Below are positions 1 through 64,000 of a stretch of DNA of 64,000 bases, in pieces. This DNA comes from Streptomyces sp. PH10-H1 (GTDB lineage: Bacteria > Actinomycetota > Actinomycetes > Streptomycetales > Streptomycetaceae). How positions within the stretch are numbered: position 1 is the stretch's first letter; each line of letters begins with the position of its first letter. A program made the position numbers and the translations under genes. The stretch lies in contig NZ_JASISZ010000009.1 of the NCBI RefSeq assembly GCF_030063355.1, positions 1 through 64,000 of the forward strand, written 5' to 3'. Below the pieces are notes generated by a model. The model made no database searches and was not told the origin of the DNA. It saw nothing but the letters and a program-made list of their open reading frames with translations.

Positions 1-291
1 CCCCACCCGAGCCCGATCGACACGCTCCCGCGCCGCATCCACCTCCACCTGAGCCTGCTCCAAGACCTCCGTCCAGGACTCCAGATCCTGCCTCGCCCGC
101 GCCTCACGCCGTTCCATCAACCCCAGCACCGACGGCATCGCACCCTCCTCGATCAACAACAAGCCGTCCGCTGCCTGCCCCCACCCCTCCACGATCATGC
201 CCCGCACACGAAGAAGCCCCCGCTCATCGAACAGGGACTCCCTTTGCCACAACGCACTCAGGCCCCACAACCGCCCCTGAACATCCGTCAT
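1..291 (-). CDS. Partial hypothetical protein, coiled-coil, N-terminal part only
   Basis: An open frame starts at ATG 291 on the minus strand and runs without a stop for 97 codons off the left edge. It begins MTDVQGRLWGL. After about residue 60 it becomes charged and heptad-like (ERREARARQDLES, then VEVDAARERVDRAR), suggesting a coiled coil. No catalytic motif is visible and I do not recognise the family. No strong ribosome site precedes the ATG. It faces the IS scar to its right, so it may be accessory DNA. Function is unknown. Confidence 0.5.
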   Translation of the reverse strand, partial: MTDVQGRLWGLSALWQRESLFDERGLLRVRGMIVEGWGQAADGLLLIEEGAMPSVLGLMERREARARQDLESWTEVLEQAQVEVDAARERVDRARVG

Positions 292-354
292 ACACGATGA
301 AGGAGCAGGTTAACCTAACGGCATTGGATCCTGAACACATCTTTTGCGGAGGTC

Positions 355-487
355 CTGTTGGTCGCCTGCTCCTGGTCATGCTCGCCTGCGCCATAGTGCG
401 CCCATGGGGCTGGCCGGAGGCAATCGTCGCGGTCCCGGCCGCCGGTGTTGTGATCGCCACTGGGGCGATCTCGCTGGACCACGCCAG
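355..487 (+). pseudogene. Remnant of ArsB/SLC13-type permease N-terminus
   Basis: The plus strand encodes a short hydrophobic stretch reading LLLVMLACAIVRPWGWPEA and then AVPAAGVVIATGAISLDHA. This resembles the first membrane segments of actinobacterial ArsB/SLC13-family anion permeases, which share the 'RP.G.PEA..AVPAA...ATGAIS..HA' pattern. The similarity stops exactly where the antisense transposase fragment begins. The frame could be opened at ATG 297, but that start lies 5 nt from the divergent ATG at 291, leaving no promoter room. I read it as a truncated relic. The family assignment is from memory of the pattern. Confidence 0.5.
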
Positions 488-841
488 GCGTAGCACAAGT
501 CTCTTGTCAGCCGACGCGGTTGGTGGGCGTCCGGTGTTGCTGCGGCGGTCGGAGTAGTCCCACTTCTTGGCGATCAGCCGGCGGTGCCAGGAGAGCAGAG
601 TTCCCGGAGTGATCGGGAACGTCGAGGACCAGCGGTGGCGGGGTACCAGTGAGGACAGGGCCGCCAGCCAGAACCGGTCCGCGGGTTCGTAGCGCACCGG
701 GCCTGCGAGTTGTCGGCGCAGGACCGCGTTCTCGTGCCGCAGCACAAGCAGTTCCGCATCCTTCGCGGTGTCCCGCTGCAGAAGCACCGCTGGTGCGGAC
801 AGCAGCTTCCGGGCCGCTCGGTACAGCAGGGAGATGAGCAT
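487..841 (-). pseudogene. Truncated IS transposase (integrase-type), N-terminal fragment
   Basis: From ATG 841 on the minus strand about 118 residues match the N-terminal part of the integrase-core transposases common in Streptomyces: a helical leader, then AELLVLRHENAVLRRQL, YEPADRFWLAALS, TPGTLLSWHRRLIAKKW and RRSNTGRPP, ending at LVLRLA. Intact relatives continue with a 'WGYRRI' segment and a DDE catalytic core; here the reading becomes unrelated sequence after LVLRLA, so the catalytic domain is missing. No terminal inverted repeats or target duplication could be identified. The fragment is not expected to be active. Confidence 0.65.
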
Positions 842-1215
842 CCGGTCATCGTGCCACCACCAGCCGCGGGGACATCACCCCACCTGCAGCGATGGCTTTT
901 CGAGCGGCACAGGTTAGCTCACGCCCTCCCTGACGACGCGCACTCCCTACTGTGCCGGGCTCGTTTGCCTGACGACTTGGCCATGGGGACGCCTCAGCTC
1001 TGCCAACCGCAGACGACAGGTTCCCCGAAATCCTCGACAAGTCCCGCACCGATACGAGTCTCAGCGGAGTCCTGACCTGTGGACCAAGGGATCTGACATC
1101 CTGTCAGCCAGCAAGATCAACGAGCATCAAATGAGCGTCACGAGCGTCATTTCAGCGTCAAGATATCGCCCGTAACGCCCACACCGCACATAATGCGCAC
1201 ACGCAAAACCGCAGG
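842..1215. other. Intergenic gap, no gene seen
   Basis: No convincing coding sequence. It holds a short inverted repeat CTGACA-TCC-TGTCAG at 1093-1107, possibly a weak terminator for the methyltransferase gene ending at 1216. Near 1131-1158 there is a cluster of near-identical octamers (GAGCGTCA twice, then CAGCGTCA). Base composition is lower in GC than the flanking genes, which fits decayed mobile DNA. Confidence 0.4.
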
Positions 1216-2547
1216 TCAGGAGCCCTTCACGGCAGGTTCGAGGATCGCGACGCACTCCACGTGGTGCGTGAGCGGGAAGAGGTCGAAGGCGCGCAGCGAC
1301 ACCGGCTTGTAGCCCGCCTCCGCGAAGTACGCCAGGTCGCGCGCGAGCGCCGCCGGGTCGCAGGCCACGTAGGCGATGCGGCGCGGGCCGAGCGAGGCCA
1401 GGTGCTTGACGGTGGACTTGCCGGCACCGACCCGCGGCGGATCGAGGACGATGAGGTCGGCCTCGGTGATCTTGGTGCGCGGCAGGACGGTCTCGACCTT
1501 GCCGTGCTCGATCCGCACGCGTTCCAGGTCCGCCAGGTTGTGCCGGGCGTCCTCCACGGCACGCTTGCCGGACTCGATGCCGAGCACCGCGCCGGTCTCG
1601 CCGACCTTCTCGGCCAGTGCGCCGGCGAACAGGCCGACGCCGCAGTAGAGGTCGAGGGCGGTGTCGCCGTCACGCGGCTGGAGACCCGCCAGTACCGCCT
1701 CGGCCAGCAGGTCGGGAGCCTGCGGGTGGACCTGCCAGAATCCGCCGGAGCCGACCCGCCAGGTGCGGCCGACGGCCCGCTCGCGGACGAAGCCGCGGCC
1801 GTGCACCTTGTGGACGCCGCCCTGCTCGTCGACACGGGCGACCGAGACCGGCCGGTCCAGTTCGACGATCGGCAGCCGGCCGTCCGGCGTGGGGGTGACG
1901 ATGACCTGGCGGTCGTTGGAGCCGGTCGCCGCGATGGCCTCCACTGACGCGGTGTCCGGCCACTCGCGGGTCTCGATGCCCAGCTCGGTGACGCCGGGCG
2001 CGGCGATGAGGCACTGGTCGATCCGCTCGATCTCGTGCGAGCGGTGGCGGCGCAGTCCCGCGTAGCCCTCGGCGTCGACGGCGAACTGCACGCGGGTGCG
2101 CCAGGCGGGCACTTCGCCCTCGACGCCCTTGTCGCCGGGCGCGGGTTCCACGGTGCCGTCCCAGCCCGCGTCCTGCGGGGTGAGGCCGGCGAGGCGGCTG
2201 AGCTGCTCGGTGATGACGGCGGCCTTCAGCCCGCGCTGGGCGCCGGGGGCGACATGCTGCCAGTCGCAGCCACCGCAGGCGCCGGGGCCGGAGTACGGGC
2301 AGGGCGCCGGCACTCGGTCAGCGGATGCCTGGAGGATCTCCACGGCGTCGGCACGCAGGAACTTGGAGTCCGGTCCGCCCTCGGTGACCTTGACGACGAC
2401 GCGCTCGCCGGGCAGCGCGTGCCGGACGAAGAGAACCCGTCCTTCGTGACGGGCGATGCAGTGACCGCCGTGGGCTACCGGACCGACCTCGACCTCGTAG
2501 CGTTCTCCGACCAGCTCGTCGGCCTGTTCCTTCGTACGGTTCTGCAT
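1216..2547 (-). CDS. TrmA/RumA-family 23S rRNA or tRNA (uracil-5)-methyltransferase
   Basis: 443 aa class I SAM-dependent RNA methyltransferase of the TrmA/RumA family, which makes m5U in tRNA or 23S rRNA. An N-terminal TRAM-like RNA-binding domain spans about 10-75. Cysteines C83, C91 and C94 (in the string ACGGCDWQH) with a later one near 179 form the Fe-S cluster motif of RlmC/RlmD-type enzymes. The SAM motif DLYCGVGLFAG lies near 300, DPPRVGAGK near 373, and the nucleophile Cys is in YVACDPAALARDL near 400. AGGAG sits about 9 nt before the ATG. Which uridine is modified cannot be told from sequence. Confidence 0.85.
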   Translation of the reverse strand: MQNRTKEQADELVGERYEVEVGPVAHGGHCIARHEGRVLFVRHALPGERVVVKVTEGGPDSKFLRADAVEILQASADRVPAPCPYSGPGACGGCDWQHVAPGAQRGLKAAVITEQLSRLAGLTPQDAGWDGTVEPAPGDKGVEGEVPAWRTRVQFAVDAEGYAGLRRHRSHEIERIDQCLIAAPGVTELGIETREWPDTASVEAIAATGSNDRQVIVTPTPDGRLPIVELDRPVSVARVDEQGGVHKVHGRGFVRERAVGRTWRVGSGGFWQVHPQAPDLLAEAVLAGLQPRDGDTALDLYCGVGLFAGALAEKVGETGAVLGIESGKRAVEDARHNLADLERVRIEHGKVETVLPRTKITEADLIVLDPPRVGAGKSTVKHLASLGPRRIAYVACDPAALARDLAYFAEAGYKPVSLRAFDLFPLTHHVECVAILEPAVKGS

Positions 2548-2633
2548 GATGAACAGGCTCCTGCGAGATGGTGGGGCGGTGGGGCGGTAGGACGGCAGCT
2601 CACCAGTCTACGTCCCGCCGCACCCCCCGCCTG

Positions 2634-2683
2634 ACGACCTGCCCCGCGGTAGGGAGCCCGCTCCCTACCGCGGGGCAGGTCGT
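2634..2683 (-). terminator. Perfect 24-bp hairpin downstream of the KimA-like gene
   Basis: Two arms of 24 bases (2634-2657 and 2660-2683) are exact reverse complements with only CC between them. It lies 7 nt beyond the stop of the permease gene and before the methyltransferase gene, so it should end permease transcription. No T-tract follows, as is usual in Streptomyces. Confidence 0.85.
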
Positions 2684-2689
2684 TGAGGC

Positions 2690-4741
2690 CTACTTCTGGC
2701 CGGTGTGCTCCTTGTCGCGCTTCGGCGGGCCGACCGGGCCACGCCGGATCGCCCCGGGCGCGCTCCAGTCGGCGCGCTTGCGCGCCCGGACCTTGGCCCG
2801 CTCGGAGGAGTCCAACTGCCACGGCACCGAGGTGACCATGACACCGGGGGTGAAGAGCAGCCGGCCCTTGAGCCGCAGGGCGCTCTGGTTGTGCAACAGG
2901 TGCTCGTACCAGTGGCCGACGACGTACTCGGGGATGTAGACGCTGACCACGTCGCGCGGGCTGGCGCGCCGCAGGCCCTTGACGTACTCGATGATCGGCC
3001 GGGTGATCTCGCGGTACGGCGAGTCCAGCACCTTCAGCGGTACGTCGATGCCGCGCCGGGACCATTCGGCCTGCAGGGCCTTGGTCTCGGCCGGGTCGAC
3101 GTTGATGCTGAGCGCCTCGAGGGTGTCGGAGCGCATCAGCTTGGCGTAGGCCAGCGCGCGCAGCGTCGGCTTGTGGACCTTGGAGACCAGGATGATCGAG
3201 TGCACCCGGGACGGGCGCACCTCCTCGTCGGTCGGCTCGTCGGCCGCGGCGATCTCGTCCGACACCCGGTCGTAGTGGCGCCGGATCGCGGTCATCAGCG
3301 CGTAGAAGAGCACCATGCCGACGACGGCGACCCAGGCGCCGTGGGTGAACTTGGTCAGCAGGACGACGATGAGCACGGTGCCGGTGAAGAAGGCACCGAA
3401 GGCGTTGATCGCCCGGGAGCGGAACATGTGACGGCGCTTGGCGGGCTCGGTCTCGCTGAGCAGGTGCCGGTTCCAGTGCCGGACCATGCCGGTCTGGCTG
3501 AGGGTGAACGAGACGAAGACGCCGACGATGTAGAGCTGGATCAGCCGGGTCGAGTCGGCGCCGTAGAGGTAGACCAGGACGGCGGCGAAGCCGGCCAGCA
3601 GCACGATGCCGTTGGAGAACGCGAGCCGGTCGCCGCGGGTGTGCAGCTGGCGCGGCAGATAGCGATCCTGGGCGAGGATCGAGCCGAGCACCGGGAAGCC
3701 GTTGTACGCGGTGTTGGCCGCCAGGAACAGGACGAGCGCGGTGACGGCGGCCAGGAAGATGAACGGGATCGAGTTGTGCCCGAAGACGGCCTCCGCGACC
3801 TGCGCGATGACCGGGTCCTGGGTGTAGCCCGCGCCGAGCGGCTTTCCGTTGGAGAGCAGGTCGGTTGCCGGGTTCTCGGCCATCCGGACCTTGGTGTACA
3901 TGGCCAGCGCGATGATGCCGCAGAACATGGTGACGGCGAGCACGCCCATGGCGGCAAGCGTGGTGGCGGCGTTCTTCGACTTCGGCTTGCGGAAGGCGGG
4001 GACGCCGTTGCTGATCGCCTCGACGCCGGTGAGCGCGGCGCAGCCGGAGGAGAAGGCGCGCAGCAGCAGGAAGACGAGGGCGAAGCCGCCGATGCCGGTG
4101 GTCTCGGCGTGGATCGTGAAGTGCGCGGTGGGTGCTTCCATCGTGTCGCCGGTGGCGATCTTGAAGCAGCCCCAGGCGATCATGCAGAAGACTCCGGCGA
4201 CGAACGCGTAGGTCGGGACCGCGAAGATCGAGCCGGACTCGCGCACACCCCGCAGGTTCATGACCATCAGCAGGAAGATCATGCCGACCGCGCCCAGCAC
4301 CTTGTGGGTGGCGAAGAACGGCACGGCGGAGCCGAGGTTCTCGACGCCGGAGGCGACGGATACGGCGACAGTCAGCACATAGTCGACGAGCAGCGCGCTC
4401 GCGACGGTGAGCCCGGCCTTGGGCCCGAGGTTGGTGGTGGCGACCTCGTAGTCACCACCGCCGGACGGGTAGGCGTGGACGTTCTGCCGGTAAGAGGCGA
4501 CCACCGTGAACATCAGCACGACGACCGCGACCGCGATCCAGGGGCTGAAGTGGTAGGCGGACACACCCGCGATGGAAAGGACCAGCAGCACCTCGCCGGG
4601 CGCGTACGCGACGGAAGACAGCGGGTCGGAGGCGAACACCGGGAGGGCGAGCCTCTTGGGGAGAAGAGTTTCTCCCAACTTGTCGCTGCGCAGCGCGCGG
4701 CCGATCAAGATCCGTTTCGGCAGGTCAGTCAGTTTGGGCAC
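2690..4741 (-). CDS. KimA-like APC-superfamily potassium permease
   Basis: 683 aa membrane protein of the APC superfamily with about 12 membrane segments and a cytoplasmic C-terminal domain of roughly 170 residues. The order and motifs resemble Bacillus KimA (formerly YdaO), a high-affinity K+/H+ symporter: FASDPLSSVAYAPGEVL near 36-52 keeps the Asp (D39) and Tyr (Y46) used for K+ binding in KimA; SYRQNVHAYPSGGGDYEV, FSSGCAALTGVEAISN and the C-terminal HNQSALRLKGRLLF follow. GTG 4741 (VPKLTDLPKR) was chosen because longer starts run into the divergent gene. Two RCK proteins are divergent from it. Substrate is inferred; many databases just say APC permease. Confidence 0.8.
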   Translation of the reverse strand: MPKLTDLPKRILIGRALRSDKLGETLLPKRLALPVFASDPLSSVAYAPGEVLLVLSIAGVSAYHFSPWIAVAVVVLMFTVVASYRQNVHAYPSGGGDYEVATTNLGPKAGLTVASALLVDYVLTVAVSVASGVENLGSAVPFFATHKVLGAVGMIFLLMVMNLRGVRESGSIFAVPTYAFVAGVFCMIAWGCFKIATGDTMEAPTAHFTIHAETTGIGGFALVFLLLRAFSSGCAALTGVEAISNGVPAFRKPKSKNAATTLAAMGVLAVTMFCGIIALAMYTKVRMAENPATDLLSNGKPLGAGYTQDPVIAQVAEAVFGHNSIPFIFLAAVTALVLFLAANTAYNGFPVLGSILAQDRYLPRQLHTRGDRLAFSNGIVLLAGFAAVLVYLYGADSTRLIQLYIVGVFVSFTLSQTGMVRHWNRHLLSETEPAKRRHMFRSRAINAFGAFFTGTVLIVVLLTKFTHGAWVAVVGMVLFYALMTAIRRHYDRVSDEIAAADEPTDEEVRPSRVHSIILVSKVHKPTLRALAYAKLMRSDTLEALSINVDPAETKALQAEWSRRGIDVPLKVLDSPYREITRPIIEYVKGLRRASPRDVVSVYIPEYVVGHWYEHLLHNQSALRLKGRLLFTPGVMVTSVPWQLDSSERAKVRARKRADWSAPGAIRRGPVGPPKRDKEHTGQK

Positions 4742-4922
4742 GGAGAGGATGGTAAGCGCTAGGCCATACGTGGATGCGACCGCCACCTCTCCTAAGAGAA
4801 GGCAAAGTCCCTCCCGGGCCGCCCGCAACCTCCCGCTGGGGTTCAAGCGTGTGTAGCTTTGGCCGCGGTCTGAGACGCTTATCGAGTATCGGCCAAAAAT
4901 GTTGACAGCCGGAAGGACGGGC

Positions 4923-5588
4923 GTGCACGTCGTGATTATGGGCTGCGGAAGGGTGGGTTCCACTCTTGCGCAATCCTTCGAACAGCAAGGTCATACGGTC
5001 GCTGTGGTGGACCAGGACCCGACGGCTTTCCGCCGTCTCGGGTCGGGGTTCGGCGGGCGCCGGGTGACCGGAGTCGGGTTCGACCAGGACACGCTGCGCG
5101 AGGCCGGAATCGAGGAGGCAGGCGCCTTCGCGGCGGTCAGCAGCGGCGACAACTCCAACATCATCGCGGCCCGGGTGGCCCGGGAGATGTTCGGTATCGA
5201 GAACGTGGCCGCCCGGATCTACGACCCCCGCCGCGCCGAGGTCTACCAGCGGCTCGGCATCCCCACCGTGGCCACCGTGCGGTGGACCGCGGACCAGATG
5301 CTGCGCCGGTTGCTGCCTTCCGGCGCCGAGCCGCTGTGGCGGGACCCGAGCGGCGGTGTGCAGCTCGCCGAGGTGCACACCTCGCCGTCCTGGGTCGGTC
5401 ACAAGATCAGCAAATTGCAGGACGAGACCGGAGTACGTGTGGCATTCCTCACCCGGCTGGGCGAGGCGATGCTGCCGACCTCCCAGACGGTGCTGCAGGA
5501 AGGCGACCTGGTGCACGTGATGATGCGCACCGACGGTGTCACCGAGGTCGAGGCCACGTTCGCCAAGGGTCCCGAGGAGGCGCACTGA
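4923..5588 (+). CDS. TrkA-family K+ uptake regulatory protein (RCK_N + RCK_C), first of pair
   Basis: 221 aa cytoplasmic protein with an RCK_N/TrkA_N Rossmann domain (VHVVIMGCGRVG, glycine motif at residues 7-12; conserved DQDPTAFRRL after the second strand) and a C-terminal RCK_C domain from about residue 140. These proteins bind NAD(H) or ATP/ADP and gate K+ channels or transporters. GTG 4923 is preferred over ATG 4899 because GGAAGGA lies 8 nt upstream and the family begins with this HVVIMG segment. Its stop overlaps the next start by one base (TGATG), so the two are translationally coupled, probably as subunits of one complex regulating the adjacent permease. Confidence 0.85.
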   Translation: MHVVIMGCGRVGSTLAQSFEQQGHTVAVVDQDPTAFRRLGSGFGGRRVTGVGFDQDTLREAGIEEAGAFAAVSSGDNSNIIAARVAREMFGIENVAARIYDPRRAEVYQRLGIPTVATVRWTADQMLRRLLPSGAEPLWRDPSGGVQLAEVHTSPSWVGHKISKLQDETGVRVAFLTRLGEAMLPTSQTVLQEGDLVHVMMRTDGVTEVEATFAKGPEEAH

Positions 5589-6256
5589 TGAGAGTCGCCA
5601 TCGCCGGAGCCGGAGCCGTCGGCCGCTCCATCGCGGCCGAGCTGCTGGAGAACGGGCACGAGGTCCTGCTCGTCGACAAGAACCCCACCTCCATCTCGGT
5701 GGAACGGGTACCGCAGGCCGAGTGGCTGCTCGCCGACGCCTGCGAGATCACCTCGCTGGACGAGGCGGCGCTGCAGCGCTGCAATGTGGTCATCGCCGCG
5801 ACCGGTGACGACAAGGTCAACCTTGTCGTCTCGCTGCTCGCCAAGACCGAGTACGGGGTGCCCCGGGTCGTCGCCCGGGTCAACAACCCCAAGAACGAGT
5901 GGCTCTTCAACGAGTCCTGGGGCGTCGATGTGGCCGTCTCGACACCGCGGCTGATGTCCGCGCTGGTCGAGGAGGCCGTGAGCGTCGGCGACCTCGTGCG
6001 GCTGATGCGCTTCAGCCAGGGCGACGCGAACCTGGTGGAGCTCACCCTGCCGCCGGAGGCCGCCCTGGTCGGCACCCGTGTCGGCGACGTGGAGTGGCCG
6101 CAGGACACCTCGCTGGTGACGATCATCCGGGGCAACCGGGTGCTCACGCCGTCCAAGGACGACGCACTGGAGGCCGGTGACGAGCTGCTGTTCGTCGCGG
6201 CACCGCACCGTGAGGAGGAGCTGGAGGACCTGCTGTCGGTCCAGCGGGAGGCCTGA
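5588..6256 (+). CDS. TrkA-family K+ uptake regulatory protein, second of pair
   Basis: 222 aa; RCK_N domain with MRVAIAGAGAVGRS (glycines 7, 9, 12) and the acidic residue ending strand two (LLVDKN), then an RCK_C domain from about 140 (VELTLPPEAALVGTRVGDV). It is coupled to the upstream paralogue by a one-base overlap. Both are expected to be soluble nucleotide-binding regulators. RCK_C domains are also a known c-di-AMP binding fold, but binding cannot be predicted from this sequence alone. Confidence 0.85.
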   Translation: MRVAIAGAGAVGRSIAAELLENGHEVLLVDKNPTSISVERVPQAEWLLADACEITSLDEAALQRCNVVIAATGDDKVNLVVSLLAKTEYGVPRVVARVNNPKNEWLFNESWGVDVAVSTPRLMSALVEEAVSVGDLVRLMRFSQGDANLVELTLPPEAALVGTRVGDVEWPQDTSLVTIIRGNRVLTPSKDDALEAGDELLFVAAPHREEELEDLLSVQREA

Positions 6257-6276
6257 CAGGGCCGGTCAGAACGACA

Positions 6277-6325
6277 GACACGACGGGCGCCCCGGGCCGA
6301 ATAGGTCCGGGGCGCCCGTCGTGTC
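6277..6325. terminator. Bidirectional hairpin between convergent genes
   Basis: Arms 6277-6295 and 6307-6325 are 19-bp exact reverse complements (core ACGACGGGCGCCCCGG) around an 11-nt loop. It sits between the second RCK gene and the convergent DUF3159 gene and can serve both. Confidence 0.85.
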
Positions 6326-6354
6326 GTTGCTGAAAACGCCAGAACGTCAGAACG

Positions 6355-7083
6355 TCATGACGAGGAGGTGGCGGCCTTCTTCGCCGCGTCCTCGGCCTCC
6401 ATCTCGGCGATCACATTGATCGGCGGCGGAGCCTTCGACAGGAAGATCCAGGTCAGGTAGACGGACAGCAGCATGGGTGGGATGCCCAGCGCCACCTTCA
6501 CCCAGCCGAGCTGCGTGGCGTCCCCCCACCAGTACAGCGGGAAGAGGATCGCCGACTTGGCGAGCAGGATCAGCCCCCAGGCCCAGCTGGCCTTGGTGTA
6601 GGCGCGCAGCCGACCGGGGTTGCGCTTGCGCCAGGAGAGGTTCTCCTTGAAGACCGGGCCCAGGATCAGACCCAGCAGCGGGACGCCCGCGATGGCGGTG
6701 GCGATGTACGCGACGGCCAGGCCGAGGGTGTAGAGCATCCCCGGCAGGTAGAAGTTCTTGGCGTCGCCGGACATCATCGCGAAGACCGCGCCGAAGGCCA
6801 CACCGAACACACCGCTGAAGGCGTGCTTGAGGGTGTCCTTGCGGACCAGCCGGGCGACACCGAGCAGCACGGACAGGCTGAGGGCGGCGATGGCCGCGAT
6901 ATGGATGTCTCTGTTGATCGTGTAGATCAGGACGAAGACCAGGCCGGGCACGGTGGTCTCCACCATGCCGCGGACGCCGCCGAACGCCTCGAAGAGCGCG
7001 GCCTCGGTGATGGCCTTGGAATCGCCCTCGGCCTCCTCCCCGATCCGCGGAGGGGCCTCTGTCTGCTTGTCGATCGACGCCAC
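6355..7083 (-). CDS. DUF3159 membrane protein
   Basis: 242 aa integral membrane protein of the actinobacterial DUF3159 family, function unknown. About five or six hydrophobic segments are seen (VPGLVFVLIYTI, IAAIAALSLSVLLGVARLV, FGVAFGAVFAMMSG, LYTLGLAVAYIATAIAG, WGLILLAKSAILFPLYW, MLLSVYLTWIFLS) with charged soluble tails. The GTG start lies 3 nt after the stop of the OB-fold gene, whose last codons hold a GGAG ribosome site, so the two form an operon. No catalytic motif is evident. Confidence 0.8.
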   Translation of the reverse strand: MASIDKQTEAPPRIGEEAEGDSKAITEAALFEAFGGVRGMVETTVPGLVFVLIYTINRDIHIAAIAALSLSVLLGVARLVRKDTLKHAFSGVFGVAFGAVFAMMSGDAKNFYLPGMLYTLGLAVAYIATAIAGVPLLGLILGPVFKENLSWRKRNPGRLRAYTKASWAWGLILLAKSAILFPLYWWGDATQLGWVKVALGIPPMLLSVYLTWIFLSKAPPPINVIAEMEAEDAAKKAATSSS

Positions 7084-7086
7084 CGA

Positions 7087-7485
7087 CTACTCCTGTCCGA
7101 CCGGACGCAGTTCGTACTTGGGATTGAACAGGACGGGACGGCCGTGGTTCATCGAGATCCGTCCCGAAGCGATGATCTTCCGGCCGGGCTCTATGCCGTT
7201 GATACTGCGGCGGCCCAGCCACACCACGTCGAGCGCGGCGGAACCGTCGAACAGCTCGGCCTCCAGCGCGGGCACTCCGGCCCGCGGCCGCAGCGTGACC
7301 GTGCGCAGACTACCGGTCACCGTGACTATCTGCCGATCTCCGCAGTCGCAGATCCGCGTGCAGCCGACCGACAGGGCGTCCTGCTGCAGCTCCTCGGAGT
7401 GCAGCTCCTCCTGGGAGGACGACAGGCGCTCGATCATGCGGCGGAAGCGACCGGTGGGTCGGTCCGAACGGGTGGCACCACTCAT
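7087..7485 (-). CDS. OB-fold nucleic-acid-binding-domain protein
   Basis: 132 aa. After a basic, Ser/Glu-rich N-terminus the core (about residues 45-130) has the strand pattern of a short OB fold: RQIVTVTGSLRTVTLRP, ALEAELFDGSAALDVVWLG, EPGRKIIASGRISM. Two close cysteines (CTRICDC) are present near 42-48. Similar small OB proteins co-occur with DUF3159 in Streptomyces; a role in binding nucleic acid is inferred only from the fold. It lies downstream of kdpE on the same strand after a 97-nt gap, so it could be read through from kdpDE. Confidence 0.75.
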   Translation of the reverse strand: MSGATRSDRPTGRFRRMIERLSSSQEELHSEELQQDALSVGCTRICDCGDRQIVTVTGSLRTVTLRPRAGVPALEAELFDGSAALDVVWLGRRSINGIEPGRKIIASGRISMNHGRPVLFNPKYELRPVGQE

Positions 7486-7582
7486 GCAAGAAGCCTACCG
7501 GGCCGCGCCGACAAGACGGCCTTTGAGCCGGGTGTCCGATCGGGCGACACATCCGGATCATGGCAGCGCGATGGGATCCGGA

Positions 7583-8266
7583 TCAGTGTTCGAAGCGGTA
7601 GCCCATGCCCGGCTCGGTGATGAAATGCCGCGGATGCGCGGGATCCGCCTCCAGCTTGCGGCGCAGCTGCGCCATGTAGACCCGCAGGTAGTTCGTCTCG
7701 GTGCCGTACGAAGGCCCCCACACCTCCTGCAGGAGCTGCTTCTGGCTGACCAGCCGCCCGGTGTTGCGGACGAGGACCTCCAGCAGATGCCACTCGGTCG
7801 GGGTCAGCCGGACGTCGGCGCCGCCCCGGTGCACCTTCTTCGCCGCCAGGTCGACGGTGAAGGTCTCGGTCTCGACGGTCGCGGCGTCGTCGTCGGGCCC
7901 GCTGGGCGCCGCCCGGCGGACGGCGGCACGCAGCCGGGCCAGCAGCTCGTCCATGCCGAACGGCTTGGTGACGTAGTCGTCCGCGCCGGCGTCGAGCGCC
8001 TCGACCTTTTCGTCCGAGGTCTGGCGGGCCGACAGGACGATGATCGGGACCCGGGTCCAGCCGCGCAGCCCCCGGATGACCTCGACGCCGTCCATGTCGG
8101 GCAGGCCGAGGTCGAGGACGATCACGTCGGGGTGACGGGCGGCGGCCAGCTGCAGCGCGGTGGCACCGTCGTGGGCGGCGTCGACCTCGTACTTGCGGGC
8201 CCGCAGATTGATCACGAGAGCGCGCACGATCTGCGGCTCGTCGTCCACCACGAGCACCCGGTACAT
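7583..8266 (-). CDS. kdpE: KdpE response regulator (OmpR/PhoB type)
   Basis: 227 aa: receiver domain with D8/D9, phospho-acceptor D52 (VIVLDLGLPDMDG) and K101, then an OmpR-type winged helix (LTPTEWHLLEVLVRN, GPSYGTETNYLRVYMAQLRRKL). Partner of the sensor kinase KdpD and activator of kdpFABC under low K+ or osmotic stress. Start MYRVLVVDDE was chosen because GAGGAA lies 6 nt upstream and the length equals typical KdpE. An in-frame GTG at 8395 overlapping the kdpD stop (GTGA) would add 43 low-complexity residues; coupling from that codon cannot be excluded. Confidence 0.9.
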   Translation of the reverse strand: MYRVLVVDDEPQIVRALVINLRARKYEVDAAHDGATALQLAAARHPDVIVLDLGLPDMDGVEVIRGLRGWTRVPIIVLSARQTSDEKVEALDAGADDYVTKPFGMDELLARLRAAVRRAAPSGPDDDAATVETETFTVDLAAKKVHRGGADVRLTPTEWHLLEVLVRNTGRLVSQKQLLQEVWGPSYGTETNYLRVYMAQLRRKLEADPAHPRHFITEPGMGYRFEH

Positions 8267-8395
8267 GGAGTTCCTCTTCTCGGTCACGTCGGTCACGGTC
8301 ACGGTCGCGGCCCCGTTGTGGTTCACGCTGTTCACGCGCGGATTCGCGCTCGGATCGGCGCTCACATCCGCGCTCGGATTCACGTTCGCCCTCAC
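8267..8395 (-). repeat. Low-complexity repeat region between kdpD and kdpE
   Basis: The 129 bases between the kdpD stop and the kdpE start are made of imperfect short repeats: GGTCAC units around 8281-8312 and two copies of CGCGCTCGGAT 24 bp apart (8345 and 8369). The stretch stays open in the kdpE frame and would encode a Val/Asn/Ser/Asp-rich leader (VNPSADVSADPSANPRVNS). It looks like repeat expansion in an intercistronic spacer. Confidence 0.6.
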
Positions 8396-10932
8396 GACGT
8401 GGCCTCGGCCGGCAGGTCCGGCCGGGCAGGCCGGCCGCCATGGACGGCCTGGAGGGTGAGGACCATGGTCAGGCCGCCGCCGGGGGTGTCCTCGGCGACC
8501 AGCGTGCCGCCCATGGACTCGGCGAAGCCGCGGGCGACGGCCAGCCCGAGGCCCACGCCGTTGCCGCGCGGGGCGTCGCCGTAGCGCTGGAAGGGCTCGA
8601 ATATCCGGTCCCTTGCGGTTTCCGGCACCCCGGGGCCGCGGTCGACGACCCGCAGTTCCACGCGGTCGCCGAGCGCGCTGGCGGCCACGACCACCTTGGA
8701 ACCCGCGGCGCTGTACTTCACGGCGTTCTCGACGACGTTGGCGACGGCGCGCTCCAGCAGTCCCGGGTCGACGGCGACCATCGGCAGGCTCTCCGGGATG
8801 TCGAGGACGACGCTGTCCTCGGGGACGCCGCCGAGGGCCATCGGCACCACCTCGTCGAGGTCGATCTCCCGGATCAGCGGGGTGACGGTGCCGGTCTGCA
8901 GGCGGGACATGTCGAGGAGATTGCCCACCAGGTGGTCGAGCCGGTCGGCGCCGTCCTCGATGCCGGCCAGCAGCTCGGCCTCGTCCTCGTCGGACCAGGC
9001 GACGTCGTCGGCGCGCAGCGAGCTCACCGACGCCTTGATGGCGGCCAGCGGGGTGCGCAGGTCGTGGGAGACGGCGGCGAGCAGCGCGGTGCGGATGCGG
9101 TTGCCCTCAGCCAGCTCCCGAGCCTGCTCGGCCTCGCCCTCGAGCCGCTGCCGGTCGATCACGACGGCGGCCTGCGCGGCGAACGCGGACAGCACCCGGC
9201 GGTCGGAGGCGGGCAGTACCCGCCCGGTGAGCGCCAGCGAGAGCCGGTCGCTGACCGGCACCTCGACGTCGGCGTCCTCAGGACGCAGGCACGGGCGCTC
9301 GCCGACGCTGGCCGCACGGGTCCACGCGCCGTGTTCGCTGTCGCGTTCCAGCAGCACCACCGAGTCCATGCCGAACGTCTCCCGGACCCGCTCCAGCAGC
9401 GCGTCGAGGGAGCTCTCGCCGCGCAGCACGCTGCCTGCCAGGTAGGACAGGATCTCGGCCTCCGAGCGCAGCCGGGCGGCCTGCTGGGTGCGGCGGGCGG
9501 CGAGGTCCACCACGGAGGCCACCGCGACCCCCACCACGATGAAGATCACGATCGCGATGATGTTCTCGGGCTCGGCGATGGTGAAGGAGTGGGTGGGCGG
9601 TGTGAAGTAGTAGTTGAGCAACAGCGAGCCGGCCAACGCCGAGGCCAGCGCGGGAAGCAGTCCGCCGACCAGAGCCGCCGCGACGGTGAGGGTCAGGAAG
9701 AGCAGCATCTCCGTGGCCTGGCTCATGCCCGGGTGCCAGTTGGTCAGCAGCAGGCATATCAGGACCGGGCCCGCGAGTCCGGTGAACCAGCCGGCCACGA
9801 CCCGGGAGCGGCCGAGGCTGGCGCCGCGGGCGGAGGGCAGGCCGCGGCCCTTGGCGGCGTGTTCATGGGTGACGATGTGGACGTCGATGTCGCCGGATTC
9901 GCGGGCGACGGTGGAACCGACGCCGGGGCCCAGCACGTACTGCCAGGCCTTGCGGCGGCTGGTGCCGAGCACGATCTGGGTGGCGTTGACCCCGCGGGCG
10001 AAGTCCAGCATGGCATCGGGGATGTCGTCCCCGACGACGTGGTGGAACGATCCGCCGAGATCCTCCACGAGGGTCCGCTGGGCGGCCAGCTCCTCGGTGG
10101 AGCCGGAGGCGAGCCCGTCGCTGCGGACGATGTGGACGGCGAGGATCTCGCTGCCCGAGCCCTTGGCGGCCATCCGGGCGGCCCGGCGGATCAGGGTGCG
10201 GCCCTCGGGACCGCCGGTGAGGCCGACGACGATGCGCTCGCGGGCCTGCCAGGCGGCGGAGATCCGGTGGTCGGCGCGGTACTCCTGAAGGTATTCGTCG
10301 ACCCGGTCGGCGACCCAGAGCAGGGCCAGCTCGCGCAGCGCGGTGAGGTTGCCGGGCCGGAAGTAGTTGGACAGCGCCGCGTCGACCTTGTCCGGGGCGT
10401 AGATGTTGCCGTGCGCCATCCGGCGCCGCAGCGCCTGTGGCGACATGTCGACCAGCTCTATCTGGTCGGCGCGGCGCACCACTTCGTCGGGCACGGTCTC
10501 GCGCTGCCGGACGCCGGTGATGGACTCGACCACGTCCCCCAGCGACTCCAGGTGCTGGATGTTGACCGTCGAGACGACGTTTATGCCGGCCTGGAGCAGC
10601 TCATCGACGTCCTGCCAGCGCTTGGCGTTGCGGGAGCCGGGCACATTGGTGTGGGCGAGTTCGTCCACGAGCGCGACCGCCGGGTGCCGCGCGAGGACCG
10701 CGTCCACGTCCATCTCGGTGAACGTGGCGTCGCGGTACTCCAGCTCCCGGCGCGGGATCTGCTCCAGGCCGTGCAGCATCACCTCGGTGCGCGGGCGCCT
10801 GTGGTGCTCGACGAAGGCCACGACGATGTCGGTGCCCCGCTCGGTGCGCCGGTGCGCTTCGGAGAGCATGGCGTAGGTCTTGCCCACGCCCGGGGCCGCC
10901 CCGAGGTAGATGCGCAGTTTGCCGCGTGCCAT
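8392..10932 (-). CDS. kdpD: KdpD sensor histidine kinase
   Basis: 846 aa. N-terminal KdpD domain (1-210) with Walker-like YLGAAPGVGKTYAML and FVEHHRRP, then a UspA-like domain (about 225-350), four membrane segments around 385-480, a GAF-like region, HisKA with the H-box AVSHDLRTPLAAIKAS near 620, and HATPase with VVENAVKYS and GVGLGLAVARGF. It senses K+ limitation or turgor and phosphorylates KdpE. It starts at ATG 10932. Unlike classical kdpFABCDE operons, it is separated from kdpFABC by about 3.7 kb of unrelated and decayed genes, so it needs its own promoter upstream. Confidence 0.93.
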   Translation of the reverse strand: MARGKLRIYLGAAPGVGKTYAMLSEAHRRTERGTDIVVAFVEHHRRPRTEVMLHGLEQIPRRELEYRDATFTEMDVDAVLARHPAVALVDELAHTNVPGSRNAKRWQDVDELLQAGINVVSTVNIQHLESLGDVVESITGVRQRETVPDEVVRRADQIELVDMSPQALRRRMAHGNIYAPDKVDAALSNYFRPGNLTALRELALLWVADRVDEYLQEYRADHRISAAWQARERIVVGLTGGPEGRTLIRRAARMAAKGSGSEILAVHIVRSDGLASGSTEELAAQRTLVEDLGGSFHHVVGDDIPDAMLDFARGVNATQIVLGTSRRKAWQYVLGPGVGSTVARESGDIDVHIVTHEHAAKGRGLPSARGASLGRSRVVAGWFTGLAGPVLICLLLTNWHPGMSQATEMLLFLTLTVAAALVGGLLPALASALAGSLLLNYYFTPPTHSFTIAEPENIIAIVIFIVVGVAVASVVDLAARRTQQAARLRSEAEILSYLAGSVLRGESSLDALLERVRETFGMDSVVLLERDSEHGAWTRAASVGERPCLRPEDADVEVPVSDRLSLALTGRVLPASDRRVLSAFAAQAAVVIDRQRLEGEAEQARELAEGNRIRTALLAAVSHDLRTPLAAIKASVSSLRADDVAWSDEDEAELLAGIEDGADRLDHLVGNLLDMSRLQTGTVTPLIREIDLDEVVPMALGGVPEDSVVLDIPESLPMVAVDPGLLERAVANVVENAVKYSAAGSKVVVAASALGDRVELRVVDRGPGVPETARDRIFEPFQRYGDAPRGNGVGLGLAVARGFAESMGGTLVAEDTPGGGLTMVLTLQAVHGGRPARPDLPAEATS

Positions 10933-11407
10933 GGCCCCATTGTTCTGCTCGGATGCGCCTTTCGCCCGGACGCGTGTGCGCTCGATACGACCTTAGAACG
11001 AGCGAACCGGATAAATAGGACCGGGGTGGCCGAGCGGGGCTACCTTGACGGCGCCTTAACCCCGGGCTCCCGTACCCGGCCGGTCAAGCGCCGCCGCCAA
11101 CCTGCGCCGCGTCCGCCGGCGGGCCCCGTTCGCAGGACTGCCATACGGACGTAACGCCGGAGCGTTGACCCGTCGCACGCCGCCAGCGAGCATCGGCGCA
11201 TGGCTTCCCCCACGCACCGGCTCCTGTGTACGGAGCCCCGCCGCCGACCCTGAGACGACCGAGCGAGGGAGCCGATGACCACCATCTCCGACATACCGCC
11301 GCCGCACTCCGCCGTGCGGCCGCCCTGGCTGGTCGCCCTGCCGTCCCTGTCCGCTCCGTCGGGCGGCCGGGCAGGGGAGGGCGGCGGAACCGGGGCCGTC
11401 CTGCGGG
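10933..11407. other. Intergenic gap upstream of kdpD and the ROK remnant
   Basis: No gene seen. The kdpD promoter should lie here on the minus strand. An AT-richer patch (CCGGATAAATAGGA) occurs near 11007. A short plus frame starting at ATG 11275 (MTTISDIPPP) has no recognisable similarity and is probably part of the decayed ROK gene region. Confidence 0.4.
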
Positions 11408-12145
11408 GTGCACATCGCGCTGCCGCACACCACCTTCGCCGTGGTGGACCTGCGCGGTCGGGTGACGGCCCATGAACGGCTGCCGCACGACGGCTCGGTG
11501 GACAGCGTCCTGGGCGGTATCCGCGGCCATCTGCCCGGATTTCTGCACCGGCACGCCGCGGGGCGTTCCGTGCTCGGGCTCGGGGTGGTGACCGGCGGCT
11601 GGGTGAACAGCGGGCAGGGCGTCGTCGTCGAGCACGCCCCGCTGGGCTGACGGGACGTGCCCGTACGACGGGTGCTGGCCGCCGCGACCCGGCTGCCGGT
11701 GCATGTGGACGGGCACGCGCGGGCGCTGGCGCTGGCGGAGCTGATGTTCGGCGCAGGGTGGGCGCGAGGAGCTGGTGCAGCTCCTCGTCGGCAACGTGGT
11801 GGACGCGGCCATCGCGACGGGCGGCGGCGTCCTGCGCGGCCGCCGGTCGGGCGCGGGCGATGTCGCGCATCTGCCGCTCGGCGTTCCCGGGCGGCGGCCC
11901 TGCTGCTCGACCTCATCAACCCGGAGGTGCTGGTCGTCGCGGAGGCGGCGGCGGTGCACTTCCCCGAGCTGCTGCCCGATCTGCACGAGGAGGTCGCCGC
12001 CCACTCCCATCTGTGCGCCGATCCCGAACGGGCCGTGGTCCCCGCGAGTTTCGGGCAGCAGGTGCTCGCGGTCGCGGCCGGCGCCGTGGTACTCGACGCG
12101 GTCTACCGGCGGCCGATGGAGCTGCGTACGGCCCGGTCGGCGTAG
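11408..12145 (+). pseudogene. ROK-family regulator/sugar kinase, multiply disrupted
   Basis: Segments in two frames match a ROK protein. Frame A reads HIALPHTTFAVVDLRGRVT and VLGLGVVTGGWVNSGQGVV; at 11648-11650 TGA replaces an expected Trp codon (PLG-stop-RDVPVRRVLAAAT), then DGHARALALAELMFG. Near 11748-11765 the frame shifts to LLVGNVVDAAIATGG and SGAGDVAHLPLG. Near 11890 it returns to frame A with LLLDLINPEVLVVAEAA to the end. The zinc-motif region normally lying between the last two segments is absent, implying an internal deletion of very roughly 60-80 codons. The N-terminal HTH is also missing. It is non-functional unless the sequence has errors. Confidence 0.7.
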
Positions 12146-12273
12146 CCGGAATGGTGGCGGGGTTTCTTCCACGGTGTCGCTAGTCATTGCCGGACGGTCC
12201 CGGGCTCCACACAATCGAGGCATGGACGCGACAGGCAGGGCAGCGGCGCGCGACGCCGCCGGGCGGGAGGCCG

Positions 12274-13194
12274 TCAACGCCTTCCGCGCCCACCATTTCG
12301 CCGGTCTCGGCTGTCGCCCCACTGGCCCCACCGGCGCCGCCGGTCGCGCCGGCTTCGCCGGGGGATCACGGATGCCCCGGGCCAGTCGCCGCTCTTCCCC
12401 TGCTCGACGGCGGCGATGTGCTGCTGGCGCAGTTTCGGTCCGATGGTCGCGGCAAAGGCCCGGTTCACGCCGAGTCCGATGTGGTTCGCGGTCTGGGTGC
12501 CCCGGTTGAGGGGGGTGGACAGCCCCTCGGCTGCATGGTCGCCTTGAGCCGCTGGTAGAGGTCGTCGATGGTGAGGAGTTCGGGCCCGCCGACGACGCCT
12601 TCGGCCAGCAGCCGCATCAGCCGCCCGGAGAACGCCGTTTGGTCCTCGCCCGGCAGGGAGAGGGCGACCTGGTCCCGTTGTGCCGAGGTGAGGACATAGG
12701 TGCCCGCCACTTCGGATCTGGCCGAGCTCCGCGGCTTCCCCGCCGGCCATGGTGTCGGTGACGACACGACCGGAGCAGTCCAGGATGACGACCTTGGTGG
12801 CGGCGGGGCTGTCGAGCACCGCACTGCGCAGCTTCTCGTACTCCAGGGAGTTGAACTCCGGGTCGCCCCAGTCGCTGTCCGGCAGCGCGAGATACAGCTC
12901 ATGCCGCCGGCCGCTGACGAGTCCGTGTCCCGCGTAGTACACCAGCAGCAGATCATCGGCCTCGCGGATCGTCGCGCGCAGCCGCTGGCCTATGGTGCGG
13001 AGGTCTCCTTCGTCGAGCAGGACCGTGCAGTGCTCTTCCGGCACGACGCCGTAGTGCTGGTCGGTGAAGAGCGCGGCCAGGTCCTGGATGGTGCGGTGCA
13101 CGGACGGCAGGTCGGGAAGTTCCGGGGCCGTGTACGTACTTGCGCCGATCAGCACGATCCGGGAGCGGCGCGGATCCGGCAGGCGGACGGCCAC
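12274..13194 (-). pseudogene. EACC1-associated caspase-like peptidase, frameshifted
   Basis: Caspase/metacaspase-fold (peptidase C14) gene starting at GTG 13194, overlapping the EACC1 stop by one base. The N-terminal strand RIVLIGASTYTAPELPDL and the His motif LLLVYYAGHG (H90) are intact. The Cys motif reads VVILDCSGRV (C140), two residues shorter than the usual 'DxCxSG'. A one-base G insertion near 12719-12722 moves the reading to another frame (EVAGTYVLTSAQRDQVALSL, LLTIDDLYQRLKATMQ), and a one-base loss near 12538-12545 restores the first (AEGLSTPLNRGTQTANH). No clear C-terminal effector follows. In intact relatives such caspases act as regulated proteases in conflict or cell-suicide systems. 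Confidence 0.75.
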
Positions 13195-13553
13195 TACGCC
13201 GGCCGGTCGGCGTCCAGCACCTGCTGGAGCAGGGCCCCCAGATCCTCGCCCTTCACCCGCTTGGCGTCGATCTCGACGGACCGACCGCCTTCTTGATTGA
13301 TCGTCAGTTTCACATCGGACCGCCGGGGCTGGGAGATCCAGGCGCGCAGCGACGCGGCGAGCACCGTGATACTGCCGCCCGTGCCGAGCGCCACTGTCAG
13401 CACATCCGGCAGCGTGCCGAGTTCGGTGGGAACGGGTTCACCGCCCTCGACCCGTATCCGACCGGCTAATTCGGGCTCCCCGCGCAGCCAGCCGTCGAGT
13501 GATTCCAGGTCAGCGACCGCGCTTCCGCTGACCACCGAGATCCGTGCTTCCAC
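13194..13553 (-). CDS. EACC1 (effector-associated constant component 1) domain protein
   Basis: 119 aa. It has the compact pattern of the EACC1 family: ISVVSGSAVADLESLDGWLR, GEPVPTELGTLPDVLTVALG, AASLRAWISQPRRSDVKLTI and a C-terminal VEIDAKRVKGEDLGALLQQ. EACC1 proteins are small invariant partners encoded beside variable effectors such as caspases and trypsin-like domains in actinobacterial conflict systems; their biochemical role is not established. GTG 13553 follows a GGGGGGAGA ribosome site and gives the normal family length. It is coupled to the downstream caspase (TAGTG). This reading frame itself is intact. Confidence 0.75.
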   Translation of the reverse strand: MEARISVVSGSAVADLESLDGWLRGEPELAGRIRVEGGEPVPTELGTLPDVLTVALGTGGSITVLAASLRAWISQPRRSDVKLTINQEGGRSVEIDAKRVKGEDLGALLQQVLDADRPA

Positions 13554-13637
13554 GGCGTTCTCCCCCCAACCGGACCCATGCCGACGGCACGGATCGGACG
13601 CCGATTGTAGTGGCATCCGGCACCGACGGTGGAGGGA

Positions 13638-14372
13638 TCAGCCCTCATCGACGATCTGGCCGTCGCGCAGTTCCAGCACCCGGTCGGCGAGTGCCAGCAA
13701 CTGCTCGTCGTGGGTGGCGACCAGGGCGGTGACGCCCTCGCCGCGGACGACGGCGCGCAGCAATTCCATGACAGCGAGACCGGTCTCGGCGTCGAGCTGG
13801 CCGGTCGGCTCGTCCGCGATGATCAGGACGGGCCGGTTGGCCAGCGCGCGGGCGATGGCGACGCGCTGCTGCTGGCCGCCGGACAGCTCGCCGGGGCGCT
13901 GGGCGGCGTGGGCGGCGAGGCCGACGAGCGACAGGAGGAGCTCCACGCGCTCCTCGCGCTCGCGCGGCGGGACCTTGCGCAGCCGCATCGGGACGCCGAC
14001 GTTCTCGGCGGCGGTGAGGATCGGGATCAGTCCGAAGGACTGGAAGACGAAGCCGATACGGTCGCGGCGCAGCGCCAGCAGGCCGTTGTCCCCGAGTTCC
14101 GCTAGGTCGGTGCCGTCCAGGGTGATCCGGCCGGCGTCCGGCGAGTCCAGGCCGCCCACCAGGTTGAGGATGGTGGTCTTGCCGGATCCGGAACGGCCCT
14201 TGAGAGCCACCAGCTCACCGCGCGGAACGCTGAAGGAGACGCCGCGCAGCGCGTGCACGGCCGTCTCCCCGCTGCCGTAGGTACGGCGCAGATTCTCGAC
14301 GACGACCATCTCGCCGGACGCCGGGCCGTCCGCCACGGCCGTCCCCGCGTGCCCGGTCGACTGCTCGCTCAT
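13638..14372 (-). CDS. ABC transporter ATPase, MacB/LolD type, without permease
   Basis: 244 aa. Walker A GRSGSGKT (59-66), Q-loop FVFQSFGLIP, signature ELSGGQQQRVAIARAL near 150, Walker B VLIIADEPTGQLD and switch His in VATHDEQ. The TYGSGETAVHAL start and PTGQLD place it in the MacB/LolD/FtsE-like group that works with FtsX-fold permeases. AGGAGGGG lies 7 nt before ATG 14372. The ATG overlaps a TGA (ATGA) that closes an upstream frame reading GHNGVWPGDPGQEGDNA, hinting that a coupled gene, perhaps the permease, once preceded it. No permease gene remains nearby. Confidence 0.85.
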   Translation of the reverse strand: MSEQSTGHAGTAVADGPASGEMVVVENLRRTYGSGETAVHALRGVSFSVPRGELVALKGRSGSGKTTILNLVGGLDSPDAGRITLDGTDLAELGDNGLLALRRDRIGFVFQSFGLIPILTAAENVGVPMRLRKVPPREREERVELLLSLVGLAAHAAQRPGELSGGQQQRVAIARALANRPVLIIADEPTGQLDAETGLAVMELLRAVVRGEGVTALVATHDEQLLALADRVLELRDGQIVDEG

Positions 14373-14555
14373 GCGTTGTCCCCCTCCTGGCCCGGATCGC
14401 CGGGCCACACCCCGTTGTGGCCACTCGCGGCCGTCCGCCACCCCTGGCCGTCAGCCGCACCCCGTCGCTCAGGCCGTACCGCTGCGGGTACCCGGGTGGC
14501 AGCCGGAGCCTATCCACCCGGTCAAGAACCTTACGGATCACCCGGTGGTACGGCT

Positions 14556-14591
14556 CACCCGGTGGCCGGAACAGTATCCGGCCACCGGGTG
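14556..14591 (-). terminator. Hairpin downstream of kdpC
   Basis: Arms CACCCGGTGGCCGGA (14556-14570) and its exact complement (14577-14591) enclose ACAGTA. It is 57 nt past the kdpC stop and likely ends the kdpFABC transcript. A further partial copy of the arm (CACCCGGTGG, 14539-14548) precedes it. Confidence 0.75.
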
Positions 14592-14647
14592 GGTCCCGCA
14601 AAGGTTTCGGCGTGCCGCACCGCTCGGCGCGTCGGCGCCGCGGCCCG

Positions 14648-15301
14648 TCAGCCGGCCAGCTTGTGCAGGGCGATGTTGAGCTCCAGGACGTTGACCTTGG
14701 CCTCCCCCAGGATGCCGAGCGGCCGCCCGTCGGTGTGGTTCTTGACGAGCGCCAGCACCTGGCCGTCGGTCAGGTGGTTGGCCCTGGCGACCCGGGCGAT
14801 CTGGATCCTGGCGTAGTCCGGGGAGATGTCCGGGTCGAGGCCCGAGGCGGACGCGGTGACCGCGTCCGCCGGGACCTGCCCGGTGGTGACCCCGTTGAAC
14901 GCCGCGACGTCCTTCTTGCGCTGCCGCACCAGATCGGTGAGCGCCTTGCCGGTGACCGCGAGGTTGGACGCACCGCTGTACGTCGGGTCGTAGGCCCCCG
15001 CGCCGGCGCCCGCGTCGGCCGCCGAGGGGCGGGGCTGGAACCACTTGGGGTCGGGAGCCACCGACTCGGCCGCGTCGGCCGGATTCTTCTTCGGCAGGTC
15101 GAAGGTCTGGCCGAGGACCGTGGAGCCGACGACCCTGCCGTCGGCCTTCACCTGCGAGCCGTTGGCCTGGTTGTTGAAGGCCGCCTGCGCGATACCGGTG
15201 ACGGCGAGCGGGTAGAGCACGCCGCAGATGACGCTGAGGACCAGCAGGGCGCGGAAGGCGCCCCACATCAGCCGGGCGGTGCTGCGTACGGAAGTGTTCA
15301 T
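14648..15301 (-). CDS. kdpC: KdpC subunit of K+-transporting ATPase
   Basis: 217 aa inner-membrane accessory subunit of the KdpFABC pump. One N-terminal membrane segment (ALLVLSVICGVLYPLAVTGI) is followed by an extracytoplasmic domain with the family motifs GSTVLGQTFDLP, ASGLDPDISPDYARIQIARV and LGEAKVNVLELNIAL. It starts 20 nt after the kdpB stop and is the last gene of the operon. Length is normal for high-GC Gram positives. The missing start of strand homology is not an issue: the gene looks intact. Confidence 0.95.
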   Translation of the reverse strand: MNTSVRSTARLMWGAFRALLVLSVICGVLYPLAVTGIAQAAFNNQANGSQVKADGRVVGSTVLGQTFDLPKKNPADAAESVAPDPKWFQPRPSAADAGAGAGAYDPTYSGASNLAVTGKALTDLVRQRKKDVAAFNGVTTGQVPADAVTASASGLDPDISPDYARIQIARVARANHLTDGQVLALVKNHTDGRPLGILGEAKVNVLELNIALHKLAG

Positions 15302-15321
15302 GATGTCGGCACGCCTTCGAT

Positions 15322-17421
15322 TCAGCTCAGGCCGGGGATCTGGGAGATGAGCAGGTCAATGATCTTGATGCCGATGAACGGGGCGATGAGGCCGCCCAGT
15401 CCGTAGACGCCCAGGTTGCGGCGGAGCATCCGGTCGGCGCCCATCGGCCGGTACCGCACGCCCTTGAGGGCCAGCGGCACCAGCGCGATGATGATCAGCG
15501 CGTTGAAGATGACGGCGGACAGGATCGCGGACTCGGGCGTGGCCAGGTGCATGATGTTGAGCTTGTCCAGGCCCGGGTAGGCCACCGCGAACATGGCCGG
15601 GATGATCGCGAAGTACTTCGCGACGTCGTTGGCGATGGAGAACGTCGTCAGCGCGCCACGGGTGATCAGCAGTTGCTTGCCGATCTCCACGATCTCGATC
15701 AGCTTGGTCGGGTTGGAGTCCAGGTCCACCATGTTCCCGGCCTCCTTGGCGGCCGAGGTGCCGGTGTTCATGGCGACACCGACGTCCGCCTGGGCCAGCG
15801 CGGGAGCGTCGTTGGTGCCGTCGCCGGTCATCGCGACGAGCTTGCCGCCCGCCTGCTCCCGCTTGATCAGCGCCATCTTGTCCTCGGGCGTGGCCTCGGC
15901 GAGGAAGTCGTCGACGCCCGCCTCCTCGGCGATCGCCTTCGCCGTCAGCGGGTTGTCACCCGTGATCATGATGGTCTTGATGCCCATCCGGCGCAGCTCG
16001 TCGAACCGCTCCCGCATGCCCTCCTTGACCACGTCCTTGAGGTGGATGACGCCCAGGACCCGCGCGCCCTCGGTGTCCTCGACGGCGACGAGCAGCGGCG
16101 TACCGCCGGCCGACGAGATGCCGTCGACGGCCCGCTGCGCGTCCCCGTCCACCCGGCCGCCGCGCTCGGTGACCCAGGCGGTGACCGCTGAGGCCGCGCC
16201 CTTGCGGACCTTGCGGCCGTCCACGTCCACACCCGACATACGGGTCTGGGCGGTGAAGGGCACGAACTCGGCATGGCTCAGTTCGCCTTCGTGGCGGGCC
16301 CGCAGTCCGTACCGCTCCTTCGCCAGCACGACGATGGAGCGGCCCTCGGGTGTCTCGTCGGCCAGCGACGACAGTTGCGCGGCGTCCGCCAGTTCTGCCT
16401 CGGACGCTCCGGCGACGGCCACGAACTCGGACGCCTGGCGGTTGCCGAGCGTGATGGTGCCGGTCTTGTCCAGCAGCAGCGTGGAGACGTCTCCGGCGGC
16501 CTCGACGGCACGCCCTGACATCGCCAGCACATTGCGCTGCACCAGCCGATCCATCCCCGCGATGCCGATCGCCGACAGCAGCGCCCCGATGGTGGTCGGG
16601 ATGAGGCAGACCAGCAGCGCGACCAGCACGATCATCGACTGCTCGGCGCCCGCGTAGACCGCGAACGGCTGCAGGGTGACGACCGCGAGCAGGAAGACGA
16701 CGGTGAGCGAGGCAAGCAGGATGTTCAGCGCGATCTCGTTCGGCGTCTTCTGCCGTGAGGCGCCCTCGACGAGGGCGATCATCCGGTCGATGAACGTCTC
16801 GCCCGGCTTTGTCGTGATCTTGATGACGATGCGGTCGGAGAGCACCTTGGTGCCACCGGTGACCGCACAGCGATCGCCGCCGGACTCCCGGATGACCGGG
16901 GCCGATTCGCCGGTGATGGCCGACTCGTCGACGCTCGCGACGCCCTCTACGACGTCACCGTCACCGGGGATGATGTCGCCGGCCTCGCAGACCACCAGAT
17001 CGCCCACGCGCAGTTCGGCGCCCGGGACGCTCTCCTCTGCGCGGCCGTTCAGCCGGCGCGCGACGGTGTCGGTCTTGGCCTTGCGCAGCGTATCGGCCTG
17101 CGCCTTGCCGCGGCCCTCGGCGACGGCCTCCGCGAGGTTCGCGAAGACGACCGTCAGCCACAGCCAGCCGGTGATCGCCCAGCCGAAGCCCGAGCCGGGG
17201 TTGGTGGCCGCGAGCACGGTGGTGAGCACCGAGCCGATCAGAACCACGAACATGACGGGCGACTTGACCATCACGCGCGGGTCTAGCTTGCGCAGCGCGT
17301 CGGGCAGCGACCGCAGCAGCTGGGCCGGGTCGAACAGGCCGCCCGACACCCGGCCTTGGTGGTCCTGCGCCGCGGGACGTTCGTCCTCGGACGCGGGTCG
17401 TACAGGAGTAACGGTGCTCAT
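15322..17421 (-). CDS. kdpB: KdpB, K+-transporting P-type ATPase catalytic subunit
   Basis: 699 aa P-type ATPase that hydrolyses ATP to drive K+ uptake through KdpA. The phosphorylation site is [13 protein letters not shown] near residue 318, the actuator motif is [13 protein letters not shown], and the hinge is [22 protein letters not shown]. Membrane pairs flank these domains. Its ATG overlaps the kdpA stop by four bases (ATGA at 17418-17421), so translation is coupled. Confidence 0.96.
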
Positions 17422-19079
17422 GACAGCCCCTCAGCGAGCGGGCCGAGGGCCAGCGCCGGGAAGTAGGTAAGGCCGGTGATGATCAGGATGGCGCCGACGA
17501 GCAGGCCCGTGAACAGCGGCTTCTCGGTGCGCAGGGTGCCCGCGGTGGCCGGGACCGGCTTCTGCTCGCCGAGCGAGCCGGCCAGCGCCAGCACGAACAC
17601 CATCGGCAGGAAGCGGCCGAGGAGCATGGCCAGTCCGATCGTGGTGTTGTACCACTGCGTGTTGGCGTTCAGGCCGGCGAAGGCGGAGCCGTTGTTGTTG
17701 GCACCCGAGGTGTACGCGTACAGCACCTCGGAGAAACCGTGCGGCCCGCTGTTCAGCATCGACGTCGGCGGGGCGGGCAGCGCCATGGCCGCCGCCGTGA
17801 AGCAGAGCGCCAGCGCCGGGGTGATGAGGATGTAGCACGCGGCGAACTTGATCTCGCGGGTGCCGATCTTCTTGCCCAGGTACTCGGGGGTGCGTCCCAC
17901 CATCAGCCCGGCGATGAACACCGCGATGATCGCCATGATCAGCATGCCGTACAGGCCGGAACCCGTACCGCCGGGCGCGATCTCGCCGAGCATCATGCCC
18001 AGCAGCGCGATGCCGCCGCCCAGCCCGCTGTACGAGGAGTGGAACGAATTGACCGCGCCGGTCGACGTCAGGGTCGTACTGGTCGCGAAGAGCGCGGAGC
18101 CCCCCACTCCGAAGCGCTGCTCCTTGCCCTCCATCGCGCCGCCCGCGAGCTGCGACGCGGAGCCCGGGTGGGCGAACTCGGCCCAGCTCATCAGCACGGT
18201 GAAGCCGAGCCAGATGATGCCCATGGTGGCGAGGATCGCGTAGCCCTGCTTGACGCTGCCGACCATCCGGCCGAAGGTGCGGGTCAGCGAGAACGGGATG
18301 ACGAGGATCAGGAAGATCTCGAAGAGGTTGGTGAAGGCGCCCGGGTTCTCGAACGGGTGGGCCGAGTTGGCGTTGTAGAAGCCGCCGCCGTTCGTGCCCA
18401 GTTCCTTGATCGCCTCCTGCGAGGCGACCGCGCCACCGGTGATCGTCTGGTGGCCGCCCGAGAGCGTGGTCACCTCGTGCCAGCCGGCGAAGTTCTGGAT
18501 CGCGCCGAAGCCGACCAGCACGATCGCCGCGATGAAGGCGATCGGCAGCAGGATCCGTACGGTGCCGCGCACCATGTCGGACCAGAAGTTGCCGAGGTCA
18601 CCGGTCCTGGAGCGGGAGAAGCCGCGCACCAGGGCCACGGCCACGGCCAGGCCGACCGCCGCCGAGACGAAGTTCTGCACGGCGAGGCCGGTCGTCTGGG
18701 AGAGATGACCCATGGTCGTCTCGCCCATGTACGACTGCCAGTTCGTGTTCGACACGAACGAGGCCGCGGTGTTGAAGGCCTGGTCGGGTGCGACCGCCTT
18801 GAAGCCGAGCGACATCGGCAGGTGGTTCTGCATCCGCAGCAGCAGATAGAGGAAGAGCACCCCCACCGCGGAGAAGGCCAGCACCGCCCTCAGATAGGAC
18901 GGCCAGCGCATCTCGGCGTCGGGGTTCGCGCCGAAGCAGCGGTAGATCCACCGCTCCGCGCGCAGGTGCTTCTTGGAGCTGTACACGGCGGCCATGTAGT
19001 CGCCGAGCGGGCGGTACACCAGGGCCAGTGCGGCGACCAGCGCCACGACCTGGAGCAGTTGCGCAAGTATCGGGCTCAT
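17418..19079 (-). CDS. kdpA: KdpA, K+-binding channel-like subunit
   Basis: 553 aa polytopic protein of the superfamily of K+ transporters with four pore-loop repeats. Selectivity-region segments are visible: [46 protein letters not shown] and [14 protein letters not shown]. It starts with ATG 19079, 8 nt after the kdpF stop. It forms the K+ path of KdpFABC in the membrane. Length is typical. Confidence 0.96.
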
Positions 19080-19087
19080 GGACGGTG

Positions 19088-19177
19088 TCAGAACCTCTCG
19101 GGGAACAGGAGGGCGACGACCAGATAACCCAGTAGGGCGACGGCCACCACGAGACCGACGATGTTCTCGGCGCTCAC
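19088..19177 (-). CDS. kdpF: KdpF small membrane subunit
   Basis: 29 aa single-span protein beginning at GTG 19177: [20 protein letters not shown], then VALLFPERF. KdpF stabilises the KdpFABC complex in the membrane. The NIVGL...Y...L..P..F pattern is typical of the family. The GTG overlaps the stop of the upstream microprotein (GTGA, 19174-19177). It is short enough to be missed by automatic callers. Confidence 0.9.
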
Positions 19178-19257
19178 AGCTTTGCCACCCCCTTGGCGAT
19201 GATTGCCACCAGCGCGAAAACCGCGATTGTGGTGACGACGAAGGCCACGTCGGCCAT
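19174..19257 (-). CDS. 27-aa membrane microprotein preceding kdpF
   Basis: ATG 19257 with CTAGGAG about 8 nt upstream opens a 27-codon frame: [20 protein letters not shown], then AKGVAKL. It predicts one membrane helix with a basic C-terminus. Its TGA overlaps the kdpF GTG by four bases, so it is the first gene of the kdp operon and coupled to kdpF. Codon third positions are mostly G/C. I do not know a characterised homologue; a second KdpF-like subunit or a leader controlling kdpF translation are both possible. Confidence 0.7.
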
Positions 19258-19398
19258 CGTGTGCTCCTAGATCAGGATCGGAACTGCGGACTCCCTCAGG
19301 TAACAGCCGATCCGAGCGGCTGAGCGATCCCTTGACAGCTCTCATACGGCTGGCGCCGCCGCATTGACGAGTCCTTGACGTAACCCGCACTGACCTGC

Positions 19399-19438
19399 GG
19401 AAACAAACGGAAGCAGCCGGAAACAACCGGAAACGACG
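19399..19438. promoter_or_regulatory. Four tandem 10-bp repeats in the kdp leader region
   Basis: Four head-to-tail decamers start at 19399, 19409, 19419 and 19429: GGAAACAAAC, GGAAGCAGCC, GGAAACAACC, GGAAACGACG. The 10-bp spacing puts each copy on the same helix face. They lie about 140-180 bp upstream of the first kdp codon. OmpR-type regulators often bind tandem repeats with about 10-11 bp spacing, so KdpE is the obvious candidate; this is inference. Confidence 0.5.
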
Positions 19439-19440
19439 AA

Positions 19441-19470
19441 GGGCCGGACCCATGTTCATGGGTCCGGCCC
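19441..19470 (-). terminator. Perfect hairpin after the DUF3710 gene
   Basis: GGGCCGGACCCATG followed by TT and its exact complement (19441-19470). It lies 33 nt beyond the DUF3710 stop and insulates the kdp promoter region from upstream transcription. Confidence 0.85.
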
Positions 19471-19502
19471 TCAGCCGGGCGGTCGGTGTTCCGACGCGAG
19501 TG

Positions 19503-20288
19503 TCAGTGGATCTGGGTGATCTCCGGCCCGCGGCGCATCGGGTCGAGCCCGTCGCCGAACTTCGGCCCCTCGGACTCTTCCTGCGTGATGCCCTCGGGCA
19601 CCATCTGAGCGTCGTTCGGCAGCTTCAGCACGATCGGGTCGCGCGGCGCCATCGGGGTATCGCCCCGCACGACCACGGTGTCGCGGAAGACCTGCTCCAG
19701 CAGTCCGGCGGCCTGCGGCTGCACCGCGCCCTGGCCGGAGATGACCCCGCGCAGGAACCAGCGCGGACCGTCACAGCCGATGAAGCGGACCAGCTGCACG
19801 CCGTTCGTACCGTCCGGCAGCTGTACGGGCACCTGCGCCCGCAGCTCCCAGCCCAGCGAGCCCTCGATCTCATCAACGATGCCGCCCTGCTTGGTGATGC
19901 CGGACGCGATCTCGTCGCGCACCTCACCCCAGATGCCCTCGGACTTCGGGGCGGCGAACGCCTGGAGCTGGACAGCGCTGTCGTTCAGCACCACGGTCGC
20001 GGCGACGATCGACTCGCCGGCCACCTCCACCCGCAGCTCCATGCCCTCGACACCGGGGACGAACAGTCCGCCGAGGTCGACCCGGCCCTCGCCGGGCTCC
20101 GTGACCTCGCGCAGGTCCCAGGGCCCGTCGGGCCTGGCGGCGGGCGGAAGGTTGTACCGACCCGATGCGCCGGAGTCGTCGGACTCCCCGGCGTCTTCGG
20201 CGTCTTCGGCCAGCTCGTCCGGGCTCGCGCCCTCGAGCTCGTCGAGGGCGTCTTCGCGCTCCTTGCGACGACGACGGAACACGGTCAC
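19503..20288 (-). CDS. DUF3710 protein
   Basis: 261 aa soluble actinobacterial protein of unknown function (DUF3710). A very basic start (MTVFRRRRKERED) and an acidic linker of Glu/Asp/Ser are followed from about residue 50 by the conserved domain: GPWDLREV, VDLGGLFVPG, VQLQAFAAPKSEGIW, DEIEGSLGWELRAQVPV, FIGCDGPRWFLRGVISG. The GTG start overlaps the dut stop (GTGA). It is conserved next to dut in Streptomyces, forming a thioesterase-dut-DUF3710 operon. Confidence 0.85.
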   Translation of the reverse strand: MTVFRRRRKEREDALDELEGASPDELAEDAEDAGESDDSGASGRYNLPPAARPDGPWDLREVTEPGEGRVDLGGLFVPGVEGMELRVEVAGESIVAATVVLNDSAVQLQAFAAPKSEGIWGEVRDEIASGITKQGGIVDEIEGSLGWELRAQVPVQLPDGTNGVQLVRFIGCDGPRWFLRGVISGQGAVQPQAAGLLEQVFRDTVVVRGDTPMAPRDPIVLKLPNDAQMVPEGITQEESEGPKFGDGLDPMRRGPEITQIH

Positions 20289-20818
20289 TGTCCTTCCCGG
20301 TCTGCAACGACCGAAGCGAATCCATTACTGGTCTGGCCGTCGGAGGCGCCACCTGCGGCGGCATGCCCCCCAGAGGAGCCGAAGCCTCCCGCGGCCCTGG
20401 CAGAACCGGGAAGTTCCGCGACCTCATGGAAGCGGACCCGTTCGACCTGCTGGACGACCAGTTGGGCGATCCGGTCTCCCCGTTCGAACCGCACGCTCTC
20501 GCGCGGGTCCAGGTTGACCACGATCACCTTGATCTCCCCACGGTACCCGGCATCCACGGTTCCCGGGGCATTCACGAGGGTCACCCCGCACCGGGCCGCG
20601 AGGCCCGACCGGGGGTGCACGAAGGCCGCATACCCGTCCGGGAGCGCGATGGACACCCCGGTGGGGAGCACGGTGCGCTCACCGGGCGCGAGTTCCGCGG
20701 CCCGGGTGGTCACCAGGTCGGCTCCCGCGTCGCCCGGGTGCGCGTACGCCGGGATGGGCACCGAGTCGTCGAGACGGCGGATGAGAACGTCCACGGGACG
20801 TCGTACTGCTTCACTCAT
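20285..20818 (-). CDS. dut: dUTP diphosphatase
   Basis: 177 aa trimeric dUTPase, hydrolysing dUTP to dUMP and PPi to keep uracil out of DNA and feed dTMP synthesis. All five motifs are visible: AYAHPGDAGADL, VHPRSGLAAR, NAPGTVDAGYRGEI, RGDRIAQLVV and the C-terminal GGFGSSGGH. A 20-30 residue tail follows motif V, longer than in minimal enzymes. Start and stop overlap both neighbours by four bases. Confidence 0.95.
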   Translation of the reverse strand: MSEAVRRPVDVLIRRLDDSVPIPAYAHPGDAGADLVTTRAAELAPGERTVLPTGVSIALPDGYAAFVHPRSGLAARCGVTLVNAPGTVDAGYRGEIKVIVVNLDPRESVRFERGDRIAQLVVQQVERVRFHEVAELPGSARAAGGFGSSGGHAAAGGASDGQTSNGFASVVADREGQ

Positions 20819-21420
20819 GGGTTCACCTCGAAGGCGCGGGCGACCTTGACCTGGTCCGGGTCGGCCATCGCGGCCTGGATCTCCTGGCGACGGCCGTTGT
20901 CGGTGAAGTGGTTGAGCTTCACCTCGAGGAAGAGCGCTTCCGCGCGGACCGCGACCGGGCCGTCGGGGCCGCCGATCCGGCCCTCGGCGGTGCTGTAGAT
21001 CTTCCGTCCGGCGACCGCGCGGCAGTGCGCCCGCAGGTGCAGCGTGGTGCCGACCGGCACCGGGCGGACGAAGTCCGTCTCCAGCCGGCCGGTCACCGCG
21101 ATGACCTGCAGCAGCCAGTTCAGCGAGCCGAGCGTCTCGTCCAGCGCCGAGGCCAGTACGCCGCCGTGCGCGAGGCCCGGCGCGCCCTGGTGGGCGGTCT
21201 GTACGGTGAACTCGGCGGTGACGCTCACGCCGTCACCCGCACGGGATTCCAGGTGCAGTCCGTGCGGCAGGCCCTCGCCGCAGCCGAAACACTGGTCGTA
21301 GTGCGCCCCGAGCAGCTCACCGGGCGCGGGCGCACCGGGATGCCGAACGGGCAGGGCGGCGTCTGGCGGCGGCTTCAGGCCCGGCCGGCCAGGGCTCTCG
21401 GATGCGGTAGCTCCACTCAC
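20815..21420 (-). CDS. PaaI-family hotdog-fold thioesterase
   Basis: 201 aa. From about residue 35 it has the hotdog domain of PaaI/4HBT-like acyl-CoA thioesterases: a Cys pair in YDQCFGCGEGLPHGLHL, then the active-site region APGLAHGGVLASALDETLG, and later TTLHLRAHCRAV. It would hydrolyse an acyl-CoA; the substrate is not known. It is the first gene of a tightly overlapped operon with dut and DUF3710. Confidence 0.8.
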   Translation of the reverse strand: MSGATASESPGRPGLKPPPDAALPVRHPGAPAPGELLGAHYDQCFGCGEGLPHGLHLESRAGDGVSVTAEFTVQTAHQGAPGLAHGGVLASALDETLGSLNWLLQVIAVTGRLETDFVRPVPVGTTLHLRAHCRAVAGRKIYSTAEGRIGGPDGPVAVRAEALFLEVKLNHFTDNGRRQEIQAAMADPDQVKVARAFEVNP

Positions 21421-21509
21421 GCCCGAGACCCTACCCTCCTGCGGGATCCTTTCCCGTCGGTCGTCCGTTGACCCGTATCGGCTTCCACACCACCTTGACC
21501 GGAGCGCAC

Positions 21510-22394
21510 ATGAGTCCTCAGTCCGTCGTCGTCACCGGAGCCGGCCGAGGCATCGGCCTCGCCATCACCCTCGAACTCGCGCACGCCGGATTCGATGTGA
21601 TCGGCACGGTACGTACGCCGGAGAGGGCCGGGGCGCTGCGAGCGGTGGTGGAACGCACCGGGGCGGCGGTGCGCACCGTGCTGCTGGACGTGGCGGACGC
21701 GACCTCCTGCGTCCAGGCGTTCACCGAGATCGCGATGCTGACGGACGGCGGCCCGTGGGCGGTGGTCAACAACGCGGGTTTCGCCCAGCCCGGCGCCGTC
21801 GAGGACGTGGACGACGAGCAGGTGCGGCGCCAGCTGGAGACGAACCTGGTCGCCCCCGCGCGCATCGCCCGTCTGGTGCTGCCCGCGATGCGGGAGCGCC
21901 GCGAGGGCCGGATCATCAACATCTCGTCGATCGCCGGCCGGGTCTCGCTGCCGATGCTCGGCTGGTACTGCGCCAGCAAGCAGGGCCTGGAGTCGCTGAC
22001 CGACGCGCTGCGCATGGAGACCGCGCCGTTCGGCGTGAAGGTCGTGCTGATCGAGCCCGGCTCGCACCGCACCGGGATCTGGGAGCACAGCGCGGGGCTG
22101 CTCCCCGGTGACCGGACCTCGGCCTACCGCGACCAGTACGCCTCCGCCGACCAGGTGGTGCGCGGTGCCCGCCAGCTGCCGGGGCCGCGTCCGGTGGCCC
22201 TGGCCGTCCTCAAGGCGCTGAGCGCCCGCCGTCCCCTGCCGCGCTACCTGGTGGGCGGCTCCGCCCGCTCGACGGCGGCCCTGGACGCGGTGGCCCCGAC
22301 CGCCGCGGCGGACTGGGCCAAGCAGCTCGCGACCGGCCTGCGCACGGCCCCGCCCCGCGTCGCGCGGGCGGTGGAGCGGCTGCGCGGGAAGTAG
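21510..22394 (+). CDS. SDR-family oxidoreductase
   Basis: 294 aa classical short-chain dehydrogenase. Cofactor motif VVVTGAGRGIGLAI, NNAGFAQPG, Ser in IINISSIAG, and catalytic YCASKQ are present, so it should be an active NAD(P)H-dependent alcohol/ketone oxidoreductase. The C-terminal tail is extended and basic. ATG 21510 follows GGAG with 6 nt spacing and gives the MSPQSVVVTG start. Substrate unknown. Confidence 0.85.
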   Translation: MSPQSVVVTGAGRGIGLAITLELAHAGFDVIGTVRTPERAGALRAVVERTGAAVRTVLLDVADATSCVQAFTEIAMLTDGGPWAVVNNAGFAQPGAVEDVDDEQVRRQLETNLVAPARIARLVLPAMRERREGRIINISSIAGRVSLPMLGWYCASKQGLESLTDALRMETAPFGVKVVLIEPGSHRTGIWEHSAGLLPGDRTSAYRDQYASADQVVRGARQLPGPRPVALAVLKALSARRPLPRYLVGGSARSTAALDAVAPTAAADWAKQLATGLRTAPPRVARAVERLRGK

Positions 22395-22511
22395 CGGGAA
22401 GCCGCCGGAACGGGCGGGCCCGCGCGAGGCGTGATGCTCTGAAGGGTGGCGGCCGGCACGAGGCCCCCGCCGAAGGCAGGGGAAGGGCGGGCGTCTGCCA
22501 AGCTGGATGCC

Positions 22512-22958
22512 ATGCAGCCCTACGACGAACGCCTCACCGTCCCGCGCTCCTGGTGGCTCCTGGCCGTCGGGGCCGGTTTCTCGCTCGCGCTGATCCTGTT
22601 CCCGTTCGGCGCGCCGGCGATGCTGGCGGGCCTGGTCGGCGGGGTCGCGCTGGCAGCGATGGGCATCAGTTCGTACGGCTCGGCGCGTATCCGCGTGGTG
22701 GCCGGTTCGCTGGTCGCGGGCGAGGCGAGGATCCCGGTCGGGGCACTGGGCGAGGCCACGGTGCTCGACCCGGCCGAGACGGTCGCCTGGCGCACCCACA
22801 AGGCAAATCCGCGCGCCTTCATGCTGCTGCGCAGCTATGTGCCGACCGCGCTCAAGATCGAGATCACGGATCCGGCCGACCCGACTCCGTATGTCTATCT
22901 GTCGACTCGCTCCCCGGAGCGCCTGGCACAGGCCCTGGAGGCCCTCAGGGCTCGATAG
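22512..22958 (+). CDS. DUF3093 membrane protein
   Basis: 148 aa. It begins MQPYDERLTVPRSWW, the conserved N-terminal signature of the actinobacterial DUF3093 family, with two hydrophobic segments (LLAVGAGFSLALILFPFG, LAGLVGGVALAAMGISSYG) and a cytoplasmic PH-like domain with AWRTHKANPRAFMLLRSYV. Function unknown. Its last 14 bases overlap the 3' end of the convergent gene. Confidence 0.85.
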   Translation: MQPYDERLTVPRSWWLLAVGAGFSLALILFPFGAPAMLAGLVGGVALAAMGISSYGSARIRVVAGSLVAGEARIPVGALGEATVLDPAETVAWRTHKANPRAFMLLRSYVPTALKIEITDPADPTPYVYLSTRSPERLAQALEALRAR

Positions 22959-23691
22959 CCGGAGGCCGGGGGCTCCCCGGCAGCTCGGGCAGTGGCAGCG
23001 CCTCCCAGGGGATCTGGGCGGCGCGCAGGTCCCTGCGGACCCGTTCCGCGAGTTTTCTGGTGTCGCGCCGGTTCATCACGGCGCCGACGGCCGCGCCGAC
23101 CATGAACGGGGTCAGGGTCGGCAGGTGGCGCACCGTGCGTTTGACGAGCTGCTGGCGCAGCTCCTTCTTCATTCTGCCGCCGAGCGCGACATTGACCGAG
23201 GACAGCTTGAGCACGTCGATGCCGCGCTGCTCGGTCCACGACCACAGATAGGCGGTCGCACGCTCCCGTACGGTGCCGGCCGCACGGAGCCCGTAGACCT
23301 CGTGCAGCTCGGCGATGAGCTTGTACTCGACCGCCGCGACGCCGAACGTCTCGGCGGCCAGTTCTGCCGGCATCGCGGGCGGGGTCGGCAGCATCGCTGC
23401 CGCGCCCACACCTGCGCCGACGGTCATGGTGCCCTTGACGGCACCGGCGATGAGCTTGTCCGCGATGTCCTCGGGACCCAGACCCGGGAACTGCTTGCGC
23501 AGTGTCTCCAGGTCACGCACGGGGATGCGCGGGGCCGCCTCGATGAGCCGCTCGGCGAGCGAGCCGATACCGGCCCTCGCGCCATTGCCGCCCTTCCTGG
23601 CCCCGCTCTTCACCCCGCGGCCTATGGCGGCCGCGAGCGAGGCCGCGCGGCCCCGCTCGTCGTCCTCCCGGCCCTCCGGCGAGCCCTTCAC
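22945..23691 (-). CDS. Uncharacterised protein with helical glycine-rich core
   Basis: 248 aa. I do not recognise a named family with confidence; the pattern (long amphipathic helices, GVGAAAMLPTPPAMP, VEYKLIAELHEVYGL, FMVGAAVGAVMNRRDTRKL) resembles EcsC-type proteins. No catalytic motif or signal peptide. The glycine-rich hydrophobic stretches suggest peripheral membrane association. It starts at 23691 and lies 14 nt downstream of the DUF4193 stop, so the two may be cotranscribed. Confidence 0.7.
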   Translation of the reverse strand: MKGSPEGREDDERGRAASLAAAIGRGVKSGARKGGNGARAGIGSLAERLIEAAPRIPVRDLETLRKQFPGLGPEDIADKLIAGAVKGTMTVGAGVGAAAMLPTPPAMPAELAAETFGVAAVEYKLIAELHEVYGLRAAGTVRERATAYLWSWTEQRGIDVLKLSSVNVALGGRMKKELRQQLVKRTVRHLPTLTPFMVGAAVGAVMNRRDTRKLAERVRRDLRAAQIPWEALPLPELPGSPRPPAIEP

Positions 23692-23705
23692 GGCTGCCCG
23701 CTGCC

Positions 23706-24008
23706 TCAGGCCGCGCAGTCGCGGCAGATGGGGTCGCCGTTCTTGGCCTCGCCCGCCAGCTGGCTGCGGTGGTGCACGAGGAAGCAGGTCATGCAGGTGA
23801 ACTCGTCGGCCTGCCGGGGCAGCACCCGGACCGAGAGCTCCTCATTGGAGAGATCGGCGCCGGGCAGCTCGAGGGACTCGGCCTGATCGAACTCGTCGAC
23901 GTCCACCGCGGACGTGGACTTCTCGTTCCGGCGAGCCTTGAGCTCCTCGATGCTGTCCTCATTGACGTCATCGTCAGTCTTGCGTGGTGTGTCGTAATCC
24001 GTAGCCAT
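23706..24008 (-). CDS. DUF4193 zinc-ribbon-like protein
   Basis: 100 aa acidic protein of the actinobacterial DUF4193 family. It starts MATDYDTPRKTDDDVNEDS and ends with a Cys4 cluster (FTCMTCFLVHHRSQ and GDPICRDCAA) that probably binds one zinc ion. Family members are small and of unknown function, conserved in nearly all actinobacteria. GGGGAGAG precedes ATG 24008. Confidence 0.85.
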   Translation of the reverse strand: MATDYDTPRKTDDDVNEDSIEELKARRNEKSTSAVDVDEFDQAESLELPGADLSNEELSVRVLPRQADEFTCMTCFLVHHRSQLAGEAKNGDPICRDCAA

Positions 24009-24448
24009 GTGTCGCTCTCCCCCTATGGGTGTCTGCTGGTGTCTCAGCGCACGTAACGCGCGGGAGGCCGGACTTGTGCCCGACCTGAGGCGGAGATTTT
24101 GCCTCACCTCAAGGCCTGTTACTCAATCGACACCCAACGTCACCCCCGAAGAGGCGATCGCGGCGGTGGCCGATCAGGACCTGTTCCGGTCCGAAAGTCG
24201 CACATCACTCGCGCCAACACGTGTACTTCCCGTGATCATGACCAGCGGAAACATGTATTTTCCGGTCTTTTTTCGCCGCGTAGTGATCACACAGTGTAGG
24301 CGAGGCCGGAATCCCGGGTGTGATCAATCACACCGCCGTCCGGCGATTCGCAGACCGAGAAATTACTCGCAAAGCGAACACGATCCGACCCTCCCGAGGG
24401 GTTCCGAAGACTCCGGAAGGGCCGCGGCCGGACGTGACCGGACCGGGA
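24009..24448. other. Intergenic gap between cutS and the DUF4193 gene
   Basis: 440 bases without a credible gene. GC content drops around 24200-24300 (for example CATGTATTTTCCGG), consistent with promoter DNA for the DUF4193 gene. TGATCA occurs three times in about 100 bp (near 24233, 24287 and 24321), the last inside a perfect palindrome listed separately. Confidence 0.5.
24317..24334. promoter_or_regulatory. 18-bp palindrome GGTGTGAT-CA-ATCACACC
   Basis: Exact inverted repeat with 8-bp arms around CA. It looks like a dimeric transcription-factor operator and resembles the Streptomyces Crp pattern GTG-N6-GNCAC except at one position (A for G). The bound protein is unknown. Confidence 0.4.
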
Positions 24449-25702
24449 TCAGATCGGAATGACGACCCGCATGACCAGCCCACCACCCTCCCTCGGCTCC
24501 GCCGAGATGTAGCCGCCGTGGGCGCGCGCCACGGAGCGCGCGATGGACAGGCCGAGCCCGACGCCCTTGTCGCTGCCGGTCCGCTCCGTACGCAGCCGGC
24601 GGAATGGCTCGAAGAGGTTGTCGACCTCGTAGGCGGGGACCACCGGGCCGGTGTTCGTCACGATCAGCAGGGCCTGGCCGGCCTCCGTGCCGGTCGTCAC
24701 CTCGACCCAGCCGTCGGCCGCGTTGTACCGGACGGCGTTCTGCACCAGGTTCAGCGCGATGCGCTCCAGGAGCACGCCGTTGCCCTGCACCACCGCGACC
24801 CCCAGCGTGCTGCGCAGCTCCACGCCCTTGGCCTGCGCCTCCACGCGCGTCTGGTCCAGGGCATGGGAGGCCGCCTCCGCGACGTCCACCGGCTTGCGGT
24901 GCACGATCTCGTTGTCGCTGCGGGCGAGCAGCAGCAGGCCCTCCACGAGCTGCTCACTGCGCTCGTTGGTGGACAGCAGGGTCTTCCCGAGCTGCTGGAG
25001 GTCCGCCGACGCCTCCGGGTCCGCCAGCTGCACCTCCAGGAGCGTGCGGTTGATCGCCAGCGGCGTACGGAGCTCGTGCGAGGCGTTGGAGACGAAGCGT
25101 CGCTGCGCGTCGAAGGAGCGCTCCAGCCGGTCGAGCATGTCATCGAAGGTGTCGGCGAGCTCCTTGAGCTCGTCGTCCGGGCCGTCGAGCTCGATCCGGC
25201 GCTTGAGGTCGGAGCCGACCACGCCGCGTGCGGTGCGGGTGATCCGGCCCAGCGGGGAGAGCACCCGCCCGGCCATGACGTAGCCGAAGGCGAAGGCGAC
25301 CACGGTCAGCCCTATCAGGGCCATCAGGGAGCGTCTGAGCAGCGTGTTGAGGGCCAGCTCGCGCTGCTGCTGCATGCACTGGGTGAAGGTCAGGTTGAAC
25401 TGGTCGGGCGAGCTGCTGCCGGACAGGCCGGGACAGGCATTGCTGGTGAGCTGCACCCGGCTGCCCTCGACGAGTTTGAAGACGGGCTCGCTGCCCGTGT
25501 GCAGGGCCTGCGCGGCCAGCAGATAGATGATCCACAGCAGCAGGACGCCGGCGATCAGGAACATCCCGCCGTACAGGACCGTCAGCCGTATCCGGATGGT
25601 CGGCCGCAGCCACGGCGGCGCGCTCTCCACCGGAATCGGGTCCCAGCCGGGCTTGGAGGGGGCTGGCGGGGGATGCGGCGGGGACGCGTCGGTGGTGGCC
25701 AC
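24449..25702 (-). CDS. cutS: CutS-like sensor histidine kinase
   Basis: 417 aa membrane kinase. TM1 about 41-63, a short extracytoplasmic loop with two cysteines (C90 and C109), TM2 about 125-146, HAMP, HisKA with FVSNASHELRTPLAINRTLL (H209) and HATPase with NLVQNAVRYNA and GVGLGLSIARSV. The two loop cysteines are a feature of CutS, which senses secretion or redox stress in Streptomyces. GTG 25702 lies 5 nt after the cutR stop. The longer upstream frame overlaps cutR and is rejected. Name rests on the partner and local gene order. Confidence 0.8.
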   Translation of the reverse strand: MATTDASPPHPPPAPSKPGWDPIPVESAPPWLRPTIRIRLTVLYGGMFLIAGVLLLWIIYLLAAQALHTGSEPVFKLVEGSRVQLTSNACPGLSGSSSPDQFNLTFTQCMQQQRELALNTLLRRSLMALIGLTVVAFAFGYVMAGRVLSPLGRITRTARGVVGSDLKRRIELDGPDDELKELADTFDDMLDRLERSFDAQRRFVSNASHELRTPLAINRTLLEVQLADPEASADLQQLGKTLLSTNERSEQLVEGLLLLARSDNEIVHRKPVDVAEAASHALDQTRVEAQAKGVELRSTLGVAVVQGNGVLLERIALNLVQNAVRYNAADGWVEVTTGTEAGQALLIVTNTGPVVPAYEVDNLFEPFRRLRTERTGSDKGVGLGLSIARSVARAHGGYISAEPREGGGLVMRVVIPI

Positions 25703-25707
25703 GCCGG

Positions 25708-26361
25708 TCAGATCCGGTATCCGGAGCCCGGCACGGTGACGATCACCGGGGGCTCGCCGAGCTTGCGGCGCAGGGTCATGACGGTCACCCGCACCACGTT
25801 CGTGAACGGGTCGGTGTTCTCGTCCCACGCCTTCTCCAGGAGCTGCTCGGCGGAGACCACCGAACCCTCGCTGCGCATCAGCACCTCCAGCACCGCGAAC
25901 TCCTTCGGCGCCAGATGGACCTCCGCGCCGTCCCGGAAGACCTCGCGGCGGTTCGGGTCCAGCTTGATGCCGGACCGCTCCAGGACCGGCGGCAGGGCCG
26001 CGGTCGTACGGCGGCCCAGCGCGCGGACCCGCGCGGTCAGCTCGCTGAACGCGAAGGGCTTGGGGAGATAGTCGTCGGCACCCAGCTCCAGCCCCTCGAC
26101 CCGGTCGCTGACATCGCCCGAGGCGGTCAGCATGAGCACCCGGGTCGGCATCCCCAGTTCGACGATCTGCCGGCAGACGTCGTCGCCATGGACGACCGGA
26201 AGGTCGCGGTCCAGGACCACGACGTCGTAGTCGTTCACCCCGATCCGCTCCAGGGCGGCGCCGCCGTCATAGACGACGTCGACGGCCATGGCCTCGCGGC
26301 GAAGTCCGGTGGCAACCGCATCGGCGAGCAGCTGCTCGTCCTCGACGACCAGTACGCGCAA
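25708..26361 (-). CDS. cutR: CutR-like response regulator
   Basis: 217 aa OmpR-type regulator. Receiver residues E8/D9, D51 (VVVLDRDLP) and K101 are present, then a winged helix with LAPKEFAVLEVLMRS and NVVRVTVMTLRRKLG, ending PGSGYRI. The start is TTG 26361 (LRVLVVEDEQ), supported by GGAAGGA 6-7 nt upstream and the exact usual length of CutR. Upstream in-frame sequence has no similarity. CutRS controls extracellular and secretion-stress genes in Streptomyces. Confidence is high for the family, somewhat lower for the symbol. Confidence 0.83.
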   Translation of the reverse strand: MRVLVVEDEQLLADAVATGLRREAMAVDVVYDGGAALERIGVNDYDVVVLDRDLPVVHGDDVCRQIVELGMPTRVLMLTASGDVSDRVEGLELGADDYLPKPFAFSELTARVRALGRRTTAALPPVLERSGIKLDPNRREVFRDGAEVHLAPKEFAVLEVLMRSEGSVVSAEQLLEKAWDENTDPFTNVVRVTVMTLRRKLGEPPVIVTVPGSGYRI

Positions 26362-26552
26362 GGCGCTGTCCTTCCGTGAGCAGTACGAATGTGCCCCCAT
26401 CCTGCACCGGACGGCCGTAAATCGGATGTAAGTGCCGACCGGACCGGAATTCGTCGTCCGGTTGAGGTTTCTCCTCCGCCGGGCCCGGGGAGGACCCGTC
26501 GTACACCCACCAACCAGGCCCTGACGCGCTTCCAGCCGCGCCGTACGGGGCT

Positions 26553-26571
26553 TTGACACACCCCGTGTCAA
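26553..26571. promoter_or_regulatory. Inverted repeat TTGACAC-N5-GTGTCAA
   Basis: Exact 7-bp arms (26553-26559 and 26565-26571) around ACCCC, between the divergent cutR and 57-aa genes and 27 bp before the latter's ATG. The left arm also equals a -35 hexamer (TTGACA). It could be an operator or promoter element. Confidence 0.45.
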
Positions 26572-26597
26572 CGACGACGACGAGGGGGCGCCAGCTG

Positions 26598-26771
26598 ATG
26601 GACGCATTCACCACCGGAATCCTGCAGCGGATACACAGCACTGAATCCGACCTCCACCACGCCCGTGAGGCCGGCGACGAGTTTCTCGCCGAGGTCGAAC
26701 AGGGCGAACTCGACGATCTGCGCCGACTGGCCGCCGAACATGGCGTGAACATCCAGTCCAAGGTCGCCTGA
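26598..26771 (+). CDS. 57-aa helical protein
   Basis: Small acidic protein MDAFTTGILQRIHSTESDLH, continuing with AREAGDEFLAEVEQGELDDL and RRLAAEHGV. It predicts two amphipathic helices and no membrane segment or cysteines. Its position next to cutR and the inositol monophosphatase gene is conserved in Streptomyces as far as I recall; function unknown. ATG 26598 is chosen over an in-frame TTG at 26553 that lies inside the inverted repeat. Confidence 0.7.
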   Translation: MDAFTTGILQRIHSTESDLHHAREAGDEFLAEVEQGELDDLRRLAAEHGVNIQSKVA

Positions 26772-26914
26772 CCAGCACGCCAGGCCAGGCCGCCCAACCT
26801 GACCCCCGACCCAGAACGGCAGCGCACCGGCCGTCGGCCCGCCCCGGACACCTCCCTGGTGCCGGGGCGCCTCCGTGTCCGCCCGCCGCACGCGGGCGAT
26901 CCTGCGGGGACCGG

Positions 26915-27703
26915 TCAGTCGTGCCAGGCGCCCAGGCTCTCCAGCAGGTCCTGGAGCGGCTCGAAGAGGCCGGGTCCGGCGGCGACGGTCAGCTCGTTCG
27001 ACGGGGCCTGCCCCGGGCGTCCGCCGGTGAGGACGCCCGCCTCGCGGGCGAAGAGGGCGCCGGCCGCGAAGTCCCATGGATTCAGGCCGCGCTCGTAGTA
27101 GGCGTCCAGGCGTCCGCAGCCCACATCGCACAGGTCGATCGCGGCCGATCCCCCGCGCCGAATGTCGCGCACCTTCGGCAGCAGGGTGCGCAGCACCTCG
27201 GCCTGGGCCACCCGGCGCTCGGTGAGGTAGCCGAACCCCGTGCCGACCAGGGCGTGCGCGAATTCGGGCACGGGGCGCGGCCGGGCCGGGGTGTCGTTGA
27301 CGTAGGCGCCCTGTCCGCGCACGGCGCGGTAGGTCTCGCCGCGCATCGGGGCCGCCACGACCCCGACCATTGTCTCGCCGTCCTGCTCGGCCGCGATGCT
27401 CACCGCCCAGGAGGGCAGCCCGTACAGATAGTTGACGGTGCCGTCGAGCGGGTCGATGACCCAGCGCACGCCGCTGGTGCCCGCGCTCTCGGTGCCCTCC
27501 TCGCCCAGAAAGCCGTCGTGGGGGCGGTGTTCCGCGATCAGTTCGGTGATCAGCTTCTCGGCGGCGATGTCCATCTCGGTGACGACATCGATCGGGCTGC
27601 TCTTGGTGGCCGCCACCCCGAGGTCGGCGGGCCGGCCGGTGCGCAGCAGTTCGCCCGCCCGGCGGGCGGCCTCCAGCGCGATCTCCAGCAGTTCGGTGCT
27701 CAC
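26915..27703 (-). CDS. Inositol monophosphatase-family phosphatase
   Basis: 262 aa Mg2+/Li+-sensitive sugar-phosphate phosphatase. Metal motifs are FLGEEG near 75-80, WVIDPLDGTVNYLYG near 90 and the C-terminal GLNPWDFAAGALFAREAG. It may act on myo-inositol-1-phosphate or a related phosphate. GTG 27703 follows GGAGA, which overlaps the hemH stop region, so it is coupled to hemH with 8 nt spacing. Confidence 0.88.
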   Translation of the reverse strand: MSTELLEIALEAARRAGELLRTGRPADLGVAATKSSPIDVVTEMDIAAEKLITELIAEHRPHDGFLGEEGTESAGTSGVRWVIDPLDGTVNYLYGLPSWAVSIAAEQDGETMVGVVAAPMRGETYRAVRGQGAYVNDTPARPRPVPEFAHALVGTGFGYLTERRVAQAEVLRTLLPKVRDIRRGGSAAIDLCDVGCGRLDAYYERGLNPWDFAAGALFAREAGVLTGGRPGQAPSNELTVAAGPGLFEPLQDLLESLGAWHD

Positions 27704-27711
27704 GGCTCTCC

Positions 27712-28827
27712 TCAGTCGATGCCCGCGACGGCGGGCTTGGGGCTCCGGGACGGGCAGCAGCCCGCCGGGCAGACGTCGTGGCTCGGGCCGAGCGCGCCCA
27801 GCGCGCAGGGCCGCGGCGCCAGGCCCCGCTCGCTCGCCGCCCGCTCCAGCACCAGATCGCGCACGGCCGCGGCGAACCGGGGGTCGGCTCCCACGGTGGC
27901 CGCGCGGGTGGCCGGCAGCCCCAGCTCGGCGGCCCTGGCGGCCGCCTCGGTGTCGAGGTCGTACGTGACCTCCATGTGGTCGGAGACGAAGCCGATCGGC
28001 ACCATGACGACGCCGGGCGCGCCGTCGGCGTGCAGCTCCGCGAGGTGGTCGCAGATGTCCGGCTCCAGCCACGGGATCTGCGGGGATCCGCTGCGCGACT
28101 GGTAGACGAGCTTCCACGGGTGGTCGGCGCCGGTCGCCTCCCGCACCGCGTCGGCGATCACCCGCGCGGTGTCCAGGTGTTGTGCCACGTAGGCCCCGCC
28201 GTCCCCGTGGCCCTCCACCGGGCCGGAGGTGTCGGCGGCGGTGGTCGGGATGGAGTGGGTGGTGAACGCCAGGTGGGCGCCGTCCCGGACGTCCGCGGGC
28301 AGTTCGCCGAGCGCGGTGAGCACCGCGTCGGTCATGGGCTCCACGAAACCGCGGTGGTTGAAGTAGTGCCTGAGCTTGTCGACCCGCGGCACCGGCCGGC
28401 CCTCGGCCGCCAGCTCGGCGAGGGCGCCGGCCAGGTTCTCGCGGTATTGCCGGCAGCCGGAGTACGAGGCGTAGGCGCTGGTGGCGAGCACCAGGATGCG
28501 GCGGTGGCCGTCGTCGGTCATCTCCCGCAGCGTGTCGACGAGGTACGGCGCCCAGTTGCGGTTGCCCCAGTAGACCGGCAGGCCGAGTCCGTGCTCGCTG
28601 AAGTCCTTGCGCAGCGCGTCGAGCAGCTCACGGTTCTGCGCGTTGATCGGGCTGACCCCGCCGAAGAGGAAGTAGTGCTGCCCGACCTCCTTCAGCCGCT
28701 CGCGCGGGATGCCGCGGCCGCGCGTGACGTTCTCCAGGAACGGGACGACGTCGTCGGGTCCTTCCGGTCCGCCGAAGGACAGCAGGAGCAGCGCGTCATA
28801 GGGAACAGCCTCGTTGTGATCGGACAT
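27712..28827 (-). CDS. hemH: Ferrochelatase (coproporphyrin III type in actinobacteria)
   Basis: 371 aa enzyme inserting Fe2+ in late haem synthesis; actinobacterial enzymes act on coproporphyrin III (also named CpfC). Motifs: [20 protein letters not shown], the active-site FTTHSIPTT, and [17 protein letters not shown]. The C-terminal [18 protein letters not shown] supplies cysteines of the [2Fe-2S] cluster found in this lineage. ATG 28827 ([11 protein letters not shown]) is the conserved start; the upstream extension is out of family. Confidence 0.93.
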
Positions 28828-28943
28828 GGGTCCGATCCTGCCACTGCTCCCTGGCGTCCAGGAAAAGCGATTGCCACGGCACGTAGCCTCTGGAGACCAG
28901 TCACAAGCCTTACCGACGCCGGCGAAGTCGCCGTGGAGTGCCC

Positions 28944-30194
28944 GTGTCCAGCCCGTATCGCGCGATATTCGCAGCACCAGGCACCAAGGGATTCTCGGCC
29001 GCGGGCTTCATCGGCCGACTGCCGCTGTCGATGCTGGGCATCGGCATCGTCACGATGATCTCCCAGGTCACCGGCCGCTACGGCCTGGCGGGCGCGCTCT
29101 CCGCGACGCTCGCGATGTCCGGCGCCGTGATGGGCCCGCAGGTGTCCCGGCTGGTGGACCGGTTCGGGCAGCGCCGGGTGCTGCGTCCCGCGGCCGCGAT
29201 CACGGTGCTGGCGGTGACGGGTCTGCTGCTGTGCGTGGTGTGGGGCGCGCCGGACTGGACGCTGTTCGTCTTCGCGGTGCCGGCGGGCGCCACCCCGAGC
29301 CTCGGCGCGATGGTGCGGGCCCGCTGGGCCGTGATCCACCACGGCACCCCGGAGATGCACACCGCGTACTCCTTCGAGTCGGTGGTCGACGAGGTCTGCT
29401 TCATCGTCGGCCCGATCCTGTCCATCGGGCTGAGCACGGTCTGGTTCCCCGAGGCCGGACCGCTGCTCGCGGCGGTCTTCCTCGCGGTCGGAACGTTCCT
29501 GCTGACCGCGCAGCGCTCCACGGAGCCGGTCCCGCATCCCACTTCCTCGCACACGGGCGGCTCGGCGCTGCGCTCCCGCGGCCTCCAGGTGATGGTGATC
29601 ACCTTCTTCGCGACAGGCGCGATCTTCGGCTCGGTGGAGGTCACGACGGTGGCCTTCGCCGACGAGCAGGGCCACAAGGGCGCGGCGAGCCTCGTACTCG
29701 CCGTGTACGCGCTCGGATCGTGCCTCGCGGGACTGGTCTTCGGACTGTTCCGGCCGAAGGGGTCGGCTTCCCGCAGCTTCCTGGTGGGCGTGTGTGTGAT
29801 GGCTGTGAGTATGATCCCGCTCCTACTGGTCGGAAACTTGTGGTTCCTGGCCGTAGCGCTGTTCCTCGCGGGCCTGACCATCGCACCGACGATGGTCACC
29901 ACCATGGCTCTCGTCGAACAGCTGGTACCGCGTTCGAAGCTGACCGAGGGCATGACGTGGGTGAGCACAGGCATCACGGTCGGTGTGGCTCTCGGAGCCT
30001 CGCTGTCCGGGTGGGTGATCGACTCGTCGGGGGCGAAGGCGGCGTTCGCGGTACCGGCCGCCGCCGGGGCACTCGCCGTGGTGGTGGCGTTCCTGGGGTT
30101 CCGCCGGCTGCGGCCGGCGCCGGAGCAGGAGGGGCCGCGTAGGCATGAGCACGACGAGCACGATGAACGGCACAGCCGAGAAGGCGTGGCATAA
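28944..30194 (+). CDS. MFS transporter
   Basis: 416 aa major facilitator with about 12 membrane helices. It begins [20 protein letters not shown]; the loop 2-3 motif is [16 protein letters not shown]. The tail is His/Glu-rich ([16 protein letters not shown]). GTG 28944 has GGAG 5 nt upstream, better than GTG 28938, which overlaps that site. The C-terminal 50 bases overlap the next gene in another frame. Substrate unknown. Confidence 0.85.
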
Positions 30195-31473
30195 CTGGGC
30201 GGGCAATGTCTCCGCGCAGCCGCGGCGCAGCGCGTCGCCGTCCTCGGTGGACGAGCTGGCCGCCGTCCTCCGCAAGGCCGCCGAGGACGGGCTGACGGCG
30301 AAGGCCGTCGGCACCGGCCACTCCTTCACCGCCGCGGCCGCCACCGGCGGGGTCCTCATCCGCCCGGACCGGCTGGCGGCCATCCGGGAGATCGACCGCG
30401 AAGCCGGCACGATCACCGTGGAGGCGGGTGTACCGCTCCACCAGCTGAACGCGGCACTGGCCGCCGCGGGCCTGTCGCTGACCAACATGGGCGACATCAT
30501 GGAGCAGACGGTGGCCGGCGCCACCAGCACCGGCACCCACGGCACCGGCCGTGATTCGGGATCGATCTCCGCACAGATCAAGGGCCTGGAACTGGTCCTC
30601 GCCGACGGCTCGGTGCTGACCTGCTCGGCGCGGGAGAATCCCGATGTCTTCGCGGCGGCCCGGCTCGGGCTCGGCGCCCTCGGGGTGATCAGCGCGATCA
30701 CCTTCGCGGTCGAGCCGCTCTTCCTGCTCACCGCACGCGAGGAGCCGATGGGTTTCGACCGCGTCATGGCGGAGTTCGACCAGCTGACGACCGAGAACGA
30801 GCACTTCGAGTTCTACTGGTTCCCGCACACCGACAGCTGCAACACCAAGCGCAACAACCGCAGCCAGGGCCCCGCAGCCCCGCTCCCCGCCGTCAAGGGC
30901 TGGATCGACGACGAGCTGCTGTCCAACGGCCTGTTCCAGGCCGTCTGCTCGCTCGGCAGGGCCGCCCCCGCGACCATCCCCGGCATCGCCAAGGTCTCCA
31001 GCCGCGCGCTGTCGGCACGCACCTACACCGACATCGCGTACAAGGTCTTCACCAGCCCGCGCCGGGTGCGGTTCGTGGAGATGGAATACTGCGTGCCGCG
31101 CGAGGCGGCGGTCGGGGCGATCCGCGAGCTCAAGGCGATGGTCGACTCCTCCGGCCTGCGGATCAGCTTCCCGGTGGAGGTGCGGATCGCGCCCGCCGAC
31201 GACATCACCCTGTCCACGGCCTCGGGCCGCGACAGCGCGTACATCGCCGTGCACATGTACCGGGGCAGCCGGTACCAGGAGTACTTCACCGCGGCCGAGA
31301 AGATCATGACCGCGCACGCGGGACGCCCCCACTGGGGCAAGATCCACACCCGCGACGCGGAGTACTTCGCCGGGGTCTATCCGCGCTTCGGAGAGTTCAC
31401 CGCGCTGCGCGACCGGCTGGACCCCGAGCGGCTGTTCGCCAACGACTATCTGCGGCGGGTCCTCGGCGCGTAG
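30145..31473 (+). CDS. FAD-linked D-arabinono-1,4-lactone oxidase-type enzyme
   Basis: 442 aa oxidoreductase of the VAO/ALO family. N-terminal FAD domain with KAVGTGHSFTAAAATGG and the FAD-contact region TSTGTHGTGRDSGSIS, and a C-terminal ALO domain ending HWGKIHTRDAEYFAGVYPRF, FTALRDRLDPERLFANDYL. It oxidises a sugar lactone or polyol with O2 or another acceptor. The position where plant and fungal enzymes carry a His for covalent flavin is not clear here. Start ATG 30145; ATG 30163 is an alternative. It overlaps the MFS gene by 50 nt. Confidence 0.85.
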   Translation: MSTTSTMNGTAEKAWHNWAGNVSAQPRRSASPSSVDELAAVLRKAAEDGLTAKAVGTGHSFTAAAATGGVLIRPDRLAAIREIDREAGTITVEAGVPLHQLNAALAAAGLSLTNMGDIMEQTVAGATSTGTHGTGRDSGSISAQIKGLELVLADGSVLTCSARENPDVFAAARLGLGALGVISAITFAVEPLFLLTAREEPMGFDRVMAEFDQLTTENEHFEFYWFPHTDSCNTKRNNRSQGPAAPLPAVKGWIDDELLSNGLFQAVCSLGRAAPATIPGIAKVSSRALSARTYTDIAYKVFTSPRRVRFVEMEYCVPREAAVGAIRELKAMVDSSGLRISFPVEVRIAPADDITLSTASGRDSAYIAVHMYRGSRYQEYFTAAEKIMTAHAGRPHWGKIHTRDAEYFAGVYPRFGEFTALRDRLDPERLFANDYLRRVLGA

Positions 31474-31513
31474 GAACAGGACCGAGCGGGACCGGACGAC
31501 GGGCCCGGCGCGC

Positions 31514-32377
31514 TCAGCCCAGGGTCCCGGCGCCCGCGGCGGCTCCCTGGGCGCCCGGCGACGCCGTGCCGCCGGAGCCGCCCGTGCCCGGAGACCGGCT
31601 GGGATCCGGGGTCGGCGAGGTGCTGGGGCTCGGGCTGCCGCTCGGCGACGGGGAGCCGCTCGGGTCCGGCGAGGGCGAGCCGCTGCCCGAGGGCGACGGT
31701 GTCGGGGAGGAGGACTGCGACGGGCTCGTCGAGGACCCCGGTGCGGGCGTGTCCCCCGAGTGCCCGGACGGAGTGGACGGAATGGACGGATCGGCACCCG
31801 GCGTCCGCTGCTGCTCGCCGGACGGCTTGGAGTGCGAGCCGCCGCCGTCGAAGACCGCCTTGACCGACGGCTCCGACCCGGTGGCCAGCTCGATCGAGGT
31901 GACGGTGCCCATCGCCAGCACGAAGACGACGACTGCGCCGATGGCCGACTTGCGCCAGCCGCGCTTGGTCGTGCCGTGCACGGTCGCCTCGCCGTACTCC
32001 CCGTCGCCCTCTCCGGGCGGCGGAAGCTCCTTCAGCAGCCGGGTGGAGCCGGGCCCCGTCTCCGGGTCCGTCCCCGGGGCCGCCCCCGCTTCCCTGCCCG
32101 GATCCGTCCCCGGCACGGAGACCGGCAGGTGCCGGGTGGACACCGTGCGGATCTGCTCGCCGGTGCGGCGGAAGAAGTGCTGGAAGACCGTGCCGCCCGC
32201 GGTGGCCACGATGCTGACCACGCCGGCGCCGATGATCGTCCCGTACACGCCCAGCTTGGACGCCAGCAGCGCCGCGGTGACCGCCGCGAGCGCGCTGCCC
32301 GCCACTTGGGGGACGCTCAGCTCCAGCCGACCCCGCCGCGACGTTTCCTCTTGCTCGTCCTTTTCGTCCATATCCAT
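31514..32377 (-). CDS. Membrane protein with Pro/Ser/Gly-rich C-terminal tail
   Basis: 287 aa, not recognised as a named family. Acidic N-terminus MDMDEKDEQEETSRRG, two hydrophobic segments (VAGSALAAVTAALLASKLGV... region 25-60 and IGAVVVFVLAMGTVTSIEL near 155), then more than 100 residues of low-complexity Ser/Pro/Gly repeats (SPSPSGSP-type), presumably outside the membrane or in the wall. The tail DNA is repetitive. Start at ATG 32377 or the ATG two codons later; upstream sequence has no coding character. Possibly a wall-spanning stalk. Confidence 0.65.
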   Translation of the reverse strand: MDMDEKDEQEETSRRGRLELSVPQVAGSALAAVTAALLASKLGVYGTIIGAGVVSIVATAGGTVFQHFFRRTGEQIRTVSTRHLPVSVPGTDPGREAGAAPGTDPETGPGSTRLLKELPPPGEGDGEYGEATVHGTTKRGWRKSAIGAVVVFVLAMGTVTSIELATGSEPSVKAVFDGGGSHSKPSGEQQRTPGADPSIPSTPSGHSGDTPAPGSSTSPSQSSSPTPSPSGSGSPSPDPSGSPSPSGSPSPSTSPTPDPSRSPGTGGSGGTASPGAQGAAAGAGTLG

Positions 32378-32802
32378 ACCTGGGTAGCCGCTCCCATCCT
32401 CCTTGCACAGAGAAGAGACATATGGGCGAAGCCAGTAGTTCCACTTGCGGACATTCTGTGAGCCTCGCCACTCAACTCCCTTGCCGCGAGAGAACTTCGG
32501 CTGCGCGGCAACCCACCCCAGTGGCCCGAATGGAGTACTGTGGCGAATCCTGGCTCCGGCTTCCCGTCCGGTTGCCCGGACCAACGGGAGGGGAGCCCGA
32601 AGGCGGTGCTCATCCCGGGGTGCCGCGTTTGGTCACTCTAAGTGGCCAATTGGCCACCGTCCCATAACGGCGAGTCACGGCACCTGCCCGACACGCCGGG
32701 TAACCCTGCAAGGTTGTGGCACGCCGCACGTCGGCAGGCCACACTCGTCCAACGGGAGCAGCGACGCACGTGACGTCGGCAGGCACCACCCGGGAGGTTC
32801 CC
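32378..32802. other. Intergenic gap upstream of sepH
   Basis: 425 bases with no credible gene; open frames here are low quality. It should hold the promoters of sepH and of the divergent membrane protein gene. The one structured element is the palindrome at 32642-32657. AT-richer patches lie near 32400-32440 and 32640-32670. Confidence 0.5.
32642..32657. promoter_or_regulatory. 16-bp perfect palindrome GTGGCCAATTGGCCAC
   Basis: A self-complementary 16-mer 145 bp before the sepH start, in the only AT-containing patch of that spacer. It has the form of a homodimer operator. The binding protein is unknown. Confidence 0.45.
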
Positions 32803-33870
32803 ATGCCCGAACTGCGTGTCGTGGCCGTCAGCAACGACGGCACACGACTGGTGCTCAAGGCTGCAGACAGCACGGAATATTCGCTCCCCATCGACGAGCG
32901 ACTCCGGGCAGCGGTACGCAATGACCGTGCCCGCCTCGGGCAGATCGAAGTCGAGAGCCACCTGCGGCCGCGGGACATCCAGGCCCGGATACGAGCCGGA
33001 GCGTCCGCGGAAGAGGTGGCCCAGACCGCCGGGATCGCGGTCGAGCGGGTCCGCCGTTTCGAGGGACCGGTGCTCGCCGAGCGCGCCTTCATGGCCGAGC
33101 GGGCCAGGAAGACCCCGGTGCGGCGCCATGGCGAGAGCGCCGGGCCGCAGCTCGGTGAGGCGGTCGCGGAGCGGCTGCTGCTGCGCGGCGCCGAGAAGGA
33201 GACCGTCCTCTGGGACTCCTGGCGGCGCGACGACGGCACCTGGGAAGTCCTGCTGGTCTACCGGGTGGTCGGTGAGCCGCACTCCGCGAGCTGGACCTAC
33301 GACCCGCCCCGGCGGCTCGTACAGGCCGTGGACGACGAGGCACGGGCCCTGATCGGCGAGACCGCCCAGGACGCCCCGGACACCCAGAGCGCGCGCGACA
33401 CCAAGGAGCCGAGCTTCCCCTTCGTGCCGCGGATCGCCCGGCTGCCCAGGGACCGCCCGCTGGACCGGGCGCTCGACCGGCAGCTGGAACGCCCCGAGCG
33501 GCCCCAGGAGCGCAGCGCCGAGCGTGCCGAGGAGGAACGGGACTCGCTGACCAGCCTGCTGGAGGCGGTGCCGAGCTTCCGCGGCGACATGGTCGTACCG
33601 TCACCACCCGCGCCGCCGGAGACCGCTCCGCCGGAGCAGACGGAGGAGCCGGCGGCCGAGGAGGCCGCGCCGCCCGCCGCGGCGAGCACGGGCGCGGGTT
33701 CCGCGTACGCGGATGTCCTGATGCCGCGAGCCGTCGCCGGACACCGCGACCGGCTCGTCGGCACCACGGACCGGCAGGCCGAGGCGGACGGCGTCCGGCC
33801 GGGGCGCCGGGCGACAGTGCCGAGCTGGGACGAGATCGTCTTCGGCAGCCGCCGCAAAAAGCAGGAGTGA
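32803..33870 (+). CDS. sepH: SepH septation protein
   Basis: 355 aa. Conserved N-terminal DUF3071 region beginning MPELRVVAVSNDGTRLVLKA, then a helix-turn-helix (RPRDIQARIRAGASAEEVAQ, TAGIAVERVRRFEGPVLAER) and a long Pro/Glu-rich, disordered C-terminal half. SepH binds FtsZ and stimulates its assembly during cell division in Streptomyces and mycobacteria. GGGAGG precedes ATG 32803 by 6 nt. The C-terminal end (PSWDEIVFGSRRKKQE) is also conserved. Confidence 0.92.
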   Translation: MPELRVVAVSNDGTRLVLKAADSTEYSLPIDERLRAAVRNDRARLGQIEVESHLRPRDIQARIRAGASAEEVAQTAGIAVERVRRFEGPVLAERAFMAERARKTPVRRHGESAGPQLGEAVAERLLLRGAEKETVLWDSWRRDDGTWEVLLVYRVVGEPHSASWTYDPPRRLVQAVDDEARALIGETAQDAPDTQSARDTKEPSFPFVPRIARLPRDRPLDRALDRQLERPERPQERSAERAEEERDSLTSLLEAVPSFRGDMVVPSPPAPPETAPPEQTEEPAAEEAAPPAAASTGAGSAYADVLMPRAVAGHRDRLVGTTDRQAEADGVRPGRRATVPSWDEIVFGSRRKKQE

Positions 33871-33895
33871 CGGACGTCGGTGCGGAACGGTAAGG

Positions 33896-33919
33896 GGCGG
33901 TGCACTTTGGTGCACCGCC
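33896..33919. terminator. Hairpin between sepH and the convergent rhodanese gene
   Basis: GGCGGTGCAC-TTTG-GTGCACCGCC, exact 10-bp arms and a 4-nt loop, 26 nt after the sepH stop and 33 nt after the stop of the facing gene. Confidence 0.8.
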
Positions 33920-33951
33920 GCTTACTCGTCGGGCATGGGAGCGGTCGTGGC

Positions 33952-34779
33952 TCAGCCCGGCTGGTCGCCGGTGGCGACCGGCCGGTCAGGGTCCGCCGAC
34001 CATTCGCTCCACGAGCCCACGTACAGCGCGGCGGGGATGCCCGCGACCGCCAGGGCGAGCACTTCGTGAGCCCCCGAGACGCCGGAACCGCAGTAGGCAC
34101 CGACCTCGGCGGACTCCTTGACACCGAGGTCCACGAAGCGGGCCAGCAGTTCCGCGGGCGGCAGGAAGCGGCCGTCCGCCATAACGTTCTCCATGGTCGG
34201 AGCGCTCACCGCGCCGGGAATGTGGCCTCCCACGCGGTCGATCGGCTCCACATCGCCCCGGTAGCGCTCCGCCGCCCGGGCATCGAACAGCACGCCGGTC
34301 CTGGCGAGCAGCGCCGCGTCGTCCGCGGTCAGCAGCGCCATCGACCCGACGGCGGGGGTGAAGTTCCCCTGGACAGGATCGGCCGTTCCGGTCTCCAGCG
34401 GCTGCCCGGCGGCGGTCCAGGCGGCCAGGCCGCCGTCGAGGACCCGGACCCGGGGGTGGCCGGTCCAGCGCAGCATCCACCAGGCGCGTGCCGCGCCCCA
34501 GCCCTGCCAGTCGTCGTACACGACCACGTCACGGTCCATGCCGACCCCCGCGGCGCGCATCGCCGCGCCGAAGACCTCAGGGTCGGGCAGCGGGTGGCGC
34601 CCGCTCTGGCCGGGGGTGCCGGCCAGCTCGGTGTCGAGGTCGATGTACACCGCACCGGGGATATGACCCGCCTCGTACGCCGGGCGGCCGGGCGGCCCGC
34701 CGAGCTGCCATCGGACGTCGAGGACAGTGGTCCGGCTCAGTTCGCTCGCGAGTTCGGCTGCAGCGATGATGGATTCCAT
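33952..34779 (-). CDS. Thiosulfate/3-mercaptopyruvate sulfurtransferase (rhodanese)
   Basis: 275 aa with two tandem rhodanese domains. The N-terminal one is structural (VLDVRW, GAVYIDLDTELAG); the C-terminal one carries the persulfide-forming Cys in AYCGSGVSGAHEVLAL (about C230). The CGSGVS loop is the 3-mercaptopyruvate sulfurtransferase-type variant; thiosulfate transferases more often have CRxGx[R/T]. It transfers sulfane sulfur to cyanide or other thiol acceptors. Confidence 0.88.
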   Translation of the reverse strand: MESIIAAAELASELSRTTVLDVRWQLGGPPGRPAYEAGHIPGAVYIDLDTELAGTPGQSGRHPLPDPEVFGAAMRAAGVGMDRDVVVYDDWQGWGAARAWWMLRWTGHPRVRVLDGGLAAWTAAGQPLETGTADPVQGNFTPAVGSMALLTADDAALLARTGVLFDARAAERYRGDVEPIDRVGGHIPGAVSAPTMENVMADGRFLPPAELLARFVDLGVKESAEVGAYCGSGVSGAHEVLALAVAGIPAALYVGSWSEWSADPDRPVATGDQPG

Positions 34780-34992
34780 ACGTCCATTGTGGGCCTCACG
34801 CGTTGGACGTTCGACTGATCGTCACCGCGTGGTCACAGTCGCGAAACGGAAGCCAAGCACCAAACCGGGCATTCTTCAGCACTTAGGGGTGGGATGCGGC
34901 GCGGCCGGGGCGCGCGGCGAGCCCGGTGGTGGAACCATCGACTTCGGCACTCCCCCGTATGCCACGCGCGCCGGCCCCGAGGAGAGAATTCA

Positions 34993-35766
34993 ATGACCGA
35001 GGTACCGAGCCGGCGTCCCCCCGGCACGCCCTGCTGGGTCAGCTTGATGGCACACAATCTGGACGCGGCGCAGGAGTTCTACGGCGCCCTGTTCGGGTGG
35101 GAGTTCCATCAGGGACCGCAGCACCTCGGCCCCTATGTCCGGGCCGAGCTGGGCGGACAGCAGATCGCCGGCATCGGCGACGGCCCCAAGGACCGGCATC
35201 TGCCGGTCTCCTGGACCACGCTGCTGGCCTGCGACGACGCGGACGCCACCGCCGAGCTGATCCGCGAGTGCGGCGGCACGGTGGGCGTCGGCCCTCTCGA
35301 CGCGGACAACGAGGGGCGGATGGCGGTGGCCGTCGACCCGTCGGGCGCGGTCTTCGGGATCTGGCAGGCGCAACGCCACCCCGGCGTCGATGTGATGGGC
35401 GAGCCGGGCACGCTGGCCTGGAACGAACTGCTGACACGGGATTCGACGGTGGTCGGCAAGTTCTACACGGCGGTCTTCGGCTATGAGACGGAGGCCGAGG
35501 TGTCGGCGAACTTCGACTACCTCACCCTGCGGCTGAAGGGCCGTGCGGTGGCCGGGATCCACGGGGTCGGCCAGTCGCTGCCCCGCGACCGGGGCGCGCA
35601 CTGGATGACGTACTTCGCGGTGGCGGACACCGACGCGGCGGCCCGCCGCATCGTCGAGCTGGGCGGCCGGGTGCTGCAGCCGGCCCGCGATTCGGGCTAC
35701 GGCCGGCTTGCGACGGTGGCCGACCCCGAGGGCGCCGTCTTCACCGTCATCGACGCGGCCCGCTGA
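34993..35766 (+). CDS. VOC-family protein, two glyoxalase-like domains
   Basis: 257 aa with duplicated vicinal-oxygen-chelate domains (about 12-125 and 140-255). First domain: CWVSLMAHNLDAAQEFYGAL and DPSGAVFGIWQA; second: AWNELLTRDSTVVGKFYTAV and DPEGAVFTVID. It resembles the CFP32/hydroxylase group of actinobacteria. Metal ligands are not obvious, so activity is unclear. GGAGA precedes ATG 34993 by 8 nt. Its 3' end overlaps the thymidine kinase gene by 20 bp. Confidence 0.85.
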   Translation: MTEVPSRRPPGTPCWVSLMAHNLDAAQEFYGALFGWEFHQGPQHLGPYVRAELGGQQIAGIGDGPKDRHLPVSWTTLLACDDADATAELIRECGGTVGVGPLDADNEGRMAVAVDPSGAVFGIWQAQRHPGVDVMGEPGTLAWNELLTRDSTVVGKFYTAVFGYETEAEVSANFDYLTLRLKGRAVAGIHGVGQSLPRDRGAHWMTYFAVADTDAAARRIVELGGRVLQPARDSGYGRLATVADPEGAVFTVIDAAR

Positions 35767-36496
35767 GCCCCGCCCGTTCCGCGCCACCGTTCCGTTCCGC
35801 GCCGCGGTTCCGGTCCGCGCCGCGGTTCCGGTCCGCGCCCCGGTCGACGGCCTGGTCCACGGGCAGCACGTCCGGGGACAGCGCCGCGGCCTGAGCCGTC
35901 GCCGCCGTCATCCGCCGGGTGTGGTGACGGCGGCACAGCACCTCGTAACCCACCTCGCTGGCCGGGCGGTTGACGTCACCGACGACGACCTGCGCTCCCT
36001 CGACCACCATCTGCCCGTCTATGGTGCGGGCGTTGTGGGTGGCGCGGGCTCCGCACCAGCACAGCGCCTCCACTTGGAGGACCTCGATACGGTCGGCCAT
36101 CTCGACGAGCCGCTGCGAGCCCGGGAAGAGCTTGGTACGGAAGTCCGTGGTGATGCCGAAGGCGAAGACGTCCAGATCCAGGTCGTCCACGACACGAGCC
36201 AGCTGGTCGATCTGCTCGGGCGCAAGGAACTGCGCCTCGTCCACGATGACGTAGTCGACCTTGCCGCCCTTCGACATCTGGTCCACCAGGTAGCCGTACA
36301 GATCCATGCGCGGGGTTGCCTCGACCGCCTCCGTCACCAGGCCGAGGCGCGACGAAAGCTTCCCCTCCCCCGCGCGGTCGTCGCGGGTGAAGATCACGCC
36401 TTGCAGGCCCCTCGCTGACCGGTTGTGCCCGATCTGGAGCGCCAAAGTACTCTTCCCGCAGTCCATCGTTCCGGAGAAGAACACGAGCTCAGGCAT
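35747..36496 (-). CDS. tdk: Thymidine kinase
   Basis: 249 aa type II thymidine kinase of the salvage pathway. P-loop FFSGTMDCGKSTLAL (GTMDCGKS), DEAQFL Walker B, and zinc ligands in ALCWCGARATHNAR and YEVLCRRHHTRR. After the core (about 215 residues) comes an Arg/Asn/Gly/Asp repeat tail (RGADRNRGADRNRGAERN) encoded by tandem DNA repeats; other Streptomyces enzymes lack or vary it. The tail overlaps the 3' end of the convergent VOC gene. Confidence 0.92.
   Translation of the reverse strand: MPELVFFSGTMDCGKSTLALQIGHNRSARGLQGVIFTRDDRAGEGKLSSRLGLVTEAVEATPRMDLYGYLVDQMSKGGKVDYVIVDEAQFLAPEQIDQLARVVDDLDLDVFAFGITTDFRTKLFPGSQRLVEMADRIEVLQVEALCWCGARATHNARTIDGQMVVEGAQVVVGDVNRPASEVGYEVLCRRHHTRRMTAATAQAAALSPDVLPVDQAVDRGADRNRGADRNRGAERNGGAERAGLSGPRR
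35797..35832 (-). repeat. Two exact 18-bp tandem repeats in the thymidine kinase tail
   Basis: CCGCGCCGCGGTTCCGGT occurs twice in tandem (35797-35814, 35815-35832), with degenerate copies on both sides. On the coding strand each copy gives six residues (register of GADRNR). Copy number probably varies by slippage. Confidence 0.8.
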
Positions 36497-36555
36497 GAGG
36501 AGGGCGACGGCCTTTCAGGACGGAGTGCGGGGTACGGGGTGAGCGGGTCAGCGGG

Positions 36556-37752
36556 TCAGGAGCGGACTTCGAGCAGCGGTACGAGCTGCTCGCCCGGGGT
36601 CATGGAGCCGTGCAGACCGACCATGGACGACTCTCCCGGCTCGGTGCGGCTGGCGATGACCGCGATGTCGTCGCGGGCCACGGCGATCACATCGCCGATC
36701 CTGCCGAGCACCCGCTCGTCGACGGCGTCCCCGGGGCGGCCGAACCAGCCGGCCGCGATGGCCTCGTCCCGGGTGGCGACCCACATCTGCTCCCCGAGCA
36801 CCTCGCTCCACACCGTGTACACGTCGGTGGCGGCCCCCGGCACGGCGTAGACATGGCGGGCGCGGGCCTCGCCGCCGAGGACGGCGACGCCGGCGCTGAG
36901 CTCCCAGTCCTCGTCGAAGTCGATCCGGGAGTCGGGATCGAAGGGGATGTCGATCATGCCGTGGTCGGCGGTGATGTAGAGCGCGGAGCGCGGCGGGAGC
37001 TGCTCGGCCAGCCGCTGCGCGAGCCGGTCGACCATCATCAACTGGCCGCGCCAGGCGTCGGAGTCGACACCGTGCCGGTGGCCCATCGAGTCCAGCTCGC
37101 TGTAGTACGTATAGACGAGCGTGCGGTCGGCGGCGGCAAGCCGGTCGGCCGCCAGATCCATCCGCTCGTCGCCGGTGAGCCGGCCGTGGAAGGCGCCGCC
37201 GCTGAGCGCGATCTTCGTCAGCGGGGTGTGCTGGAAGGTCGGCGAGGACACCTGGCAGGTCGCGATCCCGGCGGCGTCGGCCAGCTGGAAGACGGTGGGA
37301 TACGGCTGCCAGATGTGCGGATCGGTCCACGGCTGCCAGCGCAGCTGGTTCATCAGCCGGCCGGAGGCCGGGTCCACGACGGTGTAGCCGGCCAGCCCGT
37401 GGCGACCCGGCGGCAGACCGGTGCCGACCGAGGCGAGCGAGGTCGCGGTGGTGGACGGGAAGCCCGCGGTGATCGGCTGCCCGGTGCCGCTGAGCGAGGT
37501 GTGCATCAGGGAGGCCAGAAAGGGCGCCTCCTCCGGGTGCGCGCGCAGCAGCTCCCAGCCCATGCCGTCGACCAGGAAGACGCAGACACGGTCGGCGGGG
37601 GCCAGTTCGAGGCCGGTGGCGGGCATGCCGGGAACGGCGAGTCCGGCGGCGGCCGCGGGGAAGAGGTCGCAGAGCGCACCGGTGCCGTAGAGCGGGGCCG
37701 GTGCGGTACGCGGGTCCAGGGGCACGGGGTAGGCGGGTACGGCGTGCACCAT
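36556..37752 (-). CDS. Alkaline-phosphatase-superfamily nucleotide pyrophosphatase/phosphodiesterase
   Basis: 398 aa of the NPP/phosphodiesterase family (Phosphodiest domain). Metal and nucleophile motifs: VFLVDGMGWELL near 58-68, TAGFPSTTATSLASVGTG (Thr nucleophile region), YYSELDSMGHRHG and YITADHGMID. No signal peptide, so probably cytoplasmic. Starts at ATG 37752 overlapping the DUF5998 stop by one base (TGATG); 59 nt separate it from thymidine kinase downstream. Confidence 0.85.
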   Translation of the reverse strand: MVHAVPAYPVPLDPRTAPAPLYGTGALCDLFPAAAAGLAVPGMPATGLELAPADRVCVFLVDGMGWELLRAHPEEAPFLASLMHTSLSGTGQPITAGFPSTTATSLASVGTGLPPGRHGLAGYTVVDPASGRLMNQLRWQPWTDPHIWQPYPTVFQLADAAGIATCQVSSPTFQHTPLTKIALSGGAFHGRLTGDERMDLAADRLAAADRTLVYTYYSELDSMGHRHGVDSDAWRGQLMMVDRLAQRLAEQLPPRSALYITADHGMIDIPFDPDSRIDFDEDWELSAGVAVLGGEARARHVYAVPGAATDVYTVWSEVLGEQMWVATRDEAIAAGWFGRPGDAVDERVLGRIGDVIAVARDDIAVIASRTEPGESSMVGLHGSMTPGEQLVPLLEVRS

Positions 37753-38336
37753 CAGTGGTCGGCCGCCGTGGCCTCGGACAGGGCCTGCGCGAAGGCCAGG
37801 GCCTGGCGCACCGCGTCGGGCCCGTCGCCCGCCTCGCTGACCCGCAGCGACAGGTCGTCGGCGGTGGAGGAGCCGGTGTAGCCGTGGTCGGCGTCGCAGT
37901 TGGGGTCGCCGCAGGCGGCGGGCTCCAGATCCAGCCGGCTGACGGCGCCCCAGCCGATGGTCAGCACGACCTCGCGGGGCAGCGTGCCGGGGGTGTACGA
38001 CTCGGGGTTGGCCACCACCCGGCTGACCACCACGGACGAGATCCGGCCGATCTTCACGGATTCGGTGGAGGTGGTCGCGTACGGCGTCGGGGACGTGTCG
38101 TCCGCGGCCTGCTCGTCGGTGTGGCTGACGATGAAGCGGTGGTCGGTGATGACCAGGACCGTGACATGCCGGCGCACCTCGTTCGCGTCGAACGTCGTCT
38201 CCTGGTGGACCAGGTACGACGCCACCGGCTCGCCGCCCACCGCGGCCTCGACGGCCTCGGCCACCAGGGCCGGGTAGTAGCCGCTGCGCTCGATGGCCGT
38301 GCGCAGGCCCTGGGTCGTCATACCGGTCTTCGCCAT
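37752..38336 (-). CDS. DUF5998 protein
   Basis: 194 aa. MAKTGMTTQGLRTAIERSGY, then YLVHQETTFDANEVRRHVTV and ITDHRFIVSHTDEQ; a Cys/His/Asp cluster ACGDPNCDADHGYTG near 145-160 may bind metal. The pattern matches the actinobacterial family DUF5998, function unknown. ATG 38345 three codons earlier is an alternative; neither has a strong ribosome site. It lies just downstream of the acetyltransferase gene and is coupled to the phosphodiesterase. Confidence 0.75.
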   Translation of the reverse strand: MAKTGMTTQGLRTAIERSGYYPALVAEAVEAAVGGEPVASYLVHQETTFDANEVRRHVTVLVITDHRFIVSHTDEQAADDTSPTPYATTSTESVKIGRISSVVVSRVVANPESYTPGTLPREVVLTIGWGAVSRLDLEPAACGDPNCDADHGYTGSSTADDLSLRVSEAGDGPDAVRQALAFAQALSEATAADH

Positions 38337-38363
38337 AAGGTCCATCTTAAGGGCGGGTACCGC

Positions 38364-41147
38364 TCAGAAGGACGACAGTGCGCGAGGTCCGAGATCCGTT
38401 CGGGCGGGCGGCCGGTCGAGGCGGACGGACGCTCCCAGCACGGTGAGCCCGTGCGCGGCGACGACCACCGGCTCCAGGTCGACGGCGACCGCTTCCGGCA
38501 GGTCGTCGACGAGCAGGGAGACCCGCAGCAACAACTCCTCCAGGGCACCGGTGTCCACCGGTTCGCTGCCGCGCCAGCCGAAGAGGATCGGGGCGGCCTT
38601 GATGGAGCGCACCAGCTCGGCGGCGTCCCGGTCGGTGGCCGGCACCAGCCGGTGCGCGGTGTCCCCCAACAGCTCGGACGGGGCTCCGGCAAGGCCGAAC
38701 GACAGCACGGCGCCGACGGCCGGGTCGACGGTGGCGCGTACGACGGTGTCCACGCCGCGCGGCGCCATCGCCTGCACCACCAGCAGCAGCTCCTCCGCCT
38801 TGCCGAGCCGCGCGGTCAGCTCCTCGTACGCCCGCCGCAGGTCGCCCTCGTCGGCGAGGTCGAGCCGTACGCCGCCGAGGTCGGCCCGGTGCCGCAGGTG
38901 CGGCGCCGTCGTCTTGAGCGCCACGGGGTAGCCGAGCCGCCGGGCCGCGTCGAGTGCGGCGGCGATCCCCGGCGCGGGCAGCGCGGACCGCACGGCGATC
39001 CCGTACCGCCCGAGCAGGGCGGCGGCGGCCGCGTCGTCGAGCAGGACGCCCGATTCGCCCCCGCTCTCCCCCGCGACCTCCCCCGCGTCCAGCAGCCGTG
39101 CCACGTCGGCCGCCGCCGCGCTCTCCTCGATGTCCGCGAACTGCGGCACCCGGCCGGGCGCCTCGGCCTCCCGCCGCCACCGCGCGTACGCCACCGCCTC
39201 GGCCAGCGCCCGCACGGCGCGGTCGGCGGCGGGATACGCGGGAATCCGCGCTTGGCTCAGTGCGGATTCCGGTACGTCGTCCGGTCCCGGAACCGGGACG
39301 CCCAGCCGGTCGGCCATGGTCTCCAGGGCGAGATGGGCGACGACGACGGGCTTGCGGGCGCCGGCCGCCGCCGCGCGCAGCGCGCGGGAGAGGGCCGGGT
39401 CGTCGCCGGACTCGGGGTCGGGGGCGTCCTCGCAGCCGACCCGGGGGATGGCGGTGACGACGACGGCGTCGACCGCGTCGTCGGCGAGGGCCGAGGTGAG
39501 CGCCGTACGGAAGTCGTCCGGGGTGGCCGCCGTGGTGAGGTCGAGCGGCGCGGCGGGCTGGAGCTCCGCGGTGAGCGCCGCGTCGTAGGTGAGCAGGCCG
39601 AGGGAGTCGGAGTTGCCGAGGATCGCGACCCGCCCGCCGCCGGGAATCGGCTGGAAGGAGAGCAGCAGGCCCACGTCAAGGAGTTCGGTGACCGTGTCGA
39701 CACGGATCACTCCGGCCTGCCGGAAGAGCGCGGACACGGTGCTGTCCGGGATCCGGGTCGAGGACACGGCGTGGCCGGCGGGGGTGGTGCCGGAGTGCAG
39801 CGCCCCCTTGACGACCACGACCGGCTTGGCGGCGGCCGTCCGCTTCGCGAGCCGGGTGAACTTCCGGGGGTTGCCGAAGGATTCGAGGTACATCAGGACG
39901 GCGTCGGTGTCCGGGTCGTTGTGCCAGTACTGCAGCAGATCGTTGCCGGAGACATCGGCCCGGTTGCCCGCCGAGACGAACGAGGAGAGCCCGGCGCCGC
40001 GCCGGTGCAGTCCGGACAACAGCGCGATGCCGATCGCTCCGGACTGGGTGAAGAGGCCGAGCCGCCCGGTGGCCGGCACTTCGGGCGAGAGCGAGGCGTT
40101 GAGGCGTACGCCCGCCGCGGTGTTGATGATGCCGAAGGCGTTGGGGCCGATGACCCGCATCCCGTACGAGCGGGCCTGGCGCACCAGTTCGCGCTGGAGC
40201 GCCCTGCCCTCGGGACCGGATTCGGCGTAGCCCGCGGTGACCACGACGAGCCCCTGGACGCCGTGCTCTCCGCAGGCCGCGACGGCGGCGGGGACGCTGT
40301 CGGCGGGCACGGCGATGATCGCCAGGTCGACCGGCTCGGGGATCCCGGCGACGGTGCGGTGCGCGCGGACACCGTCGAGGGTGGTCTCCCCTTCGGGGAA
40401 CGACCGGTTGACCGCGTGGACGCGGCCGGTGAAGCCGCCCTCGACCAGATTGCGCAGCAGCGTGCGTCCGACGCCGCCGGGCCGGCGGCTCGCGCCGATC
40501 ACGGCCACCGACCGGGGGGTGAGCAGCCGCTGCACCGAGCGGGCCTCGGCGCGGTGCTCGCGGGCGCGCATGACCTGGACGGACGCCTCGGTGGGCTCCA
40601 GGTCGAGTTCGAGATGGACGACGCCGTCGGTGAAACTGCGCTGCTGGGTGTAGCCCGCGTCGGTGAAGACCTTGACCATCTTGCGGTTGGCGGGCAGCAC
40701 TTCGGCGATGAAGCGCAGGATGCCGCGCTCGCGGGCGACGGCCCCGATGTGTTCCAGCAGGGCGGAGGCCACCCCGCGGCCCTGGTGGGCGTCCTGGACG
40801 AGGAAGGCCACTTCGGCCCGGTACGCGTCGCCGCTGGCCGGCCGGCCGTCCGCGTCGATCCGGTCGTAGCGGACGGTGGCGATGAACTCGTCGCCGATGG
40901 TGGCGGCCAGGCCCACCCGGTCGTCGTAGTCGTGATGGGTGAAGCGGTGCACATCGCGGTCCGAGAGCCGGGGGTACGGGGCGAAGAAGCGGTAGTACTT
41001 CGACTCGTCGGAGACCTGCTCGTAGAAGTCCACCAGCCGCTGGGCGTCCCACGGGCCGATGGGCCGGATGTGGGCGATGCCGCCGTCGCGCAGGACGACG
41101 TCCGCTTCCCAGTGCACCGGATACGGGCGGGGGGCCGGAGTCGTCAT
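38364..41147 (-). CDS. Bifunctional GNAT acetyltransferase/acyl-CoA-synthetase-like protein (Pat type)
   Basis: 927 aa. N-terminal GNAT domain (about 20-170; HQGRGVASALLEHIGA binds acetyl-CoA), then a CoA-binding domain (SVAVIGASRRPGGVGRTLLR), a succinyl-CoA-synthetase-like region (GLFTQSGAIGIALLSGL) and a C-terminal ATP-grasp domain. Such proteins are lysine acetyltransferases that control acyl-CoA synthetases. Active acyl-CoA synthetases have a phosphorylated His in 'SHTG'; here the equivalent reads AVSSTRIPD, with no His, fitting a regulatory rather than catalytic synthetase half. Here the GNAT domain is N-terminal. Confidence 0.88.
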   Translation of the reverse strand: MTTPAPRPYPVHWEADVVLRDGGIAHIRPIGPWDAQRLVDFYEQVSDESKYYRFFAPYPRLSDRDVHRFTHHDYDDRVGLAATIGDEFIATVRYDRIDADGRPASGDAYRAEVAFLVQDAHQGRGVASALLEHIGAVARERGILRFIAEVLPANRKMVKVFTDAGYTQQRSFTDGVVHLELDLEPTEASVQVMRAREHRAEARSVQRLLTPRSVAVIGASRRPGGVGRTLLRNLVEGGFTGRVHAVNRSFPEGETTLDGVRAHRTVAGIPEPVDLAIIAVPADSVPAAVAACGEHGVQGLVVVTAGYAESGPEGRALQRELVRQARSYGMRVIGPNAFGIINTAAGVRLNASLSPEVPATGRLGLFTQSGAIGIALLSGLHRRGAGLSSFVSAGNRADVSGNDLLQYWHNDPDTDAVLMYLESFGNPRKFTRLAKRTAAAKPVVVVKGALHSGTTPAGHAVSSTRIPDSTVSALFRQAGVIRVDTVTELLDVGLLLSFQPIPGGGRVAILGNSDSLGLLTYDAALTAELQPAAPLDLTTAATPDDFRTALTSALADDAVDAVVVTAIPRVGCEDAPDPESGDDPALSRALRAAAAGARKPVVVAHLALETMADRLGVPVPGPDDVPESALSQARIPAYPAADRAVRALAEAVAYARWRREAEAPGRVPQFADIEESAAAADVARLLDAGEVAGESGGESGVLLDDAAAAALLGRYGIAVRSALPAPGIAAALDAARRLGYPVALKTTAPHLRHRADLGGVRLDLADEGDLRRAYEELTARLGKAEELLLVVQAMAPRGVDTVVRATVDPAVGAVLSFGLAGAPSELLGDTAHRLVPATDRDAAELVRSIKAAPILFGWRGSEPVDTGALEELLLRVSLLVDDLPEAVAVDLEPVVVAAHGLTVLGASVRLDRPPARTDLGPRALSSF

Positions 41148-41250
41148 GGGGCCAGCGTATGCGCAGGCACCCGGCTAGCGGAGGAGGACGGGAGCAGGCA
41201 CGCTGGGCGCAGCGCGTCGACGTGCCTGAGCAGTCTTCCGTCCGTGCGAG

Positions 41251-41266
41251 ACTGGTCTAGACAACA
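41251..41266 (+). promoter_or_regulatory. DasR-responsive element (dre) in front of ptsH
   Basis: ACTGGTCTAGACAACA matches the known Streptomyces DasR operator ACTGGTCTAGACCACT at 14 of 16 positions, with an intact palindromic core GGTCTAGAC. It begins 39 bp before the ptsH ATG. DasR represses phosphotransferase and chitin/N-acetylglucosamine genes and is released by glucosamine-6-phosphate. Confidence 0.8.
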
Positions 41267-41289
41267 GGAACGACCTGAAGGGCTACACC

Positions 41290-41571
41290 ATGGTTGAGCG
41301 CCGTGTCACCGTCGGCTGGGCCGAGGGCCTGCACGCCCGGCCCGCTTCTCTCTTCGTCCGCGCGGTGACCGCCGCCGGCGTCCCGGTGACGATCGCGAAG
41401 GCCGACGGCAACGCGGTCAACGCCGCGTCGATGCTGGCCGTGCTCGGCCTGGGCGCGCAGGGCGGCGAGAACATCGTGCTCGCGTCGGAGGCCGATGGCG
41501 CCGACGCCGCGCTCGACCGGCTGGCCAAGCTGGTCTCCGAGGGCCTCGAGGAACTCCCCGAGGCCGTCTGA
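41290..41571 (+). CDS. ptsH: HPr phosphocarrier protein
   Basis: 93 aa general phosphotransferase-system protein, passing phosphate from enzyme I to EIIA components. Active-site His15 lies in EGLHARPASLF; the region around Ser47 (NAASMLAVLGLG) is the regulatory-Ser position of Gram-positive HPr. It stands alone, not in an operon with ptsI. Expression is likely repressed by DasR through the upstream dre site and ended by the following hairpin. Confidence 0.95.
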   Translation: MVERRVTVGWAEGLHARPASLFVRAVTAAGVPVTIAKADGNAVNAASMLAVLGLGAQGGENIVLASEADGADAALDRLAKLVSEGLEELPEAV

Positions 41572-41601
41572 TCCCCTGGGCGTATGCCCGCGCAGGAATT
41601 C

Positions 41602-41641
41602 GGCGGGGCCGCGTTATCCCAACGGATAACACGGCCCCGCC
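41602..41641 (+). terminator. Intrinsic terminator after ptsH
   Basis: An 18-bp stem with one mismatch (arms 41602-41619 and 41624-41641, starting GGCGGGGCCGCGTTATCC) and CAAC loop is followed by TTTTC, an unusually canonical terminator for this genome. Confidence 0.88.
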
Positions 41642-41693
41642 TTTTCTCATTCAGGGCCGCCATAATTCTGCCCACTTGTATACGGTGCCATTG

Positions 41694-42368
41694 TTAATTC
41701 CTCCGGCGCGCGGCGTATACAGGGTGTTTCAGAGTCCTCACCGCGACGGCCCGCTGCACATGTCCGGCCGCGATCCGGCGGGCCCGCTCCGCGTCCCCGC
41801 GGGCCACCGCGTCGACGATCGCGCCGTGCTCGTCCCAGGACTCCACCGCCTGGTCGGGCGCCGCCTCCCCGTATACCCAGGCGATCTTGTGCCGCAGCTG
41901 GGTGAGCAGCGCGGCCAGGGTGGGACTTCCGGAGGCCTGGGCGAGGGTCTCGTGGAACCAGCCGTTCAGGGACCGCAGATCGGACAGCTGGCCCTGCTGG
42001 GAGCGTTCCTGACCGAGCCGCACCAGGCCGCGCAACACCTTGAGATGGGCTTCTGTGCGCCGCTGCGCCGCTCGCGCGGCCCCCAGCGGCTCCAGCAGGC
42101 CGCGCAGCTCCAGCAGGTCGGCCGCCTCCCGCTCCGTCGGCTCGGCCACCGAGGCGCCCGCGTGCCGGCGGGTGCGGACGAACCCCTCCGACTCCAGGGT
42201 GCGCAGCGCCTCGCGCACCGGGACCCGGGAGACGCCGTAACGCCGCGCCAGCAGCTCCTCCGTCAGCCGGGTGCCCGGCGGAAAGTAACCGCCGACGATG
42301 TCGTCACGGATCGCGGTGCACACGACCTGTGCGGAGATACGACGCCCTGTGCCGTCCGTCCCGTTCAC
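41694..42368 (-). CDS. GntR-family regulator (FCD/FadR-VanR subgroup)
   Basis: 224 aa. N-terminal winged helix (IRDDIVGGYFPPGTRLTEEL, GVSRVPVREALRTLESEGFV) and an all-helical FCD effector domain (ELRGLLEPLGAARAAQ, LNGWFHETLAQASGSPTLA, WDEHGAIVDAVARGDAERAR) with Asp/His residues likely for metal-bound carboxylate ligands. Ligand and targets unknown. It is convergent with ptsH and unlinked to an obvious catabolic operon. Confidence 0.88.
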   Translation of the reverse strand: MNGTDGTGRRISAQVVCTAIRDDIVGGYFPPGTRLTEELLARRYGVSRVPVREALRTLESEGFVRTRRHAGASVAEPTEREAADLLELRGLLEPLGAARAAQRRTEAHLKVLRGLVRLGQERSQQGQLSDLRSLNGWFHETLAQASGSPTLAALLTQLRHKIAWVYGEAAPDQAVESWDEHGAIVDAVARGDAERARRIAAGHVQRAVAVRTLKHPVYAARRRN

Positions 42369-42485
42369 ATCCGATTCCGCATCGCCGGTCTCCCATTCTT
42401 TTCCCCGTTATCTTCTGCGACCCTATTCCAGCAGAACCAGGATTCCGACCGCAGTCCAGAATTCATGGATTATTTTTGGACAGCA

Positions 42486-42516
42486 CGAAGGCCCCGGCGG
42501 GGAGCCGGGGCCTTCG
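42486..42516 (-). terminator. Hairpin after the M23 peptidase gene
   Basis: Arms CGAAGGCCCCGGC (42486-42498) and its exact complement (42504-42516) around a 5-nt loop, 24 nt past the stop of the M23 gene. Confidence 0.82.
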
Positions 42517-42539
42517 AGGGGGACGGGGGTGCGGCGGTG

Positions 42540-43355
42540 TCAGATGGAGACGCCGTGCGAGCGGAGGTACGCCACGGGGTCGATGTCCGAGCCGTAGTCG
42601 GGCGTAGTGCGGGCCTCGAAGTGCAGGTGCGGTCCGGTGACGTTGCCGGTCGCGCCGGACAGGCCGATCTGCTGGCCGGTGGTGACGGTCTGACCGACCG
42701 ACACGCCGAGCGAGGACATGTGGGCGTACAGCGTGTAGATGCCGTCGTTGTGCCGGATCACGACGTTGTTGCCGTACGCCGGGTCGAAGCCCGCCGTGAC
42801 GACGGTGCCGGCGCCGACGGCGCCGATCGGGGTACCGGAGGACGCGGTGAAGTCGACGCCGGTGTGGTAGCCGGAGGCCCACATGGCGCCGGGGACCTTG
42901 TACCCGGTGCCGATGGCGCTGTTGACGGGCAGCACGAAGGAGTTGAGCTTCTTCCGCTCCTCCTCGGCGCGGGCGGCACGGGCCTGCGCCTCGCGGTCCG
43001 CCTTGATCTTCGCCTCGGCTTCGGCCTTCTGCTTGGCGGCCGCGGCCGCTTCGGCGGCGCGCTTGGCGGCTTCGGCCTTCTGCTTCGTCGCGTCGGCGGC
43101 CTGGTGCTGGGCGGCGGCCTGGGCGGCGAGGGAGTCGGTGAGGCCGGCCGAGGCGTCGATGGCCCGCGCGAACGCGGTGTCCTCGACGGGCGCTGCGGCC
43201 CGGCCCGGGGTGGACAGCGCGCTGGCGGCGGTGGCGCCGAAGGTGCCGGCGGCGGTCAGCACGGCGACGCCGGCCAGGGTGGTCCCGGTGCGGAGGACGC
43301 CACGACGGGGACGGCGGTGCTTCCCGCTGGGCGCGGGCAGAACTGTGAACGCCAT
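42540..43355 (-). CDS. Secreted M23 family (LytM-type) peptidoglycan endopeptidase
   Basis: 271 aa. Basic N-terminus and hydrophobic segment (about 20-46, ending ATAASA) form a signal peptide. A coiled coil rich in Ala/Lys/Glu (about 75-130) leads to an M23 domain with zinc ligands in SGYHTGVDF and TGPHLHFEAR. It should cleave peptide cross-links in the wall. ATG 43355 is preceded by a c-di-AMP riboswitch; GGAAAGGA lies about 13 nt upstream, a little far, so a slightly different start is possible. The frame stays open far upstream, but that part is leader RNA and the next gene antisense. Confidence 0.88.
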   Translation of the reverse strand: MAFTVLPAPSGKHRRPRRGVLRTGTTLAGVAVLTAAGTFGATAASALSTPGRAAAPVEDTAFARAIDASAGLTDSLAAQAAAQHQAADATKQKAEAAKRAAEAAAAAKQKAEAEAKIKADREAQARAARAEEERKKLNSFVLPVNSAIGTGYKVPGAMWASGYHTGVDFTASSGTPIGAVGAGTVVTAGFDPAYGNNVVIRHNDGIYTLYAHMSSLGVSVGQTVTTGQQIGLSGATGNVTGPHLHFEARTTPDYGSDIDPVAYLRSHGVSI

Positions 43356-43383
43356 GAGCGCGGCGAGATCCTTTCCTTCCTTC

Positions 43384-43520
43384 TCGCCTACCGGGTTAGC
43401 TGACGGGTTCGGAGCAGGAAGGTCTCCTACGGGCTGCCTCGTGATGAGGACGGCCCGATTCACCCCAGGGACATGGGTCCCCGGCTCCCCAGGCTCGCGC
43501 CGGACGGGGACTCGGCGATC
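43384..43520 (-). ncRNA. c-di-AMP riboswitch (ydaO-yuaA class)
   Basis: Read on the minus strand, the leader of the M23 gene contains the class signatures in order: GCCGAGTCC, GGGTGAATCGGGCC, GGCAGCCCGTAGGAGACC, CTGCTCCGAACCCGTCAGCT, then AACCCGGTAGGCG, followed by GAAGGAAGG near the coding start. The GGGTGAATCG and CCGAACCCGTCAGCTAACC blocks are near-invariant in ydaO riboswitches, which in actinobacteria commonly precede wall hydrolase genes. High c-di-AMP normally turns expression off. Confidence 0.88.
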
Positions 43521-43668
43521 ACTGCCCGGTTGCCGCTGGACGCGGCGGATGGTGACGAGCAGCCGACAGGACGGTAATGGGACCCCGTCGGGATCGGCAA
43601 ACAGAACCGGGCATTTGTTGGGTTCCCCACACAGGGGCGTAGTGGGCGGATAAAGATCCAAAACACCC

Positions 43669-43704
43669 GGAACCCCGGCGCCCCAAGGGGTGCGCCAGGG
43701 TTCC
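43669..43704 (-). terminator. Imperfect hairpin after the M16 operon
   Basis: GGAACCCCGGCGCCCC-AA- followed by a complement with one mismatch and one bulged base (43687-43704). It lies about 70 nt past the stop of the second M16 gene and upstream of the riboswitch, separating the two transcripts. Confidence 0.7.
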
Positions 43705-43771
43705 ACCGGGAAACCGGCCGGCCGCCCGCGGGGAGGGTCCGGAGGGGACCGGCCGCCCGCGGACCGCCGGT

Positions 43772-45163
43772 TCAGCCGACCGCGATGACCTTCACCGGGC
43801 CGATTCCGAGCTCCTTGACCGGCTCCTCTATCACCGAGGCGTCGCCCACCAGAACGACGACCAGCCGGTCCAGCGGGAAGGCGCTGACCACCGCGGCGGT
43901 CGCCTCCACGGTGCCGGTACGCGCCAGCTGCGCGTACATCCGGGCCTGGAAGTCGTCCGGCAGGAACTGCTCGACCTGGTCGGCGAGCGTGCCGGCGACG
44001 GCGGCCGCGGTCTCGTAGCGCAGCGGCGCCACCCCGACGAGGTTCTGCACCGCGACATCGCGCTCTTCGTCGGTGAGTCCCTCGGCCGCCAGGGTGCGGA
44101 TCACCTGCCACGCGTCGGCGAGGGCGGGGCCGGTGACCTCGGTGGCCACCGAACCGCTGATGGCGAGCAGCGAGGCGCCCGTCCCCTCCGGGGTTGACAG
44201 CAGAACCTGGCCGAAGGACCGCACGCCGTAGGTGTAACCCTTCTCCTCGCGCAGCACCCGGTCCAGACGGGAGGTCAGGGTGCCGCCCAGGCAGTACGTG
44301 CCGAGCACCTGCGCCGCCCACACCGGGTCGTGCCGGTCGGAACCTGTGCGGCCGATCAGCAGCTGTGTCTGCACGGCCCCGGGCCGGTCCACGATCACCA
44401 CGCGCGCGGAGTCGTCCGCAGCGATCGAGGGCAGCGGCCGGGGCTCGGCGGTGGAACCGGTCCACTGGCCGAGCGTCTCGTCCAGCAGCGCGGCCAGATC
44501 GATGCCGGTCAGATCGCCGACCACGACGGCCGTGGTGGTCGCGGGACGCACATGCGCCTCGTAGAACGACCGGACGGCCTCGGCGTCGATCCTCGCCACG
44601 GTCTCCTCGGTGCCCTGGCGGGGGCGGGAGCAGCGCAGTTGTGCCGGGAACAGCTCTGCGGACAGTGCCATGGAGGCGCGGCGGGCCGGGTTGGCCAGCT
44701 CGTGCGGGATCTCGTCGAGCCGGTTGTCGACCAGCCGCTCGACCTCGCTCTCGGGGAACGCGGGTACGCGCAGGGCGTCCGCGAGCAGCCCGAGAGCCTT
44801 GTCCAGGCGGGAGGCCGGGACCTCCAGCGAGACCCGGACGCCCGGGTGGTCGGCGTGCGCGTCGAGCGTCGCGCCGCAGCGCTCCAGCTCGGCGGCGAAC
44901 TCCTCGGCCGAGAGCTTGTCGGTGCCCTCGGACAGCGCGCGGGCCATGATGGTGGCCACGCCGTCCAGGCCCTCCGGTTCGGCGTCGAGCGGCGCGGAGA
45001 GCAGCACCTCCACCGCGACGACCTTCTGGCCGGGGCGGTGGCTGCTGAGCACGGTCAGGCCGTTGCCGAGGGTGGCGCGATCGGGGGCAGGGAAGGCCCA
45101 CGGCTTGGCGGTGCCCGGCTCCGGCTGGGGGTGGAACGTCATGGTCGCGGCGACGTCGGTCAC
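43772..45163 (-). CDS. M16-family peptidase-like protein, non-catalytic partner
   Basis: 463 aa M16B (processing-peptidase-like) protein: LGNGLTVLSSHRPGQKVVAV start, GSDRHDPVWAAQVLGTYCLG and REEKGYTYGVRSFGQV in the second half. The HxxEH zinc motif is absent (the place reads IMARALSEGTDKL), so it is the inactive subunit that pairs with the catalytic one encoded just upstream. GTG 45163 overlaps that gene's stop (GTGA); ATG 45142 is an alternative. Confidence 0.85.
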   Translation of the reverse strand: MTDVAATMTFHPQPEPGTAKPWAFPAPDRATLGNGLTVLSSHRPGQKVVAVEVLLSAPLDAEPEGLDGVATIMARALSEGTDKLSAEEFAAELERCGATLDAHADHPGVRVSLEVPASRLDKALGLLADALRVPAFPESEVERLVDNRLDEIPHELANPARRASMALSAELFPAQLRCSRPRQGTEETVARIDAEAVRSFYEAHVRPATTTAVVVGDLTGIDLAALLDETLGQWTGSTAEPRPLPSIAADDSARVVIVDRPGAVQTQLLIGRTGSDRHDPVWAAQVLGTYCLGGTLTSRLDRVLREEKGYTYGVRSFGQVLLSTPEGTGASLLAISGSVATEVTGPALADAWQVIRTLAAEGLTDEERDVAVQNLVGVAPLRYETAAAVAGTLADQVEQFLPDDFQARMYAQLARTGTVEATAAVVSAFPLDRLVVVLVGDASVIEEPVKELGIGPVKVIAVG

Positions 45164-46518
45164 TGGTCCGCGCCTTCCTGCTCGGTCTCGTCGGCCGCCT
45201 CGTCGGGCGAGCCGGTCGGCTCGTAGACCAGGACGGCTCGGTTGTCGGGGCGCAGCTTGGCCGCGGCGATGGCCCGTACGTCCTCCGGAGTGATCTCCAG
45301 CACCCGCTGGACGGCGCTGAGCGCCAGCTGCGGGTCGCCGTAGAGCACCGCGTAACGGCACAGCTCGTCGGCCCGGCCGCCCACCGTCGCGAGCCGGTCG
45401 AGCCACTCGCGTTCCAGCTGCGCCTGGGCCCGCTCCATCTCCTGCGCGGTGGGTCCCTCCACGGCGAAGCGGGCCAGCTCCTCGTCGACGGCCGCCTCGA
45501 TGTCGGCCAGTTCGACACCGCTGGACGCCTTGACGTCCAGCCAGCCGAGCGACGGCGCGCCGGCCAGCCGCAGCAGGCCGAACCCGGCCGCCACGGCGCT
45601 GCGGTCGCGGCGGACCAGCCGGTTGTGCAGCCGGGAGGACTCACCGCCGCCGAGCACGGTCAGCGCCAGATCCGCGGCGTCGGACTCCCGGGTGCCGTCG
45701 TGCGGCAGCCGGTACGCGGCCATCAGGGCGCGCGAGGGCACGTCCTCCTCGACGATCTCGCGCAGCTGTCCGCCCATCACGTCCGGCAGCGACCCGTCGC
45801 GCGGGGTGGGCTTGCCGTCGTGGCCGGGGATCGTGCCGAAGTACTTCTCGACCCAGGCCAGCGTCTGCTCGGGGTCGATGTCGCCGACCACGGCCAGGAC
45901 CGCGTTGTTCGGCGCGTAGTACGTACGGAAGAAGGCCCGCGCGTCCTCCAGGGAGGCCGCGTCCAGGTCGGCCATCGAGCCGATCGGGGTGTGATGGTAC
46001 GGGTGGCCCTCGGGGTAGGCCAGCGCGGTCAGCCGCTCGAAGGCCGTGCCGTACGGCACGTTGTCGTACCGCTGGCGGCGCTCATTCTTGACGACATCGC
46101 GCTGGTTCTCCAGGCTCTCGTCGTCGAGCGCGGTGAGCAGGCTGCCCATCCGGTCGGCCTCGAGCCACAGCGCCAGCTCCACCTGGTGGGTCGGCATCGT
46201 CTCGAAGTAGTTGGTGCGTTCGAAGCTGGTGGTGCCGTTGAGCGAACCGCCCGCGCCCTGGACCAGTTCGAAGTGGCCGTTGCCCTTCACGCTGGCCGAG
46301 CCCTGGAACATCAAGTGCTCGAAAAGGTGGGCCAGTCCGGTGCGGCCCTTCACCTCATGACGGGAACCGACGTCGTACCAGAGGCACACCGCGGCGACCG
46401 GAGTGAGGTGGTCCTGGGAGAGCACCACACGCAGGCCGTTCGCCAGGCGGTGTTCGGTCGCTGTCAGGCCGTCGGAGTCCTGCGGCTGTGAGCCGTCCGA
46501 CGTGGCCGTGAGACCCAT
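45160..46518 (-). CDS. M16-family zinc metallopeptidase, catalytic subunit
   Basis: 452 aa. The inverted zinc motif HLFEH (H64, E67, H68) lies in TGLAHLFEHLMFQGS; the downstream acidic ligand region is VVKNERRQRYDN; the R/Y substrate-binding half has GGGESSRLHNRLV. Members degrade small peptides or process signal remnants. ATG 46518 with GGAAGGA about 10 nt upstream; TTG two codons earlier is also possible. Coupled to the inactive paralogue. Confidence 0.9.
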   Translation of the reverse strand: MGLTATSDGSQPQDSDGLTATEHRLANGLRVVLSQDHLTPVAAVCLWYDVGSRHEVKGRTGLAHLFEHLMFQGSASVKGNGHFELVQGAGGSLNGTTSFERTNYFETMPTHQVELALWLEADRMGSLLTALDDESLENQRDVVKNERRQRYDNVPYGTAFERLTALAYPEGHPYHHTPIGSMADLDAASLEDARAFFRTYYAPNNAVLAVVGDIDPEQTLAWVEKYFGTIPGHDGKPTPRDGSLPDVMGGQLREIVEEDVPSRALMAAYRLPHDGTRESDAADLALTVLGGGESSRLHNRLVRRDRSAVAAGFGLLRLAGAPSLGWLDVKASSGVELADIEAAVDEELARFAVEGPTAQEMERAQAQLEREWLDRLATVGGRADELCRYAVLYGDPQLALSAVQRVLEITPEDVRAIAAAKLRPDNRAVLVYEPTGSPDEAADETEQEGADQ

Positions 46519-46713
46519 GGGCAAGCTGTCCTTCCGGTCGCGTGCTATTTGTCTTGGTCGAGTGCTGACACTCTAGGCAAGCGTGCCGACACCACGCGAA
46601 GTTCCCGCTAACGGCACCCTTATGCCAGGCGGTGGTCACCGCTGTCAGCGGGTCGGTCCACAATGGTCGGCGTCAGTCCCCGCTCAGGTCCAGGAAAAGG
46701 AGCAGCAGCCGCG

Positions 46714-49164
46714 ATGGCCCGCCGCACCACGAAGACCCCTCCTCCCGACGACTTCGAGGAGCGCATCCTCGACATCGACGTCGTCGATGAGATGCAGGGC
46801 TCCTTCCTCGAGTACGCCTACTCGGTCATCTACTCGCGCGCCCTGCCCGACGCCCGCGACGGGCTCAAGCCCGTGCACCGGCGCATCGTCTACCAGATGA
46901 ACGAGATGGGGCTGCGCCCCGACCGCAGCTATGTCAAGTGCGCCCGCGTGGTCGGCGAGGTGATGGGCAAGCTGCATCCGCACGGCGACGCCTCCATCTA
47001 CGACGCCCTGGTGCGGATGGCCCAGCCGTTCTCGATGCGCCTCCCGCTGGTCGACGGGCACGGGAACTTCGGCTCCCTCGGCAACGACGACCCGCCCGCC
47101 GCGATGCGTTACACCGAGTCGCGGATGGCCGGGGCCGCCATGCTCATGGTCGAGTCCATCGACGAGGACACCGTCGACTTCACGCCGAACTACGACGGCC
47201 AGGAAAAGGAGCCGGTCGCTCTCCCGGCCGCCTACCCGAACCTGCTGGTCAACGGCTCGTCCGGGATCGCGGTCGGCATGGCGACGAACATGCCGCCGCA
47301 CAACCTGGGCGAGGTGATCGCCGCCGCCCGGCACCTGATCAAGCACCCGGGCGCGGACCTCGAGACCCTGATGCGGTTCGTACCGGGTCCCGACCTGCCG
47401 ACCGGCGGCCGGATCGTCGGCCTGGCCGGTGTGCGGGACGCGTACGAGAGCGGCCGCGGCACCTTCAAGATCCGCGCCACCGTGGCCGTCGAGGACACCT
47501 CGCCGCGCCGCAAGGGCCTGGTCGTCACCGAGCTGCCGTTCACGGTCGGCCCGGAGAAGGTCATCGCGAAGATCAAGGATCTGGTCGGCGCGAAGAAGCT
47601 CCAGGGCATCGCCGACGTGAAGGACCTCACCGACCGCTCGCACGGCCTTCGCCTGGTGATCGAGGTGAAGAACGGCTTCCACCCCGAGGCCGTGCTGGAG
47701 CAGCTCTACAAGCTGACGCCGATGGAGGAGTCCTTCGGCATCAACAACGTGGCGCTCGTCGACGGGCAGCCGCTCACGCTGGGCCTCAAGGAGCTGCTGG
47801 AGGTCTATGTCGACCACCGCTTCGAGGTGGTCAGGCGGCGCAGCGAGTTCCGCCGCACGAAGCGCCGTGACCGGCTGCACCTGGTCGACGGACTGCTGGT
47901 CGCCCTCATCGACATCGACGAGGTCATCTCGATCATCCGGTCGAGCGACAATTCGGCGCAGGCCAAGGAACGGCTGATCGCCCACTTCTCGCTGTCCGAG
48001 GTCCAGACCCAGTACATCCTCGACACCCCGCTGCGCCGCCTCACACGGTTCGACCGCATCGAGCTGGAGTCCGAGCGCGACCGGCTCAACACCGAGATCG
48101 ACGCGCTGACGGTGATCCTGGATTCGGACGCCGAGCTGCGCAAGCTGGTCTCCAACGAGCTCGCGGCGGTGGCGAAGCAGTACGGCACCGACCGCCGCAC
48201 CGTGCTCCTGGAGTCGGCGGGCGCCCCGGTCTCGTCCGTTCCGCTGGAGGTGGCCGACGACCCGTGCCGGGTGCTGATGTCCTCCACCGGGCTGCTGGCC
48301 CGTACCGCCAACGGCGAGGAGTTCGACGAGGGCGACGGCAAGCGGGTCAAGCACGATGTGATCGTCTCCGCGGTGCCGACCACCGCGCGGGCCGACGTCG
48401 GCGCGGTCACCTCCGCCGGCCGGCTGTTGCGGCTCACGGTGATCGACCTGCCGGTGCTGCCGGACACCGCGGGAGCGCCGAACCTGTCGGGCGGCGCGCC
48501 CGTCTCGGAGTTCCTGTCCCTGGAGACCGGCGAGCGGGTGCTGTGCCTGATCACGCTCGACGAGTCCTCACCGGGCCTCGCGCTGGGGACCGAACAGGGC
48601 ATCGTCAAGCGGGTGGTGCCCGACTACCCCGCGAACAAGGACGATCTGGAGGTCATCGGTCTCAGGGACGGTGACCGGGTGGTGGGCGCCGTGGAACTGC
48701 GCACCGGTGAGGAGGACCTGGTCTTCATCACCGACGACGCCCAGCTGCTGCGGTACCCGGCCTCCCAGGTGCGCCCGCAGGGCCGCCCGGCGGGCGGTAT
48801 GGCCGGCGTCAAGCTGACCGACGGGGCGAAGGTGATCTCCTTCACCGCCGTCGACCCGGCCGTGGACGCGGTGGTGTTCACCGTGGCCCGCGCCGAGGGG
48901 ACCCTCGAGGGCGCGGTGCAGGGCACCGCCAAGCTCACCCCGTTCGAGCAGTACCCGCGCAAGGGGCGGGCGACCGGCGGAGTGCGCTGCCAGCGCTTCC
49001 TGCGCGGTGAGGACGGCCTGGTCCTCGCCTGGGCGGGCGCCGTACCGGCACGCGCCGCGACGGCGACGGGCCTGCCCGCCGACCTTCCCCCGAAGGACCC
49101 CCGCCGGGACGGTTCAGGGGTGGCGCTGGCCAAACCGATCACCGTGGTCGCCGGGCCGGTCTAG
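46714..49164 (+). CDS. parC: DNA topoisomerase IV subunit A
   Basis: 816 aa type IIA topoisomerase breakage-reunion subunit. [20 protein letters not shown] start, quinolone-resistance region [17 protein letters not shown] at 88-104, catalytic Tyr133 in [10 protein letters not shown], and a C-terminal beta-pinwheel region. The GyrA-box (QRRGGKG) of gyrases is not seen, supporting topo IV. GGAAAAGGAG precedes ATG 46714 by about 11 nt. With parE at 52.9-55 kb it decatenates replicated chromosomes. Confidence 0.92.
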
Positions 49165-49220
49165 GGACCGGTCGGGTCCGCGGAACGGTCTGCGGACGGG
49201 ACCACGGACGGGATACGCGA

Positions 49221-49251
49221 CAGGGCGCGGCGCTGATGGCGCCGCGCCCTG
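49221..49251 (+). terminator. Hairpin after parC
   Basis: CAGGGCGCGGCGC (49221-49233), TGATG loop, exact complement 49239-49251; 57 nt past the parC stop. Confidence 0.82.
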
Positions 49252-49380
49252 CCGCGTCCGGTCGCGTCCTGGCACGTCCGGTCGCGTTGCGCCGGGATTC
49301 GCGTCCGTCCCGGTCCGACGCGCCGTGGATGCGCCGGGCGCCGGGCGGCACCGTGCGGCGTTCCGGTTACGCTGACCCGC

Positions 49381-50295
49381 GTGAGTACGTGTACGAACGC
49401 TTCGGCGGAGCTGGCCGAACCGCTCGCCGCTACCGCCGCCACCGCACAGACCTGGCTCCTGCTGGAACAGTCCGGTCCCTGGGGCGCGAAGGCCTTCACC
49501 GCGAGCCATCTCGATCCGGCTGTGGGCCGGGCCCTGGAGCAGGCCGCGGACGGCACCGGGGTCCGGGTCGCGCTGATCCGGCGTCCGGGACGCCACGCGG
49601 ACTGCCATGTCCCGTCCCGGCACGAGGTGCTCGTCGCCCATGTCGTTCCCGGCCGCTCCTGGGTACGCCGGGGCGAGATCGGCGATCCGGCGGAGCTGCT
49701 GGAACTGGACTTCGCGGCGCTGGGATCCGGCGGACACCAGGGATTCGGTGAGCCGCACTCGGGCGAGCCGGTCGCGCTGGTCTGCACGAACGGCAAACGC
49801 GACCGCTGCTGCGCGCTCTACGGACGGCCGCTCGCCGCGCGGCTGGCGGCCGAGGGCGGCAGCGACGTCTGGGAGATCACCCATATCGGCGGCCACCGCT
49901 TCGCCCCCACCATGCTCGTCCTGCCGTCCGGCTACGCCTACGGGCGCGTCGGCGCGGACCTCGCGAGGAGTGCCCTCAAGTCGGCCCGCGACGACCGGGT
50001 CGCGCTGGACGGCTGCCGCGGCGCCTCCGCCTGGGACAAGCCCGGCCAGGCCGCCGACCTCGCGGTGCGCGCCCTGACCGGCGAAGTCCGGGCGGCAGCG
50101 CTCACGGTGGCGCGTACGGACGGCTCGGCGCCTGCCTGGACGGTGCGGGTGGCGCATACCGACGGGCGGGCCTGGGACGTCGACATCACCCGGTCCGCGG
50201 CACTGCCGCCCCGCCCGGAGAGCTGCGGAGCGGCCCCCGGCTCACCCGACCGGATGGATGTCACCGGGATCAGGGCGGTGGCCGGGGGCCGCTGA
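49381..50295 (+). CDS. Sucrase/ferredoxin-like protein, thioredoxin-fold Fe-S
   Basis: 304 aa of the sucrase/ferredoxin-like family. Key segment VCTNGKRDRCCALYGRPLAA (about 135-155) with cysteines for a [2Fe-2S] cluster and THIGGHRFAPTMLVLPSG, the conserved His-rich part. Biological role is unknown; the 'sucrase' name is historical and not evidence for sugar hydrolysis. It starts at GTG 49381 with no strong ribosome site and may be leaderless. Confidence 0.82.
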   Translation: MSTCTNASAELAEPLAATAATAQTWLLLEQSGPWGAKAFTASHLDPAVGRALEQAADGTGVRVALIRRPGRHADCHVPSRHEVLVAHVVPGRSWVRRGEIGDPAELLELDFAALGSGGHQGFGEPHSGEPVALVCTNGKRDRCCALYGRPLAARLAAEGGSDVWEITHIGGHRFAPTMLVLPSGYAYGRVGADLARSALKSARDDRVALDGCRGASAWDKPGQAADLAVRALTGEVRAAALTVARTDGSAPAWTVRVAHTDGRAWDVDITRSAALPPRPESCGAAPGSPDRMDVTGIRAVAGGR

Positions 50296-50378
50296 GCGGG
50301 GCCGCACCGGGACAGGTCAGCCGGACTGCTTCGCTGCACAAGGGCCACTCCGCGCCGACCGCCGAGCTGATACGACGG

Positions 50379-50585
50379 GTGCTGCGCGAGGCCGGACACC
50401 CGCTCTCCGCTCACGAGGTCGCCGAGCGTACCGGGCTGAGCCGCTCCACCACGCAGCGCTGTCCGAAGTACCTGGAGCAGGCCGGGAGGATCGGCCTCAC
50501 CCTCAAGTACGGCGACACGGGCCGCCCCGAGCACCGTTACGGGTGGGCGGCGGCAGCGGCCGACCGACCTTGGACTGTGCTGTGA
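50379..50585 (+). CDS. Small helix-turn-helix (ArsR-like) DNA-binding protein
   Basis: 68 aa from GTG 50379: VLREAGHPLSAHEVAERTGL, SRSTTQRCPKYLEQAGRIGL, TLKYGDTGRPEHRYGW, a winged helix as in ArsR/IclR-type regulators. The in-frame sequence before the GTG (SLHKGHSAPTAELIRR) also looks like protein of the same domain, but I find no ATG, GTG or TTG there. It may start at a rare codon, be a truncated relic, or contain a sequence error. It is convergent with the symporter gene, 7 bp apart. Confidence 0.55.
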   Translation: MLREAGHPLSAHEVAERTGLSRSTTQRCPKYLEQAGRIGLTLKYGDTGRPEHRYGWAAAAADRPWTVL

Positions 50586-50592
50586 GCCGCCC

Positions 50593-52218
50593 TCACACCG
50601 CTCCCGCGCCGGTGAGGGAACGCACCTCCGTCTCCGCGTACTTGCCCGCGTCCTCCGGTTCCGGGAAGAGCACGGTGCCCAGCCAGCCGGCCAGGAAACC
50701 CAGCGGGATGGAGACCAGCCCCGGGTTCTCCAGCGGGAAGAGATGGAAGTCCACACCGGGGAAGAGGGCGTCGGGGCGTCCGGAGACCACGGGCGACAGC
50801 ACCACGAGGACCAGGGCGGGGACCAGCCCCCCGTAGACGGCGCAGACCGTTCCCCGGGTGGTGAACCGGGGCCAGAACAGCGAGTACAGCAGCGCGGGCA
50901 GGTTCGCCGAGGCGGCCACCGCGAAGGCGAGACCCACCAGGAAGGCGATGTTCTGGCCCTGGGCGAACAGGCTCAGGGCGATCGCCACCGCGCCGATCCC
51001 GACCGCGGCGAAGCGCGCCACCCGCACCTCCTCGTGCCCGGTCGCCGGGCCGGCGTGCTTCCCGCTGCGGCGCAGCGTGGCGTACAGGTCGTGCGCGACC
51101 GACGCCGACGAGGCCAGGGTGATCCCGGCGACCACCGCGAGAATCGTGGCGAAGGCCACCGCCCCCACGACGGCGAAGAGAACCGTTCCGCCTGTCGAAC
51201 CGGCTCCGCCGCCCAGCTCCTCGGCCAGCAGCGGTACGGCGGTGTTGCCGGCCGCGTTGGAGGTGCGCACGGCGTCCGAGCCCACGACCGCCGCTGCGCC
51301 GAAGCCGAGGACGATCGTCATCAGATAGAAGGAGCCGATCAGCCCGATCGCCCACACCACCGACCGGCGGGCCGAGCGGGCGGTCGGCACGGTGTAGAAC
51401 CGCGACAGGATGTGCGGCAGCCCCGCCGTGCCGAGCACCAGGGCGATCCCGAGGCTGATGAAGTCCAGTTTCGAGGTCCAGCTCCCGCCGTACTTGAGGC
51501 CGGGGGACAGGAAGGCGCTGCCGTGACCGCTGCCGGCCGCGGCGGAGCGCAGCAGGCCGTTCAGATCACCGTGGAAGCGGATCAGAACCAGCACGACCAG
51601 CGCGATGGTGCCGCCCATCAGCAGCACGGTCTTGACGATCTGGATCCAGGTCGTCGCGCGCATCCCGCCGAAGGACACGTAGATGACCATCAGACCGCCG
51701 ACCCCGATCACCGTCCAGGTACGGGACGCGCCGCTCTGGCCGCCGAGCAGCAGCGCCACCAGGCTGCTCGCGCCGACCATCTGCGCGACCAGATAGAGCA
51801 CCGAGACGATGACCGAGGAGGTGCCGGCCGCGATCCGGACCGGTCGCTGCCGCATACGGGCGGACAGCACATCGGCGAGGGTGTAGCGGCCGCAGTTGCG
51901 CACCAGCTCCGCGACCAGCATGAGGACGACGAGCCAGGCGACCAGGAAGCCGACCGAGTACAGCATCCCGTCATAGCCGAACAGCGCGATGAGGCCGGAG
52001 ATGCCGAGGAACGACGCCGCCGACATGTAGTCGCCGGCGATGGCGAAACCGTTCTCCATGGGGGAGAAGAGCCGGCCCCCGGCGAAGAACTCGACCGACG
52101 AGCTGCGCCGCCGGCCGGCCCAGGCGGTGATGGCCAGGGTCACGGACACGAAGACCGTGAACAGGACGAGGGCGAGCCCCTGATGCTCGTTCGCCGGATC
52201 TGCCAGGTAGCGGACCAT
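50593..52218 (-). CDS. Sodium/solute symporter, ActP-like (cation/acetate)
   Basis: 541 aa SSS-family transporter with about 13 membrane helices. Features: VEFFAGGRLFSPMENGFAIA and GDYMSAASFLGISGLIALFG near the N-terminus, GTAGLPHILSRFYTVPTAR in the middle, typical of ActP-type acetate or short carboxylate symporters. ATG 52218 overlaps the stop of the DUF485 gene by one base (TGATG). DUF485 partners are standard neighbours of ActP. Confidence 0.88.
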   Translation of the reverse strand: MVRYLADPANEHQGLALVLFTVFVSVTLAITAWAGRRRSSSVEFFAGGRLFSPMENGFAIAGDYMSAASFLGISGLIALFGYDGMLYSVGFLVAWLVVLMLVAELVRNCGRYTLADVLSARMRQRPVRIAAGTSSVIVSVLYLVAQMVGASSLVALLLGGQSGASRTWTVIGVGGLMVIYVSFGGMRATTWIQIVKTVLLMGGTIALVVLVLIRFHGDLNGLLRSAAAGSGHGSAFLSPGLKYGGSWTSKLDFISLGIALVLGTAGLPHILSRFYTVPTARSARRSVVWAIGLIGSFYLMTIVLGFGAAAVVGSDAVRTSNAAGNTAVPLLAEELGGGAGSTGGTVLFAVVGAVAFATILAVVAGITLASSASVAHDLYATLRRSGKHAGPATGHEEVRVARFAAVGIGAVAIALSLFAQGQNIAFLVGLAFAVAASANLPALLYSLFWPRFTTRGTVCAVYGGLVPALVLVVLSPVVSGRPDALFPGVDFHLFPLENPGLVSIPLGFLAGWLGTVLFPEPEDAGKYAETEVRSLTGAGAV

Positions 52219-52688
52219 CAACGCATCCGCTCCTGGGTGTCCCAGCGGAGGTCGAGCGCGGCCCGGTCCCTGCGCAGCCGTGCGTGCCGTGAGTAGGCCC
52301 AGGTCAGCAGGAAAGTGGAGGCGAACTGCGCCAGCCCGGCGACCATCGCGACATTGAGTTCACCGGCCACCGGGCGGGCCATCAGGCCGGGCGCCGCCGT
52401 GGCCGCCACCACGTACAGCAGGTACCAGCAGAGAAAGGCCGCCGCCGCCGGAAAGGCGAACCGGCGGTACTGGCCGCGCACTTCCCGGAACGCGGCGCTC
52501 CGCTGCACCTCCAGGTAGATCGCGGCCCGGTCCTCCGCCGTTCCCGCGACGGGCGCCGTGGGGGGCGCCGGCACAGGTGACGGCGCCGGAGTCGTCGGGT
52601 CCGGTACCCAGAGACCGGCGGCCAGAGCGTCGTACCAGGGGTCGTCCACCCGTAGCGCGCCCGGGTCGACCCCGTCGTGCTTGTCCAC
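52218..52688 (-). CDS. DUF485 membrane protein, ActP partner
   Basis: 156 aa. A proline-rich cytoplasmic N-terminus, then the DUF485 domain: two membrane helices (FAFPAAAAFLCWYLLYVVAA, LNVAMVAGLAQFASTFLLTW) and a basic end (YSRHARLRRDRAALDLRWD). DUF485 proteins are encoded with acetate/solute symporters and are thought to assist them. Start GTG 52688. Confidence 0.88.
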   Translation of the reverse strand: MDKHDGVDPGALRVDDPWYDALAAGLWVPDPTTPAPSPVPAPPTAPVAGTAEDRAAIYLEVQRSAAFREVRGQYRRFAFPAAAAFLCWYLLYVVAATAAPGLMARPVAGELNVAMVAGLAQFASTFLLTWAYSRHARLRRDRAALDLRWDTQERMR

Positions 52689-52816
52689 CGAACTCTCCTC
52701 GCTTCACAGGCCGATTGGCCGTGCGCCCAAGCATGGACAGAGTGGGAAGATCCGGTGCTAACAAGCTGAAACGTTCACTCCATCAGGTGATGCCGTGCGT
52801 AGGCATATCCGACGGT

Positions 52817-52859
52817 CCGCCCAGTGCACCTCCACCCGGGGTGGTGGAGCACTGGGCGG
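52817..52859 (-). terminator. Long hairpin after parE
   Basis: CCGCCCAGTGC pairs exactly with GCACTGGGCGG, extended inside by CCTCCACC against GGTGGTGG with two mismatches; 22 nt beyond the parE stop. Confidence 0.82.
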
Positions 52860-52880
52860 CGGAGGACCGGCCGGCAACCG

Positions 52881-55004
52881 CTAGGCGTCGATCCGGGACC
52901 GGTCGAGCGTCGCCGCCGAGTTGGTGATGAATTCCTTGCGCGGCGCGACCTCGTTGCCCATCAGCAGGTCGAAGGCCTGCTCGGCGGCGTCGAGGTCGCC
53001 GATGTTGATCCGGCGCAGGGTGCGGTGCCGCGGATCCATCGTGGTCTCCGCGAGCTGGTTCGCGTCCATCTCACCCAGACCCTTGTAGCGCTGAATGCCG
53101 TCCTTGTAACGGACGTTCCGGCGCTGGAGGTCGAGCAGCGTCTGCCGCAGCTCGTTGTCCGAATAGGTGTAGATGTACTTGTCCTGCCCCTTCTTGGGCT
53201 GGACGAGCTCGACGCGGTGGAGCGGCGGCACGGCCGAGAAGACCCTGCCCTGCTCGACCATCGGACGCATGTAGCGCTGGAACAGCGTGAGCAGCAGGCA
53301 GCGGATGTGAGCGCCGTCGACATCGGCGTCCGCGAGGAAGATCACCTTCCCGTAGCGCGCCTGGTCGATGTCAAAGGTCCGGCCCGACCCGGCTCCTATC
53401 ACCTGGATGATGGCGCCGCACTCGGCGTTCTTCAGCATGTCCGAAACCGACGACTTCTGGACATTCAGGATCTTGCCGCGGATCGGCAGCAGCGCCTGGA
53501 ACTCCGAGTTCCGGGCCACCTTGGCCGTGCCGAGCGCCGAGTCGCCCTCGACGATGAACAGCTCGGTACGGTCCACGTCGTCGCTGCGGCAGTCCGCGAG
53601 CTTCGCCGGCAGCGAGGACGTCTCCAGCGCGGTCTTCCGGCGCTGCGCGTCCTTGTGCTGCCGGGCCGCGATACGGGTACGCGCGGCGGCGACGGTCTTC
53701 TCCAGGACCGCCCGTGCCTGCAGCTTCGTGTCGCGCTTGGCGGAGGTCAGGAACTCCTTGAGCTCCTTGGCCACGACGTTGGCCACGATCCGGTTGGCGG
53801 CCGAGGTACCCAGTACTTCCTTGGTCTGGCCCTCGAACTGCGGCTCGGCCAGCCGGACGGTGACAACGGCCGTCAGACCTTCCATCGCGTCGTCCTTGAC
53901 CACGTCGTCCTCGGCGACCCGCAGCAGCTTGGCGGAGCGCAGCACCTCGTTGACGGTCTTGGTGACCGCCCGTTCGAAGCCCGTGACATGGGTGCCGCCC
54001 TTGGGGGTGGCGATGATGTTGACGAACGACCGCGCCACGGTGTCGTACCCGGTGCCCCAGCGCATCGCGATGTCCACGGCCAGCTCACGGGTGACCTCGG
54101 TCGCCGTCATGTGGCCGCGGTCGTCCAGCACCGGGACGGTCTCCTTGAAGATGCCGGTGCCGGTCAGCCGCAGGACGTCACAGATCGGCTTGTCCTGGGA
54201 GAGGTACTCGCAGAACTCGCTGATGCCGCCGTCGTAGTGGAAGACGTCCTCGACGACCTTGCCGTCGCCCTCCAGGTCGCGCTCGTCGCGGACGACGATG
54301 GTCAGCCCCGGCACCAGGAAGGCCGTCTGGCGGGCGCGCTGGTGGAGGTTCTCCAGCGAGATCTTGGCGTCCTTCAGGAAGATCTGCCGGTCCGCCCAGT
54401 AGCGCACACGGGTGCCGGTCCGCGCCCTGGCGACCTTCTTCGTCTTGTTCAGACCACTCGCCGGCTCGAAGGAGGAGTCGGGACCGGCTCCGGCGAAGGC
54501 GCCGGGCACGCCGCGCCGGAAGCTGATGGCGTGGGTGTGGCCGCTCCTGTCGACCTCGACGTCGAGGCGGGCGGACAGCGCGTTGACGACCGAGGCGCCG
54601 ACGCCGTGCAGGCCGCCGGAGGCCGCGTAGGAGCCACCGCCGAACTTGCCGCCGGCGTGCAGCTTGGTCATCACGACCTCGATGCCCGACAGGCCGGTCT
54701 TGGGCTCCAGGTCGACCGGGATGCCGCGGCCGTTGTCGCGGACCTCGACCGAGGAGTCGTCGCGCAGGAATACCTCGATGCGGTCGCAGTGACCGCCGAG
54801 GGCTTCGTCGACCGAGTTGTCGATGATCTCCCACACGCAGTGCATGAGGCCCCGGCTGTCGGTGGAGCCGATGTACATGCCGGGGCGTTTGCGGACGGCC
54901 TCCAGCCCCTCGAGGACGAGCAGATGCCGCGCGGTGTAGTTGGAACCGTCGCGATCTGCGCCCGTCAGCAGCGCGGAGGACGGCACGGATGTTTCGGCGG
55001 TCAC
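52881..55004 (-). CDS. parE: DNA topoisomerase IV subunit B
   Basis: 707 aa ATPase subunit. GHKL motifs EIIDNSVDEALGG, DNGRGIPVD and GLHGVGASVVNALS; TOPRIM residues in LFIVEGDSALGTAK and FLADADVDGAHIR; C-terminal PMVEQGRVFSAVPPL and GEMDANQLAETTMDP. It starts at GTG 55004. parE and parC are 3.7 kb apart, in opposite directions, with four unrelated genes between, as is usual in Streptomyces. Confidence 0.92.
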   Translation of the reverse strand: MTAETSVPSSALLTGADRDGSNYTARHLLVLEGLEAVRKRPGMYIGSTDSRGLMHCVWEIIDNSVDEALGGHCDRIEVFLRDDSSVEVRDNGRGIPVDLEPKTGLSGIEVVMTKLHAGGKFGGGSYAASGGLHGVGASVVNALSARLDVEVDRSGHTHAISFRRGVPGAFAGAGPDSSFEPASGLNKTKKVARARTGTRVRYWADRQIFLKDAKISLENLHQRARQTAFLVPGLTIVVRDERDLEGDGKVVEDVFHYDGGISEFCEYLSQDKPICDVLRLTGTGIFKETVPVLDDRGHMTATEVTRELAVDIAMRWGTGYDTVARSFVNIIATPKGGTHVTGFERAVTKTVNEVLRSAKLLRVAEDDVVKDDAMEGLTAVVTVRLAEPQFEGQTKEVLGTSAANRIVANVVAKELKEFLTSAKRDTKLQARAVLEKTVAAARTRIAARQHKDAQRRKTALETSSLPAKLADCRSDDVDRTELFIVEGDSALGTAKVARNSEFQALLPIRGKILNVQKSSVSDMLKNAECGAIIQVIGAGSGRTFDIDQARYGKVIFLADADVDGAHIRCLLLTLFQRYMRPMVEQGRVFSAVPPLHRVELVQPKKGQDKYIYTYSDNELRQTLLDLQRRNVRYKDGIQRYKGLGEMDANQLAETTMDPRHRTLRRINIGDLDAAEQAFDLLMGNEVAPRKEFITNSAATLDRSRIDA

Positions 55005-55410
55005 GCGGGCAGCTCCTCGATGAAGTTCTTCAGCCGTATCGGTGAGAGGGTACCGAGGCCAGGTACGCCAGTTGTGCCGCGACCCGGTATCCGGGCCCCA
55101 GAGTAGCCCCTTATCGATCGTGTGTTCGATACCTCATTTGAGTGATACACATGTCACGTTCCCAATGACGCATGAACCATTTAGGCTCCGGGCACGTCCT
55201 CACCAACAGCCGGCAACCCAGCCGGAGGACACAATCGGACAAGCGCCCCAAACGCGACAACTTCCGCATCAGAGGCCAATCCGCTACCAACAGGTAGCAT
55301 CCAGTCACTTCGAAGTCAGATTTCGAGGAAAAGCCACGAGCGGGAACGTTTTCGGCCTGGTTGGATGTTGACCCTGGTACGACAGCTCGTCGAGCTAGAG
55401 AAGAGGCGAC
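55005..55410. other. Divergent intergenic region between parE and the small zinc-protein gene
   Basis: 406 bases without a credible gene, lower in GC (stretches such as CTCATTTGAGTGATACACATG near 55132). It should contain the parE promoter and that of the 76-aa gene, where AAGAGG precedes GTG 55411. No clear consensus promoter or repeat could be fixed by eye. Confidence 0.5.
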
Positions 55411-55641
55411 GTGACTACAGTTCTGACCCCCGCGAGCCCGCTGACGGCGGCGGACCGCTGCGACCGTTGCGGCGCCCAGGCATACCTGCGCGTCGTCCTC
55501 ATCAGTGGCGGCGAACTGCTCTTCTGCGCGCACCACGGGCGCAAGTTCGAGCCCGAACTCAAGAAGATCGCTGCGGAAATACAGGACGAAACCGGCCGAC
55601 TCACCGACACCCCGGCGCAACCGGTCGAGGACGAGCACTGA
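55411..55641 (+). CDS. Small zinc-binding protein
   Basis: 76 aa. VTTVLTPASPLTAADRCDRC, then GAQAYLRVVLISGGELLFCA and HHGRKFEPELKKIAAEIQDE. The CDRC...CAHH arrangement should bind one zinc ion (C17, C20, then a Cys and His pair about 20 residues later). It is a conserved single-domain actinobacterial protein of unknown function, sitting between parE and hrdB. Start GTG 55411. Confidence 0.82.
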   Translation: MTTVLTPASPLTAADRCDRCGAQAYLRVVLISGGELLFCAHHGRKFEPELKKIAAEIQDETGRLTDTPAQPVEDEH

Positions 55642-55668
55642 CACATCGCACCTGCGACGAGCTCGGAT

Positions 55669-55710
55669 CGACGGGCGGCCGGACCCTCTCAGGGGCCGGG
55701 CCGCCCGTCG
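55669..55710. terminator. Bidirectional hairpin between the small zinc-protein gene and the serine protease gene
   Basis: CGACGGGCGGCC (55669-55680) and its exact complement (55699-55710), with an inner imperfect GGACCC/GGGGCC stem. It serves both convergent genes. Confidence 0.8.
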
Positions 55711-55725
55711 GCTCTTCCGGGCCCG

Positions 55726-56559
55726 TCATGTGTGCTGCGCGACCAGTTCGCTGATGGCGGACACCCGGGTGTACACACCGGGGTACCTGGCCTGGGCGCA
55801 GCCTGTACCCCAGGAGACCAGCCCCACGAGCCTGTCGCCGACGACCAGCGGCCCGCCGCTGTCGCCCTGGCACGCGTCCTTGCCGCCCAGCGGCTCGCCG
55901 GCGCACAGCATGGCGCTGCGGAGATACGTACCGTCCGCGTTGCCGGGGTAGGCCTGCTCGCAGACCTGGTCGGCCAGCAGCGTGACCCCTGCCGACCGCA
56001 GGACCGGCGAGTACGCCCCGGTGCCGATGGTGTCCCCCCAGCCGTACACGCGGGCCCCAGAGCCCGCCTGATAGGCCTGTGGGTCGCCCGGGCCGGCCAT
56101 GGCGATGGCCGAACCCGCCGCGAGCGGGTGCTCAAGTGTGATGACCGCCACATCCCCGGCGTTCGTCACCGGGTCGTACCCCGGATCGACCCATACCTGG
56201 CGCAACCGCACTTCCTGGCCGTCGTTGCTCCGGAGATCGATCCGGTCGGCGATGACGCGCAGATCCCCCACCGCCCGCCAGTCCGCTCCGAGCACCCCCC
56301 GGCCGAAGCAGTGCGCCGCCGTGATCACGGTCGAGGCCGCCACCACGGTCCCGCCGCAGAATTGGCCGGATCTCGACTGTCCGAAACGGTTTCGGCTCGC
56401 CAGCGCCACCACCCACGGCTGCCCACCGGCAGCGGCCGGATCGCCGCCGATGATCACTCCCTTGACGTCCGCCGTGGCAGCGGGGACCCCGGGCGGCACC
56501 ACCAGCGCGGTCAGCAGCACCGCCAGCCCGCTGAGCGGCATCCGGAACCTGGAACGCAT
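55726..56559 (-). CDS. Secreted trypsin-like serine protease (S1)
   Basis: 277 aa. Signal peptide ([20 protein letters not shown]) and short pro-region, then mature domain from about [19 protein letters not shown]. Catalytic triad His83 (TAAHC), Asp135 (GDVAVI), Ser233 ([10 protein letters not shown]); cysteines pair as in trypsins. AGGAGG lies 5 nt before ATG 56559, so the longer frame to 56607 is rejected. Exported, substrate unknown. Downstream of hrdB but with its own start signals. Confidence 0.9.
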
Positions 56560-56643
56560 ACGGCCTCCTGACCCTGTGGAGCACTCTGGAAACCCAGAGT
56601 GATCCATAGGACCGGAGGCCGCATCCGCAGGACTGATGAAGGA

Positions 56644-58197
56644 TCAGTCCAGGTAGTCGCGCAGAACCTGCGAGCGCGACGGGTGCCGAAGCTTCGACAT
56701 CGTCTTCGACTCGATCTGCCGGATCCGCTCGCGCGTGACCCCGTAGACCTTGCCGATCTCGTCGAGCGTCTTCGGCTGCCCGTCCGTGAGGCCGAAGCGC
56801 ATGGAGACCACGCCCGCCTCCCGCTCGGACAGGGTGTCCAGCACCGAGTGCAGCTGCTCCTGCAGGAGCGTGAAGCTGACCGCGTCGGCCGGTACGACCG
56901 CCTCGGAGTCCTCGATGAGGTCTCCGAACTCGCTGTCGCCGTCCTCACCCAGCGGGGTGTGGAGGGAGATCGGCTCGCGGCCGTACTTCTGGACCTCGAT
57001 GACCTTTTCGGGGGTCATGTCGAGTTCCTTGGCCAGCTCCTCCGGGGTGGGCTCGCGGCCCAGGTCCTGGAGCATCTGGCGCTGCACACGGGCCAGCTTG
57101 TTGATGACCTCGACCATGTGCACCGGAATACGGATGGTGCGGGCCTGGTCGGCCATCGCGCGGGTGATCGCCTGGCGGATCCACCACGTGGCGTACGTGG
57201 AGAACTTGAAGCCCTTGGTGTAGTCGAACTTCTCGACCGCACGGATCAGGCCCAGGTTGCCCTCCTGGATCAGGTCCAGGAACAGCATGCCGCGGCCGGT
57301 GTAGCGCTTGGCCAGCGAGACCACGAGACGGAGGTTGGCCTCCAGCAGGTGGTTCTTGGCCCAGCGGCCGTCCTCGGCGATGATCTCCAGCTCGCGCTTG
57401 AGCTTGGGAGCGAGCTTGTCGGCCGCCGCCAGCTTGTCCTCCGCGAACAGGCCGGCCTCGATGCGCTTGGCGAGCTCGACCTCCTGCTCGGCGTTGAGCA
57501 GCGGGACCTTGCCGATCTGCTTCAGATAGTCCTTGACCGGGTCGGCGGTGGCCCCGGCCACCGCGACCTGCTGAGCGGGAGCGTCGTCCTCGTCGTCGTC
57601 GGAGAGCACGAAGCTCTCGGACTCGGGCTTATCCGACTCCTCGTCACCCTTGCCGGGCTTGGCCGCCTCGTCGACCTCTTCGCCGTCGGCGTCGTCATCG
57701 TCCGAGGACTTCTTGGCGGCGGTCTTCTTGACCGCGGCCTTCTTGGCGGCGGTCTTCTTGACCGCAGCCTTCTTGGCCGCCGGCTTCGCGGCGGTGGCGT
57801 CGGATTCTTCGATCGAATCCACCGTCTCGGCCTCGACAGCCCCCGCGGGAGCGGTGGCGGCCTTGGCGGCGACGGTCTTCTTGGCGACGGTTGCCTTGGT
57901 GACGACCGTCTTGGTGGCGGTGCGCTTTGCCGGGCTCTTGGCTGCGACGCTCTTGCGAGTGCGCTTGGGCTCCTCAGCGGCACTGACCATCAGCGTCACA
58001 CCTTCCTCATCGAGGACCTGGTTGAGGCTGCGCAGAACGTTCTTCCACTGGGTTGCCGGAATCTGGTCCGCTTCGAAGGCCCGACGCACGTCGTCGCCGG
58101 CGATCTGCCCCTGAGCCTTACCCCGCTCGATGAGCGCCATCAGAGACTCGGACTCGGCGATCTCCGGCGGGAGCGTACGGGATGTGCTGGCCGACAC
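56644..58197 (-). CDS. hrdB: Principal RNA polymerase sigma factor HrdB
   Basis: 517 aa vegetative sigma-70. N-terminal region 1.1-like segment ([20 protein letters not shown]), a long Lys/Ala- and Asp/Glu-rich spacer with tandem repeats, then regions 1.2-4: [80 protein letters not shown], and the C-terminal [23 protein letters not shown] 58197 ([13 protein letters not shown]) follows GAGG; a TTG two codons earlier is possible. One residue differs from the version I remember (DGRWAKNHL instead of DGRRAKNHL). Confidence 0.95.
57709..57768 (-). repeat. Two 30-bp tandem repeats in hrdB
   Basis: CTTCTTGGCGGCGGTCTTCT-based 30-mers at 57709-57738 and 57739-57768 differ at one base; a partial third follows. 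They encode the Lys/Ala block [10 protein letters not shown] in the spacer between regions 1.1 and 1.2, which is length-variable in Streptomyces. Confidence 0.85.
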
Positions 58198-58249
58198 GAA
58201 CAACCTCTCGGAACGATGGGAACGACTCGGTGGAACCGCTCAGAAACAC

Positions 58250-58275
58250 AGCGTCAGAACTGTCGCTGCTATTCC
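58250..58275 (-). promoter_or_regulatory. Possible SigR-type promoter of hrdB
   Basis: On the minus strand GGAAT (58275-58271) is followed after 18 bases by GCT. The SigR consensus is GGAAT-N18-GTT, and a SigR-dependent promoter of hrdB is known in S. coelicolor. The -10 element has one mismatch. It lies about 53 nt before the GTG. Confidence 0.4.
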
Positions 58276-58403
58276 TTGTGCGGCCACCACCTCTTAAGTC
58301 ATCGCGCTGCCTCGCCAAGCGTTACGCCCGGCCCACGTGGCCCGAGTCACACCCCATACCGCCTGTAAACATCTGATAGCGGGACACTCTTCGCGCATGG
58401 GAC

Positions 58404-58440
58404 GCCGTCGGCCCCTGGCCGATGGTCCGGGGCCGGCGGC
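58404..58440 (-). terminator. Hairpin after whiH
   Basis: GCCGTCGGCCCC pairs with GGGGCCGGCGGC (one T-G wobble) around a 13-nt loop, 31 nt past the whiH stop. Confidence 0.65.
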
Positions 58441-58471
58441 GGCTCGGCTGTACGGTCAGTGCTCGCGGCGG

Positions 58472-59368
58472 TCAGTGCTCGCGCGGTGACGGGACGACGT
58501 GATCGGCGGCGGGGGCCTCGGTGTGGACGGCGAGCAGCTGCCGCATCGCGGCCTCGGCGGATGCCCCGTCGCCCGACGCGAGCGCCTCGACGATCCGCCG
58601 GTGGAGGGTCACGGCGGGCTCGCCCGGGCGCTCGCAGCCGGTGACCGGGCCGCCCGACACATGCAGGGCGGAGGACACGATGCCCGCCAGGTGCTCGAGC
58701 ATCCGGTTCCCGGCCACCTGCAGCAGCAGGGAGTGGAACTCGGAGTCCGCCCTGGAGAAGGTCAGGGAATCACCCTGGGCGGCGGCGTGCCCCATGATCT
58801 CCACCATGTCCGCGAGGCGCTGCTGCACGTCTTCGCGGCCGTGTCCGGCGGCGAGCCGCGCGGCGAGCGGCTCGATGGTCCAACGCAGTTCGAACAGTTC
58901 GCGGCGCTGGTCGTCGCGCTGCGGTCCGAAGGCCCGCCATTCGATGATGTCGGGGTCCAGCAGGTTCCAGTCGGCGACCGGACGGACCCGGGTCCCGACG
59001 TTCGGCCTGGCACTGACCAGGCCCTTGGCCTCAAGGACGCGCAGGGACTCGCGCACCACGGTGCGGGAGACCTCGAAGCGCTGGCCGATCTCCTCGGGGA
59101 CGAGCGGCCGGTCGGCGCCCAGATCCCCGGAGACGATCATCTGTCCGAGCTGCTGGACGAGTTGGCCGTGCAGCCCGCGGCCACGGCTGCCGCCGGCCCG
59201 GCGGCCGACCCGGCCCATGTCCGAGTCCGAACCGTCCCAGGAGGGAAGGCCGGGGCGGTCGACACCTGAGGCGTCGGCGTACGAGTAGCGGTCGAGCTCG
59301 GCCGGGCCAACGATGCTGGTGTCGGCGGAACGAGCCGTGGTCATCAGGGTGTGCGCAAGGGTACTCAC
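58472..59368 (-). CDS. whiH: WhiH sporulation regulator (GntR/FadR family)
   Basis: 298 aa. Variable N-terminus, then winged helix GRGLHGQLVQQLGQMIVSGD, PEEIGQRFEVSRTVVRESLR, and an FCD domain (ELRWTIEPLAARLAAGHGRE, FSRADSEFHSLLLQVAGNRM). WhiH controls sporulation septation in aerial hyphae; sequence, length and position next to hrdB match S. coelicolor whiH. GTG 59368 (VSTLAHTLMTTARSAD) follows AAAGGA; earlier in-frame codons lack similarity. The effector is probably an organic acid, by family. Confidence 0.9.
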   Translation of the reverse strand: MSTLAHTLMTTARSADTSIVGPAELDRYSYADASGVDRPGLPSWDGSDSDMGRVGRRAGGSRGRGLHGQLVQQLGQMIVSGDLGADRPLVPEEIGQRFEVSRTVVRESLRVLEAKGLVSARPNVGTRVRPVADWNLLDPDIIEWRAFGPQRDDQRRELFELRWTIEPLAARLAAGHGREDVQQRLADMVEIMGHAAAQGDSLTFSRADSEFHSLLLQVAGNRMLEHLAGIVSSALHVSGGPVTGCERPGEPAVTLHRRIVEALASGDGASAEAAMRQLLAVHTEAPAADHVVPSPREH

Positions 59369-59460
59369 GCATCCTTTGTCGGCGATGCCACGGCGGGCCT
59401 TGAGGGCTTTGCTGAAAAGCACACGAAAGGGTGAGCGCTCATCACCTGATAATTGACGCT

Positions 59461-59468
59461 TTATCGGA
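59461..59468 (-). promoter_or_regulatory. WhiG-like -10 element upstream of whiH
   Basis: TCCGATAA on the minus strand matches the WhiG -10 (GCCGATAA) at 7 of 8 positions, 93 nt before the whiH start. whiH is a known WhiG target in S. coelicolor. No TAAA -35 is found at the usual 15-16 bp, so this is tentative. Confidence 0.35.
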
Positions 59469-59533
59469 ATGAAACGCCCTGCATGACAGGCCAGGAACAC
59501 AGTTCCGTTTATCCGACCGCGAGTTGGGCGGCG

Positions 59534-61279
59534 TCAACGGCTGCGGCCGCGCAACACCGTTGCGAGGTGCGCGCAGAGAAGTACGGCCAGCGACAACACG
59601 AAGGCGCAGCCGACCGGTTGCACGGCCACCGCGGCGACACCGGCGGCGGTGCTGCCGGCACCCCCCGGCCAGCCTCCGACGACGCTGCCCAGGGCTCCGG
59701 CCGCGTCGATCAGCCGCCCGCCCTCGCGGCTGTGCACGAACATCCCGACGGCCGGGGCCACGAGCAGCGGGATGGTCAGGACCGCCGCCATTCCCAGCGC
59801 GGTGGTACGGAAGACTCCGGCGGCCAGCAGCCCGGCCCAGGCGCAGCCGACGGCGAGTCCCGCCCAGCCGGCCGCCTGCGCGGGCCGGTCGGTGGGCAGC
59901 GGCACCTGGCCCGGATCGAGGACCACGCGGAGCACGGCGGTATCGAACACCGCGGCGGCGGCCGCAAGCAGCAGGGCGATCACGCCGCTCACCACGAGTT
60001 TGGCGGCGAGCAGGCGCAGCCGCCTGGGCACCGGCACCTGGGCGGGCGCCAGCGCCGGATACCGGAACTCCTGCCCGTAGGCGAGTGCGCCCAGCAGACC
60101 CGCGCCCATCGCGGCCGGAGGCAGCGGCAGCCGGTCCACCCAGCCGGACATCATCGACAGGGCCGACGATTCCCCGGTACGTGCGAGAACCAGCGCGCCG
60201 GCCACCGAGGCGAGGAGCGAGACGGCCGCGATCCACCACGGCGTCCGGACGCCGCCGAGCCGGTGCAGTTCGTACCGCAGCGCCTGGGCGGGGGTGGCCG
60301 GCTGGACGGCTCGCCGGGCCCGCGCGGGGGACCGGGGTGCGGGGGGAGCGGCGGAAGCAGCTGCCGGTGCGGTGGGCGCGGCGGCGGGCTCGCGCCCGTC
60401 GGCGCGGCACAGCGGGGCGACCGGACCGAGGTCGGCGACCTCGTCCGCCAGCCGGTGCAGCAGGATTCCGTTCCGGTAGGCGATCTCCCCGATGTGCGCG
60501 GAGGTGGTGCCGTAGATGACCAGACGGCTGCCGGCGGCCTCGGCGATCTCGGTCCCGCCCTCGGTCAGGACGCCGGCGAGCCGCTGGGCGTGCGGGGAAT
60601 GGACGGCCACGTGCGGGCGCAGCCGGGTGCGGGTGAACTCCTCGGCGGACTGGTCCGCCACCAGCCGGCCGCCGTCGATGGTGACCACCCGGTCGGCCGT
60701 CCTGGCCATCGCCTTGGCATCGCGTCCGGTGACCAGCACGGCCCCGCCGTCCGCCGCGTAGGCGCGCAACAGCGCGTGCACCCAGGCGGCTTCCCGGGGG
60801 GACAGGCCGAACGACGGCTCGTCGAGGAAGAGGGTCCGCGGGTCGGCGAGGAGGGCCGCCCCGATGCCGAGCCGTCGGTACATGCCCAGCGAGTACGTGC
60901 TCAGGCGCTGGTCGGCGAGGCCGGTGAGGCCGACCACGTCGAGCACCTCGTCGGCGCGCGCCGCGGGCACGCCGAGCGCGGCGGTGAGCATGCGCAGATG
61001 GCTCCGCGCGGCACGGCCGGGATGTCCTGGCACATCGCCGAGGAGGACACCGACCTCGCGGGAGGGGTACGGGACGCGGTGCAGGGGAGAACCGTCGAAG
61101 AGGGTGACCCCGCGGCCCGCCTCGAGTTCGAGCATCAGGCGAAGGGTGGTCGATTTGCCCGCGCCCGGCGCTCCGAGCAGGCCGGTGACCTGCCCGGGAC
61201 GGACCTCGAAGGTGAGGTCGTCGACCGCGGGCGGACCGTTACGGCGGGGCATGCTGGTCAATCCGATGGCCTGGATCAC
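59534..61279 (-). CDS. ABC transporter: ATPase fused to membrane domain
   Basis: 581 aa. N-terminal ABC ATPase (1-225): Walker A LLGAPGAGKSTTLRL, Walker B TLFLDEPSFGLSPREA. The signature is degenerate (STYSLGMYRRLGIG instead of LSGGQ) and the switch position reads VTGRDAKA, lacking the usual His. A Pro/Ala linker (about 300-330) leads to about six membrane helices (ALRYELHRLGGVRTPWWIAA, LLAGVFRTTALGMAAVLTIP-like). It resembles ABC-2 exporters with both parts in one chain, conserved beside whiH. Substrate unknown. Start GTG 61279. Confidence 0.82.
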   Translation of the reverse strand: MIQAIGLTSMPRRNGPPAVDDLTFEVRPGQVTGLLGAPGAGKSTTLRLMLELEAGRGVTLFDGSPLHRVPYPSREVGVLLGDVPGHPGRAARSHLRMLTAALGVPAARADEVLDVVGLTGLADQRLSTYSLGMYRRLGIGAALLADPRTLFLDEPSFGLSPREAAWVHALLRAYAADGGAVLVTGRDAKAMARTADRVVTIDGGRLVADQSAEEFTRTRLRPHVAVHSPHAQRLAGVLTEGGTEIAEAAGSRLVIYGTTSAHIGEIAYRNGILLHRLADEVADLGPVAPLCRADGREPAAAPTAPAAASAAPPAPRSPARARRAVQPATPAQALRYELHRLGGVRTPWWIAAVSLLASVAGALVLARTGESSALSMMSGWVDRLPLPPAAMGAGLLGALAYGQEFRYPALAPAQVPVPRRLRLLAAKLVVSGVIALLLAAAAAVFDTAVLRVVLDPGQVPLPTDRPAQAAGWAGLAVGCAWAGLLAAGVFRTTALGMAAVLTIPLLVAPAVGMFVHSREGGRLIDAAGALGSVVGGWPGGAGSTAAGVAAVAVQPVGCAFVLSLAVLLCAHLATVLRGRSR

Positions 61280-61301
61280 CCCTGCACCATAACGCTATAA
61301 A

Positions 61302-62036
61302 TCAGACCTCTGGTCGCAACATGGGCGGATTGAGAAGAGCAGCTCCTCCGGCCTGGAACAACTGGGCGGGGCGGCCGCCCTGACGGGTCGTCGTACCACC
61401 GGTCGGCACGAGGAAGCCGACGGTGCCCGTTACCTTGCGGTGGAAGTTGCGGGGATCGAGAGCCACGCCCCACACCGCCTCGTACACCCGCCGCAGCTCA
61501 CCGACGGTGAACTCGGGCGGGCAGAACGCGGTGGCCAGCGAGGAGTACTCGATCTTCGACCTGGCGCGCTCGACGCCGTCGGCCAGGATCCGCGCGTGGT
61601 CGAAGGCCAGCGGAGCGGCCTCGCCCGCCATGTCCAGGCCGTCCTGTTCCAGCAGCGAACCGACCGGGGCCCAGCGGGCGCTGCGCGCGTCGCCGCCTGC
61701 CCGGGGCGCGGGCAGGTCGGGTGCCAGGACGAGATGAGCGACGCTGACCACCCGCATCCGGGGATCCCGGTGGGGATCGCCGTAGGTGGCCAGCTGTTCC
61801 AGATGGGCCCCGCTCTGGGCGCGCAGGCCGGTCTCCTCCGCGAGTTCGCGAGCCGCGGCCTGAGACAGGTCCTCGTCGGCGCGGACGAACCCGCCGGGCA
61901 GCGCCCACCGCCCCTGATAGGGGGGTTCACCGCGGCGGACCGCCAAGGCGCACAAGGCGTGATGGCGCACCGTGAGCACGACCAGGTCGACGGTGACGGC
62001 AAACGGCGGGAAGGCCGACGGGTCGTAGGGCGACAT
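61302..62036 (-). CDS. Nudix protein with C-terminal winged helix (NrtR-like)
   Basis: 244 aa. A complete Nudix box GFVRADEDLSQAAARELAEE plus TGL (pattern GX5EX7REUXEEXGU) lies near 50-72, and a C-terminal DNA-binding-like domain follows (EFTVGELRRVYEAVWGVALD, PRNFHRKVTGTVGFLVPTGG). This is the architecture of NrtR regulators of NAD metabolism, which sense ADP-ribose; an intact box means hydrolase activity is also possible. ATG 62036 (MSPYDPSAFPPFAVTVDLVV) is the family start; upstream sequence is unrelated. Confidence 0.85.
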   Translation of the reverse strand: MSPYDPSAFPPFAVTVDLVVLTVRHHALCALAVRRGEPPYQGRWALPGGFVRADEDLSQAAARELAEETGLRAQSGAHLEQLATYGDPHRDPRMRVVSVAHLVLAPDLPAPRAGGDARSARWAPVGSLLEQDGLDMAGEAAPLAFDHARILADGVERARSKIEYSSLATAFCPPEFTVGELRRVYEAVWGVALDPRNFHRKVTGTVGFLVPTGGTTTRQGGRPAQLFQAGGAALLNPPMLRPEV

Positions 62037-62049
62037 GGCGCGATCATAG

Positions 62050-62064
62050 TCGTCTGCCTGACGA
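62050..62064. promoter_or_regulatory. Inverted repeat TCGTC-N5-GACGA before the Nudix gene
   Basis: Exact 5-bp arms around TGCCT, 14 bp upstream of the Nudix regulator ATG, inside an AT-richer stretch (GACGATAAACAG). It may be an autoregulatory operator. Confidence 0.35.
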
Positions 62065-62154
62065 TAAACAGCAGGTTGGCTCCCCTGCTCGTGCCGTTGT
62101 TCACCCCGTCGCCCGTACGCCGTCACGCCGCCCGCGCGTCGGTCACGCCGTCGG

Positions 62155-64000
62155 TCACGCCCCGAGCTGGAGGGCCGGTGCGGCTTCCTCGACCATGGCC
62201 ATGCCGAGCCTGCTGACCCGCACCGCGAACGGCTGCTCGTCCACCCGCAGGCCCGAGAAGCGCACCGCGCCGAGCGGAGCGCTGCTCATGGGACGTACCG
62301 CCACGACACCTCCGGGCGCGTCGGGGCGTACCCCCGCGAGTGCCGCCAGCAGATGGACGGCGCCCGCGGCGGCGACGGCGGCCGGGCGGCAGGCGGTGGG
62401 GTGGGGCAGCGGCGCCCGGTCGGCGGCACGCTGTTCGCCCGCGTACATCTCGGGGAGCTGCCGTCCGAAGGTCCCGGCCGCGTCGATGACGCCGCGCAGC
62501 AGCGCGGCCGCCTCCTTCTCGTATCCGGCGGCGGCCAGACCCGACACGGCGAGCGCGGTCTCGTGCACCCGCACCGCGCCGCCGCGGTGGCCGAACGGAT
62601 TGTGCCCGGGCGCCCTGGCCGACAGCGTCCGCAGGCCCCAGCCGGAGTCGAGGTCGGGTGCCCCGAGGAGCCGGGCGAGTTGCTCGGTGCGGACCTTGTC
62701 GAGCAGACCGGGGGCCAGGGCGCCGCCGCCGAGCAGCCCCGTGTCGAGGAGGTGCGCCGCGGCCGAGCCGAGGTGGGTCAGCTGCCTGGTGCCGTCCGGG
62801 GTGAGCGCGGCGGCGGGCCATCCGCCGCCGCGGTCGTCGACCCAGAAGTCCTCCCGGAACCGGCCCCGCAGGCGGGCGGCGTGCTCGCGCCAGGCGGCGG
62901 CTCCGGGACGGCCGAAGGCGTCCAGAAGGTCGGCGCCGTGCAGCGCCGCCCGATGGGCATGCGCCTGCACCTCGCAGCGGAGCGGGCCGCCGGGGGCGGG
63001 ATCCGGCACATAGCCCGCCGCGTCCGTGACGGTGCGCAGCCAGCCGAGGCAGCGCTCCGCCGCGGGCAGCAACAGCTCGGCCTCGCGCTGCGGCAGCCCC
63101 CAGCGCCGGGCCTCGGCCAGGACGGTCACGAACAGGAGCGTGGCTTCGACGCCGGAGCAGCTGGGAGGCAGCTGGGGCCCGGCGTGCCGGAGCACGCCAG
63201 GGATCCTGCCGCTGTCCGGGTCCTGGAGACGCGCGAGGGTGCGCAGGGTGCCGGCGGCGAGCCGGGTGCCGAGCGGCAGCAGTATCCGGGCGGCCCACAG
63301 GGCCTCGGCGGGTGCCAGTCCCATCCGCCAGGGGGCTCCCGCCGCCACATGCACATCGACGGTCCGCGCCGGGTCACGCAGCAGCAGTGCCCGCAGCCCG
63401 TCCAGGCTGCCCCGCAGCAGGACATCGCCCCTGGCGTCGTCGCAGGACAGCTCCGCCGCGGACCAGGGCGTGGGCGCCCGGTCGGCGCGCACGGGCGCTG
63501 ACGTGGCGGCCCCGTTCGCCGTGGATTCCCGCGACACCCTCAGCTCGAACGTCCTGCTGGCTCCGGGGGGCACGGAGAGATCCCAGCGCAGCAGTCCCGC
63601 CGAAGCCAGCACGCTGGCGGGAGCCGGGTGCGCGGTGACCCTGACCCCGACCCCCGCGTGCGACCAGCGCAGCCCCGAACCACAGACACTGGCGGGCAGA
63701 TCTGGTCCCGCCCGTCCTGCGGCGACCGCGCCGAGTTCCGCGAGATCGGTGCTCAGCGCGACTTCGAGAGGAATCCGGAGCGCGATCGGCCCGGTGTTGA
63801 GCACGGTGATGCGCTCGGAACCGTCGGCGTCCCGCAGCCGCTCCACCATGACCGCCGGATCGGGGCCGGCATCGGCCGGGCTCCGCGCCACCGCCACGAA
63901 CCGCGCCCGGCCAGCACTCAGCAGCGTGCCCTGTACGGGAACCGGCTCGGCTCCGGCGAGCCGCAGTTCGCAGCGGGCCAGCACCCGCCGCCCCTCCTGG
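62155..64000 (-). CDS. Glycogen-debranching-like protein, N-terminus beyond window
   Basis: The frame is open to the right edge, giving at least 614 residues and ending at TGA 62155. It shows the N-terminal glycogen debranching beta-sandwich (LLARC-like leader, FVAVARSPADAGPDPAVMVE, LNTGPIALRIPLEVALSTDL) and an alpha/alpha toroid domain (GLAPAEALWAARILLPLGTR, PDSGRIPGVLRH, GWGLRTLSARAPGHNPFGHR, GGAVRVHETALAVSG). It resembles amylo-alpha-1,6-glucosidase-like proteins of Streptomyces. In-frame codons (QEGRR) precede GTG 63984, and relatives have about 70 more residues, so the start is outside. Substrate uncertain. Confidence 0.8.
   Translation of the reverse strand, partial: QEGRRVLARCELRLAGAEPVPVQGTLLSAGRARFVAVARSPADAGPDPAVMVERLRDADGSERITVLNTGPIALRIPLEVALSTDLAELGAVAAGRAGPDLPASVCGSGLRWSHAGVGVRVTAHPAPASVLASAGLLRWDLSVPPGASRTFELRVSRESTANGAATSAPVRADRAPTPWSAAELSCDDARGDVLLRGSLDGLRALLLRDPARTVDVHVAAGAPWRMGLAPAEALWAARILLPLGTRLAAGTLRTLARLQDPDSGRIPGVLRHAGPQLPPSCSGVEATLLFVTVLAEARRWGLPQREAELLLPAAERCLGWLRTVTDAAGYVPDPAPGGPLRCEVQAHAHRAALHGADLLDAFGRPGAAAWREHAARLRGRFREDFWVDDRGGGWPAAALTPDGTRQLTHLGSAAAHLLDTGLLGGGALAPGLLDKVRTEQLARLLGAPDLDSGWGLRTLSARAPGHNPFGHRGGAVRVHETALAVSGLAAAGYEKEAAALLRGVIDAAGTFGRQLPEMYAGEQRAADRAPLPHPTACRPAAVAAAGAVHLLAALAGVRPDAPGGVVAVRPMSSAPLGAVRFSGLRVDEQPFAVRVSRLGMAMVEEAAPALQLGA

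Follow-up and report, generated by a model that had tools for sequence, protein, structure and literature searches.

A widespread single-span membrane microprotein encoded ahead of kdpF as a candidate fifth subunit of the Kdp potassium pump

KdpFABC is the textbook primary K+ pump, and KdpF is its 29-residue subunit. In C. acetobutylicum, small ORFs for hydrophobic peptides, orfZ and orfY, were reportedly described by Treuner-Lange in 1997. The operon of this species has been cited as kdpZYABCXDE, an order that places two genes before kdpA (PMC5401905). Structural knowledge of KdpFABC rests on the E. coli complex (PMC10654040), and a Streptomyces review names only KdpF, KdpA, KdpB and KdpC (PMC10117811). 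The leaders of kdp transcripts have been described in two other bacteria. In M. smegmatis, transcription begins 120 nt upstream of the kdpF GTG, and the authors did not settle what so long a 5' UTR does (PMC5401905); in Caulobacter, kdpF is preceded by roughly 100 nt of 5' UTR, predicted to be structured (PMC8552747).

The kdp locus of Streptomyces sp. PH10-H1

The window, that is, the whole 64,000-nucleotide stretch of DNA analysed from Streptomyces sp. PH10-H1, contains a kdp operon that a preliminary description had proposed to be headed by an overlooked gene for a single-span membrane microprotein. The 27-codon frame, the AGGAG site and the four-base overlap with kdpF on which that proposal was built are all present, on the reverse strand (GTGA at 19177-19174). 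The gene is called Z here, as a working label only and with no claim on any published kdpZ. The features of the locus are the following.

19174 to 19257, reverse strand: Z, microprotein gene of 27 codons plus stop (ATG at 19257-19255, TGA at 19176-19174)
19264 to 19268, reverse strand: AGGAG ribosome-binding site, read from the sequence, 6 bases 5' of the Z ATG
19174 to 19177, reverse strand: GTGA stop/start overlap of Z with kdpF, the same GTGA in 41 of 41 loci
19088 to 19177, reverse strand: kdpF (Pfam PF09604, 41.4 bits with a cut-off of 21.2; TIGR02115, 42.2 bits)
17418 to 19079, reverse strand: kdpA (Pfam PF03814, 772.8 bits)
15322 to 17421, reverse strand: kdpB (TIGR01497, 1062.2 bits)
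14648 to 15301, reverse strand: kdpC (Pfam PF02669, 221.3 bits)
8392 to 10932, reverse strand: kdpD, full-length sensor kinase with membrane and kinase domains (Pfam KdpD, DUF4118, HisKA, HATPase_c)
19441 to 19470, reverse strand: inverted repeat (arms of 14 bases) located between the end of the DUF3710 gene at 19503 and Z, found by direct reading and not listed by a terminator scan

The inverted repeat would be the terminator of the DUF3710 gene, and on this reading the kdp transcript probably has Z as its leading ORF. The KdpA of the window shares 80.9% identity with the nearest plasmid-borne KdpA among the matches listed, that of a Streptomyces. A caspase-like gene (Peptidase_C14, 12274-13194) lies between kdpC and kdpD, and a frame overlapping it matches an EACC1-associated caspase model below that model's cut-off. 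Elsewhere in the window, a ydaO c-di-AMP riboswitch is found at 43371-43527 on the reverse strand (90.4 bits).

The product of Z falls outside the curated families and is mostly unannotated. Neither Pfam nor NCBIfam matches the window's Z at E values up to 10, whereas the neighbouring kdpF is matched; none of ten diverse members of the Z family reaches a Pfam or NCBIfam cut-off, the best being BcsF at 14.7 bits (cut-off 23). No PDB chain was matched at E up to 10 by the window's Z or by a Rhizobium Z, and the window's kdpF matched two KdpF sequences there, of 14 and 11 entries. In a plasmid gene table that is incomplete, Z is annotated in one (Mycetohabitans) of the seven Z-bearing plasmid records with genes annotated at this place and omitted in the other six; two more Z-bearing plasmid records carry no annotation in the Z stretch. 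Among the 60 matches listed of 164 to the Rhizobium peptide, 53 are featureless, five lie in unannotated records and two are named 'hypothetical protein'. The annotated Mycetohabitans (Burkholderiales) protein, WP_212667346.1, is a 34-aa 'potassium ABC transporter ATPase' that directly precedes kdpF and is a member of the Z family at 34.3 bits, itself also a seed; its name, apparently automatic and backed by no family model, is uninformative as to role. A literature search of partial coverage yielded no description of Z apart from the kdpZY cited for C. acetobutylicum. The earlier suggestion that a second tiny subunit would be new for this P-type ATPase thus holds as far as curated families and PDB matches are concerned, but has to be qualified by the cited kdpZYABCXDE (PMC5401905) and by the one Burkholderiales record in which a homologue is annotated.

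Conservation of Z and its linkage to kdp genes

Z is very probably a real gene. Its 27 codons, its ATG and the GTGA overlap are all intact in 41 of 41 family loci (30 of the genus, including the window's own, 10 of the same family and one of a named Streptomyces plasmid), so that the frame and start are kept at the kdp loci of relatives, as the preliminary description had asked of a genuine gene. In 15 further loci of the genus, chosen mostly for a missing Z match or a missing intact kdpA, a Z frame is found in nine (three of them divergent) and a decayed remnant in one, and five lack both Z and kdpF. Over 40 distinct sequences, pN/pS is 0.50 in the Z frame and 0.38 in kdpF, compared with 1.02 and 1.41 in the other sense frames of the Z stretch and 0.70, 0.99 and 2.53 in its antisense frames. 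The moderate value for Z perhaps reflects free exchange of I, V, L and A within the span; among the six nearest loci, it falls to 0.19. Synonymous change among these six (the window with L003-L006 and L008, and thus few sequences) is also lower in Z, at 0.19, than in kdpF, at 0.35, which may point to an overlapping signal. A Shine-Dalgarno-like 4-mer precedes 131 of 154 Z starts, compared with 1011 of 5148 (20%) ATG or GTG codons on the opposite strand, and in relatives the Z start follows an AGGAG or a GGGG-type stretch. Z is presumably translated.

Within the genus, the gene is tied to kdp. With one member as the query, 35 genomes yielded 47 matches at E 0.002 or better and three at E 0.96 or worse, these three located elsewhere than kdp. 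As expected of the gene for an accessory subunit, 46 of the 47 clear matches lie 93-103 bp upstream of a kdpA match, two of them before kdpA fragments (L214, L215), and the 47th (L229, in G014:C194) belongs to a kdp remnant. In this remnant, Z is intact, the kdpF behind it is damaged and has lost the usual C end, and the start of a KdpD-like frame comes directly after, kdpABC being absent. Ten kdpA matches in the 35 genomes came without a Z match; the regions upstream of nine of them hold a divergent Z in three cases (17.5-18.1 bits), a decayed remnant in one and neither Z nor KdpF in five. A decayed Z is seen at L217 (G032:C78), as a short frame without membrane span, with the GTGA at the kdpF start still present, and this is one locus in which KdpF is kept next to a decayed Z. 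A second, divergent type of kdpA, with 49-50% identity to that of the window, also occurs in the genus (L208-L212), and its upstream regions are without Z and without KdpF.

At the protein level, selection acts on a peptide with a single hydrophobic span, another trait expected of an accessory subunit, and its core is kept over 142 distinct sequences. The most constant features are M-x-D (83%), F14 (84%), A15 (73%), K/R22 (62%), C/V24 (79%), D/E25 (78%), R/K26 (83%) and L27 (71%). The C end carries the higher net charge in 135 of 154 members and the lower in two. The positive-inside rule relates charge distribution to membrane topology, and the more positive C end of the predicted peptide therefore suggests an N-out/C-in orientation.

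Z resembles KdpF in its size, its single span, its neighbouring genes, its mostly acidic N end and the acid-base-hydrophobic residues at its C end. Unlike KdpF, which typically shows Y-L-x-x-A-L and P-E-R/K-F, it has D3, F14-A15 and C/V-D/E-R/K-L. The idea that Z might be a paralogue of KdpF, put forward in the preliminary description, found no backing: profile-profile comparison gave an hhalign probability of 0.8% over one aligned column, hence no detectable homology, and the window's Z matches neither PF09604 nor TIGR02115 above the curated cut-off. Cross-scores are likewise low, with at most 9.1 bits for the Z profile on 197 KdpFs and 7.8 bits for the KdpF profile on 154 Z. A very remote shared origin of the two, both being short helices, is conceivable.

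Distribution of Z across bacteria

A family profile was built from 34 members, the window's Z (34.3 bits) itself a seed, and all small ORFs upstream of kdpA were scored against it; 15 bits was the threshold for presence, and lower scores were counted as absence. The best score in a reverse-strand control was 9.0 bits among 1021 ORFs of the first set of regions, and some regions that lack Z score as high as 9.3 bits, whether through chance or because of KdpF-like peptides (L090). Between these values and the threshold, ORFs before kdpF at L039, L137, L170, L171 and L205 scored 9.7-12.0 bits and were counted as absent, and at least these five look like divergent members.

One kdpA scan of genome contigs gave at least 583 relatives, the best 80 of which, none a seed, were taken as named loci with groups assigned from record titles; the counts are not prevalences. 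The Z core scores at least 15 bits in 53 of these 80, across eight phylum-level groups, and the best of 820 reverse-strand ORFs from the same loci reaches 5.5 bits. Within the best 80 of 583, 27 of the 28 alphaproteobacterial loci carry Z, as do 10 of the 11 from Acidobacteriota (the remaining one borderline) and all four from non-enteric Gammaproteobacteria. The figures are three of six in Betaproteobacteria, where two more are borderline, three of four in Chloroflexota and one of two in deltaproteobacteria with Geobacter, and Z is also present in the single locus each of Gemmatimonadota, Binatia, Myxococcota, Melainabacteria and Coriobacteriia. In the same best 80, it was found in none of the six loci of Enterobacterales, the four of Bacteroidota and the two each of Ignavibacteria/Kapabacteria and Bacillota, nor in the single loci of Elusimicrobia, Spartobacteria and Planctomycetes (the last borderline), in one unplaced proteobacterium or in two unplaced bacteria. 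The E. coli kdp locus examined (L119) is without Z, the best score there being 3.5 bits.

Plasmid records carry Z in 9 of 17 kdp loci, the bearers being Streptomyces, Caballeronia, Deinococcus radiodurans, Acetobacter, Rhizobium, Paracoccus, Pseudoroseomonas, Shinella and Mycetohabitans. In a sample of Actinomycetota, kdpA was found in 76 of 396 genomes and Z in 45 of the 69 loci examined, which come from 65 of those genomes; 10 of the 76 (fragments, contig ends or genomes not fetched) and a duplicate, L001, are left out of this count. Profiles were also built with parts of the family withheld, in hold-out tests that omit three divergent genus copies (L206, L207, L213). A profile from actinomycetes only places 61 of 61 named and plasmid members (60 from outside Actinomycetota and one from Coriobacteriia) above both controls (reverse-strand ORFs and KdpFs), these 61 having been selected with the mixed seed profile. 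A model from named and plasmid members only does so for 78 of 90 others, and one from the Streptomycetaceae type only is narrow, with 47 of 104 held-out members beating both controls.

Before kdpA, in 219 loci that include several loci per genome and some at contig edges, Z and KdpF occur together in 150, Z alone in four, KdpF alone in 47 (at the 15-bit threshold) and neither in 18. The 47 loci with KdpF but without Z show that Z is not a general requirement of the pump. Two of the Z-only loci (L213, L214) have partial kdpA matches. The third, L105, comes from a genome in a single contig, and its Z runs straight into kdpA, KdpF being absent between the two; a Pfam search of that genome detected no KdpF, but the same search missed the KdpF of G184, which the profile of this study detects. 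In the fourth, L089, the operon of G143 (also L230) is rearranged, with KdpF before kdpB, followed by Z and another small hydrophobic frame before kdpA. On the plasmid of Deinococcus sp. QL22 (L065), a tandem pair of KdpF-like frames precedes kdpA without a clear Z. No fusion of Z and KdpF into one ORF was seen among the upstream regions examined at the thresholds set, and a suspected KdpA-KdpB fusion in L144 was rejected, as its 1240-aa frame holds ATPase domains and no KdpA match.

Possible roles of Z and comparison with known systems

On balance, Z is probably a single-span membrane microprotein that joins the Kdp pump as a fifth subunit, next to KdpF and without a catalytic role. That it would be part of the pump is reasoned from gene context, and what it would do there is our guess. 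Once translated and inserted N-out/C-in, it would bind the membrane part of KdpA and KdpB near KdpF and might stabilize the complex or tune its activity, by analogy with KdpF and with phospholamban-type peptides for their pumps; the pumps of the Enterobacterales, Bacteroidota and Bacillota examined work without it. A regulator of pump assembly, the other role put forward in the preliminary description, is also conceivable. The pump is favored as partner over the sensor kinase KdpD on two grounds: Z accompanies the pump genes, sharing bases with kdpF (in most actinomycete loci) or with kdpA, and the nearest precedent is a single-span peptide beside KdpF. Modeling with AlphaFold2 of a read-through Z-KdpF-KdpA chain from an Agrobacterium locus gave a mean pLDDT of 79.6 and a pTM of 0.81, with 10-residue means of 52, 65 and 68 for Z and of 65, 62 and 47 for KdpF, the positive control, so that neither peptide is confidently placed and the model does not bear on docking.

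By analogy with the action of MgrB on PhoQ, Z could instead be a membrane regulator of KdpD, which we consider unlikely. KdpF has been reported to interact with KdpD when the M. tuberculosis genes were assayed in a two-hybrid system (PMC3618439), Z and kdpD share the window, and the sensor domain occurs in 42 of 43 Z-bearing Actinomycetota genomes, the remaining one being 64% complete. Open KdpD frames of at least 826 aa are found in 35 of these 43, a short sensor only in seven and none in the incomplete one. In the seven, the sole PF02702 protein has 363-395 aa and no hydrophobic span, but this objection is weakened by a separate DUF4118 protein, above the cut-off in four, below it in two and missing in one (G143); with DUF4118 found apart in most of them, only one to three genomes oppose a role on KdpD. 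In G264, one of the four, KdpD is split, its kinase half with DUF4118 being a separate gene next door. The seven Actinomycetota genomes with the short, sensor-only KdpD are covered by L221-L227 and L232. Many genomes without Z have a full-length KdpD frame, however, which speaks against Z as a partner of the kinase.

Small membrane peptides can have other partners, and KdpF itself binds MmpL proteins in a two-hybrid screen (PMC3618439), so a kdp-linked role outside both the pump and KdpD, such as protease recruitment or service to another transporter, was also considered; given the linkage of Z to kdp genes and its co-occurrence with KdpF, it appears improbable. That Z is a leader ORF, in which translation alone matters and sets or couples that of kdpF, would fit the four-base overlap, which all 41 family loci keep, as do 37 of the 43 loci of the Actinomycetota sample with both genes. 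However, at least one base separates Z from kdpF in 43 of the 53 named two-gene loci (from the best 80 of 583), where the spacing ranges from -8 to 36 with one of 307, and D3, F14, D/E25, R/K26 and the length of the core persist across the 142 distinct sequences, unlike what is expected of a leader peptide, making such a role highly unlikely. Finally, although the kdp leaders of M. smegmatis (PMC5401905) and Caulobacter (PMC8552747) have been read as long, possibly regulatory 5' UTRs and synonymous change in the six nearest loci is lower in Z than in kdpF, a structured 5' UTR with an incidental Z frame has hardly any chance of being the conserved element, as the Z stretch folds no better than its shuffles (z 0.01, the window sequence alone being folded), no Rfam family reaches its gathering score over it, and substitutions track the Z frame.

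With Z regarded as a part of the pump, a wider proposal may be made tentatively, at somewhat less than even chances: in much of the bacterial domain, Kdp would be a P-type ATPase of five subunits, and Z, widespread and probably ancient, would have been lost from Enterobacterales, Bacteroidota and Bacillota or never acquired by them. It would set a property of the pump, for example inhibition at normal K+ or order of assembly, that E. coli manages otherwise, and the long 5' UTRs of the kdp mRNAs of M. smegmatis, and perhaps of Caulobacter, would be largely Z coding sequence. The published 22-base KdpE box of M. smegmatis had no exact match in the genome contigs searched; in 297 sampled genomes of a mycobacterium-like genus, exact matches were likewise 0, and matches with one or two mismatches were found in eight. 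In all eight, the stretch from this box to kdpF contains Z, whose start precedes that of kdpF by 74 or 80 nt. If actinomycete, alphaproteobacterial and acidobacterial pumps do carry Z as a further subunit, models based on E. coli would be incomplete for them, pump preparations from those bacteria may miss a part and two published kdp leaders would need rereading.

Two described systems come close to the arrangement proposed here. The kdpZY genes of C. acetobutylicum, compared by description only, resemble Z in their position before kdpA; unlike that description, both Bacillota among the named loci (best 80 of 583) are without Z. Small subunits of the phospholamban and sarcolipin type are, as predicted for Z, single-span peptides beside a P-type ATPase (PMC10654040), there a eukaryotic one; Z differs in being encoded in the pump operon, and no homology is claimed.
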